A stretch of DNA of 39,307 bases from Candidatus Methanomethylophilaceae archaeon (GTDB taxonomy: Archaea; Thermoplasmatota; Thermoplasmata; Methanomassiliicoccales; Methanomethylophilaceae). The position numbers and the translations under genes are program-made. Positions 1 to 39,307 of this stretch are shown one piece after another. The notes under the pieces were generated by a model. It made no database searches. It saw nothing but the letters and a program-made list of their open reading frames with translations, and had not been told where the DNA came from. The DNA lies in assembly GCA_017507885.1 (NCBI GenBank), contig JAFVZY010000107.1, positions 1 to 39,307 on the forward strand. The letters run 5' to 3'. The stretch's first letter is position 1; the number at the start of each line of letters is the position of its first letter.

Positions 1-1721
1 CCATCGAGGACGAGGTCGGGGAAGCATTTTCCGGACAGTCCGACGCTTTTCCCGGGCAACCATTCGAGGGTTCCGTGCGTACCCATGTGGAACACGACGT
101 TTGCCTTGAACTCGTGTTTCAACCATCTGTAGAACATGAGGTATTGATGGGGCATCGGTACGACCGGGTCGTGGTACACGGCCTCCATCTGTTCGGCCAT
201 CCCTCTCAGAGGCTGATATCCGATGAAGACGTTGCCGTTCACCAGTCCCGGGATGACGAATTTCCCGTCCTCCACGAGAATCTCCCCCGGGGGTTTCCCC
301 CAGGATTCCTCCATCCTGTCCTTGTTGAATACCGGTATCTTCGAATAGTGCCCCATGTAGGTCGAGGTGTCGACCATGTCCGCCGCCTTCTCCCTGATTC
401 TTTCCGGCGAGGACCATTCCAGGTCGTTGGTGACGTTCTCGAGGATCTCGTCTATGAGGGCCCTTCCGTTCTCGGGGACATGGTCCAGGGTGTATCCGTC
501 CTCGGCGTACCGTTTCAACATGTCGTTGACGCTCTCTATGGTGTCGAGTCCCGCGGCGTTGCCGATCCTTCCGGATTCGGGCCTGGATTGATACATGAGG
601 ATCGCAACCCTCCTTTCCGAGCGCGGGGTGTGCGACAACACCGCCCACATCCTCACCGTGTCCGCTATGTGACGTATCCTGTCGTCTATGGGCGAATATT
701 TCTTGGGACCTCCGCGACCGTTCTCGTTGCTCGCTATCGGGACCGTGATGATCTGTCCGTCCACTTCGGGCCATATCACGCTCATGGTGATCTCGCCCTT
801 GCTGAGTCCCGTCGCCGATTCCTCGTAATCGGCATAGTGTCCCGCGACGCTCATCACCTGCATCACGGGGACCTTGAGCATGGTGTGGAAGAAGTTCTGT
901 TCATCCGGGGTGTACACCCCTGTGCAATCCCTGGAGTTGTTCAACTGCGAGAACGGGGTGGCCATGACCAGGGCATCGATCCTGCATCTGTCGCCGTCCA
1001 TGAAGTACTCCTTCACCACCGCGACGCTTCCGTTCTCGCCCGCCTCGTTCCTGATTATGGCACTGAAGAACAGCGGTATCACGTTGAGCTCCTTCGATTC
1101 CAGTTCCCTTATGAGGGCGTCGATGTGTTCCAGATTGTCGTAGATCCACAGGTTCGCGGGATACATCACCCCGACGGTCGGTCTTCCTGGGATCATCTTC
1201 GCGTCCAGGTAGTCTTCAAGCGAGATCTCCCTGTTGAAATCCGGGTGATACACCCCGCTGGCCCTGATCTGTTTCGGTTCCGGGACGTATCCCGTGCCGG
1301 TGAGCATGCGGTTCAATAGCATCAGCACGGCCTTGTCGTTCTCCGCACCGCGTCCCCTGAGGAACGCATCCATCAGGAGGTAGTCCTGGTCGTCCCCCTT
1401 GAAGAGGTCCCTGTACAGGAGTTTGATCTCCACGCTTCCGGAATACACCATCACGTACCCGGGGCATTCCCTCAGGACGTCCCTTTCGTATTTTTCGAAG
1501 CGTTTCATACGCATGGGGTCCGACATGCATCTGATCAGAACCAGGTCTGCCACTTTCGTTCTACGTACCAGTTCGCTGTAGAGCAGGGGATCGTCATCGA
1601 TCGCATCGGAGTTGGCGTGGAACAGATCGAGTTCCCAGCCCTTCTCGGAGCATATCTCCCTTGCAGGAGCCTCCAGTGTACCCGAGTCGGAACTCTGTAC
1701 CGAGATGTATATTATCCTCAT
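1..1721 (-). CDS. cobN: CobN/ChlH-type metal chelatase large subunit (N-terminal part, cut by window edge)
   Basis: Large subunit of a CobN/BchH-type chelatase, which inserts a metal (Co2+ for corrinoids, Mg2+ for chlorophylls) into a tetrapyrrole using ATP supplied by the I and D subunits. Translation from ATG 1721 gives 573 codons with no stop before the window edge. It begins MRIIYISVQSSDSG and includes the family hallmark HMGTHGTLEWLPGK near the truncated end. Full family members are about 1200 residues, so roughly half is present. It is divergent from chlI and chlD, the expected partners. A methanogen that depends on corrinoid methyltransferases makes cobalt the likely metal; this is inferred from context, not from specificity residues. 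A TATA-like box at 1756-1762 sits about 35 bp before the start, giving a short leader. Confidence 0.88.
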   Translation of the reverse strand, partial: MRIIYISVQSSDSGTLEAPAREICSEKGWELDLFHANSDAIDDDPLLYSELVRRTKVADLVLIRCMSDPMRMKRFEKYERDVLRECPGYVMVYSGSVEIKLLYRDLFKGDDQDYLLMDAFLRGRGAENDKAVLMLLNRMLTGTGYVPEPKQIRASGVYHPDFNREISLEDYLDAKMIPGRPTVGVMYPANLWIYDNLEHIDALIRELESKELNVIPLFFSAIIRNEAGENGSVAVVKEYFMDGDRCRIDALVMATPFSQLNNSRDCTGVYTPDEQNFFHTMLKVPVMQVMSVAGHYADYEESATGLSKGEITMSVIWPEVDGQIITVPIASNENGRGGPKKYSPIDDRIRHIADTVRMWAVLSHTPRSERRVAILMYQSRPESGRIGNAAGLDTIESVNDMLKRYAEDGYTLDHVPENGRALIDEILENVTNDLEWSSPERIREKAADMVDTSTYMGHYSKIPVFNKDRMEESWGKPPGEILVEDGKFVIPGLVNGNVFIGYQPLRGMAEQMEAVYHDPVVPMPHQYLMFYRWLKHEFKANVVFHMGTHGTLEWLPGKSVGLSGKCFPDLVLD

Positions 1722-1753
1722 ACCTATCACTATTATTGGATGTATCATCCTTT

Positions 1754-1764
1754 GATTATAAATC
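1754..1764 (-). promoter_or_regulatory. TATA-type promoter of the cobN-like gene
   Basis: Read on the minus strand this is GATTTATAATC, a good archaeal TATA box. Its centre lies about 37 bp upstream of the ATG at 1721, predicting transcription from near 1731 and a leader of about 10 nt. Confidence 0.5.
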
Positions 1765-1820
1765 ATGTCATCGAGCATGCTGGCTATGTTCAGATTTGAT
1801 GCGGATAGTATTATATTGAT

Positions 1821-1843
1821 TAGTTGGATTCAATATCCAACTA
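1821..1843. promoter_or_regulatory. 9-bp inverted repeat, probable operator of the chlI-chlD operon
   Basis: Arms TAGTTGGAT (1821-1829) and ATCCAACTA (1835-1843) are perfect reverse complements around a 5-nt spacer. The element lies just after an AT-rich TATA-like stretch (about 1808-1817) and before the chlI start at 1863, so it covers the predicted transcription start. That position suits a repressor site. The regulator is not identified. Confidence 0.5.
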
Positions 1844-1862
1844 TACAAATGAAGGTAGAATC

Positions 1863-2888
1863 ATGGAGAAGCTTCTTTTCCCGTTCGTTTCGATCGTCGG
1901 TCAGGACGATATGAAGAAGGCATTGCTCTTGAACATAGTCGATCCCGGAATCGGCGGTGCGTTGATCAAGGGTGAGAAGGGTACGGCCAAATCCACCACC
2001 GTCAGGTCCCTCAATCGCATCCTCCCCTCCCGCAGGTCCGTTTCGGGATGCGTTTTCAACTGCGATCCGTCCAGACCCGACAGGATGTGCCCTCATTGTT
2101 CGGAGAAGATGTCGTCCGGAGTCGTTCCGGAGGAGTCCGAGTCGCAGATGAGGGTGGTGGAACTCCCCCTCAGCGCCACCGAGGACCGTGTGGCCGGGAC
2201 GTTGGACATCGAACACGTCCTCAAGACCGGCGAGAAGAAGTTCGAACCCGGGGTCCTCGCACAGGCGAACGGGAACCTCCTCTATGTGGACGAGGTCAAT
2301 CTTCTCGACGATCACATCGTGGACCTTCTCCTGGATTCAGCGGCAATGGGTGTGAACTACATCGAGAGGGAGGGCGTCTCGTTCTCCCACCCGTCGAGGT
2401 TCATCCTAGTCGGTACCATGAATCCGGAGGAGGGTGAACTCAGGCCGCAGCTCCTGGACAGGTTCGGTCTGTCCGTGGATGTGAAGGGCGACAGGGACAT
2501 GGAGCAGAGGATGGAGGTCGTCCGCAGAAGACTCGCATTCGACACCGATCCCGAGGAGTACACCCGTTCCACATCCGAGGCGTCCGACGAACTTCGTGGA
2601 AGGATCGTCAGGGCCAGGGAGCTTCTTCCGAAGGTCGTCGCCGACGATTCCATACTCAAGGCGGTGGTCACCGTGACCACGAATTTCGGTATAGACGGTC
2701 ACCGTGCCGACATAACCATGATGAAGGCCGCCAAGGCCAATGCGGCACTGGACGGAAGGACGGAGGTCGTGAAGGACGACATCCGTGCGGTGGCGGCGCT
2801 GGTCCTTTCCCATCGCATGAGGAGACGCCCCTTCGAGGAGGAGGCCTTCGACACCGAGGAGCTCGAGAGATGTCTCCAGACGATCTGA
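1863..2888 (+). CDS. chlI: ChlI/BchI-type AAA+ chelatase subunit
   Basis: AAA+ ATPase that forms the motor ring of a metal chelatase with ChlD and drives the CobN/ChlH subunit. The 341-residue product has Walker A GEKGTAKST (residues 37-45), Walker B (YVDEVNLLDD) and an arginine-finger region (LLDRFGLSV). Four cysteines (63, 67, 76, 79) form the probable zinc site found in many archaeal and bacterial ChlI proteins. ATG 1863 is preferred over an in-frame TTG at 1824, because the TTG lies inside the operator and promoter, and GAAGGTAGAATC precedes the ATG. The stop overlaps the chlD start by 19 bp, indicating translational coupling. Cobalt chelation for B12 is the likely job given the methylotrophic context, but Mg chelatase homology alone cannot decide it. 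Confidence 0.9.
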   Translation: MEKLLFPFVSIVGQDDMKKALLLNIVDPGIGGALIKGEKGTAKSTTVRSLNRILPSRRSVSGCVFNCDPSRPDRMCPHCSEKMSSGVVPEESESQMRVVELPLSATEDRVAGTLDIEHVLKTGEKKFEPGVLAQANGNLLYVDEVNLLDDHIVDLLLDSAAMGVNYIEREGVSFSHPSRFILVGTMNPEEGELRPQLLDRFGLSVDVKGDRDMEQRMEVVRRRLAFDTDPEEYTRSTSEASDELRGRIVRARELLPKVVADDSILKAVVTVTTNFGIDGHRADITMMKAAKANAALDGRTEVVKDDIRAVAALVLSHRMRRRPFEEEAFDTEELERCLQTI

Positions 2889-4774
2889 CCTCGTTCCCCT
2901 TCTCCGCCGTATACGGTATGGACGACCCGAAAAGGGCCATACTGTGTGCTTCGGTCAATCCCCGTATCCGTACGGTTCTGATCAGGGGTGGAGCGGGTTC
3001 CGCCAAGACCGTCCTTTCCAGGGCGGCAGGGGTTCTGACCGGAAGGAGGATCGTCAACATCCCGTTGAACGTGAGCGAGGAGCAGCTGTTCGGCGGGATG
3101 GACATCGATGCCACCATCCGCGAGGGGAGACCCGTCGTACAGAAGGGGATACTGGACAGGGCCGACGGCAACATCCTGTACGTGGACGACGTGAATCTTC
3201 TCGATCAAAGGGTTCTGGCCTCCCTGATGGACTGCGTCCTCAGCGGAAGGGTGGTGCTGGAAAGGGAGGGAGTTTCGGGGGAGTATTCCTGCGATACGGT
3301 CCTCATCGCCACCATGAACCCGACCGACTCGGACATCAGCCCCCATATCCTGGACCGTTTCGACCTGTGCGCCTACTCGTCGTTCCCGGAGGAGACCGAT
3401 GGAAGAAGGGAGATCCTGAGAAGGAACATGGATCATCAGACGGATCCTGAAGGTTTCCGCGAGATGTTCGCCGACGAGGAGAGGAAGGTTCGCGACAACG
3501 TGGGGAAGGCCAGGTCGATTCTTCCACTGGTCACCATGTCCGACGACCTGATGGGATTGGCCGTGGAACTGACCGCACGTGTCGGTGCGGACGGTTTCCG
3601 TGGGGACATCGCCATGGTGAACACATCCATGGCCCTGGCGGCATTGAACGGAAGGGACGAGGTTTTAAGGAAGGATGTGGAGGAGGCCGCGATGATATGT
3701 CTCGCACATCGTCGCAACTATGCCCCCGAACCTCCACCACCCGAACCACCCCAGCCTCCGGAACCCCCCGAACAGGACCAGGAACAGCCCGAAGAACCCC
3801 CTTCCCAGGACGAACCCCCAAGGGACGACATGGATCGGGAACCTCCGGAGCAGTCCGACGGCGACGATTCGCGGAACGAACCCCCGGAACCACCCGAACA
3901 GGATTTCCAGGACATGCTCGACGAGATGATGTTCGAGATAGGTGAACAGTTCAAGGTCATCGATTATCTCGACGACGGCCGTCGTGTCGTCCGCAGGTCA
4001 TCCAGCAGGAAGGGTCGCAGGGCCATGGTGGAGAGTTCCGATACCACAGGGCGTTATGCACGTTCCAGACAGGTGGATGGGAAGCCTCGTGACATAGCGT
4101 TCGATGCGACGATACGTGCCGCAGCACCATATCAGAAGGGTAGGGACAGGGGAGATCTGTCAATATCCATCAAAAGTCAGGACATCCGTGTGAAGGTCCG
4201 TGAGAGGCGTTCCGGTTGCACCATACTGTTCCTGGTGGATGCCAGCGGTTCATTGGGTGTCAGGAAAAGGATGTCCGCCGTCAAGGGTGCCGTCCTTTCC
4301 ATGCTAAGGGACAGCTACGTCAAGAGGGACAGGATAGGGATGATGGCGTTCAGACGTGATTCCGCCGAACTCATCCTTCCTCCGACGAGGTCCGTGGAAT
4401 ACAGTTACAGGAAACTGGAGGAGTTGCCCACGGGTGGAAAGACCCCGTTGGGGGAGGCTCTCGTCACCGTCAACGAGTTCATGACGTCGTATTCCCGTTC
4501 GCATCAGGGTGAGATGTGTTACATCGTCCTGATCACCGACGGGCGTGCCAACGTACCGTTGTCGGAGGGTGCGGATGCCAACGAGGAAGCCAGGAAACTG
4601 GCCGGGGAGATGGCGATTCCGCAGGTGGGCTGGATCGTGGTCGACGCCAGCTCAGGATTCGTCAGATTCGACAATGCCCAGAGACTTGCCGAGGAACTCG
4701 GCGGAACCTATTTCAGACTCGAGGATCTCAATGCCGATCGTCTCGCCGAAAGCGTGAGGGCCGCCATCGGATGA
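2870..4774 (+). CDS. chlD: ChlD-type chelatase subunit (AAA+ plus von Willebrand A domain)
   Basis: Partner of ChlI in the chelatase motor. The 634-residue protein has an N-terminal AAA+ domain with Walker A GGAGSAKT (40-47) and Walker B ILYVDDVNLLD. A proline/acidic-rich linker follows at about residues 285-345 (repeated PEPP/PPEP). The C-terminal vWA domain carries the MIDAS motif DASGS near residue 454. In many BchD proteins the ATPase motifs are degenerate, whereas here both Walker motifs look intact. The gene overlaps the end of chlI and ends in a hairpin plus T-run terminator. The low-complexity linker also makes spurious long frames on both strands of the same region. Confidence 0.9.
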   Translation: MSPDDLTSFPFSAVYGMDDPKRAILCASVNPRIRTVLIRGGAGSAKTVLSRAAGVLTGRRIVNIPLNVSEEQLFGGMDIDATIREGRPVVQKGILDRADGNILYVDDVNLLDQRVLASLMDCVLSGRVVLEREGVSGEYSCDTVLIATMNPTDSDISPHILDRFDLCAYSSFPEETDGRREILRRNMDHQTDPEGFREMFADEERKVRDNVGKARSILPLVTMSDDLMGLAVELTARVGADGFRGDIAMVNTSMALAALNGRDEVLRKDVEEAAMICLAHRRNYAPEPPPPEPPQPPEPPEQDQEQPEEPPSQDEPPRDDMDREPPEQSDGDDSRNEPPEPPEQDFQDMLDEMMFEIGEQFKVIDYLDDGRRVVRRSSSRKGRRAMVESSDTTGRYARSRQVDGKPRDIAFDATIRAAAPYQKGRDRGDLSISIKSQDIRVKVRERRSGCTILFLVDASGSLGVRKRMSAVKGAVLSMLRDSYVKRDRIGMMAFRRDSAELILPPTRSVEYSYRKLEELPTGGKTPLGEALVTVNEFMTSYSRSHQGEMCYIVLITDGRANVPLSEGADANEEARKLAGEMAIPQVGWIVVDASSGFVRFDNAQRLAEELGGTYFRLEDLNADRLAESVRAAIG

Positions 4775-4779
4775 TCCCG

Positions 4780-4828
4780 CCGTCGCGGGGGTCGGGAGGC
4801 CTCCGTGACGGTTTTTTTTTTCTTTTTT
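4780..4828 (+). terminator. Hairpin plus T-run terminator after chlD
   Basis: CCGTC (4780-4784) pairs with GACGG (4807-4811), followed immediately by a run of T interrupted by a single C (4812-4828). It starts 6 bp after the chlD stop codon. Confidence 0.7.
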
Positions 4829-4909
4829 ATAAACGAGTGATGTATAAATGGCCGAATGGTTCGGAAGAACAGATGGGATGTGTTGAGACAACAGATAAAT
4901 AATAAAAAT

Positions 4910-5033
4910 GGTAGACAGCGTACTTGCGTTCCCGTACGCTTGCGCAATACAGTACAGGCAAATACGCGGGCGGACTTTACTGCCGGGTTCGGGATGGGAC
5001 CGGGTGTTGCCCCGCCGCTATGGCCGTCTTACC
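4910..5033 (-). rRNA. rrf: 5S ribosomal RNA
   Basis: On the minus strand the sequence contains the 5S signature CCCATCCCGAAC within the beta/loop region. The ends pair as helix I: 5' GGTA(A)GAC with 3' GTCTACC, with one bulged A. The length, about 124 nt, is normal for archaeal 5S. No 16S, 23S or ribosomal tRNA lies nearby, so this is an unlinked 5S gene, as known for Thermoplasmata. The ends are inferred from helix I pairing. Confidence 0.92.
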
Positions 5034-5053
5034 AAGACTCGTGATAGCTGGGA

Positions 5054-5070
5054 AGTATATATAATTTTCT
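5054..5070 (-). promoter_or_regulatory. TATA/BRE promoter of the 5S rRNA gene
   Basis: The minus strand reads TTATATATA (5056-5064), preceded by an A-rich BRE-like stretch (GAAAA). The box centre is about 27 bp upstream of the predicted 5S 5' end at 5033, the standard archaeal spacing. Confidence 0.7.
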
Positions 5071-5125
5071 ATTCTCCAAGCCATCGTTCAATTGATTTTT
5101 ATAACTAAACCTCCGTGGACCGCTC

Positions 5126-5848
5126 ATGGAAGACCTCTTTCTGGTATCCATCGCGGTCATTCTGTCCGCTTTGTTCTCATTCGGAGCCCATAGGCTCGGC
5201 ATGCTCACCGCCGACGGTGCCGCGGCATCATTCCTGGTGGGCTCGTTCGTGGGTGTTTTCGGATCGATGAGTGCCTTCATACTCATGACGATCTTCACAG
5301 TCTCCGGTTTCGCCGCGACGGCCAAGGGTTTGAAGGACAAGGAGGCGAGGGGTCTTCAGGAAGGAAAACACGGGGAACGTACATGGAGGAACATAGCCGG
5401 GGTGGGAATCGCACCCTGTGCGGTCGTCCTGTTGAACATTCTTGTCGATTTGGATCCCTTGATGTTCGAAGTCATGTTCATATCCACGATGACAGTGGCC
5501 GGTGCGGATACGATAGCATCGGAGATCGGGGTGAGGGACCCCAAGGTCTACCTGATCACAACGTTCGAAAGGGTGGAACCCGGAACCAACGGCGGGATAT
5601 CGCTCTTCGGTACGGCAGTATCATCGATGGCGTCCCTGGGAATCGCCGTTCTGGGATGGGTCATCATGACACAGGGTCTGGATCCGTTGTTGCTGATTCC
5701 GTTCGTGGCGGGTGTGTTCGGGAATCTGATGGACAGCGTGTTCGGGGTGCTTCTCGAAGATAGGGGTTACATCTCCAAGTATTCCAACAATTGTTCCACT
5801 GCAATTCTCGGAGCCTTGTTCGGCGCCTTGATCCTCATGGTCCTGTGA
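5126..5848 (+). CDS. DUF92 family membrane protein (VTE6-like, predicted prenyl-phosphate kinase)
   Basis: Integral membrane protein of 240 residues, mostly hydrophobic, matching the DUF92/TIGR00297 family in length and in conserved segments (LTADGAAASFLVGS; ADTIASEIG; GNLMDSVFG). The plant member VTE6 is linked to phosphorylating phytyl phosphate to the diphosphate. By analogy the archaeal enzyme may convert a prenyl monophosphate to the diphosphate. A VTE5-like kinase and a UbiA prenyltransferase lie within 3 kb, which supports a prenyl salvage role, but this is inference. A TATA-like box TTTTTATAAC (about 5095-5104) lies about 26 bp before the ATG, so the mRNA is probably leaderless. Its stop codon abuts the convergent PAP2 gene's stop (TGATCA). 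Confidence 0.82.
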   Translation: MEDLFLVSIAVILSALFSFGAHRLGMLTADGAAASFLVGSFVGVFGSMSAFILMTIFTVSGFAATAKGLKDKEARGLQEGKHGERTWRNIAGVGIAPCAVVLLNILVDLDPLMFEVMFISTMTVAGADTIASEIGVRDPKVYLITTFERVEPGTNGGISLFGTAVSSMASLGIAVLGWVIMTQGLDPLLLIPFVAGVFGNLMDSVFGVLLEDRGYISKYSNNCSTAILGALFGALILMVL

Positions 5849-6472
5849 TCAGAGCATCAGGAGGAACACGAGGGTCGTCAGAATCCCGCCGAACAGGGCA
5901 CCTCCGACTATCTGTGCGGGCGTGTGCTTCTTCTGATAGTATCTGCATATGGCGATGGCGGGAAGAAGGAGCATGTACAGGAACCCGTAGGGCGGATATG
6001 CAATGCCCAGGGCGATGGATGGGCCCATGATCCCCGTGGCGTGGATGCTGATCTTCCAACGGGTGCTTATGAGCATGATTGAGAATGTGCATAATGCATA
6101 GCAGATCATGAGGACCGTTATCAGCCAGGGGGCATCGATCAACCATAATGCGACGACGCCTACGGCATAGCACACGGTCCCTATCAGAAGAGGCATGAAG
6201 CGGTCCTCCCTGCGGTATATGTCCCCGTCGTCGTTGTTGAATTTGACGGAGTAGTAATGGACGTTGATGATGGGCAGGACCACCGCCGTTACGAGGCACA
6301 CGGCCATCGTCATGAGACAATCCATGGTGTTCTGGATGGACAGGCACAGGAGGATGAATGTGGGTATGGACAGGATGGTCGGCTGTGTGACGAAGGATAC
6401 GGCTTTGGCGACCCTCATCGCCCCCGGGGATATCTCCCCCTGGAATTTGTCGGTGGGATCATGCATCGTCAT
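5849..6472 (-). CDS. PAP2-superfamily membrane phosphatase-like protein
   Basis: Protein of 207 residues with about six membrane segments and remnants of the PAP2 lipid-phosphatase signature. These are a DRFMPL block where KxxxxxxRP is expected, RWKISIHATG where the SGH motif is expected, and a C-terminal YYQKKHTPAQIVGG block holding the third motif histidine. Several canonical catalytic positions are changed, so activity on a prenyl or lipid phosphate is plausible but unproven. ATG 6472 overlaps the end of the upstream kinase gene and follows GGAGACGG. It is the third gene of a minus-strand operon (VTE5-like kinase, P-loop kinase, PAP2), which suggests a role in polyprenyl-phosphate metabolism. 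Confidence 0.72.
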   Translation of the reverse strand: MTMHDPTDKFQGEISPGAMRVAKAVSFVTQPTILSIPTFILLCLSIQNTMDCLMTMAVCLVTAVVLPIINVHYYSVKFNNDDGDIYRREDRFMPLLIGTVCYAVGVVALWLIDAPWLITVLMICYALCTFSIMLISTRWKISIHATGIMGPSIALGIAYPPYGFLYMLLLPAIAICRYYQKKHTPAQIVGGALFGGILTTLVFLLML

Positions 6473-7067
6473 CCGTCTCCGGTGTAAAATCGCCATTTTC
6501 AACGCGATCCTTCACATGTCCGATCTGTCTTATCGTATCCTCCAATGATCCGTTGTTGTCGATGATGTACCATCCCCTGGTCAGGGAGATCATCTTTTCA
6601 CGTGTTTTCCGCAGTTTCTCACGGGTTTCGAATATCTCCCTGTCTTCTCCACGGGATTCGATCCTGTCGAACGCGGTATCCGCATCCACATCGACCATGA
6701 TCCTGACATCCGGCATCGGTAGGATCCTCTCTATGATGTCGTATGCCTTCCTGTAGATGCCGTCCGGGAGGTATGCTACGGCCATGATGTATCTGACGAA
6801 GATGAAATCGTCGTACCTTACGCGGGAGGTCCTCATCTTCATCACGGATTGGACCGCATCCAGGATGTACAGCATCGTGGCTATGATCTCGGATGGTTTT
6901 CCGGGGATCTTGAGGAATCTCGCCTCCGCCCTTCCGAACCAACATCCCTGGTCGGGATGGGTGACGATGAACACCCTGCGCCCATCGGATTCCAACATGT
7001 CTTTCAGGGCTTCCGCCGCGGAGGATTTTCCGGATCCGTCCATCCCGTCCACGATGTACCAGGTCAT
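6459..7067 (-). CDS. Thymidylate-kinase-like P-loop kinase
   Basis: Protein of 202 residues with a P-loop DGMDGSGKSS near the N-terminus, a TMK-type fold and a lid region rich in Arg/Lys (SRGEDREIFETREKLRKT). It resembles thymidylate kinase (dTMP to dTDP) but lies between a phytol-kinase-like gene and a PAP2 gene. Its true substrate could therefore be dTMP or another monophosphate. The ATG at 7067 is 4 nt past the upstream stop; an in-frame GTG at 7079 lies inside the upstream gene. Whether this is the organism's only TMK cannot be told from this window. Confidence 0.75.
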   Translation of the reverse strand: MTWYIVDGMDGSGKSSAAEALKDMLESDGRRVFIVTHPDQGCWFGRAEARFLKIPGKPSEIIATMLYILDAVQSVMKMRTSRVRYDDFIFVRYIMAVAYLPDGIYRKAYDIIERILPMPDVRIMVDVDADTAFDRIESRGEDREIFETREKLRKTREKMISLTRGWYIIDNNGSLEDTIRQIGHVKDRVENGDFTPETDDDA

Positions 7068-7071
7068 ATGT

Positions 7072-7773
7072 TCACACACCTATGAGCACCATCGATGTCG
7101 CGACACACAGGGATATCGCGAGGTTGTCCACCTTTCCCGGACAGAACGCCTCGACCAGCATCGCCACGAATCCCGCTATCGCACATGCGCACCATGCGGG
7201 GAGGGCGCTTCCGTAGACGTCTCCCGTATACGCCCCGATGGATGCGAGGTATCCGTAAAGACTGATCAGGACGAATCCGACGATGGCGGTGGCGGCGAAC
7301 ACCCCTAGGGACCCTTCGATGGATTTTCCTCCGAGTCCCCTGTGTCTTCCGAACCTTTTCCCGATGACGCTTCCGAATCCGTCTCCATAGGTCATCGCGA
7401 CCATTCCGATGGATGCCGCGATCCAGTGGTCCCTGAACACGACTATCATTACGCCTATGCTGAGGGCGTACAGGAACAGGCCCGTGCGATGACCCATCTT
7501 GTTGGAGATGTCGCCCAGTCTGGATCTGGATACGACATTCCCTTCGAACATCGCAATGAACAGGAGGATGGAGAACGGTATGGCGAAGAAGGCCAGCATG
7601 ATCCAACCTTCGGAGAACATCCACCATACGAACACGAAGTTTCCGACGCCGATATGGACTATCTTGCGTGAATCCGCATTCGGAAAACGTCTCTTCACCA
7701 ATTCGCTGGCTATCAGGGATACGCCGATTATGGCGTAGACCAGTACCAGTGCAATTACGTCCTGTTCATTCAT
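7072..7773 (-). CDS. Dolichol/phytol kinase-like membrane protein (VTE5-like)
   Basis: Membrane protein of 233 residues of the dolichol kinase/phytol kinase/CDP-diglyceride synthetase-like family. Diagnostic segments are SRKIVHIGVGNF near the N-terminus, a central YGDGFGSVIGKRFG, then GGKSIEGSLG (the KxxEGS nucleotide-binding signature), and a late VEAFCPGKVDN block. The VTE5 family phosphorylates prenyl alcohols using CTP. In an archaeon the natural substrate would be geranylgeraniol or a polyprenol; this is inferred. It is the first gene of the minus-strand operon. A TATA-like stretch (GTTTATAAC, about 7814-7822) lies roughly 42 bp before the ATG. Confidence 0.8.
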   Translation of the reverse strand: MNEQDVIALVLVYAIIGVSLIASELVKRRFPNADSRKIVHIGVGNFVFVWWMFSEGWIMLAFFAIPFSILLFIAMFEGNVVSRSRLGDISNKMGHRTGLFLYALSIGVMIVVFRDHWIAASIGMVAMTYGDGFGSVIGKRFGRHRGLGGKSIEGSLGVFAATAIVGFVLISLYGYLASIGAYTGDVYGSALPAWCACAIAGFVAMLVEAFCPGKVDNLAISLCVATSMVLIGV

Positions 7774-7919
7774 CGGATGGGCCCCGTTCTTCCGAAATGA
7801 AGGGTTTGCATGTTATAAACATAGTGCGTTTTCCTCGTGCGGTTCAACGATGTTTCCCATTTTCAGAATGGTCCGAGTCCTGGGTAAAGATAATATCATC
7901 GGGTCTGCATCGCCATGAC

Positions 7920-8738
7920 GTGAACAGATATCTGCAGTTATTCAGGACGGGTAATGCGTTGATGGGAATCATCGGCGTGGTCGTGGCGGCATTCATGGCT
8001 GCGGGAACGGACATCGTCGATCATCCGTTGAATCTGATTCTGTCCGCTGTGGTGGTGTTCCTTTTCATATGTGGTGGCAACGCCCTGAATGACGGTATAG
8101 ATGCGGTCATCGATCGTACCGCCCATCCGGAGCGTCCCGTGCCCATGGGCCTGATGACCGCCGAACATGCCAAGAACGTGGGTTTGTCCATGCTCCTGCT
8201 GGCCATGGGGGTCTCCCTGTTCACCTTCGATCTCGTTTGCATCGTCATCGTCGTGATCGCCGCCCTTCTCATGATCGCCTATGAGACCATGTTGAAACAG
8301 AGGGGATTCGTGGGAAACGTGACCATCGCGATCATGACCGGATTGATGTTCGTCCTCGGAGGTGCGGTCGTGGGTCATGCGCAGGACAACATCATCGTCG
8401 GTCTGATGGCCATGCTGGTCTCCATAGGTAGGGAGATCGCCAAGGATATAGAGGACATGGATGGCGACGAGGGCAGGTCCACTCTGCCCATGAGGATCGG
8501 TGTCCGTGCGTCCTCCGCACTGGCATGCGTCTTCTTCGTGGCCGGCCCCGTACTCAGCATCGCACCCATGATATGGCAGACGTATGGCATTCTGTATTAT
8601 GCGGTGGTCGTCGCCGATCTGATGTTTCTGTATTGCGCCATCAGGGTGTTCACGGATCCGCATATGGCTCAGAGCATGGCGAAGAAGGCGATGTTCGTCG
8701 CATTGCTGGCGTTCATTCTCGGGGTGTTGCCCTTCTGA
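7920..8738 (+). CDS. UbiA-family prenyltransferase, probable digeranylgeranylglyceryl phosphate synthase
   Basis: Attaches a geranylgeranyl group from GGPP in a membrane reaction. DGGGP synthase, the second ether-lipid step, is the usual archaeal role. The 272-residue product has both aspartate-rich UbiA motifs, NDGIDAVID and DIEDMDGDEG, and about eight membrane segments. GTG 7920 (VNRYLQLFRTGNA) is chosen because it aligns with the family start. The frame stays open upstream to 7668, but that part lies over the divergent gene and its promoter. An AT-rich TATA-like stretch at about 7885-7897 suggests a very short or absent leader. Other UbiA substrates cannot be ruled out. Confidence 0.85.
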   Translation: MNRYLQLFRTGNALMGIIGVVVAAFMAAGTDIVDHPLNLILSAVVVFLFICGGNALNDGIDAVIDRTAHPERPVPMGLMTAEHAKNVGLSMLLLAMGVSLFTFDLVCIVIVVIAALLMIAYETMLKQRGFVGNVTIAIMTGLMFVLGGAVVGHAQDNIIVGLMAMLVSIGREIAKDIEDMDGDEGRSTLPMRIGVRASSALACVFFVAGPVLSIAPMIWQTYGILYYAVVVADLMFLYCAIRVFTDPHMAQSMAKKAMFVALLAFILGVLPF

Positions 8739-8767
8739 GAACGTACGGTTTCGAAAAATGGAAATGT

Positions 8768-8789
8768 GCGGGGGTCACCCCCGCGTTTT
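8768..8789. terminator. Perfect GC hairpin between convergent genes
   Basis: GCGGGGGT-C-ACCCCCGC (8768-8784) is a perfect 8-bp palindrome followed by GTTTT. It lies 30 bp after the UbiA gene and at the end of the opposing small gene, so it may serve both directions. Confidence 0.6.
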
Positions 8790-9051
8790 AAAGCGATTCC
8801 AGGATTTCCGTGGCGTATTTTATACAGAGGGGTTTGTCCTTCAGAGGGAAGAACATGACCTTTCCCTGAGGGTACAGGGTGGTCTCCATGCCGTTCCACT
8901 GGAACACCAGCAGCATCTCGTCCCTCTGGGATATGGGGCATCCCCATGATTCGACCTTCTTTGCGGCCTCCGTCATGTCTATGTCCATGGGGTCGGCGGA
9001 GATGGCCATGAGGGCCTCCCCTCCGCAGAGACGTGCCGTGGTGAATCTCAG
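8788..9051 (-). CDS. Small conserved-looking protein of unknown function, possible CTG start
   Basis: An 87-residue product if started at CTG 9051, or 73 residues from the first ATG at 9009. The reading frame upstream of the ATG looks protein-like (RFTTARLCGGEAL) and contains no ATG, GTG or TTG before an in-frame stop. GGAGGG (minus strand, 9067-9062) sits 10 nt before the CTG, and the CTG overlaps the preceding gene's TGA (CTGA). The C-terminal half (YPQGKVMFFPLKD, then an amphipathic helix) recalls small alpha/beta archaeal proteins with a TBP-like turn, but I do not recognise the family. It is the last gene of the pyrB operon. It ends in TAA, one of four in the window. Confidence 0.6.
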   Translation of the reverse strand: MRFTTARLCGGEALMAISADPMDIDMTEAAKKVESWGCPISQRDEMLLVFQWNGMETTLYPQGKVMFFPLKDKPLCIKYATEILESL

Positions 9052-9578
9052 GAGAGTCCCTCCAGGGTTTCACACACCCTCCGTCTGAACGTCTCCAGAT
9101 CGGAGTCGTTGACGACCATGAGGTCCGCCAGTGCTATGATTTCGGAGAGTCCCCAACCCATTTCGCGATTGTCGCGTGAATCGAACTCCTCCTGATCCGT
9201 GGGGGCGTCCTCACGTCCCCTTTTGACGAGTCTCGCATACCTCTGTTCCGCGGGTGCATGGACGGCTATTATGTGGACGTCGTCCGACAGTCCACGGAAG
9301 GAGCGGACCTCGTCCATGCTCCTGCATCCGTCGACGAGGAAGAGCTCCCCGCTCATCCTCTCCAGGGCCCTGCGTGCCCAGATGTCGGATCCGTTGAGTT
9401 CCCTCTCCCGGGATGCGGTCTGTCCGACCGTCATCCCCTTGTCGGCGTTGCCGGAGGATTCATGGAACTCCCTGACGATGTCCCCCATCCTGAGGAAGGG
9501 GATCCCCATGGAGCGGGCGACCTCGAGGAGTTCCTCCTTGCCTGCTCCGGGCATACCTGTGATCAGCAGTATCCTCAT
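9048..9578 (-). CDS. UPF0200-family P-loop nucleotide kinase-like protein
   Basis: Protein of 176 residues starting MRILLITGMPGAGKEE, a P-loop at the N-terminus, followed by GIPFLRMGDIVREF, which resembles the substrate-binding region of adenylate kinase and dephospho-CoA kinase. This matches the archaeal UPF0200 family (predicted nucleotide kinases); the substrate is unknown. It follows pyrI by about 5 nt in the pyrimidine operon. Co-transcription with pyrB-pyrI makes a nucleotide substrate plausible, but many UPF0200 genes sit elsewhere. Confidence 0.8.
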   Translation of the reverse strand: MRILLITGMPGAGKEELLEVARSMGIPFLRMGDIVREFHESSGNADKGMTVGQTASRERELNGSDIWARRALERMSGELFLVDGCRSMDEVRSFRGLSDDVHIIAVHAPAEQRYARLVKRGREDAPTDQEEFDSRDNREMGWGLSEIIALADLMVVNDSDLETFRRRVCETLEGLS

Positions 9579-9583
9579 TCGAA

Positions 9584-10060
9584 TCACAGGAGGTTGTCGG
9601 AGATGTTCGTGAGCATCCTGTTGCAGTAGCAACATCTGAGTTGCGGGGGACGCCTTCCGACGACGGTGAATTCGGGGGACACGGGTTCGCCCTTGTTGGT
9701 GATGCAGTTGGGGTTGCTGCATCTCGCCATTCCCACGACGTGGTCGTCGAGACGGACGGAGTATTTGTCCGCCACATAGTAGTCCCTGATGATCGCGATG
9801 GTCGCATCGGGTGCGATGAGGGCGATCTTGTCCACGGTCTTCGAGTCCAGTTCCCTGTCTTCGATCTTCACGATGTCCTTCCATCCGGGCCCCTTTCCGG
9901 AGGGGACGTGGATTCCGATGCTGATCGAGGAATCGATGTTGTTCTCGTTCACACCGAGTATCTTCATGACGTTGAGGGCCTGTCCGCACTCGATGTGGTC
10001 TATGACCGTTCCGTTCCTGATCGGAGGCAGTTTGACCTCCTTCACTCCTGCGGGATTCAT
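9584..10060 (-). CDS. pyrI: Aspartate carbamoyltransferase regulatory subunit PyrI
   Basis: Regulatory chain of ATCase: it binds nucleotide effectors and joins catalytic trimers through a zinc site. The 158-residue length is typical. The N-terminal allosteric domain (IDHIECGQALNVMKILG) and the C-terminal zinc site are both visible: cysteines in CSNPNCITN and CCYCN near the end give four Cys ligands. Its ATG overlaps the pyrB TGA as ATGA, so the two chains are translationally coupled. The gene order pyrB-pyrI is standard in archaea. Confidence 0.95.
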   Translation of the reverse strand: MNPAGVKEVKLPPIRNGTVIDHIECGQALNVMKILGVNENNIDSSISIGIHVPSGKGPGWKDIVKIEDRELDSKTVDKIALIAPDATIAIIRDYYVADKYSVRLDDHVVGMARCSNPNCITNKGEPVSPEFTVVGRRPPQLRCCYCNRMLTNISDNLL

Positions 10061-10989
10061 TGCAATTCACCTCCGAGGATGGAGCAGAGGAGCGCCATTC
10101 TCACGGGCACTCCGTTGAACGCCTGCCTGAAGTACCTGGCATGGGCTGTGGAATCGACCTCCGGTGCGATCTCGTCGACCCTGGGGAGGGGGTGCATGAC
10201 GATCATGTCGCTCTTGGCCTCCCTTAGGATGGTGTTGTCGATCCTGTATGTTCCCGCGACCTTGTTGTATTCAGCTGGGTCGGGGAACCTCTCCTTCTGT
10301 ATCCTGGTGACGTAGAGGATGTCGGCCTGGTCGATGACGCCTTCGAGTTCATCGGTCTTGACGGGATTGCAACCCTTGCTGACGAGGTCCGAGACGATGT
10401 CGTCGGGCATCTGGAGGCTCTCCGGTGCGACCAGGGTGAGTTTGGCACCGAACATGGTCAACGCATCGGCGAGGGAGTGGACGGTCCTGCCGTACTTCAG
10501 GTCTCCCACGAGGACTATGTTGAGTCCGTCGAGGGTTCCCTTGGCCTCCCTCATGGTGAAGAGGTCCAGAAGAGTCTGGGTGGGATGGGATCCGGCTCCG
10601 TCCCCGGCGTTGATGACGGGATTCTCGGAGAATTTGGCGGCCAGTCTCGCGGCGCCCTCGTAGGGGTGTCTCAGTACGATGAGGTCGCAGTACGCATCCA
10701 CCATCTTGATGGTGTCCGCGAGGGTCTCACCCTTGGATATGGATGTCATGGACATCTCGGACACGTCTATGACGTCGCATCCGAGCCTGTATGCGGCGCT
10801 CTCGAAGGAGAGCTTGGTGCGGGTGGAGGGTTCGAAGAAAAGATTGCCGAGAATCCTGCCGTCCAACATGCGATCGGTCTTTTCACCGAGTGCATAGGGC
10901 ACCATCTTCTCGGACAGGTCCAGGATGCTTTCGATCTGGTCCTTTGTGAAATCCCTTATGGAAACAACGTCCTTGTCGTAGAGGTCCAT
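10057..10989 (-). CDS. pyrB: Aspartate carbamoyltransferase catalytic subunit PyrB
   Basis: Catalyses carbamoyl phosphate + aspartate to carbamoylaspartate, the first committed step of pyrimidine synthesis. The 310-residue protein has the carbamoyl-phosphate motif FFEPSTRTKLSF, the HPTQTLLDL motif, and MHPLPRVDEI for the aspartate domain. It is the first gene of a four-gene minus-strand operon (pyrB, pyrI, UPF0200, small ORF). A TATA-like box CCTTAAAACC lies about 26 bp upstream of the ATG, suggesting a leaderless transcript. The whole catalytic chain is present. Confidence 0.96.
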   Translation of the reverse strand: MDLYDKDVVSIRDFTKDQIESILDLSEKMVPYALGEKTDRMLDGRILGNLFFEPSTRTKLSFESAAYRLGCDVIDVSEMSMTSISKGETLADTIKMVDAYCDLIVLRHPYEGAARLAAKFSENPVINAGDGAGSHPTQTLLDLFTMREAKGTLDGLNIVLVGDLKYGRTVHSLADALTMFGAKLTLVAPESLQMPDDIVSDLVSKGCNPVKTDELEGVIDQADILYVTRIQKERFPDPAEYNKVAGTYRIDNTILREAKSDMIVMHPLPRVDEIAPEVDSTAHARYFRQAFNGVPVRMALLCSILGGELQ

Positions 10990-11095
10990 GTTTCACGATA
11001 TGGAACTCTTGGTTTTAAGGATTCATATCGCAAACCTCCGATCGGACATTCCCGTGGACGTAATCCTTATCAGACCGCTATGAGTGGGGGAGCGC

Positions 11096-12787
11096 ATGTT
11101 AGATGTAGTCTCCCGCTCCCAGAGGGGCAGGGTTTGCGAATACTCCAGGGGCGAGTCCCGTGTGACCACCCCTATGATCATCGGGTCCCGCGAGGGAGGT
11201 CCCGTCTGGATCGGAGGCGGTCCCGACGGAAGGGTGCTGCACGTGATGGGTTCAGAGGTCCCCTTGGAGACGGGTCTCCTCACCACGGCCTCGTCCGGCA
11301 GGGATTCCGAATCCTTGGTCAAGGACGGCGTGCAGGTGATCAGACTCCCGCTTCCCGAAGACATCATCGTGGATGAGACGGCCGAGGTTGTCGTGGTCCC
11401 GAACGGATACGAACTCAGGAAGGATGCCCGCCGCATCGTGGATGTCGTGATCAGGCTCCGCCAGGCAATCGGGTTCGGAAGGATCCTCTGCATCCTCGGA
11501 CTGGGCGAGGCGTCCACCCTCTCCCTGTTGTCCTACATGGGCGTGGACATGTTCGACGATTCCCTCGCACGTTCCACCGGAATCAACGGCATCAGACAGA
11601 TGCCCGAGGCCGACCTCGTCACGGGAAAGGATGAGTCCGAAGGCAACGTTGCAATCCTCATGGAGGAGATCGAGAAGATCCGTACGTTCATCGGATGCGA
11701 TCGTCTGAGGGAGCTGGTGGATCAGAGGTCCTTCGCCACCCCTTCGTCCGTGGCCATGCTCAGGATCTACGATGACGTGGGATACGAGTATGCCGAGGAG
11801 ACATGTTCCACCGTCGGATGCAGGTTCAGCTGCAACACGACCCAGGCTCTCAGGAGGCCCGACCTCAAGAGGTACCGCGGTCGTATGGAGGACTACCGCA
11901 AGCCGGAGAACAAGAGGGTCCTGCTGCTCCTTCCCTGTTCGGCCAAGAAGCCCTATCACATCTCCAAATCCCACAAGGCGTTCTCGTCGGCCATCCACAC
12001 CGCGTCCCACGACACCCTTGTGCACGAAGTCATCGTGACATCCCCCCTCGGGGCCGTCCCCAGGGAGTTGGATGCCATGTATCCTGCCAACTCCTATGAC
12101 ATCCCCGTCACCGGTGAGTGGAAATGCGAGGAGAAGGCCATGATCCGCAGGATGATCGGCGACATCATCGCGCAGGGTTACGAGAAGGTCGTCTGTCACC
12201 TCGGTGACGATTACGAACTCGTGGAGGGTCTTGCCGAGATGGAGTGCACCGTCGTCGGGGATTCCGGTTCCCCTGCATCCCTCGCCAATCTGGACAAGGC
12301 GCTCAGGGCGGCCACCAAGGGCATGGAGCCCGTCGATTACCTGGACGACCGCAACAACCAGTTCAGGAACGTTTTGGAGTTCCAGTTCGGAAAGGAGGCC
12401 GCGGATCTCCTGATGGATGAGAACACCTATGCGATCGGAAAGTTCCCCTATTGGAAGATGTTCCGTGAGAATCCGGAGAACCGCAAGGACAAGGTCCAGC
12501 TCGGGATGATGACCCCTGAGAGGGGCATGGTCTCGCTCACCCTGGAAGGTGCGAAGATCCTCGCCGAGAAGGGATTCTATACCGTGGAGATCATGGACTT
12601 CGAGATGAAGGGCAACCTTTTCGCAGTCGGTGTCGTCTCCGCAGACCCCCGCATACGCATAGGGGATGAAGCCATCGCCGTCTGCAACGGCGAGGTCAGG
12701 GGAGTCGGGATGGCGCTCATGTGCGGTCGCGAGATGACCGACCTCAAGCGTGGAATCGCCGTCAAGATGCGTCACAAGACCAAATGA
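11096..12787 (+). CDS. arcS: Archaeosine synthase ArcS (TgtA2)
   Basis: Acts on preQ0-modified tRNA at position 15 in archaeosine synthesis. The 563-residue protein has a TGT-like N-terminal part, a DUF5591-type central domain with the ArcS hallmark PCSAKKPY followed by SKSHKAF, and a C-terminal PUA domain (from about residue 490, ending VKMRHKTK). Cysteine-rich segment TCSTVGCRFSC lies near residue 240. ATG 11096 is preferred to GTG 11084 because GTGGGGGAG precedes it. Some archaea split this function between ArcS and other proteins, and the length here fits full-size ArcS. Two tandem hairpins follow the stop. Confidence 0.9.
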   Translation: MLDVVSRSQRGRVCEYSRGESRVTTPMIIGSREGGPVWIGGGPDGRVLHVMGSEVPLETGLLTTASSGRDSESLVKDGVQVIRLPLPEDIIVDETAEVVVVPNGYELRKDARRIVDVVIRLRQAIGFGRILCILGLGEASTLSLLSYMGVDMFDDSLARSTGINGIRQMPEADLVTGKDESEGNVAILMEEIEKIRTFIGCDRLRELVDQRSFATPSSVAMLRIYDDVGYEYAEETCSTVGCRFSCNTTQALRRPDLKRYRGRMEDYRKPENKRVLLLLPCSAKKPYHISKSHKAFSSAIHTASHDTLVHEVIVTSPLGAVPRELDAMYPANSYDIPVTGEWKCEEKAMIRRMIGDIIAQGYEKVVCHLGDDYELVEGLAEMECTVVGDSGSPASLANLDKALRAATKGMEPVDYLDDRNNQFRNVLEFQFGKEAADLLMDENTYAIGKFPYWKMFRENPENRKDKVQLGMMTPERGMVSLTLEGAKILAEKGFYTVEIMDFEMKGNLFAVGVVSADPRIRIGDEAIAVCNGEVRGVGMALMCGREMTDLKRGIAVKMRHKTK

Positions 12788-12811
12788 AACCAGAGGGGTC
12801 TTCGGACCACT

Positions 12812-12860
12812 TTCGGACATAGCCAGATGTCCGGAGCGGGGTGGCTTTTTCGGTCACCCC
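12812..12860 (+). terminator. Tandem hairpins after arcS
   Basis: CGGACAT (12814-12820) pairs with ATGTCCG (12827-12833). A second stem, GGGGTG/CACCCC (12838-12843 and 12855-12860), has T-rich sequence in its loop and after it. Together they form a likely 3'-end structure. Confidence 0.5.
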
Positions 12861-13010
12861 CTCCACTTTTGTTTAAATACTCCGTCTTGAATGCTAATCA
12901 TGAAGGGGATACGGGTGCGATCCCTAAAAGCACTCGTTCCAGATGACGGCGGGACACCATCCATCCACCATCCCTACTTCTCGTTCCGCCGTCGCGTCCC
13001 CTTATCTTCT

Positions 13011-13850
13011 TCAATTTCCGGATACGGTCTCCTTCGCATAGGCGGATGCGATGCGACTCAGGAGTATACCCAGCACTATGCCGAGTACGATTCCAACGAT
13101 CCCTCCGATGACATCCCCCGTGCCCGCTATCCCCTGGTAGGCCTGGATGGTCACGGTGATGATCGAACCGACGGTCAGTCCGAGGATCGCGGAGTACGTG
13201 GGTCTTCTGTAACGGGTGATGCAGACGTCCATGATCTTGGACATTCCGAAGACACCTATCAGGAGACCTATCCCGACGGGCATGAGGAGTCCCAGGTCGA
13301 AGTCGGTGAGGGCACTCATCAGAGGGGTGTAGAGGCCCAGTGCCAGCAATATCGTGGAACCGCTGATTCCCGGAGCCATCTTGGATATGGCGAATATGAT
13401 TCCCACAAGCACCATGATCGGAGGGGATGCCTCGATTCCGTCACCTTCTCCGAGGAACAGGCATCCTATCATGATGGCCACCCCCGCCATGAATGCGACG
13501 ACATCGACATATGTGACGCCGCCTCCCTCCTCCTGACCCAGTTCCCATATGTCCGGCACCTGTGCCAGGATCAACGCGGCGAAGAAGAACATGGTCGGGA
13601 TCTCCCACCTTTCGATGAGGAATTCCAGACCGAACGCGCATATCATCATTCCGATGAACACGCCTATGAGGATCACGATGATGAAGCGGAGGTCCTTCAG
13701 GAGTCTGTCCCTGATGTGTGCGAGATCTCTGATCAACCTCTCGTATAATCCGAATATCACCAGGATGGTCGCTCCGCTCGCTCCTGGAAGCATGGATATG
13801 ATGCCTGTGAGGGTACCGATCATCAGATCCTTCAGATTCCTGTTCATCAT
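13011..13850 (-). CDS. DUF368 membrane protein, polyprenyl-phosphate transporter-like (PopT family)
   Basis: Protein of 279 residues with about eight membrane segments and the two internally related signatures of DUF368: MLPGASGATIL near the N-terminus and MAPGISGSTILLALG in the second half. Bacterial DUF368 proteins (PopT) recycle undecaprenyl phosphate across the membrane. By family, an archaeal member may flip dolichyl or polyprenyl phosphate for glycosylation. The frame stays open to 13916, but a TATA-like box (TTTTTATAC, about 13874-13882) lies inside that extension and about 28 bp before ATG 13850. The later start is therefore used and the mRNA is probably near-leaderless. Confidence 0.85.
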   Translation of the reverse strand: MMNRNLKDLMIGTLTGIISMLPGASGATILVIFGLYERLIRDLAHIRDRLLKDLRFIIVILIGVFIGMMICAFGLEFLIERWEIPTMFFFAALILAQVPDIWELGQEEGGGVTYVDVVAFMAGVAIMIGCLFLGEGDGIEASPPIMVLVGIIFAISKMAPGISGSTILLALGLYTPLMSALTDFDLGLLMPVGIGLLIGVFGMSKIMDVCITRYRRPTYSAILGLTVGSIITVTIQAYQGIAGTGDVIGGIVGIVLGIVLGILLSRIASAYAKETVSGN

Positions 13851-14125
13851 GGGGGTTCCATGTGTGACGTCGTATAAAAACAATAGAAGGGAGGGCGGCA
13901 TTCCTCCGAATTCCATTCGTTTCGTTGCTGGATTATTCTTTTTGACAATGTCCCATCCCTAACATCATCGTGATGGACGTCGCGCCCGCAATCGTTACGG
14001 ACATCAGCTACCATGTGGTCGCATTCCGGATCCGCAGCATATCGGGCATACTATCCCGATAATAAATATGCAAATCGGCAATCCCCCAAACGATATTATC
14101 CACTGTCGACGTTGCCGTGGATGTT

Positions 14126-14617
14126 ATGGCAGACATCATGATTCGCAAAAGGAAGAGGATGAGATCCAAGGATCTCAAGAACCTGGTGAAGGATATGGAG
14201 GAAGCCCTCAAGGTCCCTCTTTTCAATGAGGACAATGCGGTGGATCTCGCGGAGAGTTCCGATTTCAATCTCATCTTCGTGGATGGGGATATTCTCGGTC
14301 TTGTCTATGAGGAGAAGCCGTTCCTCACCGTCAGGGGAATTCTGAAATACAAACCCGAGGCACGTGCAGTGACCGTGGACATGGGTGCGGTACCCTTCGT
14401 GGTCAACGGTGCGGATGTAATGGGGCCCGGCATCGTCGAGTGCGACCCTGAGATCCAGGAAGGCGACATGGTTTGGATAAGGGATGTCAGGAACAAGGCA
14501 CCCCTTGCCGTGGGTGTGGCCCTTCGTTCCGGAGAGGAGATCGCTCAGCGTTCTCCCGGAAAGGCCATCAAATCCCTCCATTTCGCCGGAGACAAGCTCT
14601 GGAAGACCGGGGAGTGA
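14126..14617 (+). CDS. PUA-domain RNA-binding protein (MCT-1/Tma20-like)
   Basis: Protein of 163 residues with an N-terminal pre-PUA region (RKRKRMRSKDLKNLVKDM) and a C-terminal PUA domain (VPFVVNGADVMGPGI, then GDMVWIRD). This architecture matches archaeal homologues of MCT-1/Tma20, which in eukaryotes act in translation reinitiation and ribosome recycling; here the role is inferred. ATG 14126 is used. An upstream in-frame GTG (14117) and a later ATG (14138) are alternatives. A TATA-like stretch (ATATTATC) at about 14091-14098 suggests a leaderless or very short 5' end. The ArcS gene nearby also ends in a PUA domain. Confidence 0.82.
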   Translation: MADIMIRKRKRMRSKDLKNLVKDMEEALKVPLFNEDNAVDLAESSDFNLIFVDGDILGLVYEEKPFLTVRGILKYKPEARAVTVDMGAVPFVVNGADVMGPGIVECDPEIQEGDMVWIRDVRNKAPLAVGVALRSGEEIAQRSPGKAIKSLHFAGDKLWKTGE

Positions 14618-14631
14618 ATCCTTTGAAACAC

Positions 14632-14672
14632 GGAGGCCGGTCGTTGCGGCCTCCCGAACCTTTCCTTTTCAA
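14632..14672 (+). terminator. Hairpin plus pyrimidine tract after the PUA gene
   Basis: GGAGGCCG (14632-14639) pairs perfectly with CGGCCTCC (14647-14654) around a 7-nt loop. CTTTCCTTTTC follows about 6 nt later. Confidence 0.6.
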
Positions 14673-14712
14673 ACTCCGTCTGTGGAAAATACGGGGTGCA
14701 AGTGGTTTGAAT

Positions 14713-14726
14713 GGGGCCGAAGCCCC
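14713..14726 (-). terminator. TTCG-loop hairpin after rtcB
   Basis: On the minus strand GGGGC-TTCG-GCCCC lies 5 bp past the rtcB stop. It is a compact tetraloop hairpin, and the opposite end of this convergent interval carries the PUA-gene terminator. Confidence 0.5.
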
Positions 14727-14730
14727 TGAA

Positions 14731-16182
14731 TCATCCTTTGATGACGCCTATCGGTGTCAATTTCGCGACCTTGGCCGTCAATCCCGCATCGCATACGACG
14801 CGGATGACCTCGTCCACGTCCTTGTATGCCTGATGGGCCTCCTCCAGGACTCCTTCGCGGGTGGCGTTCCTGAGGTAGATGTCCTTTGCCGCCATTTCGT
14901 CCATGATGCCTTCGACGGTGAGGGTGTCGACGGCCTTCTTGCGGGACATCTTTCTTCCGGCACCGTGGCACGACGATCCGAATGTCTGTTCCATGGAACC
15001 CTTCCTTCCGGCGAGGACGTATGTCCCGACACTCATGTCGCCGGGGATGATGACGGGTTGTCCGACGTTCCTGTAACGCATGGTGACCTCGGACCTGCCG
15101 GGCGCGAATGCACGGGTGGCACCCTTCCTGTGGACGAGGACGTCCTCGTGGTGGCGGTCGATGTCGTGACGCTCCTTCTTGGCGATGTTGTGTGCGACGT
15201 CGTAGACGACATCCAATCCCATGGATTCGGCGGAATCCCCGAGTATGTTCTCGAAGGATTCCCTGACCCAATGGGTGATCATCTGCCTGTTGGCCCATGC
15301 GTAGTTGGCTCCGCAGCACATCGCCTTGTAGTAGTCGTCACCGAGTTTGGAATCCAGGGGTGCGCAGGCGAGCTGTCTGTCCGGCAGGTTCACGGAGTTC
15401 TGTTTGACATAGCGTTCCATCTCCTGGAGGTAGTCCGTTGCGATCTGGTGTCCGCATCCGCGGGAACCGCAGTGGACGGTTACGCACAGGTTGCCCTGTT
15501 TCAACCCGTACGCCTTCGCGATGTTCTCGTCGAAGACGTTCTCCACGAGATCCAGTTCCAGGAAGTGGTTTCCGGAGCCGAGGGACCCCAGCTGGGGGAG
15601 TCCGCGTTTGCGGGCCTTGTCTCCGACCACGGAGATGTCGGCATCCTCCATGCATCCGCCGTCCTCCGTGACCTCCAGATCCCTCTCCCATCCGTATCCG
15701 TTCTCCACGGCCCATTCCGATCCGTGAAGGAGGATCTCGTCCAATTCCTTGTATCCGACGTGGGTGAGTCCCTTGGAACCGAGTCCGCAGGGGACGTTCT
15801 TGAAAAGCTCGTCGATGAGTTCGTTCTTCCTCCCGCCCAGATCCTCGGGGGTCAGATCGGTCTTGATGAGACGGACTCCGCAGTTGATATCGAAACCGAT
15901 CCCCCCGGGTGAGATGGAACCCTCGTATCCGTCGACGGCCGCCACACCCCCGATGGGGAATCCGTAACCCCAGTGGATGTCGGGCATGGCCATGCTGCTT
16001 CCGACGATTCCGGGAAGGCACGCCACGTTCATGACCTGCTGTGCGGCGTTGTCCGCCTTGACCTGGGGGATCATCCCGTCGTTGGCGTAGATGACCGCAT
16101 TGGTCCTCATCCCCATGGACTCGTCCATCGGGATCTCCCATCTGTTGTCGTCGATCTTGTTGAGAGTTCCGTTCCATGCCAT
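14731..16182 (-). CDS. rtcB: RtcB RNA ligase
   Basis: GTP- and Mn2+-dependent ligase that joins 2',3'-cyclic phosphate and 5'-OH RNA ends, in particular spliced tRNA halves. The 483-residue length is normal and no intein is present. Conserved blocks are ISPGGIGFDINCGVRL with the metal-binding Cys, VHCGSRGCGHQ, YDVAHNIAKKE, and SSCHGAGRKMSR with the histidine that becomes guanylylated. ATG 16182 is chosen over upstream in-frame codons because AGAGGTG lies about 8 nt before it. A tRNA-His gene lies 75 bp upstream on the same strand. Confidence 0.96.
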   Translation of the reverse strand: MAWNGTLNKIDDNRWEIPMDESMGMRTNAVIYANDGMIPQVKADNAAQQVMNVACLPGIVGSSMAMPDIHWGYGFPIGGVAAVDGYEGSISPGGIGFDINCGVRLIKTDLTPEDLGGRKNELIDELFKNVPCGLGSKGLTHVGYKELDEILLHGSEWAVENGYGWERDLEVTEDGGCMEDADISVVGDKARKRGLPQLGSLGSGNHFLELDLVENVFDENIAKAYGLKQGNLCVTVHCGSRGCGHQIATDYLQEMERYVKQNSVNLPDRQLACAPLDSKLGDDYYKAMCCGANYAWANRQMITHWVRESFENILGDSAESMGLDVVYDVAHNIAKKERHDIDRHHEDVLVHRKGATRAFAPGRSEVTMRYRNVGQPVIIPGDMSVGTYVLAGRKGSMEQTFGSSCHGAGRKMSRKKAVDTLTVEGIMDEMAAKDIYLRNATREGVLEEAHQAYKDVDEVIRVVCDAGLTAKVAKLTPIGVIKG

Positions 16183-16257
16183 TTGAAAACACCTCTTTAG
16201 TGGGGAATCATCCCTTGATATGACGGGATCATGAAATCGTGGAAAGAAGAAGAAAGG

Positions 16258-16332
16258 GGCCGAGACCGAGATTTGAACCCGAGTCAAGGGATCCACAGTC
16301 CCCTAGGATAACCAAGCTACCCCATCCCGGCC
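16258..16332 (-). tRNA. tRNA-His (GTG anticodon) with encoded G-1
   Basis: On the minus strand the acceptor arms GCCGGGA and TCTCGGC pair, with an encoded extra 5' G (16332) facing C73 (16258), the tRNA-His identity pair. The D-arm region reads TGGGGTAGCTTGGTTATCC, the anticodon loop CTGTGGA holds GTG (16296-16294), and the T arm contains GGGTTCGAATC. No intron and no encoded CCA are seen. An AT-rich stretch at about 16360-16375 may hold its promoter. Confidence 0.93.
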
Positions 16333-16719
16333 ATGTTGTGAAACGGGCTAACCCATTCTATTACATAAACATTTGTTTTCAATAATCGACATCCGTGGTT
16401 CTTGTCCTGTGTTGGCGCCATTCCAGAATGGAATTCAACGCTTAGAATGACGGGTTGAGCGCGAGAATCCATTTCAGTCCGGGGATGTTCACAGACGAGG
16501 GCATCGTATGCAGTGTGATGGGCGGGTTTCCGGTTTAAGACTGTCGTGTCGTCTTGCGACAATCCTGTAGATAATGTAATTTGGATATATAAGCCAATTA
16601 TAATTCATATTCATATTTTTCTGATTTTACATATAAAATAATGCCATGAACTAGTTGGATTTCAACCTATTACTATATCTACATGAATCGATGTCCAGGG
16701 TGTAGTTGGTGATTGGCAC
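16333..16719. other. Gene-free interval with several TATA-like boxes
   Basis: No convincing coding frame. The left half has mixed composition. The right half is AT-rich with TATA-like boxes at about 16584-16592 (ATATATAAG), 16631-16640 (ATATAAAATA) and 16673-16678 (TATATC), pointing to the zinc-ribbon gene. TAGTTGGATT at 16652-16661 repeats a half-site of the chlI operator. A small RNA cannot be excluded. Confidence 0.5.
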
Positions 16720-17466
16720 ATGACGGACACTACAGGAACGAATGGAACCAATGGGACCGTGACGTCTTTCAAAAGGCCCCAGTACGAGTGCAGGGTATGC
16801 TCGTACATGTGGATGGGACGCCGCGTCAAATCCGGAGGCAACGAGTTCTCGAAACCCCGTCTTTGTCCGAATTGTCATTCGGCACTGTGGAACCGCGACG
16901 ATGTGAAGGTCGTGGAGTGCAAGAGATGTGGTCACCAATGGACCACCGCGGGGGATCCGGAGAGATGCCCCCATTGCAGGACCCACAAATGGGACATGGA
17001 GAAGGAGATTTGCACGTGCAACTTCTGCGGTTACTCCTGGGAGCGCAAATGCGAGGCTACACCCCGGGCCTGTCCCTCGTGCAAGAGGGGCGTGTGGAAT
17101 CATCCGACCACCTTGCACGAGTGCAACAGGTGCGGTCTCGAGTATCAGGCCCGCTACAACACTCTCAACAAGTGTCCTGATTGCGGGATGCCGGCCTACT
17201 TCTACGTCTGCGGTTCCTGCGGTCACAGATGGTTCTCCGAGGTATATCACCGCCAGTGTCCCGAATGTCTTTCACAGATACGTGCCAAGAACAACGGTGG
17301 TAGGAAGTTCCATGATGTCAGTAATGCCGGGGACGGAATGGAGGAGATCCTGGTCGAGATCCTGAAAAAGGAGGACAATCTCGTCAAGATTGCATCCGAA
17401 CTGGGAATCCCGTACAGCAGGGTCCAAGAGGTACAGAGGTCCCTCCAGGCCAATGGCATCCTGTGA
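16720..17466 (+). CDS. Five-zinc-ribbon protein with C-terminal winged-helix-like segment
   Basis: I do not recognise a named family. The 248-residue product holds five consecutive four-cysteine zinc ribbons, with CxxC pairs at residues 24/27-49/52, 67/70-83/86, 100/103-118/121, 135/138-152/155 and 164/167-180/183. Most ribbons carry an aromatic residue a few positions after the first CxxC (CSYMW, CGHQW, CGYSW, CGLEY, CGHRW), so they look like internal duplications. The last 45 residues (EEILVEILKKEDNLVKIASE and on to the end) resemble a helix-turn-helix. The N-terminus is Thr/Gly/Asn-rich. A nucleic-acid-binding or regulatory role is inferred. ATG 16720 has no strong Shine-Dalgarno site. Confidence 0.75.
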   Translation: MTDTTGTNGTNGTVTSFKRPQYECRVCSYMWMGRRVKSGGNEFSKPRLCPNCHSALWNRDDVKVVECKRCGHQWTTAGDPERCPHCRTHKWDMEKEICTCNFCGYSWERKCEATPRACPSCKRGVWNHPTTLHECNRCGLEYQARYNTLNKCPDCGMPAYFYVCGSCGHRWFSEVYHRQCPECLSQIRAKNNGGRKFHDVSNAGDGMEEILVEILKKEDNLVKIASELGIPYSRVQEVQRSLQANGIL

Positions 17467-17566
17467 TGTGCGACATCTTGCAACAGGTCCCTGTTCGGAC
17501 ATTACTCGCGACTTTTGTCTATTATCGGACGTCACTGTTATAACATCCTCCCTCCATGGCCGATGC

Positions 17567-18487
17567 ATGGCAAAAAGGAACCTCATATCAGTCATCGACA
17601 TGAAGGACAAATGGGCCGACATGGTCGATCTCGCTATCAAGCTCAAGGCCGAGCGTGGAAACCACGGGGACCCCCTCAAGGGAAAGACCCTTGCGATGAT
17701 CTTCGAGAAACCCAGCACCAGGACCAGGATATCCTTCGATGTGGCGATCACCGAGCTCGGTGGACACGCACTCTACATCGACGAGTCCAAGATGCAGATG
17801 GGCGTCCACAGCGAGACCGTCGAGGATACCGCACGCGTCATGAGCCGTTTCGTACACGGAATCATGTACAGGGCGTTCGATTACAAGATGATGGACAAGT
17901 TCGGCGAGTACGCCTCCTGTCCCGTCATCAGCGGTCTGGACAACCTGGAGCACCCCTGTCAGGCCCTTGCCGACATGGTGACCATCAAGGAGAAGCTCGG
18001 TGGATTCAGGGGAAAGAAGCTGGTCTATCTCGGAGACGGGAACAACGTCTGCAATTCCCTGCTCTACGCCTGTGCCATCATGGGAATAGACATGGTCGCA
18101 TGCTGTCCCGCCGTCAGGATGCCCAATGCCGAGATCATGTGGAACGCCACCAAGATCGCCGAGGAGAACGGATCCAAGATCATCGCATCCCACGAGCCCG
18201 AGATCGCATGCCAGGGTGCAGACGTCCTGTACACCGACACCTGGATCTCCATGGGTGACTCCACCCCCGAGGCCGAGGCCATCAACCTGTTCAAGGCGTA
18301 TCAGATCAACGACGAGCTCCTCTCCATCGCCAACCCCGACTGCATCGTGATGCACTGTCTCCCCGCACACAGGGGACAGGAGATCACCCCCGAGGTCATG
18401 GAGGGTCCCCACAGCGTGGTCTTCGACCAGGCCGAGAACAGGCTCCACGCCCAGAAGGCCGTTCTCTACACCCTCATGAAGGATTGA
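17567..18487 (+). CDS. argF: Ornithine carbamoyltransferase ArgF
   Basis: Makes citrulline from ornithine and carbamoyl phosphate in arginine synthesis. The 306-residue protein has the carbamoyl-phosphate motif FEKPSTRTRISF, DNLEHPCQALAD for the second substrate loop, DTWISMG for ornithine, and MHCLPAHRGQE with the catalytic cysteine. ATG 17567 is preferred although the frame is open further upstream. A TATA-like box (CTGTTATAAC, about 17535-17544) sits about 26 bp before it, suggesting a leaderless mRNA. A GC-rich hairpin follows the stop. Confidence 0.96.
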   Translation: MAKRNLISVIDMKDKWADMVDLAIKLKAERGNHGDPLKGKTLAMIFEKPSTRTRISFDVAITELGGHALYIDESKMQMGVHSETVEDTARVMSRFVHGIMYRAFDYKMMDKFGEYASCPVISGLDNLEHPCQALADMVTIKEKLGGFRGKKLVYLGDGNNVCNSLLYACAIMGIDMVACCPAVRMPNAEIMWNATKIAEENGSKIIASHEPEIACQGADVLYTDTWISMGDSTPEAEAINLFKAYQINDELLSIANPDCIVMHCLPAHRGQEITPEVMEGPHSVVFDQAENRLHAQKAVLYTLMKD

Positions 18488-18499
18488 TTTCCGAAACGC

Positions 18500-18535
18500 G
18501 GAGGGGGCGGTCCGCCCGCCACCCCTCCCTTCTTA
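18500..18535 (+). terminator. GC hairpin after argF
   Basis: GGAGGGGGCGG (18500-18510) pairs with CCGCC...CCCTCC (18516-18528) with a 2-nt bulge, followed by CTTCTT. It is 12 bp past the argF stop and near the 3' end of the opposing recJ-like gene. Confidence 0.55.
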
Positions 18536-18580
18536 ATATTATAGAATAGCATCAACAATGCACAGGGTACGGTGGCGGCC

Positions 18581-19960
18581 TCAATCCAGCTGTGCACACA
18601 CGAGGTCCTCCACGATATCCAGGAACTCCCGTTTCTTCGAAGGCGGTATGGTCGCCCCCGCGGCCACGCTGTGTCCTCCACCCATTCCGCCGACCATCCT
18701 GGCCGCGGTCCCCATCACGACCGAAAGATCAAGTCCCTTGTCCACCAGGTTCCTGTCCGCCCTGGAGGAGACCTTGGTCCCGTCCTCGGCATCCGCGAAC
18801 GCGATCATCGGCATGTGGGGTTCGCCGTACATGTTGCACAGCATTCCCGCGACGATGCCGACGACGGTGTCCCTTATCTCCGAACCCGCATCGAACCATC
18901 TGATGAACCTCCCCTCCCTGACCATGTCCCTTTCCTTGACGAGGGCGATGGCCACGGATATGTTCCTGCGATGGTCGTTCCTGTTCCTTTCGGCCACGTC
19001 CAACGCATCAGGGTCGCCGAGGCAGATGCGGAGTCCCGTCTCCGCGTCATCGTATCTTCCGCAGGAGTTCAGGACGGTGGCGAACTCCTTCGCATCCCTC
19101 AGACCGCCTTTCGAAGGCATGTTCGGGAACGTGTAGACCTCTCCGACCAGTCTGTTCCGGAGACGGGGTTCAAGTCTGGAGCACAGTTCCTCCCTTATGG
19201 TCCTTTTCTGCTCCGGATCCAGTCCGTTCCAACTCTGGTCCTCCCTGTATCTCACGCCGAGGGTGTCCAGGGTCCCCCTGACCCCGGAGGGGTCGTCTGT
19301 GATCCCGGGTATGGGTGGATCCGTGGAATACTGGAGGAACGACACCAACGGTTTCGTCTCCCTTCCGAAGATCCTCACATCCTCCTCGATCATCGCGATA
19401 CCCAGTTCCCGGGAATCCTCCAGCGGGATGCGGTTGAGTCCCACCAGTCTCGATTCGTTTGAATCCTGGAAATCGCCGACGGCACCGACCATCGCCAGGT
19501 GTGCGCAGTCCCTGTTCGCAGGGTCGACCTCCTTGGACAGCAGATAGGTCATGGTGGCCCCGCACGCCTCGTAGGACCCGTCCCATCCGTAGAGGTGCGG
19601 GTTTATGTGTACGATCCCTTCGCCGCAGGGTCCCCTGGGGTCCGGTGCATGATGGTCCGTGATCACCATGTTGCCCCTGGTGAATTCCGTGACGTATCCG
19701 CTTCCCAGGTCGCATATCCACACCAGGTCGTGTCCGGAGCAGTTGATCAGCTCTATGGAATCCTCCGTGAGTTTGGGTTCGAAGACCACCCTGTGGTCAA
19801 GACCCAGACGTTCTGCGGTGCGTGCCGCTATCCCTCCCGATGTGATCCCGTCGGCATCGATGTGGGTGACGATGAGGAGGCTCCCCGCCGACATCAGCAT
19901 CCCGGCGGCCCTCTTCAGATCCCTCCGCAGGGACTGCAGGTCACCATCTGTATCCGGCAT
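18581..19960 (-). CDS. RecJ-like DHH-family phosphoesterase/exonuclease
   Basis: Protein of 459 residues with the DHH superfamily motifs in order: VTHIDADGITSG (metal-binding DxD), DLGSG, ITDHHAPD (the DHH triad), and the DHHA1 motif GGMGGGHSVAAGA near the C-terminus. Length and motifs match archaeal RecJ/Cdc45-related single-strand nucleases, such as the GINS-associated nuclease in other archaea. Whether this copy joins the replisome or acts in RNA or DNA repair is not shown. Its ATG overlaps the upstream exonuclease gene by 20 bp, so the two nucleases are probably co-translated. Confidence 0.88.
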   Translation of the reverse strand: MPDTDGDLQSLRRDLKRAAGMLMSAGSLLIVTHIDADGITSGGIAARTAERLGLDHRVVFEPKLTEDSIELINCSGHDLVWICDLGSGYVTEFTRGNMVITDHHAPDPRGPCGEGIVHINPHLYGWDGSYEACGATMTYLLSKEVDPANRDCAHLAMVGAVGDFQDSNESRLVGLNRIPLEDSRELGIAMIEEDVRIFGRETKPLVSFLQYSTDPPIPGITDDPSGVRGTLDTLGVRYREDQSWNGLDPEQKRTIREELCSRLEPRLRNRLVGEVYTFPNMPSKGGLRDAKEFATVLNSCGRYDDAETGLRICLGDPDALDVAERNRNDHRRNISVAIALVKERDMVREGRFIRWFDAGSEIRDTVVGIVAGMLCNMYGEPHMPMIAFADAEDGTKVSSRADRNLVDKGLDLSVVMGTAARMVGGMGGGHSVAAGATIPPSKKREFLDIVEDLVCAQLD

Positions 19961-20702
19961 GTTCCGTCACCAGTCTGTCGAATATCCTGTCGGCTATGTA
20001 TTCCAGATTGACGGTATCCGCACGGTTGTATTCCGTGAGCATGTCCAGGGCGTCCCTGTCCTGGTTCCTGACCCATTGTTTCCAGAGTCTCACGGCGGCG
20101 GCTCCGTCGATGTCCGCTATGTCCTCGTCCCTGTGAAGTCCCAGTTCCATCTCCAACGGTTTCAGTCCGCCCCTGTATCCGACCTTCCTGGATGCGAATC
20201 TGAGGTCGTAATGGGGCATGTCGAAGTCCACCTCGGGGAAGCTGTTCCTCAACACGGGGACGTCGAAGCAGCTGCCGTTGAACGACACCAGCATCTGGGC
20301 CCCGTCGAGGGCATCCGCGAGATTCCCCGAATCGAGGTCGAATCCCTGTGTGAGTGTCGTGGTCCCGGATTTCCTGTGGACGGTCACCACGGTGACCAAT
20401 GCATCCCTGCTGAGTCCGTCCGTTTCTATGTCGAGGTAAGCGACATCGTCCTTGAAGTGACGGTACATGCGCCAGTGTTCGCCCTTGGGCATCATGTCGG
20501 CCAGGAGGTGGCATTCCCCCAGGTCCAGCAGTTCGGATGCCTGGCTCAGTATCTCGTCCCCCTTCTCCTTCATCTGGTGTTTCATGCAGGATACGGTGTC
20601 CGTGGAGAGGAACTCGTTCCAGTCCCTCACCCCCGATTCCCATATGTTCATCTCCTTTTTGGCCCCGACGGACGGCAGAATCTGGAATGTGTGCTCTATC
20701 AT
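19941..20702 (-). CDS. RNase H-fold 3'-5' exonuclease-like protein (YprB type)
   Basis: Protein of 253 residues with an RNase H-like exonuclease domain in the second half: AYLDIETDGL (first acidic motif), VSFNGSCFDVPVL (second), and YNRADTVNLEYIAD (third). This is the pattern of the YprB/DUF3882-type predicted exonucleases. The N-terminal part is of unknown role. ATG 20702 is chosen over in-frame codons further upstream because it fits the compact divergent promoter. No clear Shine-Dalgarno site precedes it, so a leaderless start is likely. It is co-transcribed with the DHH nuclease. Confidence 0.78.
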   Translation of the reverse strand: MIEHTFQILPSVGAKKEMNIWESGVRDWNEFLSTDTVSCMKHQMKEKGDEILSQASELLDLGECHLLADMMPKGEHWRMYRHFKDDVAYLDIETDGLSRDALVTVVTVHRKSGTTTLTQGFDLDSGNLADALDGAQMLVSFNGSCFDVPVLRNSFPEVDFDMPHYDLRFASRKVGYRGGLKPLEMELGLHRDEDIADIDGAAAVRLWKQWVRNQDRDALDMLTEYNRADTVNLEYIADRIFDRLVTEHAGYRW

Positions 20703-20788
20703 GATGGTGCGGAGGATGCAGTCATGGCACATAACCCTGAGCGGTCCCGATGGAAACCAATAACCCCGGAACCGCGATACGGGCCGTC

Positions 20789-21511
20789 ATGAGATCGATC
20801 GAGATACGTCCCGGGGTGCGCATCACCAGCGACCGTTGCCTGGTGCTGGACGAGGGTCCCACAGTGGTTCTCGGGGATCTGCATCTCGGTTACGAGAGGG
20901 CGTTGGAGAGCGAGGGGATGTACATCCCGCGCATCAACACCGATTCCATCGCCGAATCCCTCAACGACATCCTCTGCAGGTACGAGCCCGAAAGGGTGGT
21001 CCTTCTGGGTGACATCAAACATGATTTCAAACGTTCGAACTACGAGGAGAGGAACGAGGTCCGCAGGATCATGAACCTCCTGTCCGAAGCTGCGGAGGTC
21101 GTGGTCATCAGGGGCAATCACGACAACTACCTCCAGAACATAATCTCGGATCTGGGTCTCCTCGCGGTCGATCACGTGGACATCATGGGATACCGTCTGG
21201 AGCACGGGCACGAGGACTCCGGGGTCAGGCCCGTGATAATAGGTCACGAGCACCCTTCCGTGAGGATCCCCGGGGCGGTGGGCGGGGGTTTGAAGATACA
21301 GTGCTTCGTCCATGCCAAGGCGGACGGCGTCATCGTCCTGCCACCCTTCAGTCCGTTCTCATCGGGCAACGACCTGGTGTTGGATGAGAAGTGCGTCATG
21401 GCACAGGCGTTGAAGGATTCCGATTACAGGAATGCGGATTTCTACGGTGTCACCGACATGGGCTTGATGCATCTGGGTACTCTTTACGGGCTTTCCGACG
21501 TGAGTATTTGA
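20789..21511 (+). CDS. Calcineurin-like metallophosphoesterase
   Basis: Protein of 240 residues with all the metallophosphoesterase metal-site motifs: LGDLHLGYE, LLGDIKHDF, RGNHDNY, LEHGHE and IGHEHPS. It matches the archaeal MJ0037-like subfamily, whose physiological substrate is not established; nucleic acid or nucleotide phosphodiesters are possible. ATG 20789 is chosen over an upstream ATG at 20750, which lies in the divergent promoter. It shares that promoter region with the opposing exonuclease gene, perhaps a small nucleic-acid processing locus. Confidence 0.85.
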   Translation: MRSIEIRPGVRITSDRCLVLDEGPTVVLGDLHLGYERALESEGMYIPRINTDSIAESLNDILCRYEPERVVLLGDIKHDFKRSNYEERNEVRRIMNLLSEAAEVVVIRGNHDNYLQNIISDLGLLAVDHVDIMGYRLEHGHEDSGVRPVIIGHEHPSVRIPGAVGGGLKIQCFVHAKADGVIVLPPFSPFSSGNDLVLDEKCVMAQALKDSDYRNADFYGVTDMGLMHLGTLYGLSDVSI

Positions 21512-21602
21512 AAATCGGGGTGGATGGTTATACCCTTCTATACAAAACCCCTCACCAATAAATAAGATGAATCCATACTCGGCAACCAAGGAGAAATTCA
21601 AC

Positions 21603-22637
21603 ATGTCAATGACTCCCAGAGACAGAGTACTTGCAGCAATGAAAATGGAATCCCTGGACAGGCCCCCCGCGGCAATCTTCACCCAGTCCTCCACCCTCGG
21701 ACAGATGGAGGCAGTCGGTGCAGCATGGCCCGAGGCCCACAAGGATGCAGAGCTCATGGCCAAACTCGGAGCCGCACAGGCAACCGTTCACGGATTCGAG
21801 TGCGTCAGGGCACCTTTCTGCCTGACCGCTGAGACCGAGAGGCTCGGAGCAACCGTTGCCGTCGACAAGAAGGATGCGTCCCCCATGATCAAGACCCACC
21901 CCTACCACTTCGACCCCATGATGGGCGAGTACGACGACCCCGCAACCCTCATGCCCGTCGAGGAGTTCCTCGCAGGCGGAAGGCCCGAGCAGGCAATCAA
22001 GGCCATCGAGATCCTCAAGAAGCAGTACGGAGAGGAGTACGCAGTCGTCGCCGGAAACACCGGACCCTTCACCCTCACCGGAAACCTCGTCAACACCGAG
22101 AACATGGTTTTCGGAATGATGATGGCCCCCGAAGAGGTCGACAAGTGGGTCACCGCTGTCAACCCCTACGTCACCGCATACACCCAGGCTCTCATGGACG
22201 CCGGAGCTGACGTCGTTCAGTGTTCCGAGCCTTCCGGATCCACCGACATGCTCGCTCCCGACATGTTCGAGGGTGCCTCTGGAAAGCACGTCGCTGTCTC
22301 CCTCAAGCCCAGGGCTGACCAGTACACCGTTCTCCACATCTGCGGAGACACCCTGCCCATCCTCCCCATGATGGCCGCAACCGGTGTCACCGGATGCTCC
22401 GTTGAGGAGAAGGTCGACCCCTACGACGCAGTCGGCGCCGTCGGTGGAAAGACCGTCCTCGTCGGAAACGTCGGATCCGTCAGGCCCCTGTTCATGGGAA
22501 CCCCCGAGGAAGTCGTCGAGGGTGTCAAGAAGTCCATGGATGCAGGCTTCAACGTTCTCTCCTCCGGATGCGGTATCGCTGTCGCAACCCCCAACGAGAA
22601 CATGCTGGCCTTCTCCAAGACCGTCAAGGGCGAGTAA
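21603..22637 (+). CDS. mtaA: Methylcobamide:coenzyme M methyltransferase (MtaA/MtbA family)
   Basis: Transfers a methyl group from a corrinoid protein to coenzyme M, giving the substrate of MCR. The 344-residue protein is a uroporphyrinogen-decarboxylase-like barrel with the zinc-thiol site of the family: HIC in TVLHICGDTLP and the later Cys in SSGCGIAVATP. Segments WPEAHKDAELMAKL and SVEEKV lean towards MtaA (methanol), but MtbA (methylamines) cannot be excluded. ATG 21603 (MSMTPRDRV) is preferred because AAGGAG lies 9 nt before it; ATG 21567 is an in-frame alternative. Codon use is strongly biased, as in the mcr genes, suggesting high expression. TTCG-loop hairpins follow. Confidence 0.88.
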   Translation: MSMTPRDRVLAAMKMESLDRPPAAIFTQSSTLGQMEAVGAAWPEAHKDAELMAKLGAAQATVHGFECVRAPFCLTAETERLGATVAVDKKDASPMIKTHPYHFDPMMGEYDDPATLMPVEEFLAGGRPEQAIKAIEILKKQYGEEYAVVAGNTGPFTLTGNLVNTENMVFGMMMAPEEVDKWVTAVNPYVTAYTQALMDAGADVVQCSEPSGSTDMLAPDMFEGASGKHVAVSLKPRADQYTVLHICGDTLPILPMMAATGVTGCSVEEKVDPYDAVGAVGGKTVLVGNVGSVRPLFMGTPEEVVEGVKKSMDAGFNVLSSGCGIAVATPNENMLAFSKTVKGE

Positions 22638-22649
22638 ACACATTGACAA

Positions 22650-22720
22650 CGCCCTTCGGGGCATCTTTTCAAACCCCTTCCGCTTCGGCGGGAGGGGCAC
22701 ACCTTCTTTCTTCTGTTTTC
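22650..22720 (+). terminator. Two TTCG-tetraloop hairpins and pyrimidine tract after mtaA
   Basis: GCCC-TTCG-GGGC lies at about 22651-22662. A stronger stem, CCCCTTCCGC (22674-22683), pairs with GCGGGAGGGG (22688-22697) around TTCG. CTTCTTTCTTCTGTTTTC follows. Confidence 0.65.
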
Positions 22721-22824
22721 GACGATTGTTTCTCTCGTCTATGGATCGATGCCGTTTCGAAACGAGCCGGATGTATCCGATACACCAGTGCCGTTTCATT
22801 TCTAATGAATCTGTATCCGCATGT

Positions 22825-22959
22825 ATGGAAGACAGACTTCAGATGAAAACCAAGGATCCCTCCCAAGAGAGGATTCGTATGATCGGAGAACTCTTCCCCA
22901 ATCGCGTTACCGAGGCAACGGGGGAGGATCCGTTGTTTCGGAACACGATCTGTACCTAA
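22825..22959 (+). pseudogene. Remnant of a type III restriction-modification methylase N-terminus
   Basis: A 44-residue frame with KTKDPSQERIRMIGELFPNR followed by VTEAT resembles the first part of type III Mod (adenine-specific) methylases, whose N-termini typically read as a short helix, then LFPxxVTEA. A normal Mod protein is 500-700 residues, and here the frame ends after NTICT with nothing recognisable downstream. A decayed fragment left by deletion is the simplest reading. Chance similarity in so short a stretch is possible. Confidence 0.4.
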
Positions 22960-23022
22960 CGCCACTTATCCGACCCGGCTTAAAATGTCATTTATTTAAA
23001 CCATCAGACCGAATAGGCATCC

Positions 23023-23733
23023 ATGTCGGAGATTCTCGATAAGAACAGGGAATACGCAACCATCATGAAGGACGTCATAAGGCTCAGAGGGGAGCCGGTG
23101 GCGGTCAAACTGATCCCGGAGGGCGAGGAGTTCCCCCAGGGATACGAGGCACCCGCGGATCAGGTCAGCCATTGCCAGGCCGTCTTCAGGGCCAGGGCGG
23201 GGGAGTCCTTCAAACTCCCAATCGACAGTCACAGCTGCAAGGTCGGAACCGCCGCACTCGGAATGACCCCCACCGGGGAGAAGGTCGCATCCGGGGAGTT
23301 CCATTTCGGAATGGGCATGCACGACACCCAGGAAGCCGTCGCAGAGATGATCGCGGGTCGCGTCACCATGCCTGGAAAGTACATCGGAGAGGTCGTCTGT
23401 CCCCTCAAGGATGCGGATTTCGTTCCGGATGTCGTCGTCATCGCGGACATCCCCGAGAGGATCTATTGGGTCGTACCCCTTTCCACCGCGGACGGAGGAG
23501 GACGCGCACAGTTCAGCACCGCACCCTTCCAGTGCGCGTGCGAGGACATCGTCTGCTACCCCTTGGTGACCGGCGCACCCAACATATCCCTCGGATGTTT
23601 CGGATGCAGGAAGAAATCCTCCATGGCGGCAGATGAGCTCGCATGCGGAATCCCATACGGCATGATTCCCGCATTCGCTACGCGTCTTACGAAATACGCC
23701 GATGGTGTGATGCAGAAGGCCAAACGCGACTGA
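23023..23733 (+). CDS. DUF169 family protein
   Basis: Protein of 236 residues matching DUF169, a family common in methanogens and other anaerobes with no established reaction. It is cysteine-rich, with conserved-looking SHSCKVGTAALGM, CACEDIVCYP and SLGCFGCRKK, so a metal or cofactor site is plausible. ATG 23023 is used; a TATA-like stretch (TTATTTAAAC, about 22992-23001) lies about 26 bp upstream, suggesting a leaderless mRNA. It lies between the CoM methyltransferase and the mcr operon in the same direction, which hints at, but does not show, a methylotrophy role. Confidence 0.82.
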   Translation: MSEILDKNREYATIMKDVIRLRGEPVAVKLIPEGEEFPQGYEAPADQVSHCQAVFRARAGESFKLPIDSHSCKVGTAALGMTPTGEKVASGEFHFGMGMHDTQEAVAEMIAGRVTMPGKYIGEVVCPLKDADFVPDVVVIADIPERIYWVVPLSTADGGGRAQFSTAPFQCACEDIVCYPLVTGAPNISLGCFGCRKKSSMAADELACGIPYGMIPAFATRLTKYADGVMQKAKRD

Positions 23734-23929
23734 ACGCCGATGGGATAATACATCCAAACATTTTACGACAAACTTCTTATATCAAACCCCTTAAAAACGG
23801 GCAGATGGACCCATCCTTGCAACCTATTAAATACAAGTCCATGTACGATTTAAGGGGTCCTGACGTTTTTTCGGTTCATATCAATCTTTGTTTTTCGTCG
23901 TTTTTACTCCGAAATCCGCTGTTTTTAGC

Positions 23930-23944
23930 ATGGTTTTATATTGG
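23930..23944 (+). promoter_or_regulatory. Probable TATA promoter of the mcr operon
   Basis: GGTTTTATATTGGG, with the box at about 23933-23942, is the strongest TATA-like element near mcrB. It predicts initiation near 23966 and a leader of about 60 nt. A second box (CTTATATC, about 23776-23783) lies further upstream. The interval 23734-24025 has no coding frame of note. Confidence 0.55.
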
Positions 23945-23975
23945 GTAAGCGGAATACGTGGTTTGCAAGGGGTAT

Positions 23976-23998
23976 GAGGATTTCGTCACGAAATCTTC
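23976..23998 (+). promoter_or_regulatory. Palindrome/hairpin in the mcr leader
   Basis: GATTTCGTCACGAAATC (23979-23995) is a perfect palindrome with 8-bp arms. It extends to 10-11 pairs with one G-T wobble (23976-23998). As RNA it would fold with a UCA loop. It lies 28 nt before the mcrB start and just ahead of the GGAGGT ribosome site, so it may be an operator or an mRNA stability or translation element. Confidence 0.55.
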
Positions 23999-24025
23999 AG
24001 ATATTATTGAACAAGGAGGTATGAA

Positions 24026-25354
24026 ATGCCAAAATACGAGGACGTAATCGACTTGTATGACGACAACGGAAAACGCATTGCGAAAGAGATTCCGCTGGAA
24101 GCCATCAGTCCGTTGCGCAACAATGCGATCAAGAAGATCGTGTCCCTGACTAAGAGGACCATCGCCATCGACATCGGTGGAATCCAGAAGGCTCTCAAGA
24201 CCGGATCCATGACCGGTGGAGGAGTCATCATCCGCGGAAAGGAGATCGATGCACCTCTCGTCGACAACATCGACAAGATCGCAGCAGCCATCAAAGAGAA
24301 AGTCCAGGTCTACGAGGGCGATGGAACCGACGTCAAAGTCAAAGGAAAGAACATCGTCGTTGTTGTCCCCGAGGACAGGATGAACGCCGGAGTCGAGTAC
24401 ACCACCGGATTCACCGCAGCAGCAGCCGCCGCAACCGAGGCCATCATCGAGCTCTTCGACATCCCCATGTACAAGGCAAGCATGGTCAAGGCCGCCGTTT
24501 GGGGAAGATACCCCCAGACCGTCACCTTCCAGGGCGCCAACGTCAAGTTCATTCTCGATGTTCCCCAGAACAACGAGGGAGCTGGATTCGCACTCAGGAA
24601 CATCATGGCAAACCACGTCGTTTCCCTGGTCAACAGGAACGCCATGCAGGGAGCAGCACTCTCCGGAATCTACGATCAGTGCGGAGCCCTCGAGATGGGA
24701 GAGGCAGTCGGTAACTTCGAGAGGGGTGCCCTGCTCGGATTCGCCTACGCTGGACTGAACGCAGACAACCTCGTCTACACCCTCGTCAAGAAGAACGGAA
24801 AGACCGGAACCGTCGGATCCGTTATCGAGACCCTCATGGGAATCGCAATCGAGAAGGGAGTCATCCGCGTCAAGGAGACCCTCCCCTCCGGATACAACCT
24901 GTACACCACCGACGACCTCCCCCTCTGGAACGCATACGCTTCCGCAGGAATGGTCGCCGCAGTCATGGTCAACGTTGGAGCCGCAAGGGCAGCCCAGGGT
25001 ATCCCCGGAACCGTCCTGTACTACAACGACCTGCTCGAGCACGAGTCCGGTCTCCCCGGAGCCGACTTCGGAAGGTGCGAGGGTATCGGAGTTGGAATGT
25101 CCTTCTTCTCTCACTCCATCTATGGAGGAGGTGGACCTGGTCTGTTCCACGGAAACCACGTCGTTACCAGGGGAGCTAAAGTCGTCCTGATGTCCGCAAT
25201 TACCGCAGGTAACTGTCTGGACGGAGGAACCCAGACCTTCTCCGCAGAGGCCACCTCCGGTCTCTTCAAGGAAGTCTTCGGTGACATGGAAGAGTTCAGA
25301 AAGCCCCTGCAGTTCGTTGCAGCCGAGGCTAAAAAGGTGAAAAAGAAACTGTGA
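24026..25354 (+). CDS. mcrB: Methyl-coenzyme M reductase subunit beta
   Basis: Beta subunit of MCR, the alpha2-beta2-gamma2 enzyme that makes methane from methyl-CoM and coenzyme B with Ni-F430. The 442-residue protein is full length. Recognisable blocks include YDDNGKRIAKEIPLEAISPL at the start, IYDQCGALEMGEAVGNFERG, and SIYGGGGPGLFHGNHVVTRG near the C-terminus. ATG 24026 follows an excellent GGAGGTATGAA ribosome site. It is the first gene of mcrBDGA and has the heavily biased codons of a highly expressed gene. Confidence 0.98.
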   Translation: MPKYEDVIDLYDDNGKRIAKEIPLEAISPLRNNAIKKIVSLTKRTIAIDIGGIQKALKTGSMTGGGVIIRGKEIDAPLVDNIDKIAAAIKEKVQVYEGDGTDVKVKGKNIVVVVPEDRMNAGVEYTTGFTAAAAAATEAIIELFDIPMYKASMVKAAVWGRYPQTVTFQGANVKFILDVPQNNEGAGFALRNIMANHVVSLVNRNAMQGAALSGIYDQCGALEMGEAVGNFERGALLGFAYAGLNADNLVYTLVKKNGKTGTVGSVIETLMGIAIEKGVIRVKETLPSGYNLYTTDDLPLWNAYASAGMVAAVMVNVGAARAAQGIPGTVLYYNDLLEHESGLPGADFGRCEGIGVGMSFFSHSIYGGGGPGLFHGNHVVTRGAKVVLMSAITAGNCLDGGTQTFSAEATSGLFKEVFGDMEEFRKPLQFVAAEAKKVKKKL

Positions 25355-25364
25355 GGTATCTGTA

Positions 25365-25799
25365 ATGGCTACACCTGTGAATCCCCCAGCAGACTATGCG
25401 GGAGTTCCTCTCCCTGAAGTTCAGATCGTCACCAACCGTCTTCTCAGCGCGGAGACCACCGAGAGACTGTTGAACGCCCTCGATGTCATTCCCGACATCA
25501 GGCAGATCAACATGACCGGTGAGGGTATCCCCAAGACCATCAACAGCGGTCCTGGAAAAGGACTCGACAACAACCACACCGAGAGGAGGGTCATCAATGT
25601 CGGTGGCAACGAGATCGAACTTCGTTACCTTGTAGGCGCTTTCTACATCGAGATCGCCGCAGAGGACGAGGAAATCTTCAACGTCAGGCTGGAGCAGATC
25701 AAGGCGGCGTGCAACGAGCACATCGAGCACGGATACAGCCTTCAGGTCGGCAGGTACAGCAAATACAGACCCACACTTCATGATTATAGGAGTGCATAA
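25365..25799 (+). CDS. mcrD: MCR operon protein D
   Basis: Non-structural protein of the mcr operon, thought to assist MCR assembly or F430 delivery; McrD binds MCR in other methanogens. The 144-residue length is typical. It lies 10 bp after mcrB and starts at an ATG preceded by GAGGT with 7-nt spacing. Segments PEVQIVTNRLL-type (here LPEVQIVTNRLLS), IRQINMTGEGIPKTI and the C-terminal RYSKYRPTLHDY are family-like. It ends in TAA, one of only four in the window. Confidence 0.95.
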   Translation: MATPVNPPADYAGVPLPEVQIVTNRLLSAETTERLLNALDVIPDIRQINMTGEGIPKTINSGPGKGLDNNHTERRVINVGGNEIELRYLVGAFYIEIAAEDEEIFNVRLEQIKAACNEHIEHGYSLQVGRYSKYRPTLHDYRSA

Positions 25800-25801
25800 T
25801 T

Positions 25802-26575
25802 ATGGCATACAAGAGACAGTTCTACCCCGGTAACTCCATCCCCGCCAAAAACAGGAGGAGATACCTGGACCCCAAGGTCAAACTGAAGAACCTTCGCGAC
25901 GTTGCCCAGGATGATGTCGTCAGGATTATGGGACACAGGAACCCTGGAGAGGACTACAAGTCCATCCACCCCCCGATCGAGGAGGGCAAGGAGCCCGAGT
26001 GTCCCATCAGGAAACTGGTCACCCCCATCGAGGGAGCCAAGCACGGAGACCGTGTCAGGTACATCCAGTTCACCGACTCCGTCTACTTCGCACCCATCTC
26101 TCCCTACCAGAGGGCATGGATGTACCTCTCCAGGTACAGGGGAGTCGACACCGGAACCCTTTCCGGAAGGCAGATCATCGAGGTTCGTGAGAGAGACCTC
26201 GAGGTCATGGCAAAAGAGATGATCGACAACGAGACCTTCGACCCCGCCCTCACCGGAATCAGGGGAGCAACCGTTCACGGACACGCATGCCGTCTCGACG
26301 AGAACGGACTCATGTTCGACGGATGGCAGAGGTACATCTGGGACGATGAGAAGAAGGAAGTTGTTTACGTTAAGGACCAGGTCGCTATCCCTCTCGACAG
26401 GAAGATCTCTGTCGGAGCACCCGGCGACATGAAGGACCTCAGGGAGAGGACCACCATCTTCAGGGCCGACGGAGTCGACATGAGGGATGATGAGGAAGTC
26501 ACCAAATACGGAATCAGGATTCACTACCTGAGGACCCTCGGTGGATTCCAGCCCTGGAAAGTTAAGGGAGAGTGA
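25802..26575 (+). CDS. mcrG: Methyl-coenzyme M reductase subunit gamma
   Basis: Gamma subunit of MCR, 257 residues, full length. Characteristic blocks are [20 protein letters not shown] at the start, [40 protein letters not shown] and a [18 protein letters not shown] loop. The ATG has AGGAGTG 8 nt upstream. It follows mcrD by 2 bp, and its stop overlaps an alternative upstream mcrA start. Confidence 0.98.
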
Positions 26576-26580
26576 TTACC

Positions 26581-28239
26581 GTGGCAGGAAAAGACAAGCT
26601 GTTCATGGATGCATGCAAGAAGAAATTCAAAGAAGAGCCCACTGACATGTCCACCAAGTACTACTGCTACGGTGGATGGAAACAGTCCAAGTCCAAGGTC
26701 GAGTTCCAGGCGACCGCGGAGGAGATCGCAAAGAAGCGTGGAATCCCCATGCTCAACGAGGACATCGGAGTTCCCCTCGGACAGAGGTCCTGGATGCCCT
26801 ACCAGCTGTCCCACACCGACATCTACGCTGAGGCAGACGACCTTCACTGTGTCAACAACTGCGCCATTCAGCAGGCATGGGACGACATCAGGAGGACCAT
26901 CCTTGTTGGACTCGACTCCCCCCACCAGACCATCGAGAGAAGGCTTGGAAAGGAGGTCACCCCCGAGACCATCAACGCATACCTCGAGACCGTCAACCAC
27001 ACCGTTCCCGGAGGAGCAGTCGTTCAGGAGCACATGGCTGAGATCAACCCTGCACTCGCATGGGACTCTTACGTCAAGGTCTACTCCGGAGACGACGAGC
27101 TGATCGATGAGCTGGACTCCAGGTTCGTCATCGACATCAACAAGCTCTTCCCCGCAGAGCAGGCAGAGCAGCTCAAGGCCGCCATCGGAAAGACCCTCAT
27201 GCAGGCTGTCCGTGTCCCCACCATCGTCGGAAGGCTCATGGATGGAGCAACCGTCTCCAGGCACGCAGCAATGCAGATCTCCATGGCATTCATCTCCTCC
27301 TACAAGCTCGCAGCAGGAGAGGCAGCCATCGCTGACTTCGCATACTCCGCAAAGCACCAGTCCCTCAACATGGGAACCATGATGCCCGCAAGGCGTGCCA
27401 GGGGACCCAACGAGCCCGGAGGAGGTCCCTTCGGATACCTCGCCGATATGGTCCAGTCCGACCGTGTCAACCCTGAGGACCCCGGACGCGCAGCACTCGA
27501 GGCTGTCGCACTCGGAGCAATCATCTACGACCAGGTCTACCTCGGTGGATACATGTCCGGAGGAGTCGGATTCACCCAGTACGCTACCGCAGCATACACC
27601 GACAACATCCTCGAGGACTACGTCTACTACGCCATCGACCAGATCAAAGACAGGTACGGCGGCTTCTGCCAGCTCGACCCCAACAACATGGATGAGATCC
27701 TCAAGCTCGGAGACGACATCAACGCATACGCTCTCGAGATGTACGAGAGGTACCCCGCCGTTATGGAGACCCACTTCGGTGGATCCCAGAGGGCAACCGT
27801 CGCAGCCGCATCCACCGGTATCGCAGGAGCTATGGCAACCGGAAACGCAGACATCGGTCTGAACTGCTGGTACCTCTCCATGCTCCAGCACAAGGAGAGG
27901 ACCGGAAGGCTCGGATTCTACGGATTCGACAACCAGGACCAGTGCGGTTCCGCCAACTCCTTCTCCTACAGGTCTGATGAGGGTCTCCCCGCAGAGGTCC
28001 GTGGACCCAACTACCCCAACTACGCGATGAACGTCGGTCACATGTCCGGATACACCGGAATCCCCAAGGCCGCACACGTTGCCCGCGGAGATGCCTTCAC
28101 CGCCAACCCCTTCGTGCGTGTTGCATTCGCTGACCCCTCGCTGGTCTTCGACTTCGCCAACATCACCAAGGAGATCGGACGCGGAGCCCTCAGGGAGTTC
28201 GTGCCCGCCGGTGAGAGAAGCGCAATCATCAAAGGCTGA
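26581..28239 (+). CDS. mcrA: Methyl-coenzyme M reductase subunit alpha
   Basis: Catalytic alpha subunit, 552 residues. The active-site region [13 protein letters not shown] (444-456) includes the Tyr447-Gly448 pair (the Gly is thioglycine in characterised MCRs), Asp453 and Cys455. FGGSQRATV (near 403) holds the glutamine methylated in other MCRs, AKHQSL (His259) the methylated histidine, and RRARG (271-275) the methylated arginine region. The C-terminus [12 protein letters not shown] is canonical. GTG 26581 (MAGKDKLF) is preferred over GTG 26572 because GGGAG is properly spaced only for the former. Note F449 after the thioglycine, where many MCRs have Tyr. Confidence 0.98.
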
Positions 28240-28244
28240 TTACC

Positions 28245-28520
28245 TTGCAACTCGGAGACCTGCTGAAATATACGCCTACGTCGACGGTGGGTAAGATCAC
28301 CGACATCCGTGAGAGGGATGGAAAGGTCTGGGTCAGACTGGACTTCACCGACCTCTACTACGAGTCGTCGAATCTGATCCCTGCCGACCCCTCGGAATAT
28401 ATCGAGGTCTCGTACAAGGAGCGCTCATCGTACGAAGGAGGGATGCAATCCATTGACGACCTCAGAAGGCTTACCGAAGAGGTCGACATATCGGAATTCA
28501 CCCCCTCCGGAGGCGGATAA
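28245..28520 (+). CDS. DUF2098 family protein
   Basis: A 91-residue protein that starts at TTG 28245, 5 bp after mcrA. The N-terminal half has the DUF2098 pattern, a small beta-barrel-like segment (YTPTSTVGKITDIRERDGK, then VRLDFTDLYYESSNLIP). The family is mainly methanogen-restricted and has no established function. No ATG or GTG exists upstream in frame within the gap, so TTG is the only reasonable start. Its tight link to mcrA suggests co-transcription with MCR. A pyrimidine-rich tract (CCCCTTTCTTTTTTTG, about 28550-28565) follows, consistent with a poly-U archaeal terminator. Confidence 0.8.
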   Translation: MQLGDLLKYTPTSTVGKITDIRERDGKVWVRLDFTDLYYESSNLIPADPSEYIEVSYKERSSYEGGMQSIDDLRRLTEEVDISEFTPSGGG

Positions 28521-28659
28521 ACCTCTTCCCCAAACCCTTTACCCGAAACCCCTTTCTTTTTTTGTTCCCTGTTCCACACATCCCCTCTTACGCCGAGTAA
28601 TGTTTTGTAGAGTTGGATGTGTCTTGAATCAGACATTTATCAATTGTTTCTGTCTATTT

Positions 28660-28694
28660 TCAAACATCATGTTTGATTTGAGTACTATGCATAG
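28660..28694. promoter_or_regulatory. Two palindromes upstream of the MFS-UspA gene
   Basis: TCAAACATCATGTTTGA (28660-28676) is a perfect palindrome with 8-bp arms around one C. CTATGCATAG (28685-28694) is a second, perfect 10-bp palindrome. They lie 40-74 bp before the start codon, upstream of a TATA-like TTAAGTAA (about 28706-28713). Confidence 0.45.
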
Positions 28695-28733
28695 TTGGGG
28701 GAGACTTAAGTAAGGGTCGAATCTGAAGGTTTC

Positions 28734-30404
28734 ATGACCGAGACTGCAAATAAAGTCTTCAAACCCAACGTGATCACACTGATCACGATCTTGTTGTCGT
28801 CCATGGTCATCCTCATGGGTGCCGCGGTGGTCGCACCGGCCCTCGTCCCCATAGCCCAGCATTTCGGGCTCGACATGAACGACAGCTTCTACATGTCCCT
28901 GGTAGTCAGTCTGCCCTCCCTGTCCTGTGCCATCACCGGATTCGTGGTGGGATTCCTTGCCGACAGAATCGGCAAGGTCAAGGTGTTCTTCGGATGCCTC
29001 GCCATCTTCGCCATCATGGGAGTGGCCGGATTCTTCGCACCCTCCTACGAGGTCCTGCTCGTGTTCCGCTTCCTTCTGGGAGTCGGGATCACCGGTATTT
29101 CCCTCACCACCACCGCACTCATCGGTGAATACTACACCGGAATGAACCGTGCCAAGGTCATCGGGTACCAGTCCGCGGCCATCGGGGTCGGAACCCTCAT
29201 CCTCGAGACCCTCGGCGGATCCCTTGCGGACATCGGATGGAACATGCCCTTCCTGGTATACCTCATAGGTGTTCCCATCCTCATCCTCGGATTGATCTCC
29301 GTCAGGGATCCCGCCAGGATGCAGAGGTCCGAAGGAATGGAGGCGATGCCGGAACTCGACATCCCCAACCGTGGAAGGAAGATAGCATTCTGCTACTTCG
29401 CCGTCTTCATGGAGATGCTGCTCATGTTCTCCGTCCCCATGAACTTCTCCGCATACATCTCGGAGATGGGACAGAGTTACACCATGTGCGGAATCCTCAT
29501 GGGAGTCATGGGTGTCGCACAGGGTGTCTTCAGCATCCTGTATTCCCGCAGGGTAACGAAACTATCCGAACCCAGCGCCTATGCCGTCTCATTCCTCATG
29601 ATGGGGGTGAGTCTCGTTCTGCTGTACATCCCCGAGATCGCCGTCACCTTCGTGAGCATGGTGATCATGGGATTCAGTCTAGGACTCCTGATGCCCACCG
29701 TCATCTCCCAGCTGTCCATGTATTCCACTTCCAAGACCTCCGGAAAGGTCATGGGCGGATACTCCGTGTTCCTGAATCTTTCGAACTTCATTTCGACCTT
29801 GGTCTTCGCAATGGTCATCTCGATGCTCGGATCCTTCTTCAACGCCTATGTGTTCGCAGGATGTGTCGCATTCGTGATCTGCGTGATCTGTCTGATCATC
29901 AGGTTCAGATCCAACCCCTATCCCCATGCGGTGGAGCATGCATCCGTGTCCCGTCCCGCTCCTGTGGTCGAGGGCATGTATGGAAGCATCCTCGTCGCAA
30001 CCGATGGAAGCGAGGTCGGAATGAATGCTGTCAGGAATGCGGTCCACATCGCAAAGAAGAACAGTGCACCCCTCACGGTCCTGTATGTCGTGGATTCCGA
30101 GGATTCCTCTATCATAGGAAACATCGGTGCCGCCGACGTCATCACCGAATCCGGAAGAAAGGATGCGGAGGAGATCTTCGTCAAGGCACGTGCGATGGCT
30201 GATTCCGAGGGAATCGAGATGAGCACCAAGGTGCTCGCCGGACGTCCCTCCTATGTCATCGTCGATGAATCCTCCAACCACGACCTGGTCGTCTGCGGTT
30301 CACTCGGACGTACACACGCAAAGAGGGCGTTCATCGGTTCCGTGGCCGAGACCGTCGTGCGTTACGCACACTGCCCCGTACTGGTCGTCAGGAACTCCGA
30401 ATGA
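28734..30404 (+). CDS. MFS transporter fused to a C-terminal UspA domain
   Basis: A 556-residue fusion. Residues 1 to about 395 form a 12-segment major facilitator, with the loop 2-3 motif GFLADRIGKVK. Residues about 416-556 form a universal stress protein domain beginning YGSILVATDGSEVG and ending with the ATP-binding pattern G-x2-G-x9-G-S in GSLGRTHAKRAFIGS, then CPVLVVRN. The substrate is not evident. The UspA domain could let ATP or energy state gate transport (inference). It lies between the mcr operon and the activation locus but has its own promoter. GAAGGT directly precedes the ATG. Confidence 0.88.
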   Translation: MTETANKVFKPNVITLITILLSSMVILMGAAVVAPALVPIAQHFGLDMNDSFYMSLVVSLPSLSCAITGFVVGFLADRIGKVKVFFGCLAIFAIMGVAGFFAPSYEVLLVFRFLLGVGITGISLTTTALIGEYYTGMNRAKVIGYQSAAIGVGTLILETLGGSLADIGWNMPFLVYLIGVPILILGLISVRDPARMQRSEGMEAMPELDIPNRGRKIAFCYFAVFMEMLLMFSVPMNFSAYISEMGQSYTMCGILMGVMGVAQGVFSILYSRRVTKLSEPSAYAVSFLMMGVSLVLLYIPEIAVTFVSMVIMGFSLGLLMPTVISQLSMYSTSKTSGKVMGGYSVFLNLSNFISTLVFAMVISMLGSFFNAYVFAGCVAFVICVICLIIRFRSNPYPHAVEHASVSRPAPVVEGMYGSILVATDGSEVGMNAVRNAVHIAKKNSAPLTVLYVVDSEDSSIIGNIGAADVITESGRKDAEEIFVKARAMADSEGIEMSTKVLAGRPSYVIVDESSNHDLVVCGSLGRTHAKRAFIGSVAETVVRYAHCPVLVVRNSE

Positions 30405-30411
30405 AATCAAA

Positions 30412-30455
30412 CGGGGGCGAGGGGTTTCCACCCCCGCCCCATTAAAAACAACGAT
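30412..30455. terminator. Bidirectional GC hairpin terminator
   Basis: GGGGGCGAGGGG pairs with CCCCCGCCCC with a small bulge, between convergent genes. The minus strand continues into an A/T-rich stretch. Confidence 0.5.
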
Positions 30456-30465
30456 TGAACGGTTT

Positions 30466-31023
30466 TCACATTCTGTTGAATGCCACAAGGACGGACGCGA
30501 GTTTGGGGTTGTCCACGAGTCCGTAATAGACCTTGATCATCTTGTCGCTGGTGGGTGCGGGACTGCACGAGACGACATCCTTGCATCCGTTGCCCTCGTT
30601 GAGTTCAGGGAAGGATACGGGAGGCATCACGAACTGTTCCTTTCCGTTTCCGGGAACCTCGGGGAACAGGACGAAACCGTCGGAAAGCCATACTATGTCG
30701 TTCCTATCCATGTATTTGTGGGCGGTGAAGGGGAACACCTCCTCTCCCATCAATTCGCCGGTACCGGATTCCAGAACGACGGTGGGTTCCGGCGGGGGTC
30801 TGAAGCGGGGGTCCTTGATGATGCATATGACGCTGTCGCGCTGAAGCGCCTCGTTGAATCCCCTGTTGTCGACTTCGATGTTTCCCATGGCGCGGACCTT
30901 GGCCTCCTCGTCGCGAAGGTGTTCGAGAATCGTCTGGTCCAGATAGAAAGCATGAATTACTCCTCTGAGGCCGCGGATGATATCCAATTGGGAGTCCCCA
31001 GGGGCGTTTACATCGATTACCAT
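30466..31023 (-). CDS. Unrecognised protein, 185 residues
   Basis: I do not recognise the family. The product starts MVIDVNAPGDSQLDIIRGLR and has no membrane segment or signal peptide. It contains a charged first third, a KDPRFRPPPEPTVVLESG stretch and a C-terminal CSPAPTSDKMIKVYYG. Only a few cysteines are present. ATG 31023 is used although the frame opens further upstream; a TATA-like box (TTTTTTACAT, about 31041-31050) lies about 25 bp before it, suggesting a leaderless message. It is downstream of the DUF6951-like and DUF2111 genes on the same strand but has its own promoter-like sequence. Confidence 0.65.
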   Translation of the reverse strand: MVIDVNAPGDSQLDIIRGLRGVIHAFYLDQTILEHLRDEEAKVRAMGNIEVDNRGFNEALQRDSVICIIKDPRFRPPPEPTVVLESGTGELMGEEVFPFTAHKYMDRNDIVWLSDGFVLFPEVPGNGKEQFVMPPVSFPELNEGNGCKDVVSCSPAPTSDKMIKVYYGLVDNPKLASVLVAFNRM

Positions 31024-31107
31024 AAGCGTTAAATGATACTGGATGTAAAAAAGGTTATGTCGTGGTTGGAGGGAAGGATCCCATCCAACCACCATGATTC
31101 GGGATGT

Positions 31108-31452
31108 TCATTTGATTTCGACTTCCTCGTCGTCGGCGAGGAATCTGACGGAGCATTCCCTCTTGAGTCCGAGGTCTCCGGCGACCTCGAGTGCCTTGAC
31201 CATTCCGCAGGGGACGGGGCAGGCGGTGTGGGGGATGCTCTCGTTGGCAAGCCTGTATATCTCGGATTTGTGGAACTCCGCTTCGACCTCGGCATAGGGG
31301 CTCATGGGTTGAAGGGACCAGGACATCCTCAGGATGTTGGGGCATTCGCTTTTGATCTTAAGCTCGATGAGGCCGATCTCGTTGGCCTCGGCGGTTATGA
31401 GGGTCTTCATCTTGCAGACGCCTGCATCCACCAGTACTCTACAGTCACTCAT
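31108..31452 (-). CDS. DUF6951-like small cysteine-containing protein
   Basis: Protein of 114 residues with several conserved-looking cysteines: CRVLVDAGVCKMKT at the start, KSECPNI in the middle and ACPVPCGMVKALEVAG near the end. The pattern resembles a family seen in methanogens and other anaerobes (DUF6951, by memory of the motif), with no known function; a metal or Fe-S site is possible. ATG 31452 is preferred over GTG 31461 because GGAGTGA is spaced correctly. The start overlaps the DUF2111 gene's stop, so the two are translationally coupled. Confidence 0.65.
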   Translation of the reverse strand: MSDCRVLVDAGVCKMKTLITAEANEIGLIELKIKSECPNILRMSWSLQPMSPYAEVEAEFHKSEIYRLANESIPHTACPVPCGMVKALEVAGDLGLKRECSVRFLADDEEVEIK

Positions 31453-32404
31453 ATTCGTCACTCCTCAGTCTTATCAGGTTGTTGACACCGGCCATCGAAC
31501 GTATGTCCACCACACCGATCGCGGCGATGATGCGGTTGTCCAGCTCAATCGGTGTGACGATGACCCTGATGCCCTTGTAGGGACCCGATGTTGTCACCTT
31601 CCTGATTGTCGTACCTGCATTTATTACCTCTTCGAGGACGGGTCCGGTGTAGGCGTTGTCGATGACTGCGCCGTTCTCGATTCTGATTCCCAGATTGTCC
31701 CTGCTCTTGGCGCACACGGGCAATCCCCCCACGAGATCGTGTATGGCGAAGGCCAGGGAGATGAGTTCGTTCCCGGTGCTGCGGGATGAAAGGATGTCCT
31801 TCAGTTCGCGGTTGAACTGCAGTCCCCCCAGGATGGTGAGTCCCGCGATCACCGCTCCTATCTCCGCAGATTCCTTCGTGGGCCCCGTCCCTATGATGAC
31901 CACGTCCTCGTTCTTCAGATTAAACACGGATTTGATCTGGGTCTCCACGGTCGTATCCACCGGATAGTCGGAACCGGGGAATATCAGTTTCCCGTTCGTA
32001 TAAATCAGGGTGGTGGCACCGGTCGCCCCCGATTTGATCGCGGCATCCCTCTCCTCGCATCCGTATGAGACGTTGCGTGCCATCTTGGGGACCCTGACCG
32101 CACAGTCCCTGTCCCCTATGGTCAGGTCGCTGATGGAGACGTCGGCCACATCCATGTGGACGCTCTTTTTGAAGTCGTTCCCCTTGGTCGTGAGGGTGAT
32201 TCCGCTCTTGCCGATGGTGATCATACCCTGTTCCTGAAGCATGGAGAGTATGGTCCTGGTGCTCCCCTCCCCTATGTTGAGAAGGGTGGAGAGTTTCTTC
32301 CTGCCTATGGGGGCCTTGTCGTTGAGGCTTTCGAGTGTCTTCCACAGATGATAGTCGCTGAATTTGGGCAGGGGTCCGCCCAGTTTGTTGGAACGGGGAA
32401 TCAT
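31445..32404 (-). CDS. Winged-helix protein with C-terminal DUF2111 domain, candidate regulator
   Basis: Protein of 319 residues. The N-terminal 65 residues form a winged helix-turn-helix (GRKKLSTLLNIGEGSTRTIL, then MLQEQGMITI), with a DUF4443-like middle. The C-terminal part (about 210-315) matches DUF2111, a methanogen-associated domain: ELISLAFAIHDLVGG, then YTGPVLEEVINAG and AAIGVVDIRSMAG. It was compared with NrpR (DUF128) and does not fit. The gene is divergent from the MCR-activation operon with 141 bp between starts, so it may control that operon. A TATA-like box TTTTTATAAATT (about 32425-32436) sits about 27 bp before the ATG. No ligand is known. Confidence 0.8.
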   Translation of the reverse strand: MIPRSNKLGGPLPKFSDYHLWKTLESLNDKAPIGRKKLSTLLNIGEGSTRTILSMLQEQGMITIGKSGITLTTKGNDFKKSVHMDVADVSISDLTIGDRDCAVRVPKMARNVSYGCEERDAAIKSGATGATTLIYTNGKLIFPGSDYPVDTTVETQIKSVFNLKNEDVVIIGTGPTKESAEIGAVIAGLTILGGLQFNRELKDILSSRSTGNELISLAFAIHDLVGGLPVCAKSRDNLGIRIENGAVIDNAYTGPVLEEVINAGTTIRKVTTSGPYKGIRVIVTPIELDNRIIAAIGVVDIRSMAGVNNLIRLRSDEYE

Positions 32405-32545
32405 ATGGATGCATCATTCATCCAATTTATAAAAATTGAGTGGGGTGGATGTGTTTACGGACAATCCCCGGGATGGGGTTTAACAGACCTATCCTCGGGT
32501 GTTCGATTCCGATAGCTTTTATAAAATCAAAGGAATCGTCGGGTC
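32405..32545. promoter_or_regulatory. Divergent promoter region between DUF2111 regulator and MCR-activation operon
   Basis: Contains a minus-strand TATA (about 32425-32436) and a plus-strand TATA CTTTTATAAAA (about 32516-32526), each about 25 bp from its start codon. Between them lie ATCCCCGGGAT (32464-32474, a palindrome) and the related ATCCTCGGGT (32491-32500), 27 bp apart, as candidate regulator sites. Confidence 0.5.
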
Positions 32546-34147
32546 ATGACTAGAGAATCCGTGGACCTTCTCACAATCGAGAACGTGTCCAAATCCTTCA
32601 ACAAAAGATGCGTTCTCAACAACGTTAGCGCCAAATTGTCCACAGGCAAGATCCTCGGACTCGTCGGAAAGAGCGCCGCCGGAAAGAGCGTCCTGATCCA
32701 CATGCTCAGGTGCACCGAGGAATACGCCCCCGACAGTGGACGTGTCATCTACCACGTCAACCGCTGTTGCAAGTGCGGAAACCTCGACCTCCCCTATCCC
32801 GGCGTCCCCTGTACCGTATGCGGCGGGGAGACCGAGAGGCTCGATGTGGACTACTGGTCCCTCAAGGACACCAACCCCCTCAAGGCCGATGTCAAGGCAC
32901 GTGTGGCAATCATGCTTCAGAGGACCTTCGCCCTCTTCGGTGACAAATCCGTCATAGAGAACGTCATGGAGGCCGTCAACGACAAGGAGGCCGACGGTGT
33001 CAAGCGCGCCATCGAGATGATCGAGATGGTCAACCTCACCCACAGGACCACCCACATAGCCAGGGACCTGTCCGGAGGGGAGAAGCAGCGTGTGGTCATG
33101 GCCAGGCAGCTGGCGAAGAAGCCCCTGTTCTTCCTCGCCGACGAACCCACCGGAACCCTCGACCCCACCACCGCCGAGATCGTCCACAAGGGACTCATCG
33201 ACTATGTCCGTGACAACGGCATATGCATGGTGTTCGCATCCCACTGGCCCGAAGCCATCGACAGGATGGCCGACGAGGCGATCCTTCTGGAAGCCGGAGA
33301 CGTCAAGGACCAGGGCGACCCCAAAGAGGTCACCGCGCGTTTCATGGAGGAGTACCACTTCGAGAAGCAGGAGACCAGCGAGCTCGGAGAGCCCATCATC
33401 AGGCTCGAGGATGCCAAGAAGCACTACTTTTCCGTCGTCAGGGGGGTCGTCAAGGCCGTCGACGGCGTAACCTTCGACATCAGGGAGAGGGAGGTCTTCT
33501 CGCTCATCGGATATTCCGGAGCCGGAAAGACCACCACGTCCCGCATGATCGCCGGAATGACCCCTGCAACCTCCGGAAAGGTCTCCATCAAGATCGGGGA
33601 CGACTGGGTCGACATGTCCGAGACCGGTTTCTCCGGAAAGGGAAGGGCCACCCCCTACATCGGATTCCTCCACCAGGAATACACCCTGTATCCCTTCGAC
33701 ACCGTCCTTCAGAACCTCACCACATGCATCGGAATGAAGATGCCCGCGGAGCTCGCCAAGGTCAAAGCCATCCAGGTTCTCGAGAGTGTCGGATTCCCCA
33801 GGGACGACATAGACAAGATCCTCTACGCGTACCCCGACTCACTTTCCGTCGGAGAGTGTCAGAGGATCGCATTCGCACAGGTCCTCATCAAGGAGCCCCG
33901 TATCATCATCCTCGACGAGCCCACCGGAACCATGGATCCCATCACCAAGACCATCGTCGCCAAGTCCGTCATCAAGGCCAGGGAGACCCTGGGTGAGACT
34001 TTCATCGTGGTCAGCCACGACATGGACTTCGTCATGAACTGCAGCGACCGTGCCGTGTTCATGCGTAACGGTACCGTCGTGTCCATCGGTGCGCCCGAGG
34101 AGATCCTTGAGGAGTTCGCGATGGAGCCGGTGCCGGAAGGTGAGTGA
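32546..34147 (+). CDS. atwA: MCR activation component A2 (AtwA), twin-ABC ATPase
   Basis: Supplies ATP-driven activation of MCR (component A2). The 533-residue protein has two ABC ATPase domains. The first has Walker A GKSAAGKS (41-48) and signature LSGGEKQR (about 175). The second has Walker [10 protein letters not shown] (about 322), signature LSVGECQR (about 432) and Walker [11 protein letters not shown] CxxC...CxxC insertion (74/77 and 89/92) in the first domain forms a zinc-ribbon-like site, a known trait of the A2 subfamily. No transmembrane partner is nearby. A TATA-like box about 25 bp upstream of ATG 32546 indicates a leaderless message. Confidence 0.95.
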
Positions 34148-34149
34148 GT

Positions 34150-34767
34150 TTGAAACAGAAGATGGGACGTCATCTCAGCTTCGTCGAGTGCAGGGAGTCC
34201 ATGGGACTCGGGGTCGGCGGAGGATTGGCACAGAGGGCCACCATTTCGGAGTCCGGAAGGGACGTGGTGGCCATAGCCATGGGCCCCAGCAGAAGGCACA
34301 TCACCAAACCAGTCTGTGAGATCACATACGCACTCCGCGAGGAGGGCATAGACACCAGCGTCCTCGTCGTGAACGCCGGATCGGGGGTTCCCGCCGACGC
34401 TCCCGACGTCACCACGGGTTCCTGCTTCGGTCTCGATCCGATAGAGGTCGAGAGGATACAGCAGTACAAGGTGGCGCTGATCCATCTGGGCAACGTGAGG
34501 ATGCACATCGTATACAAGGCGAGGCTCATCCTCAGGAACGTGAACATACCGGCCATCGTCGTGGCGCAGTGCCCCGTCGATTTCGAGGATTTCGCCGCAG
34601 TGGGCGTCAAGACCTCCCAGGTCATGCCCCCGGACGACAAGTTCCAGACCAAGGGCGAAATCGTCCACATAGTCACAGGTGTTGTCAGGGGTGTGACCAC
34701 CCCGCAGGAGAAGTTGGACGAGATCGTGTCCAAGGTCCAGTCGATGCTTCCGGAGGGTTCGAGATGA
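34150..34767 (+). CDS. mcrC: MCR operon protein C
   Basis: McrC is a subunit of the MCR activation machinery. The 205-residue product has the family blocks [49 protein letters not shown] and [16 protein letters not shown]. In many methanogens the gene sits inside mcrBDCGA; here it follows atwA and is absent from mcrBDGA. The start is ambiguous: TTG 34150 has GGTGAG 5 nt before it, GTG 34144 overlaps the A2 stop, and ATG 34162 (MGRHLSF) is the first ATG. It is coupled to mmp3 by an ATGA overlap. Confidence 0.93.
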
Positions 34768-36287
34768 GGGTCGTCGTCAACGGCAGGGAGAAGAACCTCC
34801 GTGCGGGCGCCACCCTCAAGAGCGCCATAGCCGACGAGCCCTATGTGAAGGGTTCCATGGTGTCCGTCCACCTGTCCGAGGACAGGGTGGTCACCGCCAC
34901 CAGGGATTTCGAGATAGTCACCGATGCCGGCAGGATGGTCCTGCATCTGAACGAGACCCCTCTCGCGGAGATGTGGAGGGGTTCCCTGACGGACGATATG
35001 GAAGGCATGAACACCCGCTGGGTCACCCATGACATAGCGGCCTTCGGTTCGTTCCCCACGGATCTGGAGGTGGACCGTGGCACATACCGCTACGATCCCT
35101 ATGACGTGTTCCTCGCATTGGGCGGTTTCGACAATCATACCACCTACGTCATGGTGTCCCGCGACCGTCACAACGGATGCTACGGCGCCGGACACGGGCT
35201 CATCGGCAAGATCACGGTCGGAAGGCACATCCTCGACGCCATACGCGAGGGTGACCGCATCACCTCCGTCCGCCCCCTCATGTCCGAGACCAGCACCGAG
35301 AACGTGGTGGTCACGGACGATCTGAAGTTCAAACTCGAGGAGGGTTACCGCGTCGACACCTATGTGGGCATCAAGTTGGACCATGATTCCCCCGAGGCGT
35401 CCGAACACGTCCTGGTCATGACTTCGGATGGCACCATGTCCGTCACCGAGGACACCGGAAGCTACATGTCGTGCTCCGAGGACCTGGACGTCAAGATCCC
35501 CGTGGAATCGTGCAAGGTCCGTGAGAACGGCGCGGTCGCCGTCAGGAACTCCGGTCTCGGAACCGGACGCATACACATATACAGGGACAGGAGACAGTTG
35601 TCGCCCGTCCACAGTTCCGCCGGAACCGTCACGTCCGGAAGGGCGATCACCGCAAGGGTCGTCGCCGGTCAGAGGTTCACCGTCGTCACCGATCCCGCCA
35701 GGATCCTCTCCGTGGGGATGACCCAGAAGGCCGGCGAGGAGTATCTCAGGGCACTCGGTGTGGAGCAGGTCCGCACCGGGGACGTGTCCGACGACGCCAT
35801 AATCGCGGAGCAGGGCCCCGAGCACACCATGACCGCACTGGCACAGGGTAGGGTCGAGACCTTCGGCGTGCCCCGCGACAGGGTGTTCAGAGTGAAGCTC
35901 GACGACAAGGAGGAGGACAAGCGCACCTTGAACTACTTCAAGAAGGTCACGGGGTTGAACTACAAGCCCATCGGAACCCTGAAGGTCCAGTTCACGTTCG
36001 AGGGGCTCCCCATGGTCACCTTCTACGGAGACGAGATGAGGGGCAAGACCCTGTACCCCCTGGACCCCGTCAAGAGGTTCAAGAGGGGCGACATCGGAAT
36101 CACCAACCAGGTCAGGCCGCATCACGGTCTGATCGGAATCAGGTTGGCCGACGACAAGACCTTCGGTCCCACCGGGGAGGAGGCCAAGGGAACCAATCTC
36201 GTCGGAAGGTTCGTCGACGACATCGACAGGATGATGGACGGACTCGAAGAGGAGGACACGATCTACATCACGGAGGTGGAACTTTGA
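34764..36287 (+). CDS. mmp3: Methanogenesis marker protein 3 (UPF0288)
   Basis: Member of the methanogen-specific marker set; Mmp3 co-purifies with MCR activation factors in other methanogens. The 507-residue length fits TIGR03268/UPF0288. Recognisable parts are an N-terminal ubiquitin/MoaD-like [18 protein letters not shown], a middle [20 protein letters not shown], and a late TEVEL C-terminus after [19 protein letters not shown] 34764 overlaps the mcrC TGA as ATGA and follows GGAGGG. Confidence 0.93.
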
Positions 36288-36706
36288 GTGAGGAGAGGGA
36301 GACCAGACTGTTCATGATATCGCCCAGATCCATGCTCACACCGGATCAGTTGGTCCGCATGGTGCATGCGTTCGGGGAGGAGGCCATCGTCAAGGAGACG
36401 TGCTACGGATGTCTCGTCGAGGGTCCCAGATCCAAGGTCCTGGAGATACGCGACAAGGTGCGCGAGGACCATCCCAACGAGGTTTTCACCAAGTGCAGGG
36501 CATATCCCTGCAGCGACCCCCGCAGGTGCCGTGCACAGCACGGTACCAGGCCCGGATTCGCACAGCTGGAGGAGGAATGGGCGTTGCTTGCCCGCATCCA
36601 GCGCGGATTGGAGGCCGTGGATAAGGGCGCCAAACCGTCTCCCAGGGAGGAGAGGAAAAAACTTTCAGTAAACGAGTTCAAGAGGATTTGCGAGGTGCAG
36701 GAATGA
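36284..36706 (+). CDS. mmp6: Methanogenesis marker protein 6
   Basis: Protein of 140 residues matching the Mmp6 family (TIGR03272), part of the MCR-activation gene set. Cysteine-bearing segments are KETCYGCLVEG and FTKCRAYPCSDPRRCRAQHG, so a metal site is possible. The start is TTG 36284, overlapping the mmp3 TGA, with an excellent GGAGGTG 7 nt upstream; no ATG fits. The C-terminal 45 residues are charged and less conserved-looking. Confidence 0.88.
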   Translation: MSEERETRLFMISPRSMLTPDQLVRMVHAFGEEAIVKETCYGCLVEGPRSKVLEIRDKVREDHPNEVFTKCRAYPCSDPRRCRAQHGTRPGFAQLEEEWALLARIQRGLEAVDKGAKPSPREERKKLSVNEFKRICEVQE

Positions 36707-37137
36707 AGATATTCATCGACCCACCGAACAGCCTGGTTCTCTTCGACCTGGTGGAGAGGTTCGGTCATGAGCCCCTCAGTGCCATGGCCGCGATCCAGGA
36801 GAGGGTGGACAACATTGAGATAGACATGCCCCCCATGAACGTCACTCTCGACGACGTGGTCAAGGGTCTGAAATACGCGGGAGTCGAGGTCCCCTCCGGT
36901 GTGAGGGGAAGGCTCGCCGTCTGGGGGCCCATGATCGAGGAGGCGGAGGCGGCCATAGTGATGGACGAGTGCCCCTACAGCTTCGGTTGCGTGGGTTGCG
37001 AGAGGTCCAACCTCATGGTCAAATATCTGTTGAAGAGACGCGGGATCCCGGTGCTCCACGTGGATTACCCCGAAGACGATGCGCAGGCCACGGACCTCGT
37101 CGCCCGCATCAAGGAGTTCCTGGAGGGATTGCAGTGA
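36703..37137 (+). CDS. mmp5: Methanogenesis marker protein 5
   Basis: Protein of 144 residues matching Mmp5 (TIGR03271). It begins [20 protein letters not shown] and includes [15 protein letters not shown] with three clustered cysteines, then [12 protein letters not shown]. The ATG overlaps the mmp6 TGA (ATGA) after GAGGTG. Function beyond association with MCR activation is not established. Confidence 0.88.
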
Positions 37138-38357
37138 CCATCAAAATCGCCCAGCTTTCATGCGGTACCGAGTACAGCAGCGTACAGTACGAGATCGACA
37201 AGGCCGCCCGTTCCGTCGGTGCGAAGATCGTCTACCCCGACGTCTCCGCGTCGGAGATCGACGAGGCCGTCAGAAGGTTCGGATTCACACCCCGTTCCAA
37301 TCAGCTCAAGCTCATGATCGCAAGGGCCGTCAGGCTCGCCGACGGCAAGTACGATGCGGATGCGGTGTTCATCACCACCTGCTTCAGATGTGCGGAGGGT
37401 GCCCTCGTCAGGAACGAACTCAGGAGGTTCATCCAGGAGAACACCCGTCTCCCCGTGGTCACCTATTCGTTCACCGAGAGGCTCAAGGCATCCCAGCTCC
37501 TGACCAGGATGGAGGCGTTGGTCACGATCGTCACCAGGAAGGAACTCCTTGCCAGGGAGAGGCAGACGGGCATCACCGTCGGTCTCGATTCCGGTTCCTC
37601 CACCACCAAGGCGGTGGTCATGGAGAACAACAAGATCATCGGAAAGGACTGGACCCCTTCGGGAGACGTCGTCAAATCCGCCACCACCGTGCTCGAGAAC
37701 GCCCTCAAGATGGCGGGTGTCGAGATGAAGCAGGTGGAGGCCATCGGAACCACCGGATACGGACGTTTCACCCTCGGGGAGCACTTCGGTGCCAAACTGG
37801 TCCAGGAGGAGCTCACCGTCAACTCCAAGGGTGCGGTCTGGCTCGCAGACAGGCAGAGGGGGGAGGCGACCATCATCGACATCGGTGGAATGGACAACAA
37901 GGCCATCACCGTCAGGGACGGCGTCCCGGACAACTTCACCATGGGTGGAATCTGCGCCGGAGCCTCCGGAAGGTTCCTCGAGATGACCTCCAGAAGGCTC
38001 AAGATCGAGGTCACCGAGCTCGGAAAACTGGCCGATCAGGGTAACTGGAGGAACGCCAAGATGAACTCCTACTGTTCCGTCTTCGGAATCCAGGACCTCG
38101 TCACCACCCTCGGAGAGGGAAAGAGGTTCGAGGATGTCGCCGCGGCGGCATGCCATTCCGTCGCGGAGCAGGTCTACGAGCAGCAGCTCCAGGAGATCGA
38201 CGTCAGGAGGCCCATCATCCAGGTCGGAGGAACCTCGCTGATCTCAGGTCTCGTCACCGCCGTCGGAGAGGTCCTCGGAGAGAGGCCCATAGTCCCCCCG
38301 GACTCCCAGTACATCGGAGCCGTGGGCGGTGCCCTGCTGAGCTCCGGAATGCTCTGA
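37134..38357 (+). CDS. mmp15: Methanogenesis marker protein 15 (BcrAD/HgdC-like ATPase)
   Basis: Protein of 407 residues matching TIGR03286. From about residue 145 it is an ASKHA-type ATPase of the BadF/BcrA/HgdC activator family: [14 protein letters not shown] (phosphate motif 1), [25 protein letters not shown] and a C-terminal VGGTSLISG plus GAVGGALLS. HgdC-type proteins use ATP to inject low-potential electrons from an Fe-S cluster, which fits MCR Ni(I) activation. The N-terminal part ([26 protein letters not shown]) is marker-specific. GTG 37134 overlaps the mmp5 TGA (GTGA) after TGGAGGG. Confidence 0.93.
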
Positions 38358-38367
38358 GGTGCCCGAC

Positions 38368-38934
38368 ATGGACATAGAAGTGATAGGGGACGACCAGTAC
38401 GGTTCCGACGCGTACAGGAAGCTGTTCGACGAAATCATGAGCGACCTCGACAAGGCCGTACTCATCGAGAAGGTAAAGCTGGTCCTGAAGCCGAAGACCC
38501 CCCTGTTCGTCTTCTCGCTGGTTCTGAAGGCGGAACCCGCACGCAAGACGATCCCTGACGTGTGCAACGTCAGGACCGAGGGTTCCGGAATCCACATCAC
38601 CATCACCCAGGAGCGTTACGCCCCCGACATCCTGTCCGCCCTCTGGGCCAGGTACGGGAGGATGAACGTGTACCAGCAGACCCGTTTCGACATAGACGTC
38701 AGCAATGCCAGGGAGTCCGAACTCCAGGAGATCGAGGTCTCCTCGGGGGAGGAGGACATCAGGGAGATCATGGGTGCCATCTGGCGCACCATGCCCGAGG
38801 GCATCAAGAACAGGAAGACCCTGATCGACGGGAACGTCATCACCGTGGTCGCGACCGAGGAGATCCTCCTGCCGGAGATGATCGCCGAGGGCCGTTCCGT
38901 CCACGAATCCATGGGGGGTGCAGCGGTTGTTTGA
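38368..38934 (+). CDS. mmp17: Methanogenesis marker protein 17
   Basis: Protein of 188 residues consistent with Mmp17 (TIGR03291), a member of the MCR-activation complex set. Typical blocks are DIEVIGDDQYGSDAYRKLFDE, TQERYAPDILSALW and REIMGAIWRTMPEGIKNRKT. ATG 38368 has GAGGTG 6-7 nt before it and is preferred over GTG 38359. It lies just after mmp15, and its stop overlaps the mmp7 start region. Confidence 0.85.
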   Translation: MDIEVIGDDQYGSDAYRKLFDEIMSDLDKAVLIEKVKLVLKPKTPLFVFSLVLKAEPARKTIPDVCNVRTEGSGIHITITQERYAPDILSALWARYGRMNVYQQTRFDIDVSNARESELQEIEVSSGEEDIREIMGAIWRTMPEGIKNRKTLIDGNVITVVATEEILLPEMIAEGRSVHESMGGAAVV

Positions 38935-39307
38935 AGTCATGATGTACGACGGAGGCGTCTATCGTTCCGAGGAGCTCTTCGAGCTCATAGAGGACGTGGG
39001 CGGGGTCGTCCTTCAGAAGAACAGGAGTTCCCAGATGCTCTCGGTCACCATGTCGGTGCCCGGGGAGGACAAGGAGGCCATAGAGAGGAAGTGCGTGGAC
39101 ATCGGAGGCGTCGTCAAATCGGTCCCCCTGGCCGGAACCGAGATAGCGGTCGTCGGCCCCACCCTCGGAAGGCACCACATGCCCCATCCCATCTGCGACA
39201 TCGCGGAGTACCTCCGCCGCTGCGGTGCGATTACTGTGGTCATGGGTCTCGCCCGCGGGAGGGGAAAGCTAACGTCCCAGATCAACCTGCAGGAGACCTC
39301 CATCATC
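38927..39307 (+). CDS. mmp7: Methanogenesis marker protein 7 (partial, runs off the window)
   Basis: The first 127 codons match Mmp7 (TIGR03267): FEVMMYDGGVYRSEELFELI, then PLAGTEIAVVGPTLGRHHMP and HPICDIAEYLRR. The start is probably TTG 38927, overlapping the mmp17 stop by 8 bp, with GGGGGGTG 7 nt upstream. ATG 38939 is the alternative. In M. maripaludis Mmp7 is part of the isolated MCR activation complex. The C-terminal half lies beyond the window. Confidence 0.9.
   Translation, partial: MFEVMMYDGGVYRSEELFELIEDVGGVVLQKNRSSQMLSVTMSVPGEDKEAIERKCVDIGGVVKSVPLAGTEIAVVGPTLGRHHMPHPICDIAEYLRRCGAITVVMGLARGRGKLTSQINLQETSII

Follow-up and report, generated by a model that had tools for sequence, protein, structure and literature searches.

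A VTE5-like membrane protein and a diverged thymidylate kinase form a conserved gene pair in several archaeal phyla and are candidate enzymes of prenol salvage

In several archaeal phyla, a gene for a VTE5-like integral membrane protein is followed by a gene for a diverged, thymidylate kinase-like P-loop kinase (TMKL), and it is this pair and not a five-gene cluster that forms the conserved unit. We give about even chances to the reading that both proteins act in a lipid-alcohol kinase relay, in which the VTE5-like protein would make a prenyl phosphate and TMKL the diphosphate. The pair is encoded in the window (the whole stretch of 39,307 nucleotides that was analysed), which derives from a methanogen (genes for mcrA and mcrB lie in the window; the assembly comprises 1.64 Mb) and has its relatives among Candidatus Methanomethylophilaceae and other Methanomassiliicoccales. 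An earlier note on this DNA had described a candidate prenol salvage cluster of five genes, encoding a DUF92 protein, a PAP2-type phosphatase, TMKL, the VTE5-like protein and a UbiA prenyltransferase. All five open reading frames are present within 5126-8738 and placed as given there, and the link between the VTE5-like gene and TMKL was confirmed, but the grouping with DUF92 did not hold, as DUF92 belongs to a separate pyrB-pyrI block in relatives. Upstream of the five genes, two chelatase-type genes (BchI/ChlI-like and AAA plus VWA-domain) lie side by side at 1824-4774 (plus strand). A lone 5S rRNA gene (4910-5031, minus strand; Rfam RF00001, 86 bits) separates the chelatase D-like gene from DUF92, and no 16S or 23S rRNA was found in the window.

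The VTE5-like gene (7072-7773, minus strand; 233 aa) was assigned to the SEC59/DGK1/CdsA-like membrane proteins by motifs and an AlphaFold model. Its product had no match in Pfam or NCBIfam, and a sequence search of the PDB gave nothing. It carries the pattern GDG ... EG ... E-x-x-x-P-G-x-x-D-N, which we take to be that of the VTE5/SEC59 family, with invariant aspartates at D131 (GDG) and D216 (DN). The model (pLDDT 90.5) depicts a multi-helix membrane protein with nine helices, and its top four PDB matches in a Foldseek search were the CDP-DAG synthase TmCdsA (including 4q2g and 4q2e), with probabilities of 0.99-1.00, yet with E-values of 0.016-0.043 and TM-scores of 0.38-0.39. Motifs and model together suggest that the protein is probably a lipid-alcohol kinase of the phytol/dolichol-kinase type. 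Characterised relatives of VTE5 use lipid alcohols as substrates, and their donor is usually CTP (PMC9782597).

TMKL (6459-7067, minus strand, in an open reading frame of 6459-7079) likely starts with the ATG at 7067, 4 nt past the stop of the VTE5-like gene. It falls in the Thymidylate_kin family (PF02223, E=6.7e-24) and scores 52.5 bits against the dTMP kinase equivalog TIGR00041, far below the cut-off of 83.25. The ADR Arg and the AYQ Gln of dTMP kinase (Tmk) read dTMP. While TMKL shares the fold family and the P-loop with Tmk and keeps the Arg of DRY, these specificity residues are lost: the ADR Arg, found in 27/27 canonical Tmk, is Val or Ala, and the AYQ Gln (25/27) is replaced by Leu in all 28 TMKL sequences. 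In addition, the Asp of DRY (20/27 canonical Tmk) has become Val and the Glu of REP has become His. With Val/Leu/Val in place of the Arg/Gln/Asp of Tmk, the pocket of TMKL is, judging from these substitutions, of lower polarity. It could be argued that TMKL is simply a second dTMP kinase of the ordinary kind, placed beside the VTE5-like gene incidentally, as it is annotated as Thymidylate_kin and every PDB match is to a TMK or a deoxynucleoside kinase. This is highly improbable, since a separate canonical Tmk is encoded elsewhere in the same genome, the residues that read dTMP are lost and the linkage to the VTE5-like gene is kept across phyla. A role as the housekeeping Tmk is ruled out by the separate canonical Tmk and the lost residues, and the same two findings answer, at the level of sequence, the concern of the earlier note that the kinase might be active on dTMP.

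The pair was found in Thermoplasmatota, Archaeoglobi and other Halobacteriota, Bathyarchaeota, Methanobacteriota and Methanofastidiosa. Among the named genomes, TMKL comes after the VTE5-like gene in Thermoplasmatota, Bathyarchaeota, Archaeoglobi, Methanofastidiosa and a Methanobrevibacter, and the gap between the genes amounts to -1 to +26 nt in 47 of 48 head-to-tail pairs, an operon-like arrangement. At a cut-off of 80 bits, 40 of 150 Thermoplasmata genomes encoded the VTE5-like protein. TMKL lies directly after it on the same strand in 34 of these, is convergent in one, is found elsewhere in three and is absent in two, so that 38/40 carry TMKL somewhere in the genome (co-occurrence over the 150 genomes p=3e-25, calculated as if genomes were independent, which they are not). 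In the Halobacteriota sample, 9/9 strong VTE5-like genes adjoin one of ten TMKL genes (p=1e-13 under the same assumption). The Thermoproteota sample contained few TMKL-clade genes (4/151); of its five strong VTE5-like genes, three adjoin TMKL, with one of these pairs broken by stops. Methanobrevibacter genomes with an unlinked TMKL encode the VTE5-like protein elsewhere (13/13). More weight than on the p-values is placed on the adjacency itself, which is kept across phyla at 30-40% identity. The distances of TMKL and VTE5-like proteins are also correlated (Mantel r=0.85, 0/999 permutations), although shared genome history alone would raise r too.

Exceptions were observed in both directions. 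Eight genomes (G014, G068, G091, G130, G310, G339, G484 and G485), some being incomplete MAGs, contain TMKL but no detected VTE5-like gene; conversely, two Thermoplasmata from a single family and two Thermoproteota contain VTE5-like genes but no TMKL. A TMKL paralogue near deoxyhypusine synthase shows that members of the TMKL family also occur apart from VTE5-like proteins, which counts against the relay. Paralogues without a VTE5-like gene were seen in L192, L197, L178, L204, L209 and G000:C92; in L192 the adjacent gene resembles deoxyhypusine synthase. At one thermoproteotal locus (G181:C2:31481-32738), both genes are broken by stops, as if they had decayed together. Automatic clustering of the genes around the pair was partly contaminated by antisense ORFs. 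Its recurring real neighbours, a cation-diffusion-facilitator-like gene and deoxyhypusine synthase, are not lipid-related and were given no weight.

Tmk-fold kinases phosphorylate phosphomonoesters. As to substrates, phosphate donor and reaction order, we infer that the membrane-bound VTE5-like protein would act first and use an NTP (in characterised relatives CTP) to phosphorylate the hydroxyl group of an isoprenoid alcohol, most likely geranylgeraniol from ether-lipid turnover or, alternatively, a longer polyprenol. Soluble TMKL, derived from dTMP kinase and with its thymidine recognition gone, would then convert the prenyl monophosphate to the diphosphate. A C20 prenol, longer prenols and archaeol-like lipids are all compatible with the data as presumed substrates. 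Alternatively, the VTE5-like protein could be a dolichol/polyprenol or archaeol kinase, as its superfamily includes dolichol and diacylglycerol kinases, and TMKL could be a partner with another small substrate, e.g. an NMP kinase that serves nucleotide-activated sugars or the NTP pool. Its retained P-loop and LID Arg residues, as are usual in NMP kinases, would speak for this. We find this arrangement rather doubtful, because the tight pairing of the two genes suggests a hand-off of substrate, the genome encodes a separate canonical Tmk, and the comparison of neighbouring genes revealed no recognisable glycosylation genes next to the pair.

DUF92/COG1836 (5126-5848, plus strand; PF01940, E=4.9e-46) encodes a VTE6-like membrane protein, which in the pathway of the earlier note would turn the prenyl phosphate made by the VTE5-like protein into the diphosphate, leaving another role to TMKL. 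Plant phytyl-phosphate kinase belongs to the DUF92 family, and DUF92 and the VTE5-like gene lie near each other in the window and in four close relatives. Archaeal DUF92 proteins were earlier predicted to be isoprenoid kinases, and in Methanosarcina barkeri (Mbar_A3310) a DUF92 protein (arCOG02245) is fused to a COG0170 domain, linking DUF92 to a SEC59-like domain (PMC5898192). Unlike in this fusion, DUF92 and VTE5-like genes are independent of each other in the class to which the window belongs: DUF92 is present in 132/150 Thermoplasmata genomes irrespective of the VTE5-like gene (35/40 with versus 97/110 without, p=1), and the co-occurrence by which the earlier note had proposed to check its pathway in Thermoplasmatota was thus not observed. 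Its conserved context in the family is pyrB-pyrI-UPF0200-ORF-DUF92, with DUF92 closing the block, and the VTE5-TMKL pair (in part with PAP2 and UbiA) lies tens to hundreds of kb away or on another contig. Only in the window genome and its four relatives, a rumen subclade, do the two come close (directly joined in L137 and L141, within about 4.5 kb in L135 and L136), which is a rearrangement at the level of the clade. Moreover, DUF92 is transcribed convergently to the VTE5-like and TMKL genes in the window, hence not co-operonic with them. Six of seven Bathyarchaeota with the VTE5-TMKL pair have no detectable DUF92, so it is dispensable to the pair.

DUF92 is therefore a neighbour that does not regularly belong to the module, and a second step performed by DUF92 with TMKL in another role is an unlikely reading. 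TMKL more likely performs this step, because it is the constant partner of the VTE5-like protein across phyla, including Bathyarchaeota without DUF92. From the two-step pathway of the earlier note, prenol salvage is thus retained in part, with the second step reassigned to TMKL by linkage, co-occurrence and active-site residues. DUF92 as an obligate partner of the VTE5-like protein is ruled out by co-occurrence (p=1) and synteny, and so is the five-gene cluster as one operon, which consists of two conserved blocks joined in the rumen subclade. A profile comparison of VTE5-like and DUF92 alignments gave no significant match (probability 1.5), leaving homology between the two steps of the earlier note's pathway unsupported. 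The segment UbiA-VTE5-TMKL-PAP2-DUF92 is inverted as a unit in the window compared to L137 and L141, by inversion or as an assembly artefact. The DUF92 proteins of Archaeoglobi (L245-L247) are extended at the N-terminus by a membrane domain of ~165 residues, which was not recognised by the VTE5-like profile.

UbiA (7920-8738, plus strand; PF01040, E=1.1e-33) is divergent from the VTE5-like gene, an arrangement found in the genus of the window and one neighbouring genus, and probably starts with the GTG at 7920 rather than at 7668. It contains the NDxxDxxxD motif and best matches DGGGP-synthase models (NF009521, E=7e-61, below its 296-bit cut-off). As the only other UbiA of the genome, beside a UbiE-like methyltransferase, is MenA-like, the UbiA of the window would be of the DGGGP-synthase type. 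The diphosphate produced by the relay could feed this adjacent enzyme in this lineage, and the neighbourhood of such a UbiA and a lipid-alcohol kinase fits the idea of prenol salvage put forward in the earlier note. The PAP2-superfamily-like membrane phosphatase (5849-6472, minus strand, in an open reading frame of 5849-6502) would work in the opposite direction, on prenyl or lipid phosphates. Its Pfam match is weak (E=0.001, below the Pfam cut-off), its PAP2-type motifs SR-x5-H and S-x-H are conserved, and several top Foldseek matches of its model in the PDB are PAP2 enzymes (such as PgpB, LPP1 and LpxE; all with E>0.3). Both UbiA and PAP2 are linked to the VTE5-TMKL pair only within Methanomethylophilaceae, where PAP2 forms the third gene of the run.

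The proposed relay follows the same two-step logic from alcohol to diphosphate as phytol salvage in plants by phytol kinase (VTE5) and phytyl-phosphate kinase (VTE6), with a first enzyme of the VTE5/SEC59 type. It differs in the second, which is a membrane DUF92 protein in plants and would be a soluble, Tmk-derived P-loop kinase in archaea. Geranylgeraniol (GGOH) and geranylgeranyl phosphate (GGP) kinase activities have been known in archaea since 1996. In the account of PMC9782597 (citing Ohnuma 1996), GGOH is converted to GGP in membranes of Sulfolobus acidocaldarius and GGP to GGPP in the cytosol, the same distribution as predicted for the VTE5-like protein and TMKL. No DUF92 was found in the S. 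acidocaldarius control genome; together with the cytosolic second step this implies that a soluble GGP kinase other than DUF92 exists in archaea. The likeness is one of analogy and no orthology is claimed, as the rarity of TMKL-clade genes in Thermoproteota means that the Sulfolobus enzyme need not be TMKL. Somewhat more tentatively than the relay itself, we suggest that TMKL might represent a new family of prenyl-phosphate kinases, i.e. Tmk-fold P-loop enzymes working on lipid phosphates that replace VTE6 in a two-step salvage relay of several archaeal phyla, and a gene candidate for the cytosolic GGP kinase activity of the 1996 type. A nucleotide kinase would then have been repurposed for a lipid, and annotations as dTMP kinase and dolichol kinase would need correction in a number of archaeal phyla.

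A 2022 review of archaeal lipid synthesis names GGOH and GGP kinases only as activities (PMC9385802), and no paper joining the VTE5-like and TMKL genes into one pathway was found in the open-licence literature. The conserved module offers directly testable gene candidates, including an apparent locus in Methanobrevibacter smithii, where the dolichol kinase gene msm_0078 has cofH on one side and the thymidylate kinase gene msm_0077 on the other. The two kinase genes were annotated separately and no pathway was proposed for them (PMC12134362); they have the same neighbours and order beside cofH as in Methanobrevibacter L173, to which they are likened by gene order. One border of a 2.9-kb excised circular DNA published for M. 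smithii (msm_0077-msm_0081, PMC12134362) falls within the TMK-like gene at this apparent VTE5-TMKL locus.
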